DNA of 49,744 nucleotides from contig JAFGXR010000063.1 of the NCBI GenBank assembly GCA_016936555.1, positions 1 to 49,744 of the forward strand. Reading direction: 5' to 3'. Below are positions 1-49,744 of this stretch, piece after piece. The first letter of the stretch is position 1, and every line of letters begins with the position of its first letter. The notes below the pieces were generated by a model, which did no database searches, was not told where the DNA came from, and worked only from the letters and a program-made list of their open reading frames with translations. The stretch is from Spirochaetales bacterium (GTDB taxonomy: Bacteria > Spirochaetota > Spirochaetia > DSM-2461). The position numbers and the translations under genes were made by a program.

Positions 1-455
1 AGAGCCTGCAGGGAACCGTCGCCTGTCGACATGACAGTGATTTCATGTTTTTTTCCGACCATAGCGCTATACAGATTGAAGAGGAAAAGAACGTCCCTGT
101 CACGGGATCGGGGATCGTATGAATCTCCCCTCAAATCAGGGCGGTTCAAAAGCCCGTCGAAAGGAGGCACTATAATATTAACCCCCTGAGCAGTATAGAG
201 CTCCCGGAGCCATGATCCGTAGAGATCTTCAACAGCTGATTCTTCCGATGATGGTATGAAAAAGAGGGTTTTTGCGGCCCCTTCCTGCATCCAGGTTATG
301 CCCTGTCCCGTTCCGGAGAAATCGATCGATCTTTCGAGCTTTACAGACCGGCTGGATAGAAACACAAAGACAGCCCTGTAGCCGTATGTGTAAATCACGG
401 TGATACTGATTATGGTAAGTATGAGGAACAGCAAACGTCTGAGGATCTTTTTCAT
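1..455 (-). CDS. Membrane-anchored protein of unknown function, 5' part only
   Basis: The frame opens at an ATG at 455 and is still open at base 1, so about 151 N-terminal residues are visible and the rest lies outside the window. It begins MKKILRRLLFLILTIISITV, a short basic stretch followed by one hydrophobic helix, which suggests an uncleaved anchor or signal peptide with the remainder outside the cytoplasm. The visible body alternates predicted strands and helices (NIIVPPFDG, DVLFLFNLYSA, HEITVMSTGDGS). This could be the start of an alpha/beta hydrolase-like or NTPase-like fold, but no catalytic motif is complete. I do not recognise the family. Upstream lie about 385 bp of non-coding repeat sequence. 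Confidence 0.6.
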   Translation of the reverse strand, partial: MKKILRRLLFLILTIISITVIYTYGYRAVFVFLSSRSVKLERSIDFSGTGQGITWMQEGAAKTLFFIPSSEESAVEDLYGSWLRELYTAQGVNIIVPPFDGLLNRPDLRGDSYDPRSRDRDVLFLFNLYSAMVGKKHEITVMSTGDGSLQA

Positions 456-489
456 GTTTATAATCTAAACTGAAAACCCAAAAAAATCC

Positions 490-635
490 AAAAGATAATT
501 ACGGGGGAAGCGAAGCTTCAGGACCCGGAACTTATTCTGATAAAAAAGATAATTACGGGGGGCTGGTCGCAGAGAGATCTGCTGCTCGCCCATGCATCCC
601 AGGAAGCGAAGCTTCAGGACCCGGAACTTATTCTG
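490..635. repeat. Duplicated unit of about 50 bp, second copy interrupted
   Basis: A unit made of AAAAGATAATTACGGGG followed by a 34-bp block ending in GGAACTTATTCTG occurs at 490-539. It is repeated at 544-635. The 34-bp block (506-539 and 602-635) is identical in both copies. In the second copy the two halves are separated by exactly 42 bp, described as a separate element. The block contains a small palindrome (GAAGC-GAA-GCTTC). No coding potential is evident. Confidence 0.8.
561..602 (+). repeat. 42-bp palindromic element, copy 1
   Basis: These 42 bases sit between ACGGGG and GAAGCG in the second copy of the 490-635 duplication and are absent from the first copy, so the insertion boundaries are readable to within 1-2 bases. 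The element starts GGCTGGTCG, has a short hairpin (GCAGA-GAGA-TCTGC) and ends TGCTCGCCCATGCATCCCAG. The same architecture recurs at 28162-28203 and 30799-30840 with different hairpin arms but similar flanks. I know no named family that it matches. Confidence 0.75.
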
Positions 636-639
636 TGAA

Positions 640-681
640 AAAAAAGAAAAGAATCACCCCCCGACAACGTCAGAGGGGTGA
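640..681 (-). terminator. Orphan intrinsic terminator facing left
   Basis: On the minus strand a 7-bp stem (TCACCCC/GGGGTGA, plus 654-660 and 675-681) is followed by a T-rich run (TTCTTTTCTTTTTTTTT). No minus-strand gene lies directly upstream: the next minus-strand gene, at 1700-2407, has its own terminator. Confidence 0.5.
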
Positions 682-841
682 CCAACAGTGTAAAATTGTA
701 ATAAATGAAGAGAATATATAATCAGGAGTGTAAATCTATATAACATAACGATTTACAAAACTGAAAATAGCGAATGTGTCCAGTACGTAACCAACGGCTT
801 GTTGGCTTTCGGCTCTTTTCAAACTATAAAAAGGGGTCATT
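682..841. other. AT-rich non-coding gap before the integrase remnant
   Basis: No ORF with a start and ribosome site is seen. The only structure is a 7-bp inverted repeat, GTAAATC (730-736) and GATTTAC (750-756), separated by 13 bp. It could be an operator for the now-dead recombinase gene or for whatever transcript the terminator at 640-681 serves. Confidence 0.4.
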
Positions 842-1635
842 ATGAGATACAGAGAGCCTTTTACTATTTTTTCCGAGAAAAACAAAATCCGGTAAGTCTG
901 TTTACTATTATCGTACCTACGACCACTATATTAAACGGACTTCTGCTAAAAGTACAGGAAAAACATCAAAGGGCGCATCAAAAAAATACTACATGGATTT
1001 ATACGACAAAGGGGAGCTAGTCCCGTCTCAGTCGGAGCTGACATTTTCCCGGTTCGCGGAGAAATATCATTGGTGGACAAAGGATTGTGTTTACTCCGAA
1101 AACAAGCGCAAGAAATCCACCTCCAGGAATAGCGGGTCCGAAAGTATCAGAGAGCAAAACCTCGCTGTCCTCGAAAAAAATATCCTCCCGAAATTCGGCC
1201 AGGTAAAGCTGTCGTAGATTTCCCTGGTAATGATCGAAGAAAGTCAGATACAATCCCTCGATAACTACGCCGCGAACTCGATTCTTATCTGGACCCGAGT
1301 TTTATCTGCCATGCTAAAAGAGGCGTTCAACTGGGGACTGCTGAAAGAGAACCCCATGACCCGCGTCAGGAGCGTAGAAAAGACCTCAAAGGAAAAGGGA
1401 ACTTTTCCTCGATGAATATAAAAGATTGTTTGTGCACGATCTGTGGCGCTCTGATGTTGCATTTGTGGCAAACTACCTATCCGCTGTTACCGGAATGAGG
1501 ATCAGTGAGGATCTCGCTTTGCGCCCCTGTGTCGTGCATGATGGCTGGATCGACGCCATTTCTGACGAGGTGTTGATTGCCGTTGAAGAGCTTTTTGAAG
1601 TTCTGGAAAAGATTGGAGAAGGACTGAAGAGATAG
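842..1635 (+). pseudogene. Decayed tyrosine recombinase (phage-type integrase)
   Basis: Joined across frames, the reading has the layout of a tyrosine site-specific recombinase. An N-terminal segment (MRYREPFTIF) is followed by a SAM-like core-binding region (SIREQNLAVLEKNILPKFGQ) and the start of the catalytic domain with box I, AVTGMRISEDLALRP. The gene is clearly dead. One extra base near 893 breaks NKIR/SVYYYRTYD, an in-frame TAG lies at 1215-1217, and another frameshift near 1410 splits KEKGTF from DEYKRLF. Soon after box I the normal sequence stops, so the later His, Arg and Tyr catalytic residues are missing. It is the footprint of an old integration event. No attachment site or flanking tRNA gene is visible. 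Confidence 0.8.
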
Positions 1636-1653
1636 ATGAATTAACTAGACCAT

Positions 1654-1690
1654 TTATAAAAAACAAAACCAGCCCTGTATGAGCTGGCTA
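1654..1690 (-). terminator. Intrinsic terminator of the 1700-2407 lipoprotein gene
   Basis: On the minus strand CCAGC-(9 nt)-GCTGG (plus 1669-1687) is followed by TTTTGTTTTTT. It lies about 10 bp past the stop codon of the lipoprotein gene. Confidence 0.75.
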
Positions 1691-1699
1691 TTCTGCGTT

Positions 1700-2407
1700 T
1701 TAGAATGAATAAATATGTATCTCCGCCGATCCGGCAACAATGCCGTATTCGGTTATTATTTTATCTGGTGGAACTGAAATCATACCATACCCAGAAGTTG
1801 TATATCCTGGCGAAACATCGGACACTATTTCCTGATCTTTATAGATAGATCCATCTGAACATCGAGCATAAATATCAAAATATATATAGTCGACCTCTCT
1901 TGATGCAAGACTATTTATATCGTAGTAAACATAGCAGTATGACGAGCTTGCGTACGATTTGCCTCCCCCGGTAACAGTCGCATAATTAAGAAAATCCCTT
2001 ACAATGAAACTATCAGTAATGGAGTCCGTATACCCCTCACCGTCTTCTATTTCGATAGTTGCACTCCATGTTCCCGTATAGCCTGCTACATCAACATCTA
2101 TATACATCTGCATGGATTCGTAATACTGGGTAACATAAAACTGTTGCTCTTGAGTATTCCCGACCGGATCAGTAGTAATGAAAATTATTTTATTTATATC
2201 CAGATCCGGATCGCTCATTGTAAAATACACTCGTGCGGATTCCCCGAGATAGTATATATGGTCAGTAACGGTATGGTCACCACCGTCTACATACAGCATA
2301 TATGATATTGTTGGTGCCGTCGGTGTTGTTGTGATTGGTGAAAACATACTTTGGTCACATCCGGAGAGGATTAGCAATAGTATCAACGTGTTGATGATTC
2401 TTTTCAT
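1700..2407 (-). CDS. Putative lipoprotein, unknown function
   Basis: A 235-residue protein beginning MKRIINTLILLLILSGCDQS: a type II signal peptide with lipobox LSGC, so the mature protein should start at Cys17 and be lipid-anchored. The mature part is rich in Ser, Thr, Tyr and Asp with beta-strand periodicity (TGTWSATIEIEDGEGYTDSI resembles an Ig-like or PKD-like repeat). No catalytic motif is seen. The start is supported by AAAGGAGC eight bases upstream. It stands alone: its own terminator lies downstream and a long gap upstream contains a perfect palindrome (2456-2470). Its position beside an integrase remnant fits accessory DNA. Confidence 0.8.
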   Translation of the reverse strand: MKRIINTLILLLILSGCDQSMFSPITTTPTAPTISYMLYVDGGDHTVTDHIYYLGESARVYFTMSDPDLDINKIIFITTDPVGNTQEQQFYVTQYYESMQMYIDVDVAGYTGTWSATIEIEDGEGYTDSITDSFIVRDFLNYATVTGGGKSYASSSYCYVYYDINSLASREVDYIYFDIYARCSDGSIYKDQEIVSDVSPGYTTSGYGMISVPPDKIITEYGIVAGSAEIHIYSF

Positions 2408-2455
2408 ATAAGCTCCTTTCAGCTTAAGAATAACCTATCAAATTGCGCTTATATA

Positions 2456-2470
2456 TAGGGAAATTCCCTA
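2456..2470. promoter_or_regulatory. Perfect 15-bp palindrome upstream of the lipoprotein gene
   Basis: TAGGGAAATTCCCTA is a perfect inverted repeat about 50 bp upstream of the start at 2407 and is preceded by an AT-rich run. Its position fits an operator. A related, shorter palindrome, GGAAAATTTCC, lies at 2698-2708. Confidence 0.4.
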
Positions 2471-2785
2471 TTTTTTACCAATTTAAAAAGCCGATCTGCT
2501 GGCCTAGCTGATTACCTGGACCGCTTGAGATCCAGAAGTTTAGTTATGGCAGGGAAAGCCCTGCAATGGCGACTTTCAGTTCCTGATCCGTCGTGCTGGA
2601 ATTTTTGTCAGACATGGTGTTTACCGCCTTCCGCCCGTTCTGGACGCCTCCACCTGCACATTCTTATAATAATCACATCGTGTGTATTTCAACTATAGGA
2701 AAATTTCCAATATGCTTGACCTGTTGCGTGATCAGTTTCCATGTGTCACGACGTGTTGCTATGTGTTTTATATTGCTTATAACTA
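2471..2785. other. Non-coding stretch with fragments only
   Basis: No convincing gene. On the minus strand a short frame (MSDKNSSTTDQELKVAIAGL, about 23 codons, ATG near 2615) follows a G-rich stretch and may be the remnant of a longer gene. A small hairpin GCAGGG-AAAG-CCCTGC lies near 2550. Base composition in 2490-2650 is more GC-rich than in the flanks. Confidence 0.35.
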
Positions 2786-2820
2786 TTCAAAAAGCAAGGG
2801 CGCACCCAGAGATGCGCCCT
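2786..2820 (-). terminator. Intrinsic terminator of the Gate-domain permease gene
   Basis: An 8-bp stem AGGGCGCA/TGCGCCCT (2797-2804 and 2813-2820) is followed on the minus strand by TTGCTTTTTG. It lies about 35 bp beyond the stop at 2854. Confidence 0.75.
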
Positions 2821-2853
2821 ATTTAATGAAGAGAATATATTTTACGGATGAAA

Positions 2854-3981
2854 TTATCCGAGAAATATCATATAGGCATAATGGGCGAAAACGCCCGCCG
2901 CAATTCCCCCGATCGTATGGGAGAGAATCGCTTTCGTCGTCAGATTCCTGAAGCCGAGGGAATCCATCATGGCAATGTGGGTCGACAGATAGCCGGACCA
3001 TGTCATGCCGATAGCCGTGAACACCGCGATATCATTACCGGTAATCATCCCTTCGCTGATAAAGTTCGGAACCAGCGCCAGAGCCGCTCCAACCGCTCCG
3101 AGAGCCGTTATGGGAAAGGCAATCGCATTGGGCGAAGTAAATCCGAACAGCACTCTCAGAGGCCAGGCGAGAAACTCGCCGACCTTCGGCAGAATGGGAA
3201 TGCCCTGATAGGCGCTTCCATCGTAACCGGCGGCTCCGCCGCCGAAGGTCATCATCAATACCATCGTACAGATAATGAGGACGCCCGGAACGATCTGCGC
3301 TCCGATCTCAAGTCCGCCTTTTCCGCCCTCCAGAAGCGAATCGAGAACTCTCTGAAAGAGGTTTCCGTCGCGGATCGTTCTGTACCGGTATGACTCGGGA
3401 TCCTCGACCAGCGAAGTTCTGCCCTTTTCCACACCGAACTCCTTTCTCGTGAACCGGAGCATGATTCTGGTGGAAACGATGGAGCCGAAAACGGCGCCGA
3501 GGTTACCGATCATCGCTTCTTTGAAAAAACCGAGCGACATCATAAAGGCCGTGACAACCAGTCCCATCCCGAAGGACGTACCGAAATTCGCCAGGGCGGG
3601 TTTCTGATAATCCTCGAAATAATCGATAAAGCTCTTATCCTTCGATAAGGCAATAATCGCCGGATTATCAGATACATAAGTACTTATGGCTCCCAGGGCG
3701 GAACAACCGGGCAGGCGCCATAACAACTTGACTCCCGGGGCCAGGATTCTGTTCAAAAGAGCCAGAATGCCGAATTCAGCCATAAAGCTGCCGAGGGCAC
3801 CGGCCAGAACTGTAATGGCCAGGATAAACAGTACCGTATTGATCAAAAGATCATGGGCTGTAGCCATTATGGTTGAAAAGAAATTGGCCAGCCCCATTAT
3901 GTTGCCGTAGAGGACAACTGTTCCGATAATAAACAGCAGCAGGACAACTGTCCAGACGCTGAAAGCTTTCACTTTTTTCAA
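2854..3981 (-). CDS. Nucleoside-recognition (Gate) domain membrane protein
   Basis: A 375-residue polytopic inner-membrane protein with roughly eight to ten hydrophobic segments. The blocks NTVLFILAITVLAGALGSF, GAISTYVSDNPAIIALSKD and MTWSGYLSTHIAMMDSLG are like those of the Gate/nucleoside-recognition family known from firmicutes and spirochaetes (CD0519/CD1768-type). Family members are assumed to be transporters, but substrates are not established. The best start is a TTG at 3979-3981 (TTG AAA AAA GTG) with GGGAGAG about 11 nt upstream. It is a monocistronic gene, divergent from the aspartate kinase gene, with its own terminator. Confidence 0.75.
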   Translation of the reverse strand: MKKVKAFSVWTVVLLLFIIGTVVLYGNIMGLANFFSTIMATAHDLLINTVLFILAITVLAGALGSFMAEFGILALLNRILAPGVKLLWRLPGCSALGAISTYVSDNPAIIALSKDKSFIDYFEDYQKPALANFGTSFGMGLVVTAFMMSLGFFKEAMIGNLGAVFGSIVSTRIMLRFTRKEFGVEKGRTSLVEDPESYRYRTIRDGNLFQRVLDSLLEGGKGGLEIGAQIVPGVLIICTMVLMMTFGGGAAGYDGSAYQGIPILPKVGEFLAWPLRVLFGFTSPNAIAFPITALGAVGAALALVPNFISEGMITGNDIAVFTAIGMTWSGYLSTHIAMMDSLGFRNLTTKAILSHTIGGIAAGVFAHYAYMIFLG

Positions 3982-4187
3982 TCTTTTTTTAACTCTCCCG
4001 AAACCGTTACAATTTCTATTAACTTATGATAACGTACTTTGTGTGATTGGCAAGCTTTTTCGTAGTCTTTTTCATATTTATTACCAAAACAATTAACGCA
4101 AAAGGTAATCGGTGTGAAATATTTTATGATTTTCGTTTTATTTTGCCATTATTCTTCGCAATTTGCATTTCACTTCAGGAGAGAAGA

Positions 4188-5561
4188 ATGAAGAAGATCG
4201 TAGTGAAATTCGGCGGTTCAAACCTCAGGAGCAAGGAGGATATCGCCAAAATCATTAAAACGATACGGGCTTATGACAGACCTCTGGTCATAGTCGTATC
4301 CGCTTTTTACGGTATTACGAACTATCTGACCGAGGGTCTTGAAACAGCCAGAAGAGAAGAGAGCCATGTGGGAGAGATGATCCGCTTCCTCAAAAAGCTG
4401 AAAAAGGAAACTCTGGAGGAAAACATTTCCGATCCCCTTCTGCTGGATCAGGCCTACAATCTTGTAAAGGGACGGCTGGAGGAGCTGGAGAAATACCTGC
4501 TCGGAATTCATTATATCGGAGAGATTCCCGACTTCGTGGAAGACCGCGTTCTCAGCTATGGAGAAAAGCTGAGCTCCCTGCTCCTCTCCCTTATCCTGAA
4601 GAGCCACGGCATCGATGCGGTGGAAACCCAGCCCGAGGAAATCGGCCTGGTGACCGACGGGGCTTTCAGAAATGCATCGGTTGACTTTGAACAGTCCCGG
4701 AATCCTGTCAAAGAAGCCCTGAAGGAAGATACTGTTTATATCGTGCCCGGTTTTTACGGTGTTTCTACAGACGGCAAGGTGACTCTTCTGGGAAGAGGCG
4801 GAAGCGATTATTCCGCCGCGGCCATAGCCAGCTGCATCGATGCGGAATCCCTGGACGTATGGAAAGATGTGAACGGTTACATGTCCGCCGACCCCGGTCT
4901 TATTCCCAATGCGGTGCCTGTTGATAGCCTCTCCTATAACGAAGCGGCGGAGCTCTCCTATTTCGGCGCCAAAATCCTTCATCCCCGCACTGTGGAACCG
5001 CTTCTGGACCAGGGAATCCCTGTCCGGGTTTTCAATATAAACAGAGCGGGCCTGATCGACCCCCTCTCTGTGATCGGTCCCGATCAGGCTGAAGGATCGA
5101 CCCTCAAAAGCGTCACCTACAGCGACGCTTTCGCAGTCCTCAGACTGGAAGGGGCCGGCGTCGGGATCAAAGAGGGTATTCTGGCGAAAGTGACGACTCT
5201 TTTCGACAGAAACCTCATCAACATCAAAAGCGTCGTGACATCCCAGACAGCGATCAATATCTATCTGGAATCACCGGATCTGAACCGTGCCGCAGCTATT
5301 CTGAAAGAAAACAGGGTCCATACCATTACAGCCGTGGTGCCTTATGACAATCTGTCCATTATCGCCCTCGTGGGAGACGGACTGATCCACTCTCAGGGAC
5401 TGGCCTACAGGATGATAGGTGCCGTGGCGGAACAGGGAATCGATCTGAAGATCGTCTCTATCGGAGCCTCCGATTCGGCAGCCTATTGCGTTGTCGACAG
5501 AAATGACAGAGAAGAAGCCGTAAGGGTCATTCACAGAACCTTCTTTGAAAATTTAAAGTAG
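4188..5561 (+). CDS. lysC: Aspartate kinase
   Basis: A 457-residue aspartokinase that phosphorylates L-aspartate, the first step to lysine, threonine and methionine and to diaminopimelate for the cell wall. The N-terminal kinase motif is VVKFGGSNL, the catalytic core has GRGGSDYSAA, and FGAKILHPRT completes the substrate site. Two ACT-type regulatory segments follow from about residue 310 (LRLEGAGVGIKEGILAKVTT, then IALVGDGLIHSQGLAYRM). They suggest feedback control by an end product. The frame is open from 4047, but the start is placed at 4188 because AGGAGAG precedes it and the homologous region begins MKKIVVKFGG. It is a single-gene unit. The 3' end overlaps the convergent nucleotidase gene by 9 bp. 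No lysine-riboswitch-like structure was seen in the 200-bp leader. Confidence 0.92.
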   Translation: MKKIVVKFGGSNLRSKEDIAKIIKTIRAYDRPLVIVVSAFYGITNYLTEGLETARREESHVGEMIRFLKKLKKETLEENISDPLLLDQAYNLVKGRLEELEKYLLGIHYIGEIPDFVEDRVLSYGEKLSSLLLSLILKSHGIDAVETQPEEIGLVTDGAFRNASVDFEQSRNPVKEALKEDTVYIVPGFYGVSTDGKVTLLGRGGSDYSAAAIASCIDAESLDVWKDVNGYMSADPGLIPNAVPVDSLSYNEAAELSYFGAKILHPRTVEPLLDQGIPVRVFNINRAGLIDPLSVIGPDQAEGSTLKSVTYSDAFAVLRLEGAGVGIKEGILAKVTTLFDRNLINIKSVVTSQTAINIYLESPDLNRAAAILKENRVHTITAVVPYDNLSIIALVGDGLIHSQGLAYRMIGAVAEQGIDLKIVSIGASDSAAYCVVDRNDREEAVRVIHRTFFENLK

Positions 5562-6245
5562 GAGTTCCGCCAGTTCGTCGAAGCTGCGGACTTCATAAGT
5601 CGGTTTTGTCGGGCCGGTCAGTTCCTCACCGGTCCGGTTGAACCAGCATGTATCAATACCATAGAGATCGCCTCCTCTGATATCCGATGTGAGGCTGTCT
5701 CCTATAATGAGCATTTGATCCAGAGGCGGATGGCCGGCCAGACGTCTCGATTCGTCAAAAATCCCCCTGTCCGGTTTAGCCGAACCTATTTTTTCCGAAA
5801 CGACCAGACCTTTGAAATAGTTTCTGTAAATATCCGATTCCCCGACTCTGTACCGCTGAACATCCCAGAGACCGTTTGTTATGATGTAGAGGCCGTATGA
5901 AGAAGAAAGCTTTTTACATATTTCTTCTGCTCCGGGCAGAAGAAAGCGGCAGCGCGAGAGTTCTTCCATATAGACCCGGCTCAATTCGACACCGTTGCCT
6001 TCGTATATTCCGAGAGATTCCATTGTATTGATAAAGCGGTTTACTTTTACATCCTCAGCCGTAACCGCTCTTTGTTCAAAAGCTTTCCACAAATGCCTGT
6101 TTTCACGATTGTACACATTTCTGAAATCATCATAAGAACATTGAAGTTCCATTCTCCTGTAAAACCGTTCAAGAGAGGTTTCTTCGGCTTTGTCAAAATC
6201 AAATAAAGTATCGTCGGCATCGATCAGAAGCGTTGTGTATTTCAA
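5553..6245 (-). CDS. yjjG: HAD hydrolase, YjjG-like pyrimidine nucleotidase
   Basis: A 230-residue haloacid-dehalogenase-fold hydrolase. Motif I is IDADDTLFDFDKAE near residue 8 with the nucleophilic Asp. Motif II is YIITNG. The motif III Lys lies in VVSEKIGSAKPDRGIF, and motif IV is IIGDSLTSDIRGG. The motif I context matches the YjjG family, which dephosphorylates (non-canonical) pyrimidine nucleoside monophosphates and can act in house-cleaning. The start is a TTG at 6243-6245 with GGAG eight bases upstream. Its first bases overlap the stop of the upstream HMCES/YedK gene (TTGA overlap), so the two are translationally coupled. Confidence 0.85.
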   Translation of the reverse strand: MKYTTLLIDADDTLFDFDKAEETSLERFYRRMELQCSYDDFRNVYNRENRHLWKAFEQRAVTAEDVKVNRFINTMESLGIYEGNGVELSRVYMEELSRCRFLLPGAEEICKKLSSSYGLYIITNGLWDVQRYRVGESDIYRNYFKGLVVSEKIGSAKPDRGIFDESRRLAGHPPLDQMLIIGDSLTSDIRGGDLYGIDTCWFNRTGEELTGPTKPTYEVRSFDELAELLL

Positions 6246-6964
6246 AAGAACTCCATCTGTTCAGCGGGACCTTCAACCCTGTCCCGGATATCCGGCACAT
6301 TTCTGTCCTCTTTGGAGGACGAAACTCTGTGGGATACGGGGTAAGCTGTCAGCTCTTTCCACTGGGGTATGATATTTTTTTTAAGATCGGAAAATGTGCG
6401 GTTTCTGTCAAGCCATATGTCCTTTTGCTCTTTTGACAGGATAAAGGGCATTCTCTCTTTGGTGTTGTGGACTTGTGCACAGATTCCCAGGGCCTCAGTG
6501 GTGACAACCGTGAAGGTTTCAAGGGGCCCGCCCGTCTCCCCCTTATCCCATCGGTCCCATAACCCCGCCAGAAGAAAGGGTTTTCCATCGTCCCGATGAA
6601 TAAAATAGGGATATTTTTTCCCCCGGACTTCCTTCCACTCGAACCATCCGTCGATGGGAACGGCGCAGCGGCTTGTGTCGGAGGCATGGCGGAAGCTGGC
6701 CTTCTGATGGAGCGTCTCCAATCTGGCGTTGAGGGTTTTGAAGCGGATATCCGTAGCGGCTTCCTGATTTTTAACCCACGACGGTATCAGTCCCCAGGTC
6801 AGAGGCGTGAAGCGGTCGCTCGCTTCATCTTTCAGAACAGGCCATAGGGGCAGAGAAAAAGCCGAAGCGAAATAAACCGGCTCGATCATTGTATCATCGA
6901 TATAGGCATTGAACTCGACAGCCATAATTTCAGCTGTCTGGACCAGCGAGGCATTGAAACACAT
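6242..6964 (-). CDS. yedK: SOS response-associated peptidase / abasic-site protein (YedK, HMCES family)
   Basis: A 240-residue SRAP-domain protein. The family forms a protein-DNA thiazolidine cross-link at abasic sites in single-stranded DNA through Cys2. Here the protein begins MCFNAS, so Cys2 follows directly after the initiator Met. The conserved AVPIDGWFEWKE block carries the catalytic Glu, and a later His (PVSHRVS) sits where the family has its active-site His. The frame could extend 13 codons upstream, but GGGAGGG lies just before the 6964 ATG and Cys2 must be exposed, so that start is chosen. It is cotranscribed with the yjjG-like gene, pairing a DNA-damage factor with a nucleotide-cleaning enzyme. 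Confidence 0.9.
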   Translation of the reverse strand: MCFNASLVQTAEIMAVEFNAYIDDTMIEPVYFASAFSLPLWPVLKDEASDRFTPLTWGLIPSWVKNQEAATDIRFKTLNARLETLHQKASFRHASDTSRCAVPIDGWFEWKEVRGKKYPYFIHRDDGKPFLLAGLWDRWDKGETGGPLETFTVVTTEALGICAQVHNTKERMPFILSKEQKDIWLDRNRTFSDLKKNIIPQWKELTAYPVSHRVSSSKEDRNVPDIRDRVEGPAEQMEFF

Positions 6965-7024
6965 AATTCCCTCCCCTGTTTTTAATTTTAATCCATGAGG
7001 CAAGGGAGGGAAACAAATAAAAAA

Positions 7025-8716
7025 TTACTTCCTCCGATAGTTCATAAATGTTCCCGTTTCGGGATCCATATATTTTCCGGGGCACATGGCTTTTATGCCC
7101 GTATCGATGGACATATGCCCGTAGGCTTTGTTGAAATGATCTGAAAATTCTTCCGCGAGGTTTTCCGCCCTGTAATTAAATTCAGTCTTGTCTATCCAGG
7201 CATTGAAGGGCTTCAGTATAATGGGATCGACTCCGGGACATTCTTTCGGAATATTGACATGAAACAGTTCATCATACTCATACCCGACATCTTCGAGCTC
7301 GCCGCTGATAGCCGCATATACGATTCTTCTGGTAATAGAGATATCAATCCGTTTCCCTATCCCGTAGGGACCTCCGCACCAGCCGGTGTTGATGAGGTAG
7401 ACATTTGTTTTATGTTTTTCTATTTTTTCCCCGAGGAGATTGCTGTACATCATGGGCATCCGGGGCATAAAGGGCTCTCCGAAGAACCGGCTGAAAGTCG
7501 TGACCGGTTTGACGATTCCTGTTTCGGTCCCCGCCAGTTTGCTCGTATAGCCCATAAGAAACCAGAGCTTGGCCTGTTCTATATTGAGTTTGGCAACCGG
7601 TGGAATAACGCCGTTGGCATCGGCGACCAGAAAGAGAATGGTACCGGGATGTCCTTCCGATAGCCCTGACATTTTCACATTGCTGAGATAGCGCTGGGGA
7701 TAGGAGGCTCTCGAGTTGGGCGTCAGTCTCTCGTCGGTCAGATCGATGACACCGTCGGGATACATCATGGCATTCTCTATTATGGCTCCATGCTCCATAT
7801 AATCCTCTTCATGGAATATAGCATGATAGATCTCCGGTTCCTTTTCCTCTTTCAGATTGTTCAGCTTGGCGTAACATCCGTATTCAAAGTTGGCTATACC
7901 TCTTTCGCTCCAGCCGTGTTCGTCATCTCCTATGAGAGCCCGGGCGGGATCGGAGGACAGGGTGGTTTTGCCGGTTCCCGACAATCCGAGGATCAGCGCG
8001 CTGTTGCCTTCGCCGTCCTCATTGGCGCTGCTGTGAATGGGCAGAATCCCCTCTGCGGGGAGGTAGTAATTCATGGCTGTGAACATGAGTTTCTTAACGC
8101 TTCCCATATAGGCGGAACCGACGACCACGCCGATTCTCCGGTCGAAATCCGTGGCGATGACCATATCGGAGGTCTTCCCGCTGGGTAGCCTCCGGAGCCT
8201 GCCGTTGTATTTTTCGGAGTCGAGAAAATCATAGGGCACCACGATCAGAGTGAACGGTTTATCGGAAAAAATGCTCCTGTCCAGATCTTCGGGCACGGGG
8301 CGGAACATATTATCGCAGAAAACAGCGGTCAGTGCTTTATTGGTCAGGGTTCTCACCGGAAGGGCGCAGGAGGTATCAGCCCCGATCACTCTGTCGGTGA
8401 TATAGAGGGATCTTTTACCTTTGAGAATAGCGATGGCGTCTTCCACTATCATGTCGAATGTTTCCGGTTCGACGGAATTGTTGTAGTCCGAAGTCCAGTC
8501 AATCGTGTCCCGCGTTTCCGGGCGTTTGACAATCAGCGTGTCTTTGGGACTTCTTCCGGTGGACTGTGCCGGAGTCCATGTCGCCAGGGCGCCGCAGCTG
8601 GTAACCAGGGCTTTTCCGTACTCCACGGCATTGTGAATAAGAAGTTCTCTCGATAAATTGTTCTGCACTTTGGGATGGTTCGCAATCAGTTCATCTATCA
8701 GTCTTTCTAAAATCAT
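7025..8716 (-). CDS. pckA: Phosphoenolpyruvate carboxykinase (ATP)
   Basis: A 563-residue ATP-dependent PEP carboxykinase (oxaloacetate + ATP to PEP + CO2 + ADP, or the reverse during fermentative CO2 fixation). Motifs include TGRSPKD near the N-terminus, the kinase P-loop GLSGTGKTTLSSD, the metal-binding segment DDEHGW, and YTSKLAGTE with NTGWCGG further on. The frame is open 24 codons further upstream, but the start at 8716 has GGAGCT at good spacing and matches the family's N-terminus. It is a single-gene unit. In anaerobic spirochaetes the enzyme could run in the carboxylating direction, which is an inference. Confidence 0.94.
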   Translation of the reverse strand: MILERLIDELIANHPKVQNNLSRELLIHNAVEYGKALVTSCGALATWTPAQSTGRSPKDTLIVKRPETRDTIDWTSDYNNSVEPETFDMIVEDAIAILKGKRSLYITDRVIGADTSCALPVRTLTNKALTAVFCDNMFRPVPEDLDRSIFSDKPFTLIVVPYDFLDSEKYNGRLRRLPSGKTSDMVIATDFDRRIGVVVGSAYMGSVKKLMFTAMNYYLPAEGILPIHSSANEDGEGNSALILGLSGTGKTTLSSDPARALIGDDEHGWSERGIANFEYGCYAKLNNLKEEKEPEIYHAIFHEEDYMEHGAIIENAMMYPDGVIDLTDERLTPNSRASYPQRYLSNVKMSGLSEGHPGTILFLVADANGVIPPVAKLNIEQAKLWFLMGYTSKLAGTETGIVKPVTTFSRFFGEPFMPRMPMMYSNLLGEKIEKHKTNVYLINTGWCGGPYGIGKRIDISITRRIVYAAISGELEDVGYEYDELFHVNIPKECPGVDPIILKPFNAWIDKTEFNYRAENLAEEFSDHFNKAYGHMSIDTGIKAMCPGKYMDPETGTFMNYRRK

Positions 8717-8874
8717 GAAACAGCTCCATTTTTTAACTTGATTCCATTTTAACCGCTGTTTCTTGATTTGTGTTATTTTTTTCACCACTGTCGTAGTAAT
8801 ACTGTTTTATGCATAATGCATCCTCATTCTTTCTGCGACATCCGGTATAAAAAGTGGGGAAAGATTATTTTCAA

Positions 8875-8912
8875 ACCCCAACCCCGGCCCTCTCCCGTAA
8901 GGAGAGGGAGCA
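8875..8912. repeat. Stem-loop of the widespread CCCTCTCC-type intergenic repeat
   Basis: The sequence CCCCAACCCCGGCCCTCTCC, then a short loop and GGAGAGGGAG, forms an 8-bp hairpin (CCCTCTCC/GGAGAGGG). It resembles intergenic repeats seen in many unrelated bacterial genomes. Only one copy is in this window. It lies beyond the 3' end of the Mrp-like gene and may act as its terminator, though the T-tract is poor. Confidence 0.5.
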
Positions 8913-8970
8913 AGGTTATTTCAGGGGCCAGGGGATGAAGGCGATATGACTCTATTATGAACTTTTTATG

Positions 8971-10269
8971 TCAGCCCTTCAGCCGCTTGAGCGATTTGAG
9001 GACTTTGTAGGGATAGATACTCGATGTATGGCCGTCGCTCCACTGAATGGAAACAGCGTAGTTCCCCAGGGGAACCGATTCGAGGGCGTGGATATCCTCG
9101 GGGATATCTTCGGTCTTCAGTGTTTTTTCGCCTGAGTACTCATCGACGCAAAGGGCGCACTGGCAGCTGTCTCGCAGGAGATGATTGCTGATTTCGATGG
9201 GGCCTTCTCCTTCCCAGGTCAGGGAAACTCTGTCGGGGAAGAGCTGGATCTCCGGTGCTTTCTCAACAGCTGATGACATTTTCCCAACCTGGCGGATCAG
9301 AGAATCGGCCAGGCCTTTGTTGACATCATTGGTCTCGTAATTATCAAAGGGTCTGGCCCGGTTCGAATCTATGGGGATATGGGCTATGGTTTCGACGCCG
9401 AAGCGGTCCGAGAGATCGCTTCTCTTCTCCCCGAAAATGTAGTGTTCCTTTTCGCAGTTGTCACAGACGAAGTAAGCCATGTTTTCAACGACTCCCAGTA
9501 TGGGAATCTGTACTTTTTCGAACATGAGAATCCCTCTGGCCACATCGACCAGCGACAGGGAGGAACGGGTCGTGACCATAACAGCTCCGTCCAGTTTAAT
9601 GGTCTGGGAAATCGTCAGCTGGATATCGCCGGTTCCCGGAGGCATATCGATGAACAGGTAATCCAGTTCACCCCACTCCACGGTTGTGAGCAGCTGCTGA
9701 ATATACCCGGAAACCATGGGTCCTCTCATAATGGCGGGAGAATCGCCGAGGAGAAAACCGAAGGACATGAATTTCATTCCTTTATAATCCATGGGTATCA
9801 GCATCTTGTTTCTCTGCATGATCTGCGATTCATGTATATTGAAAAGCGTAGGTAGAGACGGTCCGAAGAGGTCCGTGTCGAGAAGTCCGACTTTGAAGCC
9901 CCGTGACGCGAACTCGCTGGCGAGCGTGGCTGAAACTGTCGATTTCCCGACTCCCCCTTTGGCCGATGCTACGGCAATGACGTGTTTTACATTCTTGAGG
10001 CTGTCGCTGCTGTTGGAGTTGCGGTTCTGCCGCGCCGTCATAACGACATGGACATTTTCAACCCCCTCCAGTTCACCGACAAGTCTTTCAGCCTCTGTTT
10101 TAAACATATTTTTCAGGGGGCAGCCCGGTGTGGTCAGCTCGATGGAGAAGCTGACCTTCCCCCCGTCGATTACCAGTTCTTTAATGAATCCGAGGCTGAC
10201 AATATCTTTATGAAGGTCCGGGTCTTCAATCTGACTCAGAGCTTTCAGCACATCTTCTTTATTAGCCAT
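8971..10269 (-). CDS. Mrp/NBP35-type Fe-S carrier ATPase with C-terminal DUF971 (HCF101-like)
   Basis: A 432-residue, three-domain protein. Residues about 1-80 are a MIP18/DUF59 domain (SQIEDPDLHKDIVSLGFIK, with Cys in TTPGCPLK). Residues about 95-330 are a Mrp-type P-loop ATPase with the deviant Walker A SAKGGVGKST, FIDMPPGTGD, and the Fe-S-binding CxxC in FVCDNCEKE. Residues about 340-430 are DUF971 (VSLTWEGEGPIEISNHLLRD, with CQCALC). The same domain order is known in plant HCF101, which delivers 4Fe-4S clusters, whereas common bacterial Mrp lacks DUF971. It probably loads clusters onto target apoproteins in the cytoplasm. The start has ATAGGAGA upstream. It is downstream of the exported nitrilase gene but has its own likely promoter. 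Confidence 0.88.
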   Translation of the reverse strand: MANKEDVLKALSQIEDPDLHKDIVSLGFIKELVIDGGKVSFSIELTTPGCPLKNMFKTEAERLVGELEGVENVHVVMTARQNRNSNSSDSLKNVKHVIAVASAKGGVGKSTVSATLASEFASRGFKVGLLDTDLFGPSLPTLFNIHESQIMQRNKMLIPMDYKGMKFMSFGFLLGDSPAIMRGPMVSGYIQQLLTTVEWGELDYLFIDMPPGTGDIQLTISQTIKLDGAVMVTTRSSLSLVDVARGILMFEKVQIPILGVVENMAYFVCDNCEKEHYIFGEKRSDLSDRFGVETIAHIPIDSNRARPFDNYETNDVNKGLADSLIRQVGKMSSAVEKAPEIQLFPDRVSLTWEGEGPIEISNHLLRDSCQCALCVDEYSGEKTLKTEDIPEDIHALESVPLGNYAVSIQWSDGHTSSIYPYKVLKSLKRLKG

Positions 10270-10303
10270 ATATATCTCCTATGATTTGATTTCTCTTTGA
10301 ATG

Positions 10304-10331
10304 TGTATATGCATATTTTGACGAATATCAA
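10304..10331 (-). promoter_or_regulatory. Candidate promoter of the Mrp-like gene
   Basis: On the minus strand TTGATA (10326-10331), a 16-bp spacer and TATACA (10304-10309). It lies about 35 bp upstream of the start codon at 10269. Confidence 0.4.
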
Positions 10332-10380
10332 ACAATTAGAAAATACATAATAAAAGAGAAAACAGCAATTTTCTTCTCAT

Positions 10381-11292
10381 TTAATCTAATACGAAATAGA
10401 GGATGTCCTCTTTCCGTGGACTGGAGGTTCTCAAAAAAGTGTGTACGCTCTCTTCCGTTTTTCCCATAAATGAAGACTCCCCTTCCCAGAAAAGTTCCAG
10501 AAACCGCCCGTTGAGACAGAGGGTTAAGCCGTAGTCCACATCGGCATCGGAGAGCCTCGCCGGAAGAGCTCTGGAAAAGAGAGAGACCTGTTCTTCACCA
10601 TAAGTTTCCCCGTTGGCTTTGATATCGATCCATAAATCCGCCCCGTCATAGAGCTTTTCCCATCTCTCCAGAAAGGTATCCCGGCAAATGGTGAAGACAA
10701 TGTGTTTATCAATGACATACAGCCCCCCGGGCTTTTCCGGAGAACCCGATGAGAGTCCCACCACATCGGTTTCAAAATCGGTGAGAAAAAACTTGTCCTG
10801 GCTGTAGTTCCTATCCCCCCCGGGACCGTAAACAAAGAGTCTGTTGGTCAGCTTTCCCTCTTCATAGGCGAAGTACGTGCCTCCCAGGATCATGACATTG
10901 TATTTCCGGGCCAGTGTTCCCCAGCGAGCCATCAGAGATTCCATTCTTTCGGACTGCCCGACAAAGAGATCCCGGATAGACCCGATATCACTGTGGTCCT
11001 CCCGGATCGCCATGAAAATATCTTCAACCGAATTCCGGCCTTCCGTATAGGAAAGGTATGGGGTGACTGCGGGGAATACCGATGTATATTCGGGAAAAAC
11101 AATAAGATCGGGGGCAAATTCCCGAACGGCCCGGGCCACCCGTTCTTCCATTTCAGCGATAAAAATTTCATCGGACAGATAGGTACCCACAGACACTTCG
11201 AGTTGAACGGCAGCGACTTTCACAGATTTTGTATACAAAAAAGGGGTAAAAAGAACCAATACGAGCAGGACAGCTATTTTTTTCATAATCAT
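10381..11292 (-). CDS. Exported carbon-nitrogen hydrolase (nitrilase superfamily)
   Basis: A 303-residue protein with an N-terminal signal peptide (KKIAVLLVLVLFTPFLYTKS) followed by a nitrilase-fold domain. The catalytic Glu is in LIVFPEYTS, the Lys in SQDKFFLTDFE and the nucleophile in FTICRDTFLE, so the Glu-Lys-Cys triad looks intact. The family hydrolyses nitriles or amides. Most members are cytoplasmic, so an exported copy may act on an extracytoplasmic amide; the substrate cannot be told. The ATG at 11292 (second ATG at 11286) has no Shine-Dalgarno, but a promoter-like TTGAAC-N17-TATTAT ends eight bases upstream, so the mRNA may be nearly leaderless. It is divergent from glycerate kinase. 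Confidence 0.8.
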   Translation of the reverse strand: MIMKKIAVLLVLVLFTPFLYTKSVKVAAVQLEVSVGTYLSDEIFIAEMEERVARAVREFAPDLIVFPEYTSVFPAVTPYLSYTEGRNSVEDIFMAIREDHSDIGSIRDLFVGQSERMESLMARWGTLARKYNVMILGGTYFAYEEGKLTNRLFVYGPGGDRNYSQDKFFLTDFETDVVGLSSGSPEKPGGLYVIDKHIVFTICRDTFLERWEKLYDGADLWIDIKANGETYGEEQVSLFSRALPARLSDADVDYGLTLCLNGRFLELFWEGESSFMGKTEESVHTFLRTSSPRKEDILYFVLD

Positions 11293-11300
11293 AGTTCTGT

Positions 11301-11329
11301 ATAATAATTCCAGCTGAAAAAGAGTTCAA
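11301..11329 (-). promoter_or_regulatory. Candidate promoter of the nitrilase gene
   Basis: TTGAAC (11324-11329), a 17-bp spacer and TATTAT (11301-11306) on the minus strand, ending only eight bases before the ATG at 11292. This would leave a 5' leader of one or a few nucleotides. Confidence 0.45.
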
Positions 11330-11364
11330 GGACATATCTGTTCAAAAAAAGACGAGGTGCATTC

Positions 11365-12528
11365 ATGAAAATCGTAGTAGCGGCTGACTCCTTCAAAGGC
11401 AGTCTCACATCGGCGGAACTGGCAGAAGCTGTTGAATCAGGCGTCCGCAGAATATACCCGGAGTGCGACGTGGTCAAGGTGCCCGTTGCCGACGGCGGCG
11501 AGGGAACCGTACAGGCCCTTGTTGACGGAACCGGCGGATTGTACAGAACGGTCAGGGTCAAAGACCCCCTGGGAAAAGACGTGACGGCCCTATACGGCAT
11601 TACCGGAGACGGCATGACAGCCGTCATCGAAATGGCCTCCGCTTCGGGGCTTCCCCTCGTCCCGGACCAGGAGCGCAATCCCATGAAAACAGGCACATAC
11701 GGCACGGGTGAGCTGATAAGAGATGCGCTTGTCAAAGGGTGCCGGAAATTCCTGATCGGAATCGGGGGTAGCGCGACAAACGACTGCGCCATGGGAATGA
11801 TGGAAGCCCTGGGAATGAAATTCCGAGATGCTTCGGGAAATGAACTCCGGGGCTGCGGTGAAAACCTCATACGGACGGCATCGATCGATGACACCGGCCT
11901 GATGCCCGAGCTGAAGGAAGCCGACTTTCTTATCGCCTGCGATGTGGACAATCCCCTTTACGGAACCAACGGCGCGGCCCACGTCTACGGCAGACAGAAA
12001 GGGGCTGATGATCAGATGGTTCTCGAACTGGATGAAGGGCTGAAACACTTCAACAATATAGTGAAGAGCAAGTACGGGTTCGATATGAATGCTCTTTCCG
12101 GAGCCGGAGCGGCTGGGGGGCTCGGCGGAGGCTTCGCCGCTTTTCTGGGAGGTAAACTGGAACCGGGCATAGAGATTGTACTGGAGATGACCGATCTGGC
12201 CTCCAAAATGGAAGGAGCCGATTTTGTCATAACCGGAGAAGGGAGAATAGATTTCCAGTCGGTTATGGGCAAAACCCCGACCGGTGTCTCCAGAATGGCT
12301 GCAAAAAAAAATATTCCCGTTATCGCCCTGGCCGGCGCCGTTGCCGATGACGCGGGGGTTGTTCACGAACATGGCATAAACGCACTTTTTTCCATTATGA
12401 ACTATCCGGTTTCACTCAATGACGCAATGGAGCTGGCCCGCGCGAAAACATTTGTGGAAAAAAATACGGAAGAAGTGTTCCGGTTGATCAAAGCCTGTGA
12501 GAGGAAGTTCTCAAAAGAGTCATTATAA
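11365..12528 (+). CDS. Glycerate kinase (glycerate 2-kinase type)
   Basis: A 387-residue kinase of the GlxK/GarK family that phosphorylates D-glycerate to a phosphoglycerate, feeding glycolysis. It begins MKIVVAADSFKGSLTSAE, with VADGGEGTV near residue 45, the glycine-rich GIGGSATNDCAMGM near residue 134, and FVITGEGRIDFQSVMGKTP near residue 290, all hallmarks of the family. The length is usual. The start is preceded by ACGAGG. It is a single gene. The stop codon abuts the terminator of the small minus-strand transcription unit at 12527-12707. Confidence 0.92.
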   Translation: MKIVVAADSFKGSLTSAELAEAVESGVRRIYPECDVVKVPVADGGEGTVQALVDGTGGLYRTVRVKDPLGKDVTALYGITGDGMTAVIEMASASGLPLVPDQERNPMKTGTYGTGELIRDALVKGCRKFLIGIGGSATNDCAMGMMEALGMKFRDASGNELRGCGENLIRTASIDDTGLMPELKEADFLIACDVDNPLYGTNGAAHVYGRQKGADDQMVLELDEGLKHFNNIVKSKYGFDMNALSGAGAAGGLGGGFAAFLGGKLEPGIEIVLEMTDLASKMEGADFVITGEGRIDFQSVMGKTPTGVSRMAAKKNIPVIALAGAVADDAGVVHEHGINALFSIMNYPVSLNDAMELARAKTFVEKNTEEVFRLIKACERKFSKESL

Positions 12529-12562
12529 AAAACAGAGGGGTTCCGCGGAGAAACGGAACCCC
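12527..12562 (-). terminator. Intrinsic terminator of the small minus-strand gene
   Basis: A 9-bp GC-rich stem GGGGTTCCG/CGGAACCCC (12537-12545 and 12554-12562). On the minus strand it is followed by TCTGTTTTTT (12536-12527); on the plus strand no T-tract follows. It is therefore best read as the end of a leftward transcript. Confidence 0.7.
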
Positions 12563-12601
12563 GAATATATAAACACTCTCTCATTATAAAACTCAAAACA
12601 T

Positions 12602-12652
12602 CTAAATAAAGTTTTTAATCAGGAGAGAGCGTATATGCACTTCTTTCGTCAT
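12602..12652 (-). CDS. Candidate 16-residue peptide in its own transcription unit
   Basis: An ATG at 12652 opens MTKEVHIRSLLIKNFI before a TAG at 12602-12604. A very strong Shine-Dalgarno, AAGAAGGAGGTG (12672-12661), lies 10 nt upstream. An alternative ATG at 12659 in another frame would give MLNDERSAYTLSPD but sits only 3 nt from the Shine-Dalgarno. A promoter-like element (12680-12707) and an intrinsic terminator (12527-12562) bracket the ORF, predicting an RNA of about 145 nt. It could be a small peptide gene or a regulatory RNA with a ribosome-binding site. I do not recognise the peptide. Confidence 0.4.
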   Translation of the reverse strand: MTKEVHIRSLLIKNFI

Positions 12653-12679
12653 TTAACATTCACCTCCTTCTTATTAAAT

Positions 12680-12707
12680 ATAGTATATAGAATGATCGTT
12701 CTGTTAA
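12680..12707 (-). promoter_or_regulatory. Promoter with an internal palindrome for the small gene
   Basis: On the minus strand TTAACA (12702-12707), a 16-bp spacer and TACTAT (12680-12685). The spacer contains GAACGATCATTC (plus 12690-12701), a near-perfect 12-bp palindrome in operator position. Transcription would start right at the Shine-Dalgarno of the small ORF. Confidence 0.4.
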
Positions 12708-12764
12708 TAAATATCAAATTTTTTTCACTTTTTTTCATTGCCTAAAAAGAATATACTGAAATCC

Positions 12765-13523
12765 ATGAAGTATAAGCTCGAAACCATACCCGTCTGGGAT
12801 GCCTTCAAGGAAGACACGGAATGCCCGATTTGCTATCTCGAGGAAAAAGCCGAGGAACGCTACCTGAATTTCTATCTGGGCAGCTCCGTTATGAATCCCG
12901 AAACACGGGTTCAGGTTAATCAGAGGGGGTTCTGTCCCGACCATTTTTCCGGCCTGCTTTCCATGAGAAGCAATCACGGTCTGGGGCTGATGACCCATAC
13001 GCATCTGGAAAAGAGGATGGAGCTCCTCTCCCCTTTTCTGAAAAATCTCAGGACCGAAGCATCGAGAGTTGCCGGGAAAGGCGCCCTGATAAAGCCCAGA
13101 AAACTCAGCGCCGCCATTTCGGAACTGGAAAAGCACCTGAGCGGCCTGGAAGAATCATGTATGATCTGCGATAGAATCGAATACACATTAAAGCGTTACA
13201 CCTTCACGATCGTTCACTTGTGGAAGACAGAAGGTGAATTCCGGGAGTTCTTCCGGAACTCGAGAGGGTTCTGTTATCACCATCTCCCCGGTCTCATCGC
13301 CATGGCCGAAGAGGTTCTCTCTCCGGGCAAACTGGGGGAATTTATAGAGGATGTGACCGCGCTGATCGAGAGCGGCAACGAAAGGCTGGAAAAAGAGATT
13401 CTCTGGTTCACACAGAAATTTGATTCACAGAATTTCGACAAGCCCTGGGGGACTTCGGAGGATGCCCATTACAGGACCATACAGAAGCTGACCGGGCGGA
13501 GCAACAGGAAAATTAAGAAATAA
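12765..13523 (+). CDS. DUF6062 family protein
   Basis: A 252-residue cytoplasmic protein of the DUF6062 family (function unknown). It starts MKYKLETIPVWDAFKEDTE and has cysteine pairs that look like metal ligands: CPIC near residue 23, then GFCPDHF, then a second set SCMICDRIEY and GFCYHHLPGL. The two halves look like an internal duplication (CxxC ... FCxxH twice), which suggests two zinc or Fe-S sites (inference). The frame is open 9 codons further upstream to a TTG, but neither start has a strong Shine-Dalgarno, and the family N-terminus agrees with the ATG at 12765. It stands alone between the small minus-strand unit and the end of the signalling operon. Confidence 0.75.
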   Translation: MKYKLETIPVWDAFKEDTECPICYLEEKAEERYLNFYLGSSVMNPETRVQVNQRGFCPDHFSGLLSMRSNHGLGLMTHTHLEKRMELLSPFLKNLRTEASRVAGKGALIKPRKLSAAISELEKHLSGLEESCMICDRIEYTLKRYTFTIVHLWKTEGEFREFFRNSRGFCYHHLPGLIAMAEEVLSPGKLGEFIEDVTALIESGNERLEKEILWFTQKFDSQNFDKPWGTSEDAHYRTIQKLTGRSNRKIKK

Positions 13524-13525
13524 GG

Positions 13526-15055
13526 TTATTTCAGATCTTCGGCAACTATAATCCCTTTCTGTTTATTGAGATAGAATTTCGACGGTCCCATGACCCTCTC
13601 CACCACATAGGAGAAGTGACAGATTTCAATATACACACCGGGGTAGATTGCTGAATACACCTCAACCAAGGCATCTTCGTTTTTATGAAGTTCAAATATA
13701 AGTTCGTTGGAGAGCTCGTTCAGCTTTTTCAAAGCCACTTTCAGTTTAGTCTGAACTTCCAGGAGCCGGGAATCGGGATTGCCGCTCCGGGCTATCTGAT
13801 TGTTGACTTTATTCAGCTCCATTGCCACTTCCATCGAGTGGTCTCTTGCCCATCTCATTTTACTCTGAACCAGATAGTCCGTACCGCAGTACAATTCTGT
13901 ACGGGGTCCCATGGAAGTGCCGATCTGATTGGCTTCAATACCATCCTGAGCGTAGACGATACCTCCGACTACCAGACCTTTTTCTCCTGCTATGAGCTTG
14001 CCATTAGTATAAATTTCAGAATTCATAACGCCTGAAACAAGAGAGATGTTCTTTATGGACTCGACGAAACAATTCTCTATAAACTTGGCTTCAATGGATC
14101 CTCCGGCTTTGATCCTACCCTTTTTTCGGCCGATGATTCCCAGAGTCACAACAAGGTTATCGTCGCACTCGACAATGGATGCATCAAAAGTACCTGTGTA
14201 AAAGATCCGGCCACCGGACTTTACCTGAAATCCGTCTTTTGTTTCTCCGTTGATCAGCACATCTCCGGGAAAATCGATATTACCCGTTGAATAATCGACA
14301 CCCGATTCAATCTGCAGAACTTCATTGATGTAGAAAGATTTTTCATCCTGATCAAATAAACCGTCACATGCGGCATAGACAATGTCATCGGCAATAAATG
14401 TATTCTGTCCAGGTTCCAGTTTATTCTCTATTCTCTGGGGGGACGGGATCTCATCACCAAGAACATTGTGTCCAGGCTTTCCCGGTGTTTCCCGGACCAG
14501 TTCAGCAATTCTCTTCCCCTTCTGAACAAGAATGAAAGGAGTAACTTTTTTGTAATCGATTCTGCCTTTGGTTTTTTCAGGATTCTTTTTTTGTTTCAGA
14601 AGCTTCCGATCGATCGAATAATATTGCGGAATGTGAACCGACGGATCCTCTCCCTCGGCGACAACAATATCATTTATAATACTCATATCCGACATGCAAT
14701 CGATACAGCATTTCTGAATATTGTCGTTATTGATACCGAAAACTATTTTTTTCTCCTGGAGGATTCCCATAACCTGATTGTAGGAAATAGGCGACATACC
14801 TTCCGTGGGCGGATAAAAATCGGCATAGGCAGTCATCTTGTCTTCGCTGATCCGTATTTTGACAAAACCGTCTGACCGGAATGAATTGCCTTCAATCTCA
14901 TTGAGAAAAAAGTCGGCTTGAGCTTTTTCAAGCGCCTGTTTATCCATATCCGGTTTATTGCCGCTGGATTCATTTTCCGGAAAATCCAGATCCTCCATAA
15001 GCTTTTCCGATTGAGAGATCAAATCATCAACTGCAAAGTCATCACTATCCTTCAT
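13526..15055 (-). CDS. DUF342/FapA family protein
   Basis: A 509-residue protein of the DUF342 (FapA) family, named from roles in polar flagellar assembly and localisation in some bacteria but of unproven biochemistry. An acidic N-terminal tail (about residues 1-65) precedes the FapA-type region with repeated beta-solenoid-like turns (GDVLINGETKDGFQVKSGG, NLVVTLGIIGRKKGRIKAGG). A helical, likely coiled-coil C-terminal part follows from about residue 400. It starts one base after the stop of the response-regulator gene, so the two are translationally coupled. The DUF342 protein may be an output of that regulator; the link is inferred from position only. Confidence 0.85.
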   Translation of the reverse strand: MKDSDDFAVDDLISQSEKLMEDLDFPENESSGNKPDMDKQALEKAQADFFLNEIEGNSFRSDGFVKIRISEDKMTAYADFYPPTEGMSPISYNQVMGILQEKKIVFGINNDNIQKCCIDCMSDMSIINDIVVAEGEDPSVHIPQYYSIDRKLLKQKKNPEKTKGRIDYKKVTPFILVQKGKRIAELVRETPGKPGHNVLGDEIPSPQRIENKLEPGQNTFIADDIVYAACDGLFDQDEKSFYINEVLQIESGVDYSTGNIDFPGDVLINGETKDGFQVKSGGRIFYTGTFDASIVECDDNLVVTLGIIGRKKGRIKAGGSIEAKFIENCFVESIKNISLVSGVMNSEIYTNGKLIAGEKGLVVGGIVYAQDGIEANQIGTSMGPRTELYCGTDYLVQSKMRWARDHSMEVAMELNKVNNQIARSGNPDSRLLEVQTKLKVALKKLNELSNELIFELHKNEDALVEVYSAIYPGVYIEICHFSYVVERVMGPSKFYLNKQKGIIVAEDLK

Positions 15056-15056
15056 A

Positions 15057-15407
15057 TCAGTTATTTGATAGGAATTGAAGAATCTTTGCTATTTCAAAGG
15101 GTTTCTTCACAACTCCTTTTGCTCCATAATCAAGGGCTTCCCTCACGATCTGATCACCGGGGAATGCCGTAATTATCATAATATTGGCATTTTTCTTATG
15201 TTCCAGAATTGTTTTCGTGATCAGAGCACCGTTTTTCTGCGGCATTCTCATATCGACAAGGATAAGATCAAAATCCGATTTTAGAGCGGCTTCCTCCCCT
15301 TCGAGAGAATTCGAAAACGTGCTGACCTCAAAACCCATATCCTCAAGAATAGTACTGACCGCTTCAAGGATAGGAACCTCGTCATCAATAATTAGAATTT
15401 TTTTCAT
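15057..15407 (-). CDS. Single-domain response regulator (CheY-like)
   Basis: A 116-residue receiver domain with no output domain. Acidic pocket IDDEVP near residue 8, phospho-acceptor Asp in LILVDMRMP, Thr switch in MIITAFPG, and Lys in VVKKPFE. The frame allows four more codons (MVID), but MKKILIIDDE is the usual start. It lies between a PAS histidine kinase and the DUF342 protein, and probably passes the kinase signal to a partner by protein contact. Confidence 0.9.
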   Translation of the reverse strand: MKKILIIDDEVPILEAVSTILEDMGFEVSTFSNSLEGEEAALKSDFDLILVDMRMPQKNGALITKTILEHKKNANIMIITAFPGDQIVREALDYGAKGVVKKPFEIAKILQFLSNN

Positions 15408-15456
15408 ATCAATCACCAATATAGAAAATCAGAATCTTTCCATTTAATTATATGTT

Positions 15457-17241
15457 TTATAATTCAGAATTAAAAGGAAGATATATATAAAAGTACGTTC
15501 CCTCCCCTACTGCCGTTTCCAGGCCGATGGCTCCTTTGAGTTTCTGTATTATGCCGTAAGCTTTTGATAAACCGAGCCCCGCCCCGTTCCCGAACTGTTC
15601 CGATGTGTAGTAGGGATCAAAAATCCTGTCGATTTGATCTTCGGGTATTCCCGTTCCCGAATCGAAGATTCCAAGAGATATGCAAGTTTTCTCCGGCTCT
15701 TCAAGAAAGTTGTAATGTATTCTCGTAGGTTTTTCTCCGGAAAGGGTTAAAAGTATTTCATCTCCCGATTTCGATGCTTTCACGGCATTTTCCACTATTT
15801 CCTGAAGAAGATTCTGGAATATTGATTTGTCAATCTGAACAGGTGCTGATTTAATCATTTCAATTATTCGCAAAGGATTGTCGGGAAATTGTTTCTGAAG
15901 TTCCTCCTTCAGTGTCCGGATAAAAGAGAGAAGATCGAGGTTTTCCATATGAATATCAAATGAACCGATAGATGTCAGGAGACCTTTTAGAATTTCATCC
16001 GCCTTTTCTACACCGCTATTAATACGATTAATGGATTTCCGAAGTACCGGATCATCAATTTTATACTCCAGGATCTGGGCGTGTCCTGATATGCCTGCCA
16101 GAATATTGTTTATATCATGGGCGATTCCCGCTGCCAGGCTGGTTACGGAACTTAAATGACGGCCCCTTATTTTTAAATCCTGAATTTTTCTCTGTTCCTC
16201 TTCCAGCTGCCTGACTGCAGTTATGTTGATCATGGATCCTTCAACAATCTCGCTGCCTTCCATATTTTTTACATGTGCCGTAAAAAGTACGTTCATAGCC
16301 TCACCTTGGCGGTTGAGGATCTTGAGCTCGATATTATCAGCTGCTTTCTCAACATTTATCAGACTCAAAAGATATTCTCTTTCTATTCTGCCTTCAATAA
16401 ACTCCATAAGATTGATTTGCTTCTCACCAGCCTCCATCCCCAGGGTTTGCCGGAAGGCTTTATTAACGAGGAGAATGTTACCATCGGTTCCAATTCTGAA
16501 GAGGGGAATGTTAATTTCATCGAAAAGAGCAGAATAAGACCCTTTCAACTCTGCTAATTGTTCTTTATCCCGTCGACTCTCCCGGAGATCGCTAAGGGTT
16601 TCTATTAATACATCTCTGCCGTTGAGTGATGTTTTTCTTATGTTTTGCAGGACGGGAATTTTATTTCCTCTATGGTCACGGACAAAGGCTTCCCGACTAT
16701 TTATCTCATTTAAGATTTGTCCTGCCGGACAGAAATCACCTTCGGCCGGGCAGAATCCGTTTTTGCAACTCTTGCCGATCAAGTCCTCTTTTTTTTCGCC
16801 GATAAGGTCCAGTCCGGCTTTATTGATATCCATAATCTGCCGTTTTTCTGAATCAATTATGACCAGACCGACGGGGTCCGCCTCGAACAGAGCATTCCAT
16901 CGCTTTTCTTTCATTTCCTGTTCTTTTTTCAAATCGAAAAAATACCCCAGAAAAGCCCCTAGAAGCACAAAGAGTACATTGGGAAATAAGATTACCGAAA
17001 AGCCGGAATCTTCTCTCTCTAAAAAGTAAAAAGACAAAATCAATAAATCCGAAACAACAGCTGTGATGACACTTCCACGCACTCCCCAGATATAGGCGGA
17101 AAAAATAAGAGGCAGCAGAAACAGAGAGGAAGCCGTGCCCAGATATTTCTCCATATCCGAAAAAATGAAAAGCGCTACGGGAGGAATAAAGCCAAAGAGA
17201 AGAATTAAAAATCTCGCCTTATAAACTGTTTTTCCGGACAT
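15457..17241 (-). CDS. Membrane histidine kinase with two PAS domains
   Basis: A 594-residue sensor kinase. About four hydrophobic segments (residues 10-110) anchor it. PAS1 (about 115-225) carries a Cys-rich insert, CKNGFCPAEGDFCPAG, a pattern found in some PAS sensors that may bind a metal or cluster or sense redox state. PAS2 is about 235-350. The phosphoacceptor His lies in LAAGIAHDINNILAG, and the HATPase_c domain has N, G1 and G2 boxes (ENAVKAS, FDSGTGIPEDQ, GAGLGLSKAYGI). There is no receiver domain; the neighbouring single-domain regulator is the natural partner. It starts eight bases after the hybrid kinase gene ends. Confidence 0.9.
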   Translation of the reverse strand: MSGKTVYKARFLILLFGFIPPVALFIFSDMEKYLGTASSLFLLPLIFSAYIWGVRGSVITAVVSDLLILSFYFLEREDSGFSVILFPNVLFVLLGAFLGYFFDLKKEQEMKEKRWNALFEADPVGLVIIDSEKRQIMDINKAGLDLIGEKKEDLIGKSCKNGFCPAEGDFCPAGQILNEINSREAFVRDHRGNKIPVLQNIRKTSLNGRDVLIETLSDLRESRRDKEQLAELKGSYSALFDEINIPLFRIGTDGNILLVNKAFRQTLGMEAGEKQINLMEFIEGRIEREYLLSLINVEKAADNIELKILNRQGEAMNVLFTAHVKNMEGSEIVEGSMINITAVRQLEEEQRKIQDLKIRGRHLSSVTSLAAGIAHDINNILAGISGHAQILEYKIDDPVLRKSINRINSGVEKADEILKGLLTSIGSFDIHMENLDLLSFIRTLKEELQKQFPDNPLRIIEMIKSAPVQIDKSIFQNLLQEIVENAVKASKSGDEILLTLSGEKPTRIHYNFLEEPEKTCISLGIFDSGTGIPEDQIDRIFDPYYTSEQFGNGAGLGLSKAYGIIQKLKGAIGLETAVGEGTYFYIYLPFNSEL

Positions 17242-17249
17242 CTTTTTTT

Positions 17250-19454
17250 CTATTGAAAAAGTTCTCCAATAACCTCCCTGATTTTCTTGATTCGGGGAGG
17301 CTTCAGCAGAATTTTTCTGATATTATTATCCGAAGCTTCTTTTTCTGAGACTTCGTGTCCCCAGGCGGACAGGAGAACAACAGGCAGATCCCGGGAAAAA
17401 TGTGCGATGTTTCTTGCCAGTTCAAAACCATCCATTTCAGGCATCCCCAGATCGGTTATCACCAGATCGGGCATTTCATTTTTTGTCAGCAAATCCTCCA
17501 GCTGCTCCAGAGCATCAGCTCCGCTATCGGCAATTGTCACAGAATGACCTTCAAGAGAAAGCATTTCCTCCAAACCATCGAGAATTCTCAGATCATCATC
17601 GACGCAGAGTATATGAAACAGCGGTTTGTCTCCTCGGTCCTCTATTTCATTTTCCTGCTCAGATTCATCTAAAGGATCTTCCGTTTTATTCAGTGGAAAA
17701 AATATTGATATGGTTGTGCCCAGTCCCGGTTCTGAGTCAATGGAAATATCACCTTTATGCCTCTGCACCATTCCGAAAACTTCTGTAAGCCCCAGTCCGG
17801 TTCCGCCCTTACCTTTTGTCGAGAAGAAGGGCTCAAAACAATGATCAAGCTGCTCTTTCTTCATACCTTTGCCGGTATCTTTAATCGATATAAGAGAACT
17901 GTCACCGAACAGACTGGCTGAAAGTGTGATCTCACCGCCATGAGGCATGGCATCGACTGAATTAAAGATGCAGTTGATCAGGGATTCTCTGATATCGCTT
18001 TCATTCCCCCACAGTGAAGGATCATCTTCTATATCTGTCCTGATAGAAATGACTATACCGTTTTTATTCGGAATGCTTTCCCACTTGGGCCGGGTAAGAT
18101 CGATGACATTTTCGAATAAAGCTTCAACCGCAATAATTTTATATTCGATTGTCTGATCATCATTTTTGTAAAAAGCCATCAATCGGCTGGTAATGTTCTC
18201 AATATCCGAAACCGCTCCATTTATGATTTTCAGGTATTTTCTGGACTTTTCGGTCAGCTCTTCCTTATTCGACAGCAAAGCTTCCGTATAGAGCGCAATC
18301 GGTGCGAGAGTATTATTGATATCATGAGTGATTCCGCTTGCCAGGACGCCCATAGCCTTAATCCGTTCCTGTCTTTTAAGCTTTTCCTGAGTTTTCATCA
18401 GAATATCAATCGATTTCTTCAAATCCTCGTAAAGCGTTATTTTCTGGAGCAGCAGAGCGGTGTATTCGGCCATATTTTTCAGGCTGAAAATTTTATTTTC
18501 ATTAAATTGTTGCTGATTCAGTTCAAAAAACAGAATTCCCTCGGGTTTTTCTCTGGACCCGAAGGGAAGAACGATAAAAAAATCTTCCCTGTTGCGGATC
18601 TGATTCTTCATAAAGCGGAAGAGGGATCCTCTATTATCCTTGAAAAGATAATCGTTTTTTCCTGATATGATAATTTCGTGGAGGGATTTGCCGAGAAAAA
18701 GCAGATCATTTTTTTCAAGACCGATTTTTTTTTCAATCCTACCACTATTGCTGTTGACAGATAAGTTCCACGATCGCGCATTTTCACCGACCTGTCCCAT
18801 ACCGGCAAGAGTGCAGTCAAATGAATCGTAAATTGTATCGATCAGAAGATTCCCGAGAGATTCTTTATCCCTGATTTCAATGGCTCTGAGCAGGAAAGTG
18901 TTCAGACGCTCCATCCAGATATTTTTATTGTTGATATCCGAATAGGCATTTTCAAGTCTTTCCAGATTCCGGGAGTTCTGTAGAATAACGGCTGTATTAT
19001 CGGCAAAATAAGAAGCTTTCAGACAATCCTCTTCGGTAAACCCTCCTGGTTTATTCCCGAGCCCCAGCAGTCCCTCTACATGCCCCTGGAGAATGATTGG
19101 TGCAAAAAGCGCATTATCGGGAATCACGTGAGAGGCTGGAATATTTTTCTGATTTTCGCTTTTGGAAAAGTTGTTTTCATATACGGGCATTTTCATATCC
19201 GTACACTTTTTCCGCAAACCACGCAAAGACATGGGTAGAGCAGGATCTGTGAAGCAGTCTCTGTTCCCGCTATCGAGGTATACGATAGTGTTTTCCGATT
19301 TTTCATGATTGAAAAGAGCGATATGTCCGGAGTCGGCTCCAATAACGTCTTTACAGGTGTTAAATATTATCGGAGCTGCATCGGAAAAACTCTTTTCCTG
19401 ATGAGCTTTAAAGAGATCCTTATACGAATTAAAAAGGCTAATGTCATCACCCAT
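17250..19454 (-). CDS. Soluble hybrid histidine kinase, GAF-GAF-HK-REC
   Basis: A 734-residue hybrid kinase with no membrane segment. GAF1 is about residues 15-160 (GLLGLGNKPGGFTEED is the typical GAF end). A second GAF-like segment is about 190-345. The His box is MGVLASGITHDINNTLAP, the HATPase_c domain has NSVDAMPHGG and TGKGGTGLGLTEVFGMV, and a C-terminal receiver (about 615-734) has FHILCVDDDLRIL, phospho-Asp in LVITDLGMPEMDG and the Lys in ILLKPP. Of two ATGs, the second (19454) is preferred because GGGGTGT precedes it. It follows the permease gene by 40 bp on the same strand and probably senses a cytoplasmic small molecule. Confidence 0.88.
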   Translation of the reverse strand: MGDDISLFNSYKDLFKAHQEKSFSDAAPIIFNTCKDVIGADSGHIALFNHEKSENTIVYLDSGNRDCFTDPALPMSLRGLRKKCTDMKMPVYENNFSKSENQKNIPASHVIPDNALFAPIILQGHVEGLLGLGNKPGGFTEEDCLKASYFADNTAVILQNSRNLERLENAYSDINNKNIWMERLNTFLLRAIEIRDKESLGNLLIDTIYDSFDCTLAGMGQVGENARSWNLSVNSNSGRIEKKIGLEKNDLLFLGKSLHEIIISGKNDYLFKDNRGSLFRFMKNQIRNREDFFIVLPFGSREKPEGILFFELNQQQFNENKIFSLKNMAEYTALLLQKITLYEDLKKSIDILMKTQEKLKRQERIKAMGVLASGITHDINNTLAPIALYTEALLSNKEELTEKSRKYLKIINGAVSDIENITSRLMAFYKNDDQTIEYKIIAVEALFENVIDLTRPKWESIPNKNGIVISIRTDIEDDPSLWGNESDIRESLINCIFNSVDAMPHGGEITLSASLFGDSSLISIKDTGKGMKKEQLDHCFEPFFSTKGKGGTGLGLTEVFGMVQRHKGDISIDSEPGLGTTISIFFPLNKTEDPLDESEQENEIEDRGDKPLFHILCVDDDLRILDGLEEMLSLEGHSVTIADSGADALEQLEDLLTKNEMPDLVITDLGMPEMDGFELARNIAHFSRDLPVVLLSAWGHEVSEKEASDNNIRKILLKPPRIKKIREVIGELFQ

Positions 19455-19494
19455 ACACCCCAATTTTCGTTTATATTGTTTTAAAGGTCAAATA

Positions 19495-20772
19495 TCAGAT
19501 CAGGTATCGCAAATATACATAGAGAGAAGAAACGAGAAGCGTGCTGATCATCGATATCATCCCGTAACGGGTAAATTCCAGAAAACTGATTCTGTAACCG
19601 CTCCGTCCCGATATACCGGCGCTGACCACGTTGGCCGATGCCCCGATCAAAGTACCGTTCCCCCCCAGACAGGCTCCTATGGCCAGAGCCCACCAGACGG
19701 GCTGAACGGCGACCTGCCCTATATGCTCACCAAGCCTTTCCACGAGCGGAATCATAGTGGCCACATAGGGAATGTTATCGAGAAAAGCCGAAAGAAATCC
19801 GCTGACCCAGATTATTGATTCCGCCGTTACCAGCACGTTACCGCCGGTCAGCTGCAGGTATTTCACGGCGAGAAAATTAATAACCCCCAGTTCGACCAGA
19901 CCGCCCACCATGATAAAGAGACCGATAAAGAAGAAAATGGTAGACCATTCCACTTCATGGAAAAACTCTTCGACTTCTTCACCCCCGACCAGAAGCATGA
20001 GCAGCGCCGCACCGCCCAATGCCACTGTCGATGGTTCCAGACCTGTTACACCGTGAAGAAGAAACATAAGGAGTACCAGCGCCAGAACAATGAGACTTTT
20101 TATGAGCAGACTTTTATCGCTTATCGAAGCATTTTCATCGAATTCCATAATCCTGGCTCGTCTCTCCATGCTGACGCTGAGGTCTTTCCTGAAGAGCAGG
20201 AAAACCGTAAGACTATGAAGAACCATCAATATCAGAACGAGAGGCCCCAGATTGACCAGAAAATCATGGAATCCCAGTCCGGCGGCACTCCCTATCATAA
20301 TATTGGGCGGATCCCCGATTAATGTAGCCATACCTCCGATATTGGAAGCCAGGGTGGAGCTGATAATATAGGGAACCGGACTCAGCCCCAACTCCACGGA
20401 GATCAGTATGATGACGGGTGTGAGAATCAGAACTGTCGTTACATTGTCGAGAAGCGCGGAAAGAACCGCCGTAATAAGGGAAAAGAGGATGAGGATCTGA
20501 ACGGGATCGCCATTGACCATTTTCGCCGATTTAATGGCGATATACTGAAAGAGTCCCGATTTTTTGGTGATCCCGACAATGACCATCATTCCGATAAGCA
20601 GGAATATCACGTTCCAGTCTATTTCCGCGTAGGCGGCATGCTCGTTAATTATCCCGGTCGCAATAAACAGAACGGCGCCGAGAAGAGCCAGAATCGTCTT
20701 GTTTACAACCTCCAGAGATATGAGTATAAATAACAATACAAAAAAAACGACGCCTGTTACGAGATGAAACAT
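19495..20772 (-). CDS. NhaD/ArsB-type ion permease (IT superfamily)
   Basis: A 425-residue protein with about 11-12 membrane segments. The pseudo-repeat blocks LLDNVTTVLILTPV in the first half and FLDNIPYVATMIPLVERLG in the second, with IGDPPNIMIG and LGGNGTLIGASANVV, are hallmarks of the ArsB/NhaD group of the ion transporter superfamily. Such proteins act as Na+/H+ antiporters, arsenite pumps or dicarboxylate carriers. With a CPA2 antiporter and two EIIA-like proteins upstream, an Na+/H+ antiporter is the likeliest reading (inference). It starts seven bases after the EIIA-CBS gene stop. Confidence 0.85.
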   Translation of the reverse strand: MFHLVTGVVFFVLLFILISLEVVNKTILALLGAVLFIATGIINEHAAYAEIDWNVIFLLIGMMVIVGITKKSGLFQYIAIKSAKMVNGDPVQILILFSLITAVLSALLDNVTTVLILTPVIILISVELGLSPVPYIISSTLASNIGGMATLIGDPPNIMIGSAAGLGFHDFLVNLGPLVLILMVLHSLTVFLLFRKDLSVSMERRARIMEFDENASISDKSLLIKSLIVLALVLLMFLLHGVTGLEPSTVALGGAALLMLLVGGEEVEEFFHEVEWSTIFFFIGLFIMVGGLVELGVINFLAVKYLQLTGGNVLVTAESIIWVSGFLSAFLDNIPYVATMIPLVERLGEHIGQVAVQPVWWALAIGACLGGNGTLIGASANVVSAGISGRSGYRISFLEFTRYGMISMISTLLVSSLYVYLRYLI

Positions 20773-20779
20773 ACCGGAA

Positions 20780-21670
20780 CTAACCTCTTAATACTTTCTG
20801 CAGAATATCGGTTTCGCTGACAAGACCGACCAGTTCCTTCCCGTTGAAAATGGGCAGGTGCCTGTAGCCTTTGGAGCTGATGGTCGAAACCGCTTCTATA
20901 ATCGATGCCTCTTTGGGAAGCCCGCGGTTGCAGGGGCGCATGATTTCCTTGACCAGAATGTTTTTTTCATTCCTCAGAAGCGCTTCGAAAGGTTCCAGGG
21001 TCTTGAGGAACCGGACATTCCCGAGCCGCTTGATATAGTCGGGAACGCCTTCCGAGAGGACGTCTTTGATCGTGACTTCCCCAATCTGATGATGTTTGTC
21101 GTCGACGACCGGAATGTAGCTGAGTCCCTTATCGTAAAAGAGATCCAGAAGCTCTTCGAGCGTCGTCTCCTTGCCGCAGGTCACAGGATCGGGTGTCATG
21201 ATATCCTCGACGGTCAGTTCTTTCCGGAAGACCATGCTGTTGAAATAATCCTGTATCTGGTGGACGTTCATTCCTTTCAGATTGTAGGGGAAATTATCGT
21301 GGCTGCAGCTTTTGGCGATAGAGGAAAGAATGGGCAGGTAGTTAAGGGATCCCACCTGGGATGTCAGAAAGAAGAAGAGAATAGCTATTTCACCATCTTT
21401 GGTTTTCAACGGCTCTTCGGGGACCCATACGCCTATGAGAAGATCCTGAAATCCTTCGATTCTGGCATGGGGAATCGCTACGCCTGTAGGAAGGACTGTA
21501 CTGCCCTGGGATTCTCTCTCACGGATTTTGTCCTTTACTTCGGAGGTGGAAAGCGGAAGCATATCCAGCTTTCCGAAAATATCGACCAGCGCGTCTACGG
21601 CATCGTAATAATTTTCAAAATGATCCCCGACAAGTATGGCCCGTTTATCAATGAAAGATCCCAGTTTCAT
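20780..21670 (-). CDS. EIIA(Ntr)-like domain fused to a CBS pair
   Basis: A 296-residue cytoplasmic protein. Residues about 1-150 are a PTS EIIA domain of the nitrogen/fructose type with the phospho-His motif TGVAIPHARIEGF. Residues about 155-296 are a Bateman module with two CBS motifs (VEDIMTPDPVTC and VKEIMRPCNRGL). EIIA(Ntr) proteins act by phosphorylation-dependent binding rather than sugar transport, and CBS pairs bind adenosine nucleotides. The protein could therefore gate one of the flanking transporters according to PTS phosphorylation and energy state. It lies between the CPA2 antiporter (5-bp gap) and the NhaD/ArsB permease (7-bp gap). Confidence 0.85.
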   Translation of the reverse strand: MKLGSFIDKRAILVGDHFENYYDAVDALVDIFGKLDMLPLSTSEVKDKIRERESQGSTVLPTGVAIPHARIEGFQDLLIGVWVPEEPLKTKDGEIAILFFFLTSQVGSLNYLPILSSIAKSCSHDNFPYNLKGMNVHQIQDYFNSMVFRKELTVEDIMTPDPVTCGKETTLEELLDLFYDKGLSYIPVVDDKHHQIGEVTIKDVLSEGVPDYIKRLGNVRFLKTLEPFEALLRNEKNILVKEIMRPCNRGLPKEASIIEAVSTISSKGYRHLPIFNGKELVGLVSETDILQKVLRG

Positions 21671-21675
21671 AAGTG

Positions 21676-23349
21676 CTACTCCTCCTCCATCCTTCTGGCT
21701 TTCTCTTTCAGTTCGGAAAGGCGCCTGGAAAGATGCTGCTGCATTCTTCTGTATTCAATCATCCCCTCCACTTTTCCGCCCTTATCCACAACGGGAATGG
21801 AAGCCACATGGCTTTTCTGGAAAATGGAGTATATATCGGCAGCTTCAGTGTCCATATGTGAAGTATAGGTCACTTTATCCATTATATCATGGGCGAGAAG
21901 ATAGTCCGAAAGATCCGAAGCGATAAATGTATCTTTCAGTTTTTCTATGGAGAGGATGCCCATAAGGCGGTTCTCTTTATCGGCTACGGGATAATAGAGG
22001 TTATCGCGCTGGGCGAATATATTCAGGATGGAGCGGAGATTGTCCCCCTCGCGTATGACGGGGATGTCGCGGTCTGCAAGGTCTGATCCTTTGCTCTGCC
22101 GGATAAGGTCCTGTTCCGTGATATTCAGGCCGACTTCTCCGGCTTTCGAGACGGCGAATTTCACCGATGCCGGACCGATGATCTGGACAACGAATGTTGT
22201 CGCCGTGACAACCAGAACGATCGTGTCGCCTATGACACCGGGAAAAGTCTGGCCGGCCACAATGGAAAGACCGATGGCCACGCCGGCCTGGCTGAAGAGG
22301 CAGAGGGGCAGATATTTTCTTACTGTTTTCGGAGCTTTTGACATAAGGGAACCGAGGATGCTTCCGACGGTCTTCCCGCCCATCCTGCCGACCAGATAGA
22401 TACCGGCCATAGTGACAGTGACGACGGTGAGCCCCTTCACATTCAATGTGGCGCCGACCATAACGAAAAAGAGAACGTACACGGGAGGGGTGAATTTCTC
22501 CACCAGATGGAATGTTTCCTTGCTTCTGCGGGGCGCGAAGTTGGAGATAAAAAACCCCATGGCCATTGTCGCCAGAATGACATCTACAGCGAGAGACTGT
22601 GCCAGCCCGATGAGCAGCAGAATGGCTCCAATGGAAAAGGCGAGAATTTTATCTTCATCGACAAAACCGCGGATGATGATGTAGAGCAGAAATCCGAGTC
22701 CGACACCCAATGCAACGGAAAGACCTATTTCCCAGGCCAGTCCGCCCAGACTGGCGAGAAGGCTTCCGCCGTCCTGACCGCTGAGAATTCCGGCGACGCT
22801 GGTCGCCACGGCGAAAAGGAGAAGAGATACCGCATCATCCATTGCCACGATTCCGAGAATCATGGTCGTAAGGGGACCGCGGGTCTTATTTTCCCAGAGT
22901 ACGTCGGTGGTGGCAGCCGGAGCCGTCGCCGATGAAATGGCGCCCATTAAAAGTCCCAGGGAAATGGCGATCCGCATATCTTTAAAGAAAAAATAAGCAG
23001 TCGCCGTAATCAGTATAAAAACGACGAAGAAGGCGCTGAGAGATTCGAAGAGCAAAATGGAAATGAACTGTTTACCGAATTTTCTGATTGTCTGAATCTT
23101 CAATTCGCCGCCTATCATAAAACCGATAAGCCCCAGGGCGAATGTGCTGAAAGGGCGCAGGTTTCCGATGATTTCGCTGTTGATGATGTTCAGTCCGGTC
23201 TGGCCGAGTATGACTCCCAGGCCGATATAGCCGACGACCTGGGGGATTTTCCATTTCTGAAAAAGCCGGCCCGTCAGGGTACCGCCGAAAAGGACAACGC
23301 CCAGAAGAAGAATGATATTGATCGAGTGAATATTAATTTCCATGGTCAT
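21676..23349 (-). CDS. CPA2 (Kef/NapA-like) cation:proton antiporter with C-terminal CBS pair
   Basis: A 557-residue protein. About 12 membrane segments occupy residues 1-390 (VGYIGLGVILGQTGLN and GAISSATAPAATTDVLWE are typical of the family). Residues about 425-545 hold two CBS motifs (DIPVIREGDNL, AHDIMDKVTYTSH). Kef-type members often carry TrkA-N regulation instead; here CBS domains take that place. A charged helical tail (RRLSELKEKARRMEEE) ends the protein. The start overlaps the EIIA stop by 4 bp (ATGA), so it is translationally coupled to the EIIA gene. Confidence 0.88.
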   Translation of the reverse strand: MTMEINIHSINIILLLGVVLFGGTLTGRLFQKWKIPQVVGYIGLGVILGQTGLNIINSEIIGNLRPFSTFALGLIGFMIGGELKIQTIRKFGKQFISILLFESLSAFFVVFILITATAYFFFKDMRIAISLGLLMGAISSATAPAATTDVLWENKTRGPLTTMILGIVAMDDAVSLLLFAVATSVAGILSGQDGGSLLASLGGLAWEIGLSVALGVGLGFLLYIIIRGFVDEDKILAFSIGAILLLIGLAQSLAVDVILATMAMGFFISNFAPRRSKETFHLVEKFTPPVYVLFFVMVGATLNVKGLTVVTVTMAGIYLVGRMGGKTVGSILGSLMSKAPKTVRKYLPLCLFSQAGVAIGLSIVAGQTFPGVIGDTIVLVVTATTFVVQIIGPASVKFAVSKAGEVGLNITEQDLIRQSKGSDLADRDIPVIREGDNLRSILNIFAQRDNLYYPVADKENRLMGILSIEKLKDTFIASDLSDYLLAHDIMDKVTYTSHMDTEAADIYSIFQKSHVASIPVVDKGGKVEGMIEYRRMQQHLSRRLSELKEKARRMEEE

Positions 23350-23795
23350 TCCCCTGCCATAAGCCGAGCGATCTGCTCTCCGGTTTCACAATTCAAAAGC
23401 TCTTCCTGAAAAGCCTTGTTCTTCAGTTTATGGGCGACGAGAGACAGGATTCTCAGGTACTCCCGGTGCTGTTCCGGGCCGACTATGATCATAACGACGA
23501 TCATGACGGGAGCATCGTCGAGGGATTCATAATCCGTTATGGACTCTTTTCTCGTACCGATCAGAACGATCGGTTCCGCTGTACCTTCAAAGCGGACATG
23601 AGGCACGGCCAGGCCCTGGCCGAGTCCCGTACTCATAATCTGCTCCCTGTAGAAGATTTCCTTTTTCAGGTTTTCCATATCGCTGATACTGCCTGTGGCG
23701 GCTACTATGTCAAGCATTTCCAGAATGGCTTCGGTTTTTGTGCTGCTCTTGAGCAGCATGCATTGGTCTTTTTTTATCCAGTCTTCGAGTTTCAT
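23346..23795 (-). CDS. EIIA(Ntr)-like PTS regulatory protein
   Basis: A 149-residue stand-alone EIIA domain of the mannitol/fructose/Ntr fold. The phospho-His is in GLAVPHVRFEG near residue 68. There is no EIIB or EIIC gene nearby, so it is a regulatory rather than a sugar-transport EIIA. It is the first gene of the run, with AAGGAG upstream and a strong promoter at 23828-23856. Stop and start codons overlap with the antiporter gene, which suggests a direct antiporter partner, as known for EIIA(Ntr) and potassium transporters in other bacteria. Confidence 0.88.
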   Translation of the reverse strand: MKLEDWIKKDQCMLLKSSTKTEAILEMLDIVAATGSISDMENLKKEIFYREQIMSTGLGQGLAVPHVRFEGTAEPIVLIGTRKESITDYESLDDAPVMIVVMIIVGPEQHREYLRILSLVAHKLKNKAFQEELLNCETGEQIARLMAGE

Positions 23796-23827
23796 ACCTT
23801 AAAAACTCCTTATTTCCTCTATATTCC

Positions 23828-23856
23828 TTTATATTCCCCTGTAATACCTTTGTCAA
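23828..23856 (-). promoter_or_regulatory. Promoter of the EIIA-antiporter operon
   Basis: A consensus TTGACA (23851-23856), an optimal 17-bp spacer and TATAAA (23828-23833) on the minus strand, about 33 bp before the EIIA start codon. Confidence 0.7.
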
Positions 23857-23860
23857 GAGT

Positions 23861-23893
23861 AAAAAAAACGCTTGCTCTATTAAAAGCAAACGG
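23861..23893 (-). terminator. Intrinsic terminator of the polyferredoxin unit
   Basis: Stem CGTTTGCT/AGCAAGCG (one mismatch, plus 23869-23876 and 23885-23892) followed on the minus strand by eight T residues. It lies about 25 bp past the stop at 23916 and directly before the next promoter. A T-run on the other side makes it potentially bidirectional. Confidence 0.75.
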
Positions 23894-23915
23894 TTTTTTA
23901 TACACTGGCTAATTG

Positions 23916-24359
23916 TCAGGGATTTACAGGGATTATCGAAACAGGCTTCACTCCCGTCAATCTGGTAAAGTTCGTTTCGTATAAGAGAGTTCCTGTAGGA
24001 CAGACATCAACACAGTGGCCGCAACCGAGGCAATCAATCGATTGAAACGGAATCGCTTTTTCCGAGAAATTTCTTATAGGAAGACCCATCTCACATGCAT
24101 TCTCACAAAGACCACAGCTGATGCAGCTGCTCAAATCTGTGCGTATCTGCTGCCCGGCATATTTTGATACTATTCCAAGCATGGTACCGGCGGGACAGTA
24201 AGCACAATATCCTCTCCCATTACGTGTGAAATAAAAAAGCTGAAGGAAAAAGATCTCCAGAATCATATATTTAACCAATTCGAGATTGCGGAGAAAACTG
24301 AAGGAAAGAATTTCAACATTTAACCAGAGATCCGCGGCCATTAATGCCATTAAAGACAA
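23916..24359 (-). pseudogene. 3' part of a frameshifted membrane polyferredoxin gene
   Basis: A 147-residue reading with two membrane segments, then a CAYCPAGT motif and two classic 4Fe-4S sites, CISCGLCENACEMGLP and CLGCGHCVDVCPTGTL. This is the C-terminal half of a NapH/NosR/CcoG-like membrane ferredoxin that passes electrons between quinols and a periplasmic or cytoplasmic partner. The reading has no Shine-Dalgarno of its own. Its first residues (LSLMALMAADLW) continue a transmembrane helix that begins in the preceding frame (KAFIF), so with 24350-24967 it is best taken as one gene broken by a one-base change in a six-T run. Confidence 0.7.
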
Positions 24360-24967
24360 TGCCAGTAAAAAATAAAAGCTTTCCAGAAAATAGGGGATAC
24401 AACTTTTCTATTCCTTCTTTTATGAGACTTAACCAAAGGCAGCACTTCAGAAAATGTTTCGGCATGAGCTCCGGAGAATATACAGAGCATGGAACACTGA
24501 ACTCTTCTTCCGTAAAGAACCGTAGATAGTAAAATTACCGCCTGATATATTACATACGCCGCGATAAGCCCATTAATTAAATAAGGCTCCATAGCCGTGG
24601 AGAAAAAATATCCGTCTTTAAGAAGCTGAAGCGGCATCGTTGTCCAGGGAAAGGGCATAAAAGCAATATACAATTCGGGAATCCCTGTTAAAGCAGGTAA
24701 TATCACAAGAAATAAAATCATCGAAGTAGGTAAAATCAATAAGGAGTTTGTCCGCATGTTCGGTCGGCTGGGTTTTCGTCTGATCAGTTTCAGAGAAATA
24801 GACGATGCCGTAATGGCAATAACCGTACGGAATACATTTTCATAAAGGACGTAAACTCTATGGATCAGTTCAGTCTTGTAGAGATTATTGAGTGTACCCA
24901 CGACAAGGCCGACTCCCATGAACAAATAGACAAGATAGATCATTTTTTTCTTAAGTTTTTCTTTCAT
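24350..24967 (-). pseudogene. 5' part of a frameshifted membrane polyferredoxin gene
   Basis: About 205 residues from an ATG at 24967 (MKEKLKKKMIYL, GGAG upstream). It has about five membrane segments and a degenerate cluster-like motif RRVQCSMLCIFSGAH, corresponding to the CxxxCP site of NapH/NosR-like proteins. The frame stops at 24350 just after KAFIFYWHCL. Re-reading one T in the run TTTTTT (plus 24367-24372) gives KAFIFLLALSLMALMAADLW, a smooth helix running into the downstream Fe-S half. The start lies one base after the MarR stop, so the two form an operon. Confidence 0.7.
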
Positions 24968-24968
24968 T

Positions 24969-25394
24969 CTAAACTCCGGTATTTCTGATGATTTCATCGA
25001 GTCGGCGGTTCATTGATTCCAGAACCTCATCTGTAAAGCCATTAAAGATCTGCAATGACCATTGATTCAGGACGTATATAACCTTTTCACATTTGATCGA
25101 TCCCTCTGCACTGATTGAGACAAGCTTAGTCCGGGAATCCTCCTGACTCTTATTCCGGAAAACCAGTCCTTTTTCTTCCAGTGAAGCCACGGTTCTGGCT
25201 ATGACACTTTTATCAAGTGCCAGTTCCCGGACAAGTGAATCTTGTGAGACAGCTTCACTTGTACTCAGAACAAGAAGAGCCAATCCTTCTGAACTTCCCA
25301 GTCCTTCACTCTTCAGACCTGTTTTTAAAAAAAGTTTAAAATGTCTGTCTATCTGTGAAAATTTCTTTCCGATTTCGATAATATTCTTTTTCAT
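24969..25394 (-). CDS. MarR family transcriptional regulator
   Basis: A 141-residue winged-helix protein. The helix-turn-helix region is VSQDSLVRELALDKSVIARTV and the wing DSRTKLVSISAEG. These match the MarR family, usually ligand-responsive repressors that bind palindromes at their own promoter. An inverted repeat with AGTTG/CAACT arms lies 13 bp upstream of the start and overlaps the expected transcription start. It is the first gene of the operon with the membrane polyferredoxin and is probably its regulator. Confidence 0.88.
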   Translation of the reverse strand: MKKNIIEIGKKFSQIDRHFKLFLKTGLKSEGLGSSEGLALLVLSTSEAVSQDSLVRELALDKSVIARTVASLEEKGLVFRNKSQEDSRTKLVSISAEGSIKCEKVIYVLNQWSLQIFNGFTDEVLESMNRRLDEIIRNTGV

Positions 25395-25406
25395 ACATCC
25401 ACTTTT

Positions 25407-25430
25407 AGTTGTTTTTGCAACTATATATAA
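25407..25430 (-). promoter_or_regulatory. Candidate MarR operator and -10 region
   Basis: Inverted repeat AGTTG-TTTTTG-CAACT (25407-25422) directly follows a TATATA -10-like sequence on the minus strand (about 25423-25428). A repressor bound here would block its own operon. Confidence 0.45.
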
Positions 25431-25458
25431 AAAAAGAAATAGAATCTACCCTGCAATA

Positions 25459-25491
25459 CAACCGGCTAGATTATGAAAATAAAGCCGGTTG
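25459..25491. terminator. Hairpin beyond the valS stop, possible terminator
   Basis: A perfect 9-bp stem CAACCGGCT/AGCCGGTTG (25459-25467 and 25483-25491), 17 bp beyond the end of valS. Neither side has a clear T-tract, so termination is uncertain. Confidence 0.4.
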
Positions 25492-25507
25492 CTTATTCGG
25501 ATAAATC

Positions 25508-28150
25508 CTACCCTTCCAGGTCAGCCAGATGCTTTTTCATCTTCTCTATGGCGTCGGAAAACTCGGCGAGCTTTTCCTTCTCCTTGGCGATAACCTCTTC
25601 GGGCGCCCGGGACACGAAGCTCTCGTTTGAAAGTTTCTTCTCCGTGGCGATTCTGTTCTGTTCGGCTTTTACGATATTCTTCTTCAGCTTGTCGATTTCC
25701 TTCTCCACATCGATGGCGTCGCGGATAAATACAAAAGCCTCGAAGCCCTTTCCGACGGTTGCCACGGCCCCTTCGGGTGTAGCGGAACCGTCGAGGATCT
25801 CGAAGTCGTCTGACTTGACCAGCATGGCGATAACGTCGCTCTGGCTTTCCATAAAGGCTCTCTGATCGGCATCGACCTTGATCCTGACCCGGATTTTCTT
25901 CGCCGGTGGAATGGTGAACTCGGAACGGACCGTTCTGACAGCCTGTACGATATCCTTGAGAATATTGAAGGAAGCCTCTGCTTCACCATTGACCTTATCT
26001 TCGCTGTATTCGGGATATCTCTCCACGATTATGGCTTCGCCGGCGCCGGGTAGCTTCTGATAGATCTCCTCGGTCACGAAGGGAATGAAGGGATGGAGAA
26101 GCTTAAGAGACTCTTCCAGCACGGCGATCAGCATGGTGGCCGCTCTGTCTTTTTCAGCATCGTCATCGTCATAGAGATAGAGCTTGGAGGCTTCCACGTA
26201 CCAGTCGCAGAAATCATTCCAGAAATACTCGTAGACAGCATGGCCCATATCATCGAAGCGGTAGGCTTCCATGGCGGCGCCGATCGTTCTGGTCGTTTCG
26301 TTTATCCTGTGGAAGATCCACTGATCGATGGCCTTTTTCTCGATGGCATTTTTATCGAGCATGGTCCTCCCTTCGAGGTTCATAAGGATGTAACGCGAGG
26401 CGTTCCACACCTTGTTGCAGAATTTGGAACCGATTTTCACCGTCTCCATATCCATCAGGATATCCTGTCCCTGGGCCGAGAGATAGGCCAGCGTGAACTT
26501 CATGGCGTCGGAACCGTACTGATCGACCACATCGAGGGGGTCGATACCGTTGCCCAGGGATTTGGACATTTTCCGCCCCTGTTTGTCCCGGATCAGCTGG
26601 TGGATGTAGATATCCCGGAAGGGAACCTGTCCCGTGAACTCGAGCCCGGCCATGATCATTCTGGCGACCCAGAAGAAAATAATATCGTATGCCGTTACCA
26701 GAGACGTGGTGGGATAAAACTGCTCCAGATCGGGTGTTTTCTCCGGCCAGCCCAGAGTGGAAAACGGCCAGAGCCAGGAACTGAACCACGTATCCAGAAC
26801 ATCGTTGTCCTGCTTCAGGCTGGATGAGCTGCACTTGGGACAACCGGTTACCTCATCTTCGGAAACGATCATCTCACCGCAGTCCTGACAGTACCAGACG
26901 GGAATTCTGTGGCCCCACCAGAGCTGCCGGGAGATACACCAGTCGCGGATTCCCGTCAGCCAGTGCTTGTATGTGTTTTCCCATTTCTGGGGATAGAAGC
27001 GGATCTCCCCGTCTTCCCAGGCTTTCAGGGCCTTTTCGGCCAGAGGGGCCATGCGGACGAACCACTGCTCCGACATATAGGGTTCAACGACTGTTTTACA
27101 CCTGTAGCAGTGTCCCACCTGGTGGGGCTGCTCTTCATCATCCTTGTAGACTCCCGCTTCCTTCAGAGCTTCGATGGTCGCTTTGCGGGCTGTTTTCACA
27201 TCCATTCCGCGGAACTTTTCCGGAACGTTTTCGTTGAGCGTCGCATCGGGGTTGAGGATATTGATTCTCTCAAGGTCGTGCCTGTTTCCGATATCCCAGT
27301 CGTTGGGGTCGTGAGCGGGAGTGATTTTCACGGCGCCGGTACCGAATTCCATTTTACAGTAGGAGTCGGCGATGATGGGGATCTTTCTGTCAGTCAGCGG
27401 CAGGTCGACAGTCTTACCGATCAGGTGCCGGTATCTCTCATCTTCGGGGTGGACGGCGACCGCCGTATCTCCGAACATGGTTTCCGGTCTGGTCGTGGCG
27501 ATTTCGATCGATCCGCTTCCGTCGGTCAGGGGATATCTGTAGTGATAGAGCTTTCCGGCTTTCTCTTCGTGGTCCACTTCGTCGTCGGCCAGAGCCGTTC
27601 CGCAGGAGGGACACCAGTTGACCAGGTATTCCCCTTTGTAAATCAAATCTTTTTTATAGAGATCGACGAATACTTTCTTTACGGCGTTGGAGAGTCCGTC
27701 ATCGAGGGTGAACCGCTCGCGGGACCAGTCGCAGGATGCTCCGATTTTCTTCAGCTGATCGGTGATGATGGCGTGGTGGTTCTCTTTGACCTTCCATGTC
27801 TCCTCGATGAACTTCTCGCGGCCCAGATCGTGGCGGCCAAGCCCCTTTTCCTTGAGCTTTCTCTCAACGACATTCTGCGTGGCGATTCCCGCGTGGTCCG
27901 TACCGGGAACCCAGAGGGTCGGACGGCCCTGCATCCTGTTGTAGCGGATGAGAATATCCTGAAGGCTGTTGTTCAATCCGTGTCCCATATGAAGGACTCC
28001 GGTGACGTTGGGAGGGGGAATGACGATGGTGAAAGGTTCTTTTTCCTTATCACCCGCCGGTTTGAAATATCCCTTTTCCTCCCAGAATTTATATAATCTG
28101 TCTTCAAAATCTTTCGGATTGTAGGTTTTATCGAGTTCAACTGCTTTCAT
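25508..28150 (-). CDS. valS: Valyl-tRNA synthetase
   Basis: An 880-residue class I aminoacyl-tRNA synthetase that charges tRNA-Val. The HIGH-type motif lies in PPPNVTGVLHMGHGLNNS near residue 45. The editing (CP1) domain occupies about 160-400, with zinc-ribbon pairs CPSCG and CQDCGE...CPKC. KMSKS occurs as GRKMSKSLGNGIDPLDV near residue 545. A C-terminal coiled-coil arm follows from about 815. Length and order are normal. It is a single gene. No T-box leader is seen; the leader instead carries a 42-bp palindromic element that ends at the AAAGG ribosome site. Confidence 0.96.
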   Translation of the reverse strand: MKAVELDKTYNPKDFEDRLYKFWEEKGYFKPAGDKEKEPFTIVIPPPNVTGVLHMGHGLNNSLQDILIRYNRMQGRPTLWVPGTDHAGIATQNVVERKLKEKGLGRHDLGREKFIEETWKVKENHHAIITDQLKKIGASCDWSRERFTLDDGLSNAVKKVFVDLYKKDLIYKGEYLVNWCPSCGTALADDEVDHEEKAGKLYHYRYPLTDGSGSIEIATTRPETMFGDTAVAVHPEDERYRHLIGKTVDLPLTDRKIPIIADSYCKMEFGTGAVKITPAHDPNDWDIGNRHDLERINILNPDATLNENVPEKFRGMDVKTARKATIEALKEAGVYKDDEEQPHQVGHCYRCKTVVEPYMSEQWFVRMAPLAEKALKAWEDGEIRFYPQKWENTYKHWLTGIRDWCISRQLWWGHRIPVWYCQDCGEMIVSEDEVTGCPKCSSSSLKQDNDVLDTWFSSWLWPFSTLGWPEKTPDLEQFYPTTSLVTAYDIIFFWVARMIMAGLEFTGQVPFRDIYIHQLIRDKQGRKMSKSLGNGIDPLDVVDQYGSDAMKFTLAYLSAQGQDILMDMETVKIGSKFCNKVWNASRYILMNLEGRTMLDKNAIEKKAIDQWIFHRINETTRTIGAAMEAYRFDDMGHAVYEYFWNDFCDWYVEASKLYLYDDDDAEKDRAATMLIAVLEESLKLLHPFIPFVTEEIYQKLPGAGEAIIVERYPEYSEDKVNGEAEASFNILKDIVQAVRTVRSEFTIPPAKKIRVRIKVDADQRAFMESQSDVIAMLVKSDDFEILDGSATPEGAVATVGKGFEAFVFIRDAIDVEKEIDKLKKNIVKAEQNRIATEKKLSNESFVSRAPEEVIAKEKEKLAEFSDAIEKMKKHLADLEG

Positions 28151-28161
28151 TAAAATATTCC

Positions 28162-28203
28162 TTTGGACGCAAAGGCGGGCAGGAAGCCCGCTTCCGACCA
28201 GCC
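28162..28203 (-). repeat. 42-bp palindromic element, copy 2, in the valS leader
   Basis: On the minus strand it starts GGCTGGTCG, with hairpin GGAAGC-GG-GCTTCC, then TGCCCGCC and TTTGCGTCCAAA. Flanks and length match the copies at 561-602 and 30799-30840, with different arm sequence. It lies between the likely valS promoter and start codon, so it is transcribed as a leader hairpin. Its last bases contribute the AAAGG ribosome-binding sequence. Confidence 0.7.
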
Positions 28204-28226
28204 TTAAGTAGTTCTATAAGAAATAG

Positions 28227-28255
28227 ATATTAGCAGATTAGAAAACGATCTTCAA
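28227..28255 (-). promoter_or_regulatory. Candidate valS promoter
   Basis: TTGAAG (28250-28255), a 17-bp spacer and TAATAT (28227-28232) on the minus strand, giving a leader of about 70 nt that contains the palindromic element. Confidence 0.5.
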
Positions 28256-28305
28256 TAAGTGATATTCTGCAAGTGGATTTAGAATAGGGAAATTCATTTC
28301 CTGTT

Positions 28306-28460
28306 GATACCTAACCGCATTATAACCACGCGCAGGTGAATCAGAGTCTCCGTTATCAGGTGAGCGTCTGCGAACGAACCGCCGTCAAGAACGTCTGCTG
28401 ATGATAACGGCTATTCAGATCAGGGCCGTAGGCACGATGCCGAAGGACCGGCCTGCATGA
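28306..28460. other. GC-rich structured island, no coding potential seen
   Basis: Between AT-rich flanks, this stretch has long-range symmetry. CCGTTATCA (about 28351) pairs with TGATAACGG (about 28401), and pairing extends imperfectly outward over about 20 bp on each side. The enclosed loop carries two direct copies of CGTCTGC. A second hairpin (GGCA-CGA-TGCC) lies at about 28430-28450. An ACCTAAC near 28308 has the shape of an integron core site on the complementary strand, but no matching partner box was found. Candidates are a recombination site, a mobile-element end or a structured RNA. Confidence 0.4.
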
Positions 28461-28479
28461 CTTTATTAACTATTCCGGA

Positions 28480-28775
28480 CAATTCTAATACCAACATTAA
28501 ATCGACGAAAATCAAGATTATAGTGCTCCCTTAAGTCAATACAGCCTTATGCCACTTTTAAGTTAGATTCCGGGAAGACCAACATAAGTGATGTCAGAAG
28601 CCCAAACCTGATTAGAAAGGGTTATATCCAGATTTCGAAGTAGATAGGGATATTTCTTATGCTTTTTCCCGGGTTACGAAAGACAGCGTTTCGGAACGAT
28701 CGCTCTGATGCCCATCTCTCTAGAGAGCCTGTAGACACGTTTGAGAGTCGTATTGTGACCATGATGTGAGATGGC
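28480..28775 (-). pseudogene. IS3-family transposase (orfB) remnant
   Basis: Translating the minus strand from about 28775 gives GHNTTLKRVYRLSREMGIRA, then PGKKHKKYPYLLRNLDITLS and NQVWASDITYVGLP. These blocks match the N-terminal and first catalytic-Asp region of IS3-family transposases. A stop codon interrupts it after RCLS. After DITYVGLPGI the normal sequence is missing and only a later-looking fragment follows (KSGIRLY, KGAL). The DDE core is deleted, so it is a dead fragment. No clear terminal inverted repeats were seen. Confidence 0.7.
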
Positions 28776-28894
28776 TTAAAAAGCTCTTTGAAATAAAAAC
28801 ACTTCCGGAATCAAAGCAGAAAAAGATCGTCCGGAATATCAATACAGTTTTAGAAAACTTCCGCTTGAAACGGGAAATCGACACGAAAGACTAA
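28766..28894 (+). pseudogene. C-terminal fragment of a truncated regulator-like ORF
   Basis: A 42-codon tail reading WLKKLFEIKTLPESKQKKIV, then a short basic end and a TAA at 28892-28894. The Leu-Pro-x-x-x-Gln pattern followed by an amphipathic helix resembles the C-termini of XRE-type helix-turn-helix regulators. The 5' part is replaced by the IS3 remnant. There is no convincing start or ribosome site. Confidence 0.3.
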
Positions 28895-28895
28895 A

Positions 28896-29162
28896 TCAGC
28901 TGACATCCTTCAGAATATCGAACAACTCCGAATCATTAGCTTTCAGAATCGGCAGTAAATCCTTCCGCCAGCCCCCTGGCATATCATGAAAATAAAAGAT
29001 GAAATCTTCCTTCTTACCCTGATCCAACAGGAAGAACTCCAGATCCTGGGTTGCCAAGATGGGAATCTGAGGATCAGCGAAATGTTCTGCATAAACCCGC
29101 AAAACCCAGCTGCCAATCAGGATGAAGTCCTGCAGGATTCCGTTATCGTCAAAATCCTTCAA
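28896..29162 (-). CDS. Deletion derivative of a GSx-type nucleotidyltransferase
   Basis: An 88-residue protein. The N-terminal half, DFILIGSWVLRVYAEHF followed by PILATQDLEFFL, resembles the GS...DxD/E start of minimal or AbiEii-like nucleotidyltransferases. The last 35 residues (DMPGGWRKDLLPILKANDSE) resemble the C-terminal end of the same families, normally more than 200 residues long. The middle, which should hold the rest of the active site, is missing, so an internal in-frame deletion is likely and activity is doubtful. It follows the 29184-29498 gene by 21 bp on the same strand, as partner genes of toxin-antitoxin-like modules usually do. Confidence 0.55.
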   Translation of the reverse strand: MKDFDDNGILQDFILIGSWVLRVYAEHFADPQIPILATQDLEFFLLDQGKKEDFIFYFHDMPGGWRKDLLPILKANDSELFDILKDVS

Positions 29163-29183
29163 GATGGATTCAAATAGATCATA

Positions 29184-29498
29184 TTATCTGTTGGCGACAT
29201 GCAGTAGTTTCCTCACTTCCTCAAGGTTTTCCTTCGATTTCTTCCGCATCTTCTCATAGCGGTGGCGCTTTTCAAGCTGTTCAGACACGTCCTTGACAGA
29301 GGGGGAACCCTCTTTGCCAACATAGACGAATTTCACCTTTTGGTTCTCTCTGTAAGCAAGGTAGTAATAGGAGTGCCCGCCGCGCTTCTTCACCGACAGG
29401 GAACCTCTGGCGCACTCGGAGATTTTCCGGTCGTACATATCAAGAAGAGAGTTCAGTCGGTTGTATTCCTCTTTTATCACGTCGTGAATGACGCTCAT
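29184..29498 (-). CDS. Small conserved partner of the nucleotidyltransferase
   Basis: A 104-residue basic protein from MSVIHDVIKEEYNRLNSLLD (four more codons are possible upstream). It has an N-terminal helix, a central two- or three-stranded element (SVKKRGGHSYYYLAYRENQK) and a C-terminal coiled-coil helix (EKRHRYEKMRKKSKENLEE). I recall similar small proteins directly upstream of GSx nucleotidyltransferase genes, but no function is known to me. A consensus promoter (29552-29580) flanked by an 8-bp inverted repeat precedes it, which looks like an autoregulated module. Confidence 0.6.
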   Translation of the reverse strand: MSVIHDVIKEEYNRLNSLLDMYDRKISECARGSLSVKKRGGHSYYYLAYRENQKVKFVYVGKEGSPSVKDVSEQLEKRHRYEKMRKKSKENLEEVRKLLHVANR

Positions 29499-29531
29499 AT
29501 CATACCCCAAAACAATTTAGTTTAATTTTCT

Positions 29532-29580
29532 TGCCTAACATATTTATTATAAATATATTCACGTTAGGCATTGTTGTCAA
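29532..29580 (-). promoter_or_regulatory. Promoter inside an inverted-repeat operator
   Basis: TTGACA (29575-29580), a 17-bp spacer and TATATT (29552-29557) on the minus strand. TGCCTAAC (29532-29539) and GTTAGGCA (29563-29570) form an 8-bp inverted repeat 31 bp apart centre to centre (three helical turns). One arm lies inside the spacer, the other just downstream of the start point. Confidence 0.6.
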
Positions 29581-29597
29581 TAAAAAAGTAATGACGA

Positions 29598-29634
29598 GTT
29601 AACTTGCACCGGAGAAGCCGGTGTCAGGTTCAAC
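29598..29634. repeat. Imperfect hairpin between brnA and the next unit
   Basis: Perfect core CACCGG-AGAAG-CCGGTG (29607-29623), extended imperfectly by GTTAACTTG and TCAGGTTCAAC with bulges. It may terminate the brnTA transcript, but the first T-run on the minus strand is about 20 nt downstream. Confidence 0.4.
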
Positions 29635-29666
29635 GCCATATTATTTTCAAATCCATTTCCCCAAAA

Positions 29667-29963
29667 TCAAGCCAGCTGTTTACTTTCCTCGATCATCTCT
29701 TTTCTCAACAGATCGTTCAAGAATGTCTGATACCCCTTCCCGTGGCTCTTGAGCCAGAGTAGAACATCCGCGTCGATCCGGGTTGTGATCTGCTCTTTCC
29801 TGGGCTTGAAAACCTTGTGGAAAGGAACTGCTCGGGAAAAGTCCTCATCAGACCATTCCTTAATATCCGAGGTATCTATTTCGGAGTCCGGGAGGTCGGC
29901 AAGTTTCGCAAGTCTTGCCTTTGTTTCTTCATCCATTGGGCTAAAACCATTTTCCCGCTTCAT
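29667..29963 (-). CDS. brnA: BrnA-type antitoxin
   Basis: A 98-residue antitoxin. The C-terminal half has the ribbon-helix-helix-like DNA-binding region (KEQITTRIDADVLLWLKSHG, then YQTFLNDLLRKEM) typical of BrnA. The N-terminal half (residues 1-50, acidic, SDIKEWSDEDFSRAV) is the toxin-binding part. It overlaps the brnT end by 23 bp, toxin gene first, the usual order. BrnA dimers normally repress the operon together with BrnT. Confidence 0.9.
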   Translation of the reverse strand: MKRENGFSPMDEETKARLAKLADLPDSEIDTSDIKEWSDEDFSRAVPFHKVFKPRKEQITTRIDADVLLWLKSHGKGYQTFLNDLLRKEMIEESKQLA

Positions 29964-30228
29964 ACTTCCTCCTCTCTGCCGTTGTCGCTTTTCGGGCAGA
30001 TATTATTCTGAAAACTTCTTCATCCTGCTGATCCCTCATGGTGTAGACCACAAGCACCAGCAGGATACCGCCAATATGTCCCATGATCTGATGCCGGAGC
30101 TCTGAATCCGTGTAATCGTCACGAATCAGGGCAAACGGGTCAGCAAACACATATTTGGCGTCTTTGAATGACAATCCGTGCTTCTTCTGGTTGATTCTGT
30201 CCTTTTCTTCATCCCATTCAAAGGTCAT
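29941..30228 (-). CDS. brnT: BrnT-type ribonuclease toxin
   Basis: A 95-residue toxin of the BrnT family (RelE-fold ribonuclease). It opens with MTFEWDEEKDRINQKKHGLS, has FADPFALIRDD and ends with VFRIISARKATTAERRKYE, all conserved blocks including the Arg and Lys residues expected at the active site. The module looks intact. There is no Shine-Dalgarno: a perfect TATAAT (30235-30240) lies six bases before the ATG, so the start codon coincides with the expected transcription start. Confidence 0.9.
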   Translation of the reverse strand: MTFEWDEEKDRINQKKHGLSFKDAKYVFADPFALIRDDYTDSELRHQIMGHIGGILLVLVVYTMRDQQDEEVFRIISARKATTAERRKYEAGKWF

Positions 30229-30234
30229 AATATA

Positions 30235-30267
30235 ATTATACTATTGTAACTACATTTTTGCAATTAC
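30235..30267 (-). promoter_or_regulatory. brnTA promoter with partial palindrome
   Basis: TTGCAA (30258-30263), a 17-bp spacer and TATAAT (30235-30240) on the minus strand. A loose inverted repeat (GTAACTACA...TTGCAATTAC, 30246-30267) covers the -35 region and spacer and could be the BrnA operator. Confidence 0.55.
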
Positions 30268-30312
30268 ATAACTACTCAAGAAAGTAATGATCCTGTTGAG
30301 CTGACTGTTTGG

Positions 30313-30915
30313 CTAAAGGGAAGGATTCATCAACGGCTCCGTATTTTCTAATTCATAAATCGCAACACAGTACGGACATAACACACTTGAAACAGAAAGG
30401 TCTTTCTGAGATGAAAAGCATCCTTCTTTATGGAGTAAACCTGAAGCTCCAAAAGTTACTTCGTTACCCCACCCTTGCATGACATATTGATAATCCTGAT
30501 AGCTTCTGATAGCCATAAGCCCCGTCGGGTCAGTGTACCGCAACGGATTATTCGCCACATAACTAAACCAGTTTAGGCCGTCTTTTACAGGATCTTCTGT
30601 GATAAATCTACCAAGCTGGGGATCATACCATCTGGCATTGAAGTAATACAGCCCTGTATGAGAATCAATCTTCTTGCCCGTGTAGAACCCGTCACGCTCG
30701 ACGAATCCCGAAGCCCCGGTCTCTTCCCCAAACGGCGTGAAATCATTCTGCCAGAGGATGTTACCCTCGACATCGGTCATTAGAACCGTGGAACCGAGCC
30801 TGGTCGGAAGCAAGCTTCCTGCTCGGCCATGCAACCGGGGATGGTCTGTGAGGTAGAAATACAATGAGAAAGTGTCTGCAGAATCAATCAATTTGTTATT
30901 TTCTCTCAATATCAT
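30313..30915 (-). CDS. Orphan Rhs C-terminal fragment with variable tip
   Basis: A 200-residue remnant of an Rhs/YD-repeat protein (normally more than 1000 residues). Residues about 20-133 are the end of the Rhs core: YFYLTDH...LGSTVLMTD, GLYYFNARWYDPQLGRFITE, and DPTG at the usual boundary. The last 67 residues, from LMAIRSYQDYQYVMQGWG to the end with CPYC, are a variable tip of unknown activity. In full Rhs proteins this tip is a toxin. The DHLGS motif is split by 14 extra residues (26-39), exactly the length of the 42-bp element inserted there. There is no signal or shell region, so it is probably a silent or orphan cassette. No clear immunity gene was found. Confidence 0.75.
   Translation of the reverse strand: MILRENNKLIDSADTFSLYFYLTDHPRLHGRAGSLLPTRLGSTVLMTDVEGNILWQNDFTPFGEETGASGFVERDGFYTGKKIDSHTGLYYFNARWYDPQLGRFITEDPVKDGLNWFSYVANNPLRYTDPTGLMAIRSYQDYQYVMQGWGNEVTFGASGLLHKEGCFSSQKDLSVSSVLCPYCVAIYELENTEPLMNPSL
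30799..30840 (+). repeat. 42-bp palindromic element, copy 3, in frame inside the Rhs core
   Basis: On the plus strand it reads CCTGGTCG, hairpin GGAAGC-AA-GCTTCC, then TGCTCGGCCATGCAACCGGG and a final G. Removing these 42 bases restores a canonical D-H-L-G-S-T in the Rhs core. The insert adds PRLHGRAGSLLPTR in frame. Flanks match the other two copies; the hairpin arms differ. Confidence 0.75.
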
Positions 30916-30968
30916 TTTCTATCGTATAAAAAAATAGTAATTAATAATATAAAAAAAACAGGAACAAA

Positions 30969-31100
30969 TCACTCCTCTATCGACGGATAGTGTACAGAAT
31001 CGACGTTTCCGTCAGCGACTTGAGTACGATAGATTAAACAAGAGACGTTACAACGGTCTCCTAAGTAAACAATAGGACCTAACCCAACTTCAATAATCAA
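30969..31100 (-). pseudogene. Possible tail of a lost small ORF
   Basis: A 43-codon frame from a TTG that overlaps the end of arfB, reading GPIVYLGDRCNVSCLIYRTQ and ending in HYPSIEE. Codon use is more AT-rich than in neighbours. No ribosome site is evident. It may be a piece of an Rhs-associated or immunity gene, or chance. Confidence 0.2.
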
Positions 31101-31512
31101 TAGAACGCCGTATGCTCTTTTTCTCAGAGACTTTCCGTTTGCTATCGAGCCTTTTTTCCCGGGCGGCCCGGGAGGGACGGGTTTTTTTCCGCTTTTTAGG
31201 AATATAAAGAGATCCTTCTATTAATGCGGTCAATCGGACCAGGGCGATTTCCCTGTTTTTCATCTGGCTTCTCGTATCGGAGACCTGGATCTGAAGGACC
31301 GTATCCTCGATGATGCGGTTGGCCAGTTTCAGAAGAATCAGCTCTTTCTGCCTTTCATCGAGAAATTCCATGGCTCCGATATCGGCCCGGGCCGTCACTT
31401 TGGTGTTGACCTTGTTGACATTCTGTCCGCCGGGACCGCCGGAGCGGGAAAATGAGAGATCCATATTTTCTCTAAGCCATTCTCCGATAGCTTGTTCAAG
31501 TTGTCTGTTCAT
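31090..31512 (-). CDS. arfB: Alternative ribosome-rescue factor (YaeJ type)
   Basis: A 140-residue peptidyl-tRNA hydrolase that releases stalled ribosomes lacking a stop codon. The catalytic GGQ is in SFSRSGGPGGQNVNKVNTKV near residue 25. A basic C-terminal tail (about residues 100-140, KKRKKTRPSRAAREKRLDSK) is the part that enters the empty mRNA channel. Length fits YaeJ/ArfB rather than RF2. It is divergent from ettA, another translation factor. Confidence 0.93.
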   Translation of the reverse strand: MNRQLEQAIGEWLRENMDLSFSRSGGPGGQNVNKVNTKVTARADIGAMEFLDERQKELILLKLANRIIEDTVLQIQVSDTRSQMKNREIALVRLTALIEGSLYIPKKRKKTRPSRAAREKRLDSKRKVSEKKSIRRSIDY

Positions 31513-31598
31513 ATTCTTACTGATTTATAATATACTGCATAGCGGAGGCTCTAACAGAGTCCTTTTTAATTAGAATCGAATTAAGGATAGAAACAACT

Positions 31599-33281
31599 AT
31601 GGCTGATGATAAAAAAGTAATCTACTCCATGGTGGGAGTCAGCAAGAAGCACGGGCAGAAAACCGTGTTGAAAGATATTTACCTCTCCTACTTCTACGGA
31701 GCCAAAATCGGCGTTCTCGGTCTCAACGGATCCGGTAAATCGACACTGCTGAAAATACTGGCCGGCGTCGATCGGGACTTTATCGGGGAAACCGTCCTCT
31801 CCGACGGATACACAATCGGATACCTGGAACAGGAACCGGCACTTGACCCGGAAAAGACAGTCCGCGAAGTCGTGGAAGAAGGCGTTCAGGAAGTGGTCGA
31901 CCTGCTTAAAGAGTACGATGACATCAACGCTAAATTCGGCGAAGAGATGACTGATGACGAAATGGACGCCCTGCTGAACAAACAGGGCAAGGTTCAGGAC
32001 CGCCTGGAAGCCCTCGACGGATGGGAACTCGATTCCCGTCTCGATCTGGCCATGGATGCCCTTCGCTGTCCCCCTGCCGAGACGAAGATAGACGTTCTCT
32101 CCGGCGGAGAGAAAAGGCGGGTCGCCCTCTGCCGTCTGCTCCTGAAAAAACCGGATATCCTCCTCCTCGACGAACCGACGAACCACCTCGATGCCGAGTC
32201 GGTTGCCTGGCTTGAGCACCATCTGCAGAGATACGAGGGGACCATTATCGCCGTAACCCATGACCGGTACTTCCTCGATAACGTGGCAGGATGGATTCTG
32301 GAGCTTGATAAAGGCGAGGGAATCCCCTGGAAAGGAAACTACTCTTCCTGGCTCGATCAGAAGCAGAAACGGCTGGCCAAGGAGGAAAAACAGGAATCGG
32401 ACCGCCAGAAAACTCTGAAAAGAGAACTGGAATGGATTAATATGAGTCCCAAAGGGCGCCATGCCAAATCCAAAGCCCGTATTAATTCCTATGAGTCCCT
32501 TCTCAATCAGGATGCCGATGAGCGCCAGAAAGATCTTCAGATCTATATCCCGCCGGGACCGAGACTGGGTAACGTTGTTGTCGAAGCGGAGAATATCAAA
32601 AAGGGGTTCGACGACAAACTGCTCTATGAAAACCTCACCTTTAATCTGCCTCCCGGCGGAATTGTCGGCATAATCGGCCCGAACGGAGCCGGTAAAACGA
32701 CCCTTTTCAAAATGATAACCGGACAGGAGACTCCCGATGAAGGAACATTCAAAACGGGAGATACGGTGGTTCTCTCCTATGTAGATCAGATGAGAGATAA
32801 ACTCGATCCGGAAAAGAGCGTCTGGGAAAGCCTATCGGACGGGCAGGAACAGATCCAGCTGGGCAAGAAACTGATCAACTCCAGAGCCTATTGCGCCCGC
32901 TTCAATTTTCAGGGTGGAGACCAGCAGAAAAAAGTCGGGGTCTTATCCGGTGGTGAGAGAAACCGGATCAACCTGGCCATGATGCTGAAAGAGGAAGCCA
33001 ATGTCCTCCTTCTCGATGAGCCGACCAACGACCTGGACGTCAACACGATCAGAGCTCTGGAAGATGCCATTCTCAACTTTGCAGGGTGCGTGGTCGTCAT
33101 CAGCCATGACCGCTGGTTTCTTGACAGGATTGCGACGCACATCCTCGCCTTCGAAGGCGACAGCCAGGCCTACTGGTTTGAAGGGAATTATTCGGAATAC
33201 GAAGAAAACCGGAAACAGAGACTGGGAATCGATGCGGAAACACCGCACAGAATCAAATACAGATCGCTGACCAGAGATTAG
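31599..33281 (+). CDS. ettA: Energy-dependent translational throttle, ABC-F protein EttA
   Basis: A 560-residue ABC-F protein with two nucleotide-binding domains and no membrane segment. Walker A motifs are GLNGSGKST and GPNGAGKTT. Signature motifs are LSGGEKRRVALCRLL and LSGGERNRINLAMML. Walker B motifs are DILLLDEPTNHLD and NVLLLDEPTNDLD. The linker/P-site-interaction region (about residues 240-300) contains EWINMSPKGRHAKSKARI, as in EttA. EttA binds the ribosomal E site and gates elongation by ATP/ADP ratio. The start has AAGGAT upstream. It is cotranscribed with the exported PCMT-like gene 5 bp downstream. Confidence 0.93.
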   Translation: MADDKKVIYSMVGVSKKHGQKTVLKDIYLSYFYGAKIGVLGLNGSGKSTLLKILAGVDRDFIGETVLSDGYTIGYLEQEPALDPEKTVREVVEEGVQEVVDLLKEYDDINAKFGEEMTDDEMDALLNKQGKVQDRLEALDGWELDSRLDLAMDALRCPPAETKIDVLSGGEKRRVALCRLLLKKPDILLLDEPTNHLDAESVAWLEHHLQRYEGTIIAVTHDRYFLDNVAGWILELDKGEGIPWKGNYSSWLDQKQKRLAKEEKQESDRQKTLKRELEWINMSPKGRHAKSKARINSYESLLNQDADERQKDLQIYIPPGPRLGNVVVEAENIKKGFDDKLLYENLTFNLPPGGIVGIIGPNGAGKTTLFKMITGQETPDEGTFKTGDTVVLSYVDQMRDKLDPEKSVWESLSDGQEQIQLGKKLINSRAYCARFNFQGGDQQKKVGVLSGGERNRINLAMMLKEEANVLLLDEPTNDLDVNTIRALEDAILNFAGCVVVISHDRWFLDRIATHILAFEGDSQAYWFEGNYSEYEENRKQRLGIDAETPHRIKYRSLTRD

Positions 33282-33286
33282 ATTGC

Positions 33287-33952
33287 ATGAACTTCAGGCT
33301 TTTACCTTTGCTGTTATTTTTGTCTTTGTTTTTCCTTCCTCTCTTTTCCCAGAGCGCATCGAATGATTCAGCTCTGAAAGAGTTATCGGAAAAACTTTTC
33401 CCCGGTTCGGGAGAAGAAGCTGCGGCACTGCGAGAAGCCTTCCAGGCTGTTCCCAGAGAAAAATTCCTCGACGGGACCTATAAAAATCTCGCCTATCGCG
33501 ATGCCCCCCTTCCCGCAGGAGGGGGGCTTATTCATCCTGCCCCCTCGCTTATTGCCGCCATATTGAACGAAGCCTCGATCTCCCCCTATACAAGAGTCTG
33601 CATCATCGGGAGAAATACGGCCTATATAAGCAGGATCATATCCAGACTGACCGATAATCTCTTTGTCTCCGATCCCGATCCTTCTGCTGATCCGGGAGAC
33701 AGTTCCTACCAGTGGAAAAAGGACCTGAGTTATTACGGCTGGATTGAAGACTCGCCTTTTGATCTGATAATTCTTTTCGGAGCTTTGAATGAAATTCCCC
33801 AGAGCCTGATCACCCAGCTGTCCATAAACGGCAGAATCATAGCTCCCCTGGAATCAAATACGGGCAACCAGATTCTCATATCCGCCATTAAATACAATGA
33901 CAGCTTTACCCTGAAAAGTATTTGTTCGAGTTATATACATCAATTACAGTGA
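33287..33952 (+). CDS. Exported PCMT-like protein with degenerate methyltransferase site
   Basis: A 221-residue protein with a signal peptide (MNFRLLPLLLFLSLFFLPLFSQS). The mature part aligns by eye with protein-L-isoaspartate O-methyltransferase: AFQAVPREKFLDGTYKNLAY, then APLPAGGGLIHPAPSLIAAI. The S-adenosylmethionine motif, normally of the form EIGTGSGY, is replaced by VCIIGRNTAYISRI, and the usual aromatic/acidic loop is altered. Methyl transfer is therefore doubtful, and the protein would in any case lie outside the AdoMet-containing cytoplasm. Binding of damaged periplasmic peptides is a guess. It follows ettA by 5 bp with no strong ribosome site, so coupling is likely. Confidence 0.65.
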   Translation: MNFRLLPLLLFLSLFFLPLFSQSASNDSALKELSEKLFPGSGEEAAALREAFQAVPREKFLDGTYKNLAYRDAPLPAGGGLIHPAPSLIAAILNEASISPYTRVCIIGRNTAYISRIISRLTDNLFVSDPDPSADPGDSSYQWKKDLSYYGWIEDSPFDLIILFGALNEIPQSLITQLSINGRIIAPLESNTGNQILISAIKYNDSFTLKSICSSYIHQLQ

Positions 33953-33957
33953 TGATT

Positions 33958-35193
33958 TCAGCGATGTTTAATGGAGCCGGCTTCTCTGGACTTCTGAAGC
34001 TTGGCCATTTTTATAAAGTATTCCGACTGCTTCTCAAGCTCCCTGATATCGGTGACGTGAATACGGTTATTTACAATTTTAATTTTTGAATTGCTGAAAA
34101 TGGACTGAATGGCCTGATTCCCTTCATCCGATGACAAGCCGACCATGGTAAGCAGTTCCTTCGGTCCGAAATCGAATGTATGAGAAATATTCTCACTCAA
34201 ATCAATTCTGACTTTCTCCAGTTCAATTTTCAGAGCATCGTAAAGCCTGCCGACAGGATCGCCGAGCATAGCATTTGCCAACTGCTTGTACAAAGACCAG
34301 ATCCTCTCGGCGAGAAGAACAGTCAGACGGGAGATGATTTTGGGCTGATCGACAACCATAGCCTTGAAGTTCCCCCGGTTTACGGCGAGGAGGATAGTAT
34401 CTTCATGAGCTATCGCGGAGGCGCTTCTCGGTTTGTCCTCCAGCAGAGCCATCTCTCCGAAAATATCGCCCGGTTTCAGGATGGCGAGCATGACTTCATC
34501 ATCATCAACGATCTTCGTTATTCGAACACTCCCTTTCTGGATGATATAAAGCTCGGGACCGGATTCCCCTTCGCTGAAAATCATCGTATCCTTGGGATAC
34601 TGACGTACGAATTCCGTTGAGTTTTCCACATCGAGATGAGCTACGTTCGCATAGGGCTTTATTTTGTTCATCCTCTCCGTTGCCAGGGGAACATTCTTAC
34701 CGGTTGGACAATGTTTCACATACTTGTAATAAGCGAAATAAGCCTGATTGAACTGGTTCTGTCTTGCATAATACTCCGCGACTTTGAAAAGATGGGGCGC
34801 CTCAATTTCCGCAGCGGCTTTAAAGGTCAACCTGGTAAGAGCCTGATCGAGAGCCCGAACTCTTGTGGAGAAAACATTTATGATTTTCATGGCCACGGGA
34901 GTGTTCCTTTCAATGAGCATACTATACTGATCTTTCCGGACGGAAATAAGTGTGACATCGGTGAGCGCGCGGGCATTATCGATATGGTTATGAGAAGACA
35001 TGGTCGAAACAACGCCGAAGAAATCACCGGGATTTAAGGTCAATCCGCCGGCTTCCTCTTCAATTTCAAATTCCTTGGAGAGCATTACCTTTCCGGTCCG
35101 GATAATAAAAAACCGGTCGGCAGCTTTGCCTTCGACAGTGATAAAGGCGCCTTTTGTGTAATTTACGAGTCCAAGTTGAAGTGGATTAGCCAT
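33958..35193 (-). CDS. Regulator with two cyclic-nucleotide-binding domains and C-terminal winged helix
   Basis: A 411-residue protein. CNB1 is about residues 5-115 (GAFITVEGKAADRFFIIRTGK). A helical linker (about 115-195) contains a TPR-like piece (YYARQNQFNQAYFAYYKYVK). CNB2 is about 200-320 with a well-kept phosphate-binding cassette, PGDIFGEMALLEDKPRSASA. The tail (about 345-395, KELLTMVGLSSDEGNQAI then VNNRIHVTDIRELE) looks like a Crp-type winged helix. CNB1 lacks the canonical cassette, so only CNB2 is likely to bind cAMP or cGMP. It is a single gene with a good promoter at 35222-35251. Confidence 0.85.
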   Translation of the reverse strand: MANPLQLGLVNYTKGAFITVEGKAADRFFIIRTGKVMLSKEFEIEEEAGGLTLNPGDFFGVVSTMSSHNHIDNARALTDVTLISVRKDQYSMLIERNTPVAMKIINVFSTRVRALDQALTRLTFKAAAEIEAPHLFKVAEYYARQNQFNQAYFAYYKYVKHCPTGKNVPLATERMNKIKPYANVAHLDVENSTEFVRQYPKDTMIFSEGESGPELYIIQKGSVRITKIVDDDEVMLAILKPGDIFGEMALLEDKPRSASAIAHEDTILLAVNRGNFKAMVVDQPKIISRLTVLLAERIWSLYKQLANAMLGDPVGRLYDALKIELEKVRIDLSENISHTFDFGPKELLTMVGLSSDEGNQAIQSIFSNSKIKIVNNRIHVTDIRELEKQSEYFIKMAKLQKSREAGSIKHR

Positions 35194-35221
35194 CTGCGCT
35201 CCAATGTAATCATCTATATAT

Positions 35222-35251
35222 AGTATAGATTTCCTGAATATTTTTTGTCAA
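35222..35251 (-). promoter_or_regulatory. Promoter of the CNB regulator gene
   Basis: TTGACA (35246-35251), an 18-bp spacer and TATACT (35222-35227) on the minus strand, about 30 bp before the start codon. Confidence 0.65.
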
Positions 35252-35257
35252 TTTAAC

Positions 35258-35300
35258 AAAAAAAAAGATAAGGCCGCATCGGAAAAATGCAACGCGGCCT
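35258..35300 (-). terminator. Intrinsic terminator of glyA
   Basis: Stem AGGCCGC/GCGGCCT (35271-35277 and 35294-35300), followed on the minus strand by TTATCTTTTTTTTT. It lies just past the glyA stop at 35313. Confidence 0.8.
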
Positions 35301-35312
35301 CAATATTGCAAC

Positions 35313-36605
35313 TTAAAGATGCTCGTAGATGGGAAACTGAGAACACAATGCGGCGGTTTTCTCACCTATTGCCTTGAGCTTAGCTTCATCGCCACCGCTT
35401 TTGAGAACATCGATCAGGAAAGAACCGATCTCTTTCATCTGCACTTCCTTCATGCCCCGTGTGGTCACGGCAGGTGTACCGATTCGGACTCCCGACGTGA
35501 TAAAAGGGCTCTTTGTATCAAAGGGGATACCGTTTTTATTCACAGTGATTCCCGCCTTGTCGAGCCAGGCTTCGGCATCTTTTCCCGTAACATCAAGTCC
35601 CGTCAGATCCGCGAGCATAAGATGGTTATCGGTTCCGCCGGAAACGATTCTGACACCGCCTTCATGGAGAGTCTCAGCCAGAACCGCGGCGTTTTTGACA
35701 ACCTGAGCCTGGTACTCTTTAAACTCGGGCTGAAGGGCTTCCAGAAAAGCCGCGGCTTTTCCGGCGATGACATGCATAAGCGGTCCGCCCTGGGATCCCG
35801 GGAAAATGGATCCGTTAACCAATTCGGAGAATTTTTTCACGCGACCTGTTTTGGGGACGACAATCCCCATATCATTATCCCTGTCCTTGCCCATGAGGAT
35901 CATTCCCCCTCTGGGACCCCGGAGTGTTTTATGGGTTGTCGTCGTCGTAAAGTCGGAAGCTTCCAGAGGAGAAGGATGGACTCCCGCGGCAACCAGACCG
36001 GCAATGTGTGCCATGTCGGTCATCAGATAGGCGCCGACTTCATCGGCTATGGCGCGGAATTTATCGAACTCCAGAGTTCTGGGATAGGCCGAAGCTCCGG
36101 CCACGATCATTTTGGGTTTGCACTCTTTGGCTATTTTCATCAGTTCATCGTAATCGATTCTCTCTGTCTCTTTATCGACGCCATAGCTGACGATGTTGTA
36201 CAGTTTTCCGGAGAAGTTGACAGGAGATCCGTGTGTCAGATGTCCACCATGGGAGAGGTTCATACCAAGAACCGTATCTCCGGGATTACAGACCGTGAAG
36301 TAAACGCCCATATTGGCCTGACTGCCCGAATGGGGCTGTACATTGGCGTATTCGCAGTTGAAGAGCTTTTTCGCTCTCTCAATAGCCAGATCTTCGGCGA
36401 TGTCGACATATTCACAGCCGCCGTAATAGCGCTTTCCCGAATACCCTTCAGCGTATTTGTTTGTCAGAACAGTTCCGACAGCTTCCAGTACGGTCTGAGA
36501 AACAATATTCTCAGAAGCGATCAGCTCAAGATTCCTCTTCTGACGGCCCAGCTCCTTTTGGACGGCTTCGAACAGTTCCCGGTCTCTGGATTCTAAAATT
36601 GACAT
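35313..36605 (-). CDS. glyA: Serine hydroxymethyltransferase
   Basis: A 430-residue PLP enzyme that interconverts serine and glycine with tetrahydrofolate, the main source of one-carbon units. The PLP lysine lies in [14 protein letters not shown] near residue 230. Substrate-contact blocks are [20 protein letters not shown] near residue 52 and SHGGHLTHG near 120. Length is normal. The start has AGGAGTG upstream. It follows the transglutaminase gene by 28 bp on the same strand and could be read through from that operon. It has its own terminator. Confidence 0.96.
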
Positions 36606-36633
36606 AAACTACACTCCTGACTTTATAAATAGA

Positions 36634-38259
36634 TTAATAGATCGCCGTAATTTTAACATCAGACCGGTTCATGTGCAAATTGTTAATTGCACTGCTCACT
36701 TCATAGTTATGTGAAACATAGGCGTGATCGGTATCAATTCCGGTTTTCCCATCTGGAAACAGCTGAGGAAGAACGATTTCCCCGCGACTGAATACTATAT
36801 GTTGATTATCGATCTTTCCCCAGTAATTTTCAATCGGGTTTTCACCATCGTCCGCCAAAGCCGGATCGACGGGAAACCAGCCGAATCCCTGCAGATAAAA
36901 CTCGGCCCACCAGTGGACCGAAGGCTTTCCCTGTTCATCAACGAGAAGACCCGTAACGGGCCTGGCCGGGACTCCGGCATTTCTGCAAAGCGCGGTAAAG
37001 AGGAGAGAATAGGACTTACTGTCCCCTTTCATCTCATCAATAACCGCATCGGGCTCCCACAATTGGGCGGAGGCATCGTAGGCAAGTCTGGCAATGACAT
37101 AGTCATAAACCGCACGGGCCTTATCATAGCCTCCGTTCAGCCGCCGGGTTAACGATCGGGCAACGGTGCTGACCCGGGGAGAAGAAGAGGGAATTTGATC
37201 AGATGAACCTGTATATTCGAGAAAAATCGGAGATTTGGCATCGTAGGGTCGGTTCAATTCGGAAGGGTCCACATTATAGGCGGAAGAATAGACTTCTACA
37301 ATTGAATTGTGAATCAGATTTACTTCGCCGGGAGAACCTGTATTTTCGAGAAAATAAAGGGTCAATCCGCTACAGCTGTAGTGATGTTGAAAATAACGAT
37401 CGGGGAGATTTATGATATTCCATTGAAATAATGTCTCGCGGGGAGATATCATCCAGTAATTGATTCTTCCTGTTTCACTGCCGTAATCCGCCTCGACAGA
37501 GAGAGACTGTTTTAACATATATGTTTTTTTATCTTTCAGGGTTACGGTGCTGTTCTGCAGCTCCTGCTCAAAATAGGCTGCATTACTGTATCCCCGCTCG
37601 GTTTTGACATAGACATCGCCGGTCAAGACGTAGTCGGGCAGATAGAGCCGGATAGCTTTGTCCTCCCAGCTCAGGATACGGGAATCATCGACGGGAATAA
37701 AATCGAGATATTCCGTTTCACCGTCAAGCCTATCGGCAGTGCGGGAAAATCCCGATGAAAACAAAACGGATCCGTTATATTTTCTGTCTCCGAAATTCTC
37801 TCCAGTTATGGTGACGATATCTCCGGAAGCACCGGCGGAAGGGTCCATAGATTCAATGAAAGGATGGCCCGGAATATAGGAACCGGCACCGATTGCCGGA
37901 ACATTTTCCTCCAGAACAATGACCGCCGGCTTACTTGATCCGGTCTCGGTTCTGATTGTCAGAAGACCGGAGTTTGCCTTTTCCGGAATCGTTATAACGA
38001 TCTCCCTGTCGCTCCATGAAACAATGTATCGCGATAAAAGATCGAGAGAAGAAAGGAATATTCTGGAGCTGTCCTTCGTTTTACCGAAATTCTTTCCGGT
38101 AATAACAAGATTCTCCCCTCTTGCAACGATAGGGGGATTCATGCCTGTTATCCGAGGTTTTCCTTCGGCAATTCTTGTATTAATAATAAATGCAATTAAC
38201 GAAATTATCAGCATTGTCGCTGGAATTCCAATGGCGAGCAGTGTAACTTTTCTATTCAT
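36634..38259 (-). CDS. Membrane-anchored transglutaminase-like protein with IPT/TIG repeats
   Basis: A 541-residue protein. One N-terminal membrane helix (about residues 5-30) precedes two IPT/TIG (Ig-like) domains: GMNPPIVARGENLVITGKNF at about 39 and SMDPSAGASGDIVTITGENF at about 135. A middle beta region follows, then a transglutaminase-like core (about 370-500) with Cys in FTALCRNAGVPARPVTG, His in VHWWAEFYLQGFG and Asp in WFPVDPALAD, so the papain-like triad is kept. It should face the periplasm or surface and may cross-link or proteolyse envelope proteins. It is the last gene of the ECF sigma operon, with a 2-bp gap to the exported protein. Confidence 0.85.
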   Translation of the reverse strand: MNRKVTLLAIGIPATMLIISLIAFIINTRIAEGKPRITGMNPPIVARGENLVITGKNFGKTKDSSRIFLSSLDLLSRYIVSWSDREIVITIPEKANSGLLTIRTETGSSKPAVIVLEENVPAIGAGSYIPGHPFIESMDPSAGASGDIVTITGENFGDRKYNGSVLFSSGFSRTADRLDGETEYLDFIPVDDSRILSWEDKAIRLYLPDYVLTGDVYVKTERGYSNAAYFEQELQNSTVTLKDKKTYMLKQSLSVEADYGSETGRINYWMISPRETLFQWNIINLPDRYFQHHYSCSGLTLYFLENTGSPGEVNLIHNSIVEVYSSAYNVDPSELNRPYDAKSPIFLEYTGSSDQIPSSSPRVSTVARSLTRRLNGGYDKARAVYDYVIARLAYDASAQLWEPDAVIDEMKGDSKSYSLLFTALCRNAGVPARPVTGLLVDEQGKPSVHWWAEFYLQGFGWFPVDPALADDGENPIENYWGKIDNQHIVFSRGEIVLPQLFPDGKTGIDTDHAYVSHNYEVSSAINNLHMNRSDVKITAIY

Positions 38260-38261
38260 TA

Positions 38262-38762
38262 TCAGTTATCTGGATCTTCTTTATCACTTTGATAGGGTAC
38301 GATACGGATTCCCATCTCCATATGAAGCTGGCCTCCTGTGATGGCTTCCTGGGTCTTCAGCCCCAGAGGGTAAAACAGAATGAGTTCGCCGGGCACCATG
38401 GATATGCTCTTGAAGGAACTCCTGAACTGGGCGCCTTCCTCATCTTCATGCCAGAACTGGCTTACGGCCGTCAGAGTATAGACAAAACCCTCTCCGGAGT
38501 CCGATTTAAAAGGGGTGAGCTCTATGGAGAGCTTTTCCGATTCGGTTTCAAAGAGAAGCGTAACTGCCCTTCCGGGGATCGTAACTTTCGTGATGTCCGA
38601 CTCCCAGTAATTCTCATTGTCCTGAAGAACGATCCGGGAATGAACAGTAATGGAAACAGCCTCTTTTAAAATCCTCGATAAAGTCTCTTCTTTTGTCTCA
38701 TCGGCAAAAAGAATCGGGACTGAAAGGAAGATGAGGCAGGAGATGAATATGACTTTACGCAT
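38262..38762 (-). CDS. Exported protein of unknown function
   Basis: A 166-residue protein with a signal peptide (MRKVIFISCLIFLSVPILFA, cleavage after FA-D). The mature part is beta-rich and acidic (SITVHSRIVLQDNENYWESD, then TLLFETESEKLSIELTPF). No motif is recognised. Start and stop overlap with the anti-sigma gene by one base. It lies between anti-sigma factor and transglutaminase, so it is probably an envelope target or signal component of the same ECF regulon. Confidence 0.7.
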   Translation of the reverse strand: MRKVIFISCLIFLSVPILFADETKEETLSRILKEAVSITVHSRIVLQDNENYWESDITKVTIPGRAVTLLFETESEKLSIELTPFKSDSGEGFVYTLTAVSQFWHEDEEGAQFRSSFKSISMVPGELILFYPLGLKTQEAITGGQLHMEMGIRIVPYQSDKEDPDN

Positions 38763-39319
38763 CAGGGCGAAGCGCTCCCCTTATACCCGACGGATTTGAC
38801 AAGTTGAGAATCTCCGTTAAAAGAGAGACTGACATCTGAAGGGAGCTCCATTATGGAATTGGATGAAAACTCATCGCTCATGGAGACTTCCATCATCCTG
38901 AAAAACTCGTCAACTTTATCTCCGGGTAAATTAATTACAGAGGCATAATTTCCGCCGGCTGAGGCGAGTCCGGCATTAAGACCGTCATTTCTGTTTCCCG
39001 CCAGCACGTTGATACTCAGAGAAAAGGTAGCGGCAACAATTGCAGCGGCAGCTGCGACAGGAACGGGAATACGTCGTTCCCAGAATCGTGTTGTCCGGGA
39101 AACAGTCCTTTTCTCCCGGATCATGAACTTGACGCGGTCGAGAGAATCAGTAAAATCGGGTTCCGGCAGCGAGTGGAGAAGATTCTGCTGATCTTGCATT
39201 TGATGAACAAAAGCGGAACAGCTGTGACAGCTCTTCAAATGTTCTGAAATTCTGTCTCCCCAGAGTCCGTCGACTTCGCCGTCAAACCAGGCGGAGAGGA
39301 TACTTTTATCAGGGCACAT
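38762..39319 (-). CDS. Zinc-binding anti-sigma factor
   Basis: A 185-residue membrane protein. The N-terminal cytoplasmic domain carries HLKSCHSCSAFVHQM, the HxxxCxxC zinc-binding anti-sigma motif. One membrane helix (VPVAAAAAIVAATFSLSINV, about residues 80-100) follows, then an extracytoplasmic sensor tail of about 80 residues without cysteines. It should sequester the ECF sigma encoded just upstream. The start is ATG 39319 (MCPDKS), 6 nt from a GGGGG run, though ATG 39325 is possible. It overlaps the sigma gene by 11 bp. Confidence 0.85.
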   Translation of the reverse strand: MCPDKSILSAWFDGEVDGLWGDRISEHLKSCHSCSAFVHQMQDQQNLLHSLPEPDFTDSLDRVKFMIREKRTVSRTTRFWERRIPVPVAAAAAIVAATFSLSINVLAGNRNDGLNAGLASAGGNYASVINLPGDKVDEFFRMMEVSMSDEFSSNSIMELPSDVSLSFNGDSQLVKSVGYKGSASP

Positions 39320-39839
39320 AAACATCCCCCTTCTCCAGATATTCACTCAGTAGTTTTCTAGCTCGGAAAACACGCACTTTGACATTTCCCTCCGAAATCT
39401 TCAATGATGCAGCTATATCTTTATAGTCCATTTCACCGTACTCTTTTAAGATAAGAACCATACGCAATTTATATGGTATCTTCATCAGCGCTTCCTGAAC
39501 AGCTTTTTTTGACTCCTCTTCAAGAATCGCTTTTTCGCCTTCGTTGGTCAGATCCTTTCTGGGTTCGTGGTAGAACTTATCATAAGCCAACCGCTCCCGG
39601 CCTTTCCTCTTCTCATGATTATAGGCCAGGTTTTTCACAACCCTTATCAACCAGAATTTCGCCTGGTCTCCGCCCGGGAGTTTATCCCGCCTTTCGTAAT
39701 AGCGGATAAAGGCTTCCTGACAGAGATCTTCGCTTACGGAGATACTGCCGGTAATTCTGTATACTATTTTGACCAACACGGGAAAGAACTGGTGATAAAT
39801 ATCATCAAAATCTTCCTCCGCATCCAATTCGATACTCAT
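39309..39839 (-). CDS. ECF-type RNA polymerase sigma factor
   Basis: A 176-residue group 4 sigma factor. Region 2 is about residues 15-90 (VSEDLCQEAFIRYYERRDKL, then AKFWLIRVVKNLAYNHEKRK for -10 recognition). Region 4 is about 110-170 (IPYKLRMVLILKEYGEMDYK, then IAASLKISEGNVKVRVFRAR, a helix-turn-helix for -35 recognition). There is no region 1 or 3. It heads the operon sigma/anti-sigma/exported protein/transglutaminase, so it probably autoregulates and drives envelope functions. The trigger cannot be told from the sequence. Confidence 0.9.
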   Translation of the reverse strand: MSIELDAEEDFDDIYHQFFPVLVKIVYRITGSISVSEDLCQEAFIRYYERRDKLPGGDQAKFWLIRVVKNLAYNHEKRKGRERLAYDKFYHEPRKDLTNEGEKAILEEESKKAVQEALMKIPYKLRMVLILKEYGEMDYKDIAASLKISEGNVKVRVFRARKLLSEYLEKGDVYVP

Positions 39840-39877
39840 ATATTTAACAACTACCTTCGGACTGCGTTACAGTTTTT

Positions 39878-41290
39878 TCACTTTTTCTTTAAAATTGTTC
39901 CTTCGGGGGTATCGACAAGAGTATATCCCCGATCGCCGATGATATCTCGGATTTCATCAGCTCTCGCGAAATTTTTCGCTTTCTTCGCATCAGCCCTCTC
40001 ATCGATGAGAGCTCTGTACTCCGGAAATATTTCAACACTTTCTTCGGCGATTTCATAAGTTTCCATTTTCAGGCCGAGAACGCGGTCCATTTCATAGGCG
40101 GCTGCCAGCTTTTCTCCATCGGGAATAGCGGTATCTTTCAGAAGGCCCCAGAGATCGGCGAGACAGCGGGGCGTCATTAGATCGGAAGTGATATGCTCAC
40201 CGAAATCATCCAGCTTTTTCCTCGCTTCTTCTCCGAGAGCATTCGATTTTACAGGACTGCTGCTCTTTTTAAGCGAACCGATTTTCTGAATGAGATTTTT
40301 CCGCGCCGAAGCCGAAGCCTCAAGAGATTCCCAGGAAAACACCAGCTGCGATCTGTAATGCCCTCCCAGTAGAAAATACCGGTAATCGAGAGGATCATAT
40401 CCTTCGTCGATTAGAGACTGCAAAGTGAGGAATCCGCCTTTGCTCTTGGACATCTTTCCCGACTTCATGAGGAGAAACTCGTTGTGCAGCCAGTAGTTGA
40501 CCCATTTTTCTCCGTTCGCCGCTTCGGACTGGGCGATTTCATTTGTGTGGTGAACGGGAATGTGGTCGATCCCTCCGCAGTGAATATCGAAGTGGTTACC
40601 CAGATATTTGCAGCTCATGGCCGAGCACTCGATATGCCAGCCCGGATAACCGACGCCCCAGGGGGAATCCCAGGTCATGGCCTGTTTTTCAAATTTGCTT
40701 TCGGTAAACCACAACACGAAATCCTGGGGATTTTTCTTGTTTTCATCAACGATGACACGGGCCCCGTGCTGAAGATCCTGTTTGTCCAGAAGGGCCATTT
40801 TCCCGTACTCCGGAAATTTTGAGGAATCGAAGTAGACATTTCCGCCGGCAAGATAGGTGAATCCCTTTTCCTCGAGTGTTTTTATCATCCTGATCATATC
40901 ATCAATATGTTCAGTCGCTTTGCTGTAAAGATCGGGTTTTTTAATGTTGAGCTTCTCAACATCACTGTAAAAAGATTCGGTAAAAAAAGCGGCGATATCC
41001 CAGACGGACATTCCTTTCTCACGGGCGGCCTTGATCATTTTGTCTTCACCGTCATCGCCGTCGTCGGTAAGATGACCGACATCTGTGATATTCATGATAT
41101 GCTTTACTTCATATCCGGCATATTCGAGCGTCCTTCTCAGGATGTCCTCGAACATGAAAGCCCTGAGATTACCGATATGAGCGTAGTTATAGACTGTAGG
41201 ACCACAGCAGTAAAGCCCGACATTCCCTTCGCGTATGGGTATGAACGGCTCGATTCTGCGGCCGTCGGTATTGTACAGATTTACAGTCAT
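39878..41290 (-). CDS. cysS: Cysteinyl-tRNA synthetase
   Basis: A 470-residue class I synthetase that charges tRNA-Cys. The zinc Cys and HIGH motif lie together in YCCGPTVYNYAHIGNLRAFM near residue 28. Further zinc ligands are in WHIECSAMSCKYLG and HCGGIDHIPVHHTNE. KMSKS is in SGKMSKSKGGFLTLQ near residue 278. The end carries the small anticodon-binding part (RALIDERADAKKAKNFARAD). The start has AAAGGAGCGGAT directly upstream. It is divergent from murB. Confidence 0.96.
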   Translation of the reverse strand: MTVNLYNTDGRRIEPFIPIREGNVGLYCCGPTVYNYAHIGNLRAFMFEDILRRTLEYAGYEVKHIMNITDVGHLTDDGDDGEDKMIKAAREKGMSVWDIAAFFTESFYSDVEKLNIKKPDLYSKATEHIDDMIRMIKTLEEKGFTYLAGGNVYFDSSKFPEYGKMALLDKQDLQHGARVIVDENKKNPQDFVLWFTESKFEKQAMTWDSPWGVGYPGWHIECSAMSCKYLGNHFDIHCGGIDHIPVHHTNEIAQSEAANGEKWVNYWLHNEFLLMKSGKMSKSKGGFLTLQSLIDEGYDPLDYRYFLLGGHYRSQLVFSWESLEASASARKNLIQKIGSLKKSSSPVKSNALGEEARKKLDDFGEHITSDLMTPRCLADLWGLLKDTAIPDGEKLAAAYEMDRVLGLKMETYEIAEESVEIFPEYRALIDERADAKKAKNFARADEIRDIIGDRGYTLVDTPEGTILKKK

Positions 41291-41360
41291 ATCCGCTCCT
41301 TTAGAATTGTTTCACAAGCTCCGCTTTACTACCTGTGCGGACATCGCTTATGATAGGCAT

Positions 41361-42275
41361 GTGATTAAGTTAAGTGAAAAAATTAAAAAAATCAACATAG
41401 ACGGGACAATCGCCTTCAACAGGGAAATGAAAAGTTTCACAACCTTCAAAACCGGCGGTCCCGCTGATATTTTCATCAGTGCCGCAAGTGTTGAAGATGT
41501 TATAAAAATAAAGCAGTTCGCTTTTGAAAACGACCTGCCTGTTTTCATTCTGGGCGGCGGTGCCAACATTCTCGTGTCCGATAAGGGAATCCGGGGGATT
41601 ACCCTCTATACCGGGGATCTGAATATGGTCCATGGCGATGGAACCGACCTCATATGCGAGTCGGGAATTGAAGTCAGCGCCCTCTGCGAAAGCGCTTTAT
41701 CCCGCAGCCTTTCCGGTCTGGAGTTTATTTACGGGATGCCCGGTACAGCCGGAGGGGCTCTCTGGATGAATGCCCGTTGCTACGGCGGGGAGATTTCCCG
41801 GATTTTCAAATGGGCCGATGTTCTGAACGAAAACAACGAGATGGAGCGGATCGGATTTTCCCCGGCTGATTGGAACTACAAGATATCCCCCTTCCAGAAA
41901 AGGAAAATTCTTATCCTCAAAGCCTGTTTTACTTTAAAACCGGGCCATAAGGATGAAATCCGAAGAGAAATGGACAAAAATTACAGAGACAGAGAGCAAA
42001 AAGGACATTTCAAAGCCCCCTGTGCCGGTTCTGTCTTTAAAAACAACCGCGATTTCGGAAAGCCCTCGGGGCAGATCATCGACGAAGCGGGCTTGCGGGG
42101 GCTGAGAATCGGTTCCGCTGTTGTTTCGGACTTCCATGCGAATATAATTGTAAATGAAGGCGGAGCAAGCGCTACGGATATCCTGGAACTGATCAATACG
42201 GTCAGGGCAAAAGTGAAAGAATCTTCCGGCTTCGACCTGGAACCGGAAGTCATTCCCGTCGGAGACTGGAGGTAG
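41361..42275 (+). CDS. murB: UDP-N-acetylenolpyruvoylglucosamine reductase
   Basis: A 304-residue FAD enzyme that reduces UDP-GlcNAc-enolpyruvate to UDP-MurNAc in peptidoglycan synthesis. The FAD-binding region has FKTGGPADIFISA, ILGGGANILVSDKG and GMPGTAGGALWMNARCYGGE. The catalytic Ser lies in CAGSVFKNN and the C-terminal Glu region in NIIVNEGGASA. The frame is open further upstream into the divergent cysS start, but the first sensible start is GTG 41361. It has no clear Shine-Dalgarno, and TATGAT lies six bases before it. It is the first gene of a four-gene operon. Confidence 0.93.
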   Translation: MIKLSEKIKKINIDGTIAFNREMKSFTTFKTGGPADIFISAASVEDVIKIKQFAFENDLPVFILGGGANILVSDKGIRGITLYTGDLNMVHGDGTDLICESGIEVSALCESALSRSLSGLEFIYGMPGTAGGALWMNARCYGGEISRIFKWADVLNENNEMERIGFSPADWNYKISPFQKRKILILKACFTLKPGHKDEIRREMDKNYRDREQKGHFKAPCAGSVFKNNRDFGKPSGQIIDEAGLRGLRIGSAVVSDFHANIIVNEGGASATDILELINTVRAKVKESSGFDLEPEVIPVGDWR

Positions 42276-42279
42276 AATC

Positions 42280-43629
42280 ATGCAGCATCTTCTGGAAAAT
42301 ATTAAAGAGTATATGGACTTGCTGGATGATAGACAGCTCAGGACGACCGTAAGCGAGCTGACAGTCGCCGAGCTGATCGAAGTCTGGGATTTTCTCACAG
42401 AAAAAGAGAAACTGAGACTCTTCCTTCTTTTCGATCACGATGTGAAAAGTGAGTTCATTACCGAACTTTCCACAGCGGACCAGGAGTTCCTCATCGTCGA
42501 GCTTTCGGAGCAGGCGACTAAAAACATGCTCGAGGAGATGAGACCTGACGACCTGGTAGACCTTATCCAGGCCATAAGCCCGGAAAACAGGGAATCGCTC
42601 TGGCAGAATATGAGCGAGGAGTCGAAGAAGGAAACGGAATTCCTCCTCCGCTTTGATGAGGATGACGCCGCGGGGCTGATGACTCCGCGCTATGCCGCGA
42701 TCCAGGGCGATATTACGGTTGACCAGGCCCTGAAGTTCATCCGCAGGACACTCGATAAACTCGAAACAATTTATTACATTTATGTACTCGATAAGCTGAA
42801 GCGCCTTACGGGAGTCGTTTCGCTGAAGCAGATCCTTGCCGCCGATGATAAGGCGCTGATTTACGATATCATGGAAGACCACGTCATTTACGTCCGCGAT
42901 GATACGGACCAGGAGGAGACAGCGAAAGTGCTGGAAGACCACGACCTGCTGGCTCTTCCCGTTGTGGATAAATTCAACAGGCTTCTGGGAATCATTACAT
43001 TCGACGACGTCATAGACGTTATCCGCGAAGAACAGACAGAGGACATCTACAAGATGGGGGCCATGGGTGGAAACACCGACAGCTACCTCGAATCCTCAGT
43101 ACCGGCGCTGGTCTTGAAAAGGCTGCCCTGGCTTGTGATACTGCTTCTCGCCGGAACCATTACGACCAATGTTCTCTCTTCCTTCAACGAACTGATTCTG
43201 ACAGCCAGCTTTCTGACCCTTTTTATTCCGGTTATCACCCAGACGGGGGGGAACTGCGGGACCCAGTCGTCGACACTTATGATCCGCGGTCTGGCAACAG
43301 ATGAGCTCCACTTCCGCGATATCTGGAAGGTCATCACAAAGGAAATTCTCGTCGGACTGATAATAGGGCTTTCCACGGGAATCATAATATTCCTGAGAGG
43401 GTTGTTTCTCCCTCCGGGCATCGAGCTGATACAGGGAATAACAGTCGGGATATCTCTAAGCGCCGTGGTTATTTTCGCTACCGTCCTGGGTGCCCTTGTC
43501 CCGATGATCATACACAGGCTGGGCTTTGACCCAACGGTGGCGGCCGGCCCGCTCATGTCCACTTTAATCGACGTGATCGGACTGACGATATACTTCAAGG
43601 TGGCCATGTTTATTCTGGGAATAGGATGA
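42280..43629 (+). CDS. mgtE: Magnesium transporter MgtE
   Basis: A 449-residue Mg2+ channel/transporter. The N-terminal superhelical domain is residues about 1-130 (LIDLIQAISPENRESLWQNM resembles its repeats). A CBS pair follows at about 135-255 (GLMTPRYAAIQGDITVDQAL, then MEDHVIYVRDDTDQEE). Five membrane segments (about 285-449) hold the conserved pore blocks TQTGGNCGTQSSTLMIRG and GFDPTVAAGPLMSTLIDVIG. The cytoplasmic part closes the pore when Mg2+ is plentiful. The start has GGAGGT upstream. It is 4 bp from murB and 4 bp from the next gene. Confidence 0.95.
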   Translation: MQHLLENIKEYMDLLDDRQLRTTVSELTVAELIEVWDFLTEKEKLRLFLLFDHDVKSEFITELSTADQEFLIVELSEQATKNMLEEMRPDDLVDLIQAISPENRESLWQNMSEESKKETEFLLRFDEDDAAGLMTPRYAAIQGDITVDQALKFIRRTLDKLETIYYIYVLDKLKRLTGVVSLKQILAADDKALIYDIMEDHVIYVRDDTDQEETAKVLEDHDLLALPVVDKFNRLLGIITFDDVIDVIREEQTEDIYKMGAMGGNTDSYLESSVPALVLKRLPWLVILLLAGTITTNVLSSFNELILTASFLTLFIPVITQTGGNCGTQSSTLMIRGLATDELHFRDIWKVITKEILVGLIIGLSTGIIIFLRGLFLPPGIELIQGITVGISLSAVVIFATVLGALVPMIIHRLGFDPTVAAGPLMSTLIDVIGLTIYFKVAMFILGIG

Positions 43630-43633
43630 GAGG

Positions 43634-44629
43634 ATGGACAGCTTTACCGCCCGCTCGGTAACTTATGTCGATACGGGAAAATCTCCTTTTCCCACGGGTC
43701 CGGAGGACAGTCATTTTTTCTTAGGCTCCTGCTTTGCGGAAAATCTTTTCAATTATATGAATGACAGATTTCTGAACTGTTCTTCCAGTCCTTTCGGCAA
43801 TATTTACAACCCCCTTTCTCTGGCGGCATCGATAGAGATGCTTATATCCGGAAAGCCGATTCCGGAAGATGAAATATTTGAAAACCGGGGATTATGGAGC
43901 CACTATTCCTTCGATACATCTCTGAGCCGTTCAGACAGAAAAGCGTACCTCTCCGCCATTAGCGATTCTCTGGAAGAAGGGCGGAGACAGATCCGGTCCT
44001 GTACACGTCTCTACCTCACTCTGGGAACAGCTTATGTATTCCGGTGCAAAAACAGTGGTGATGTCGTCAATAACTGCCATAAGCTGCCGTCCTCAGAGTT
44101 CACCAGAGACTGCGCATCCATCCCGGAGATGGTAAAATCGCTTTCATCGGCTTTGGCCGGAATTTTGAAAATCAATCCCGATCTGAAAATAATCATAACT
44201 CTCAGCCCCGTGCGCCATCTGCGGGACAATCCCGTTGAAAACAGTTTGAGCAAAGCCAGACTCCGCTGTCTCATCGATGAATTACAGGAAAAGTTTGATT
44301 TCTGGTACTTCCCCTCCTATGAAATTATACTCGACCAATTGAGAGATTACCGATGGTTCGCCGCCGATATGACCCACCCCTCTCCGCAGGCTTCGGATTA
44401 TATTATGGAACGTTTTTTCGAAGCTTCGGCCACTGCGGAAACCCGGGAGCTTCTGAAGGACATGAATAATCTGAAAAGGCGTCTGACCCACCGGATTCTT
44501 CACAAAGAAACTGAGGAAGCACAGAATTTTCTGATTTCGACGGGAAAAGCGATAGAAGACTACTTGAAAAAATATCCCTTTTTACCCCGGCTGAAGGAGG
44601 TTTTACGATCCTATGAGAATGGAACTTGA
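43634..44629 (+). CDS. GSCFA domain protein
   Basis: A 331-residue protein with the family signature FFLGSCFAENLFNYM near residue 27. Further conserved blocks are SPFGNIYNPLSLA, LTLGTAYVF and IITLSPVRHLRD, plus DMTHPSPQASDYIMERF near residue 240. The Gly-Ser nucleophile, an Asn and the Asp-x-x-His pair (ADMTHPS) resemble a GDSL/SGNH-type hydrolase active site, so an esterase or acyl-transfer role is likely, but the substrate is unknown. It has no signal peptide. Its end overlaps the next gene by 17 bp. Confidence 0.85.
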   Translation: MDSFTARSVTYVDTGKSPFPTGPEDSHFFLGSCFAENLFNYMNDRFLNCSSSPFGNIYNPLSLAASIEMLISGKPIPEDEIFENRGLWSHYSFDTSLSRSDRKAYLSAISDSLEEGRRQIRSCTRLYLTLGTAYVFRCKNSGDVVNNCHKLPSSEFTRDCASIPEMVKSLSSALAGILKINPDLKIIITLSPVRHLRDNPVENSLSKARLRCLIDELQEKFDFWYFPSYEIILDQLRDYRWFAADMTHPSPQASDYIMERFFEASATAETRELLKDMNNLKRRLTHRILHKETEEAQNFLISTGKAIEDYLKKYPFLPRLKEVLRSYENGT

Positions 44630-45437
44630 CGGCGCGGACATCTATTATGAAGAGTTCGGCGAAGGCATCCCCCTGCTGTTTCTTCACGGCTATCATATTG
44701 ACCATAAATGCTTCTCCTGCCCCGTGGAAGAGCGTATGGGAGGTCTTGATGGTTTCAGGCGGATCTATCCCGATCTGCCCGGAATGGGTCTGACAGAACT
44801 GAAAAGGCCCGTCGATTCAACGGAAGAGCTTTTTTCGCTGCTGATGGCTTTTATAGATCGCATCACCGAGGGAAAACCCTTCGCCCTGGCGGGCTACTCT
44901 TATGGCGGCTACGTGGCTAGAGGCGTCCTCAGAGCGCGGTATAGAAAAATCCGGGGGATGTTTCTTCTCTGTCCGGTGATCGTTCCCGACAGAAGAAGCC
45001 GCATTCTGCCGGATTTTCATGTTCTGGAAAAGGATTTTGATTTCCTCGAGTCTCTGGCTCTGGAGGACAGGGAAATTTTCGGAGAGTCCTGTGTCATACA
45101 GAATGAAGAGGTCTTCAGGAAATTCAAAAAAGAAATTGCCGAACCTTTTCTGCTGGCTGACAGAACCATGTTGAAAAATCTCCAGCGCCAGGCCTATGCT
45201 TTCGAAGAGCCTGTCGATAATCTGAACCTGAATTTCGAAGGTCCTGTTCATTTTCTGGCGGGCCGCCAGGACTCCATCGTAGGATACGAAGACATCTATT
45301 CCATCTTCAACGACTATCCGAAAGGAGAACTCTCGGTCCTGAACGGAGCGGGTCATAATCTGCAGATCGAACGGGAAGAGGAATTCGGCCGCCTGCTGAA
45401 ACAATGGGCGGAAAAAGTCAGAGCCTTCAGGGGATAG
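44613..45437 (+). CDS. Alpha/beta hydrolase
   Basis: A 274-residue alpha/beta-fold hydrolase. The oxyanion-hole motif is LLFLHGYHIDH near residue 23. The nucleophile elbow is ALAGYSYGGYVARG with Ser near residue 97. The acid is in LAGRQDSIVGYED and the His in NGAGHNLQIEREEEFG. The triad is intact, and a helical cap lies between strands 6 and 7. It could be an esterase, lipase or peptidase; the substrate is unknown. It is translationally coupled to the GSCFA hydrolase, so the two may act in sequence. Confidence 0.88.
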   Translation: MRMELDGADIYYEEFGEGIPLLFLHGYHIDHKCFSCPVEERMGGLDGFRRIYPDLPGMGLTELKRPVDSTEELFSLLMAFIDRITEGKPFALAGYSYGGYVARGVLRARYRKIRGMFLLCPVIVPDRRSRILPDFHVLEKDFDFLESLALEDREIFGESCVIQNEEVFRKFKKEIAEPFLLADRTMLKNLQRQAYAFEEPVDNLNLNFEGPVHFLAGRQDSIVGYEDIYSIFNDYPKGELSVLNGAGHNLQIEREEEFGRLLKQWAEKVRAFRG

Positions 45438-46901
45438 TTACTTTTCTTCCTCCGGTTCCTCTTCAATGGCTATAGTGTAGAATGTTTTCGTCATAGCGGA
45501 TGTACTGTTCTGATAGAAAAAGTCATAATTAAATTCTTCATCGATATAACCATATTCTGAAATCCGGACGAATCCGGGATAATTTCTCATACCGGTCATT
45601 GTATTGATATCGTAAAAGCTGCCGCAGATAAGAATCTTACCGTTTTTCTGAACGGCAATATCATTAATCATTCCTGAAGGGCTGCACCGGAAAGAACTGT
45701 CCAGATACCCTTCGGGAGTCAGGCGTATGAAATTATTATACTGGAAGCTGTCAGCTTTGTTTTCGTAAAAGTTACCACCTATATAGAGGCGTCCTTTATC
45801 ATCTGTCTCGATGGTGTATACGTCATAAAAATAGGTGTTTTCGTAATTATTATCAGCATTGTATTCATAATAATGATCGTTAATTACATTCTGAAAATTA
45901 TTTGCAAAAGACTGATCTTCTGTGAAAGCCCCATTGGCATAATTATACTTCAGAACAAAACCCCTTTCCGTCGAATAGTTATACATATCGATATAGGGTT
46001 CGCTTCCGGCAATGTACAGAGCATCTTCTGTTGAAGCGAAATCATGAATTTCCGCAGTCGAAAGATCTACTTTGGCAGAGGTAAAGGCGGAAACAGGTTC
46101 ATTTCCCAGATTCGAGATATCGACAGCGGCCAGCCCTGACGTTGAGACCGAACCGAACAGTGTCTGCATGTAGCCACCGGCAAGGAGCTGTTTCTTATCA
46201 AAAAAAGTTTCGAGGGCATAAAAAGAGGGGGATGAATTTTCCACGGCAGGAAATGAGGGTATTGCGTTCCATCCAGTTGGGTTCGAAATATCAGGATCAG
46301 GGCCAAGTCTTACAATATCGCTTCGACCGTACAGATCGTCAAAATCCCCGGCGGCGACGATTGAGCCGTCCGAGAGAATTTCTACGCCGTTGACTTCGAC
46401 GGAAGAGCCTGCAACGGAAGCGAAAGGCTTGAAACTGTCATCAAATAACCCGTTATACCCGTATCTCTGAAGATATTGATATTCCTGATGAACCGGGGAT
46501 AAATTGTAGGTGTAATTGAAATTATCAAAATAAGTACCGTCAGTATCGTAACCGGCAAAATTACCGGCCACATATATGTACTGATCAGTTAACTCAATAT
46601 CCTGGACTCCCCGATAGGTACCGGAGGGGTAACCAATAATCAAACCGTATTTACCATCATTGAAAAATGGCTCGAAATCGCCGTTGCCGTTCATGGCCGC
46701 AACACCCTGATGCTCAGAACCGTTCCAGTTGTATGTAAAATCCCCGCCCAGATAGATTCTCCTCGGATCGGGACCGCCGCCGGACGCGCCTTCCCTGATC
46801 TCATCGAGAAGAGTATTGGCGTCGTGAAAAATATCCTCACATGATGAAAAAAGCAAAGGAGCAAGAAGCAGAGGAATGATTTTATAAATCAGTCGCTTCA
46901 T
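45438..46901 (-). CDS. Lipoprotein with delta-60-type beta-propeller repeats
   Basis: A 487-residue lipoprotein. The signal peptide MKRLIYKIIPLLLAPLLFSS ends in lipobox FSSC (the frame is open six more codons upstream). The body has repeats of about 55-65 residues in the delta-60 style (NGKILICGSFYDINTMTGMR, DDKGRLYIGGNFYENKADSF, RIYLGGDFTYNWNGSEHQGV). They should fold as a beta-propeller on the cell surface or outer membrane. It is last of the operon with the outer-membrane barrel and coiled-coil genes. Its end abuts the convergent hydrolase gene with no gap. Confidence 0.8.
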   Translation of the reverse strand: MKRLIYKIIPLLLAPLLFSSCEDIFHDANTLLDEIREGASGGGPDPRRIYLGGDFTYNWNGSEHQGVAAMNGNGDFEPFFNDGKYGLIIGYPSGTYRGVQDIELTDQYIYVAGNFAGYDTDGTYFDNFNYTYNLSPVHQEYQYLQRYGYNGLFDDSFKPFASVAGSSVEVNGVEILSDGSIVAAGDFDDLYGRSDIVRLGPDPDISNPTGWNAIPSFPAVENSSPSFYALETFFDKKQLLAGGYMQTLFGSVSTSGLAAVDISNLGNEPVSAFTSAKVDLSTAEIHDFASTEDALYIAGSEPYIDMYNYSTERGFVLKYNYANGAFTEDQSFANNFQNVINDHYYEYNADNNYENTYFYDVYTIETDDKGRLYIGGNFYENKADSFQYNNFIRLTPEGYLDSSFRCSPSGMINDIAVQKNGKILICGSFYDINTMTGMRNYPGFVRISEYGYIDEEFNYDFFYQNSTSAMTKTFYTIAIEEEPEEEK

Positions 46902-46919
46902 ATTTTTATTATACCTCAA

Positions 46920-47534
46920 TTACAATCCGAATCCCATCCCGACACTGAGAATGCTGAACAATCCGGATGCCTCGATCAGCCCCGTATAGAATATGCCCCC
47001 CTGCAAAAGAAGCCCCCCTCTGATATAGCCCTTCAGCCTGATGCCCCCTTCGAAGACCGGCGCAAAGGAATCTCCTCCCTGCCATCCATTAATTCTGGCC
47101 CGGGCATAGGCGCCCCCGCCTTTAATGACCGGAGTGATATAGAAATTTTCGATGACGGGAATATTGAACGAGACCGCCGCGTATATGGGGATAAGGGAAA
47201 ATCCGCCGACGGCCTCAACCTGATCCTGATATATTTCCGATCTGAAACCGTAATACCCGGCTTCCAGACCAAGTCCCAGATGAAAGGGGAATATATATTG
47301 TACATTAACCGTTCCGCCAAATCCGAATCCCCCGTCTGTAACCGATAGAGCGAAAACGAGTCGTTTATCGAGAAAAAAAGTCATCTGTCCCTTTCCGACG
47401 CTTTTTTCATTTACATCCACCTGTTCGTCCGTAACCGGGGGAACTTCCGAAACAGCATCCTGAGGAAGCGCCGGAACAGTCAAAGCGATGAAAAAGAGAA
47501 GATAGAACAACAGGGATTTAAGTATTTTAAACAT
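46920..47534 (-). CDS. Outer-membrane beta-barrel-like protein
   Basis: A 204-residue exported protein. Signal peptide MFKILKSLLFYLLFFIALTV, then an acidic linker (to about residue 50). Next come amphipathic strands with Gly-rich turns (GGTVNVQYIFPFHLGLGLEA, FNIPVIENFYITPVIKGGGA, GGIFYTGLIEASGLFSILSV), ending in GMGFGL. This pattern fits an 8-stranded barrel. No family name is clear. The gene is 2 bp from the coiled-coil gene upstream and 18 bp from the delta-60 lipoprotein downstream. Confidence 0.7.
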   Translation of the reverse strand: MFKILKSLLFYLLFFIALTVPALPQDAVSEVPPVTDEQVDVNEKSVGKGQMTFFLDKRLVFALSVTDGGFGFGGTVNVQYIFPFHLGLGLEAGYYGFRSEIYQDQVEAVGGFSLIPIYAAVSFNIPVIENFYITPVIKGGGAYARARINGWQGGDSFAPVFEGGIRLKGYIRGGLLLQGGIFYTGLIEASGLFSILSVGMGFGL

Positions 47535-47536
47535 AA

Positions 47537-49744: not shown

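Follow-up and report, generated by a model that had tools for sequence, protein, structure and literature searches.

A 42-base hairpin repeat, present three times in the window (the whole 49,744-nucleotide stretch analysed here, contig JAFGXR010000063.1 of a Spirochaetales genome), inserts at exact sites, commonly at ribosome-binding sites or, within genes, in frame, and its mobility is demonstrated by comparison of related sequences. Orthologous empty sites, nested and in-frame insertions, dispersal, the lack of a gene of its own and the lack of an Rfam match all agree with the unnamed, non-autonomous mobile palindrome proposed in an earlier note on this DNA. The evidence is comparative, and neither an excised circle nor live transposition has been observed. 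The unit is best read as a new family of the REP-like kind that bears neither the GTAG nor the CGTC tag, and a literature search found no description of the 42-base element.

Copies in the window

The unit is ~42–50 bp long and reads 5′ to 3′ S-CTGGTCG-(variable stem)-CTGCTCG-S′CY-ATGCRNCC-N(1–2)-RG. The three window copies and the empty counterpart of the first are listed with scores from R1, a covariance model derived from 25 copies and applied at E ≤ 0.01; the guide is the set of guide-like bases 3′ of the hairpin.

490..540 (+): empty site for copy 1, an uninterrupted host repeat reading ..ATTACGGGGGAAGCGAAGCTTCAGGACCCGGAACTTATTCTG; paralogous
562..603 (+): mobile palindrome copy 1, 42 bp; stem CAGA/TCTG, guide CCC; R1 60.1 bits, E 2.8e-12
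28161..28202 (−): copy 2, exact 42-bp insertion in the valS Shine-Dalgarno sequence; guide CCT, right end AAAGG; R1 59.2 bits
30799..30840 (+): copy 3, within an rhs/YD-repeat-like gene; GC-type foot, guide GCC; R1 61.3 bits

Copy 1 lies in the second of two tandem units of a host palindromic repeat. As the earlier note had described, ~543–635 corresponds to the ~490–540 repeat plus 42 additional bases at ACGGGG|GAAGCG. Because of a run of G, placements at 560–601, 561–602 and 562–603 are all equivalent on sequence grounds, and the exact ends are uncertain by 1–2 bases at paralogous sites (copy 1 and L015). Intact host-type repeats, CGGGGGA-hairpin-GGACCCGAA, are also present elsewhere in the window's genome. 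A third repeat type, CGGGGGA-hairpin-TCnGGACCCGAA with spacer ATAGTCGAnAAATAAAGATATTT, is found in tandem at window 490–635 and at L010, L012, L015 and L195; it hosts the 42-bp unit repeatedly, always at CGGGG|GA. Just 3′ of the repeat bearing copy 1, window 840–1500 has the look of a phage-integrase-like frame that is seemingly broken.

Comparison of valS loci allows equivalent placements of copy 2 within 28160–28205, with the valS start codon at 28150 on the minus strand. Copy 3 constitutes 14 in-frame codons (PRLHGRAGSLLPTR, minus strand) between LTDH and LGST, and the minus-strand translation is open through the insert. Both recurrences reported earlier, at 28162–28203 (minus strand) and 30799–30840, are real. 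Two small minus-strand frames between copies 2 and 3 (29640–30240) look like a BrnT/BrnA-type toxin-antitoxin pair.

Unit structure and covariation

Three parts make up the hairpin: a distal stem that varies, a module that is fixed (T.C mismatch, G.T, G-C, T.G and C.T mismatch) and a 3-bp foot. The case for it rests on covariation because its folding energy alone is unremarkable (DNA z-scores of ~0.4 for two of the three window copies, which is uninformative). The covariation score for 107 distinct copies is 0.420 compared with 0.126 for shuffled data, and none of 500 shuffles reaches the observed value. Eight of the 13 stem pairs are altered on both sides in 25 sequences and nine of 13 in the 107, and pairing drops from 91% to 33–58% when the partner is slid by 1–3 columns. 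Both wobble pairs are kept as wobbles in 102 of 107 copies, from which we infer recognition of an irregular strand. The earlier observation that arms vary while pairing is kept holds between loci, where arms differ and pairs covary, but not within a tandem array, where the arms are identical or nearly so. A compensated stem change, GCAAAC/GTTTGC versus GTAAAC/GTTTAC, distinguishes L164 from L232, whose units occupy orthologous positions immediately 5′ of a tRNA-Met-like gene.

Empty sites and nested insertions

The valS leader of the window's genome (G000) reads TATAGAACTACTTAAGG[CTGGTCG...CCAAAGG]AATATTTTA-ATG, whereas that of the same-genus genome G003 (L202) reads TATAGAACTACTTAAGG-AACATTAA-ATG, with an identical left flank and no insert. 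The site is empty in G001 and G002 too, and the insert was therefore gained in the window's lineage. A different, independent unit lies upstream of valS in G007, and G012 and G016, of the same genus as G007, have no insert there. The IS91-type transposase genes of G019, G023 and G024 contain exact 42-bp inserts at differing positions when compared with an uninterrupted relative (L293). Units at L097 and L111 lie inside a near-perfect host palindrome, which also shows the empty state GGCAGG|TCGCGACCTGCC, and at L231 a second palindrome is inserted in a unit with another unit inserted in that palindrome. Unrelated insert lengths in relatives, which would have spoken against the earlier interpretation, were not encountered.

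The second palindrome, GTCGTACCGCAG-stem-GAGGAACGATC, is of similar size and is found at L009, L023, L115, L121, L131, L231 and L291:1519–1560. It too interrupts an IS91-type gene by exactly 42 bp, and nesting with the first palindrome is frequent. IS91-type Y2 genes (L191, L257, L289, L290 and L291) hold 42-bp inserts far beyond their genome share, either as neutral landing sites or as a consequence of their single-stranded replication.

Copy number, distribution and arrays

A simple pattern matches 34 places in the window's genome versus seven for a reversed control. R1 identifies 33–34 places there, including the three window copies at 59–61 bits (E ~1e-12); this is far above chance, so that the genome search proposed in the earlier note did not return the chance-level outcome that would have refuted it. 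An exact-pattern scan of public genomes, one per species, yields at least 116 stretches, mostly in Spirochaetota and Bacillota. Spirochaetota MAGs, many Clostridia, and Paenibacillus and Cohnella isolates are among the matches listed, and at least two matches (L076 and L135), both in coding sequence, are probably due to chance. The unit is present in 20 of the 26 genomes of the window's own family and in seven of 35 other relatives. Copy numbers are highest in G067 (137), G082 (73) and G075 (68), and the three other genomes of the window's genus (G001–G003) have 13–33 copies each. Many of the genomes examined are incomplete MAGs, and the copies are not fully independent of one another.

Many genomes hold units in head-to-tail arrays, an example being the two-unit array (L114) of a complete Paenibacillus chromosome. 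An array on contig C39 of G061 has five units with a 42-bp period, and in the window's genome five contigs (C40, C45, C47, C89 and C129) terminate in head-to-tail arrays. One orthologous array has three units with stem taatc/gatta in G000 and two units with taacc/ggtta in G002; the double change is present in every unit, which points to array homogenisation or re-amplification.

Ends, guide and target

Insertion is directly after an RG-type motif, often a Shine-Dalgarno sequence. Pairing between the left flank and the unit is confined to three positions (−1:+1, z 12.6; −2:+2, z 11.3; −3:+3, z 5.9), with nothing comparable from −4 outward; position −1 is inferred to belong to the unit from the conserved LTDHLGST motif at the rhs site. 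At the right end, parsed by rule as the first RG after RNCC, the RG is complementary to the CY 3′ of the hairpin, also in copies with a mismatching left flank. The match between right end and guide is strong when pooled (Fisher 1.6e-16) and with guides shuffled within genomes only (p = 2e-4). Of the 36 copies with a left flank that mismatches the guide, 31 have a right end in accord with the guide and five a right end in accord with the left base.

The right end thus belongs to the element, and joining of the unit's two ends is needed for the full foot to close. A target-site duplication is excluded by these 31 of 36 informative copies; the earlier statement limiting any duplication to one or two bases was essentially right, the similar right-end bases being the element's own. 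The classical MITE criterion (terminal inverted repeats plus target-site duplication) is unmet, with empty sites lacking any duplication beyond a shared GG. We infer that the complementarity of end and guide reflects an intermediate that is circular or head-to-tail, although the excised circle itself has not been seen.

Agreement of the guide with the target, as represented by the left flank, is found in pooled counts only (Fisher 6e-4) and is not significant within genomes (p = 0.13). Choice of target by the guide is not claimed.

Start codons and the possibility of a cis-acting RNA

A start codon lies just downstream in the sense orientation for 55 of 156 usable copies, compared with 20 in antisense and 18 at 100 nt further down. 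The corresponding numbers for the spirochaete subset are 34 of 77 versus nine and seven. Enrichment at Shine-Dalgarno sequences follows from RG being the target, but it could also be taken to mean that the unit is not mobile and is instead a cis-acting RNA, either riboswitch-like or a translational control element. The covariation, the compensatory changes between orthologous copies and the presence of the unit at two successive copA-operon genes would all suit such a role. It is hard to reconcile, however, with insertions into either strand of coding sequences and inside other palindromes, with the great diversity of the downstream genes, and with homogeneous arrays and clean empty sites, and we regard it as very unlikely. 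Copies inside open frames are nine sense and 11 antisense (a few being chance matches); this absence of strand bias speaks for a DNA-level and against an RNA-level insertion. No Rfam family matches at its gathering score, and none of three sub-threshold matches in a lax search is meaningful.

Insertion of a mobile DNA element remains the preferred reading, and individual copies may have been co-opted for regulation. Units precede copA in three members of the genus. At the copA/copZ junction of G001 (L188:1450–1494) a unit is in frame, apparently fusing both genes into one open frame.

The search for a mover

The mover is unidentified: Y1 transposases are absent from many carriers, Y2 and IS110 transposases are not general, and these absences recur despite the incompleteness of the MAGs. 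The earlier note had suggested a RAYT- or Y1-type partner. Movement as a REP element by a RAYT/TnpA_REP (Y1) transposase would agree with the size, the imperfect hairpin, the missing target duplication and the high copy number, all of which are REP-like, and a Y1 gene scores above cut-off in 11 of the 22 carrier genomes tested. However, the Y1 family PF01797 has no match in G000–G003, G005–G007, G018, G020, G066, G067 (137 copies), G068 or G075 (68 copies), and its absence from the window's genome and all three same-genus genomes, with 13–33 copies each, leaves the suggested partner unsupported. In addition, the unit lacks a GTAG/GTGG tag, and the RAYT gene at L036—the only RAYT locus read—has a different inverted repeat on either side. 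This explanation is largely refuted and retains little credibility.

An IS91-type Y2 rolling-circle transposase would account for the head-to-tail arrays. All 10 Y2-positive genomes of the family have at least three units and several Y2 genes contain units, but there is no Y2 match in nine carriers with 13–137 copies each (G000, G001, G002, G061, G065, G066, G067, G068 and G071). The units are inserts within the Y2 genes, not at element ends, and the uninterrupted Y2 gene at L293 has no unit nearby. This candidate first seemed promising, with units on the same contigs, and was dropped because units interrupt Y2 genes and several high-copy genomes lack Y2; we now consider it unlikely. An IS110 mover was also rejected as not general, since it is above cut-off in only seven of 26 family genomes. 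Clusters of recurrent neighbouring genes, judged by eye, look like ordinary families (transporters, response regulators and valS), the only transposase-like cluster being one RAYT pair.

It is also conceivable that no dedicated enzyme exists and that the unit spreads by replication or repair errors such as hairpin slippage, template switching or GG microhomology. The unit is indeed very short, there is GG microhomology at both junctions, and no enzyme has been found. Such errors would not readily give the same ends and a strand-specific target at independent sites, a core conserved across two phyla and matching of end and guide, and this account is distinctly improbable. Integron attC sites are folded, strand-asymmetric hairpins with conserved unpaired bases. 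The unit could similarly be a site for an integron- or Xer-like tyrosine recombinase acting on folded strands, its head-to-tail arrays being in keeping with this. As no attC core boxes are seen by eye, and the insertion sites are short RG motifs without a matching att site, we give this possibility scarcely any weight.

Proposed mechanism

The reading that we prefer, and to which we assign roughly even chances, is that of a non-autonomous mobile palindrome of ~42–50 bp moved as a folded single strand by an unidentified enzyme acting in trans. One strand would fold, for example on the lagging-strand template, and an unidentified nuclease or strand transferase would recognise the mismatched core. 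Cleavage would follow the unit's own RG, and the two ends of the unit would be joined into a circle or multimer, closing the RG...CY foot; the joined unit would then enter a single-stranded DNA target behind a similar RG. The enzyme would be neither a Pfam-recognisable Y1 nor, generally, a Y2 transposase. Because the unit's own 3′ end best matches its own foot, repeated insertion at that end would build arrays, and because the unit ends in RG, insertion into AAGGAG would rebuild the Shine-Dalgarno sequence. Support for a single-stranded, end-joined intermediate is only indirect, consisting of the end/guide complementarity and the arrays.

Comparison with known systems

The Rickettsia palindromic elements such as RPE-1 (PMC10969869) resemble the unit in making in-frame insertions in unrelated genes without a known mover, but RPE-1 is ~150 bp, is described from Rickettsia and differs in sequence as far as described. 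Among described orphan classes the nearest is the CGTC REP superfamily, to which Rickettsia RPE-4/RPE-6 and neisserial dRS3 belong (PMC3733652). These are also short palindromes of several phyla including Spirochaetes, with copies within genes and no dedicated transposase found. They are characterised by a terminal CGTC/TGTC/CCTC tag, an 8–9 bp stem, a 4–5 nt loop and a CCA-like tail, and are mostly HH dimers (PMC3733652). Copies compared by eye with this description, and not base by base with a consensus, do not meet these criteria: the unit has no CGTC tag or CCA tail, has a conserved internal mismatch core, and forms head-to-tail arrays.

How orphan palindromes of these two kinds move remains open because no transposase adjoins them. 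The present family offers clean empty and filled pairs, defined ends, nested insertions and arrays, and among its carriers are strains of Paenibacillus and Cohnella that have been cultured and sequenced, such as Paenibacillus lycopersici, P. thalictri and Cohnella sp. SGD-V74, so that genetic approaches to the mover are feasible. By rebuilding a Shine-Dalgarno sequence or adding 14 codons in frame, a 42-bp insert is also a cheap means of changing leaders and proteins genome-wide.

The broad-sense REP criterion—an imperfect palindrome of 20–65 nt with many copies per genome—is met by the 42–50 nt length, up to 137 copies and covarying hairpin. The unit resembles the GTAG REPs and their RAYT/TnpA_REP (E. 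coli REP; PMC8266576, PMC6006769) in size, single-strand asymmetry, conserved stem mismatches and a guide-like motif beside the hairpin. It differs in that its guide-like bases are 3′ of the hairpin and many carriers lack Y1. Aligned copies have no GTAG/GTGG tag 5′ of the hairpin foot, the bases before CTGG being a variable xRG/RGS, and the opposite strand begins with the right end, GGNYGCAT. The criterion of a repeat-flanked RAYT (PF01797) gene is unmet in G000–G003 and other high-copy carriers.

With IS200/IS605 elements (IS608 and ISDra2) the unit shares a subterminal hairpin and the lack of target duplication, and its end and flank may likewise be set by complementarity to a short guide. 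Unlike them it has a single hairpin, no gene and a length of 42 bp, its guide is 3′ of the hairpin and only 2–3 nt long, and many hosts lack TnpA. Guide recognition of the IS200/IS605 (PATE-like) type is at most suggested: complementarity to the guide holds within genomes for the right end, and for the left flank only in pooled counts. The closest described logic is that of TnpA_REP and IS200/IS605, which need an irregular stem and in which guide bases assist in selecting the cleavage site (PMC8266576, PMC6006769). Lacking the tags of both REP superfamilies, the unit is filed as of the REP kind and a member of neither. We tentatively raise the possibility of a third superfamily of bacterial mobile palindromes, in Spirochaetota and Bacillota, with movement through a circular or multimeric end-joined single-stranded form, an enzyme outside the known Y1 and Y2 families, and an internal trinucleotide that would define the element's own end and bias its targets to Shine-Dalgarno sequences, which are then rebuilt.
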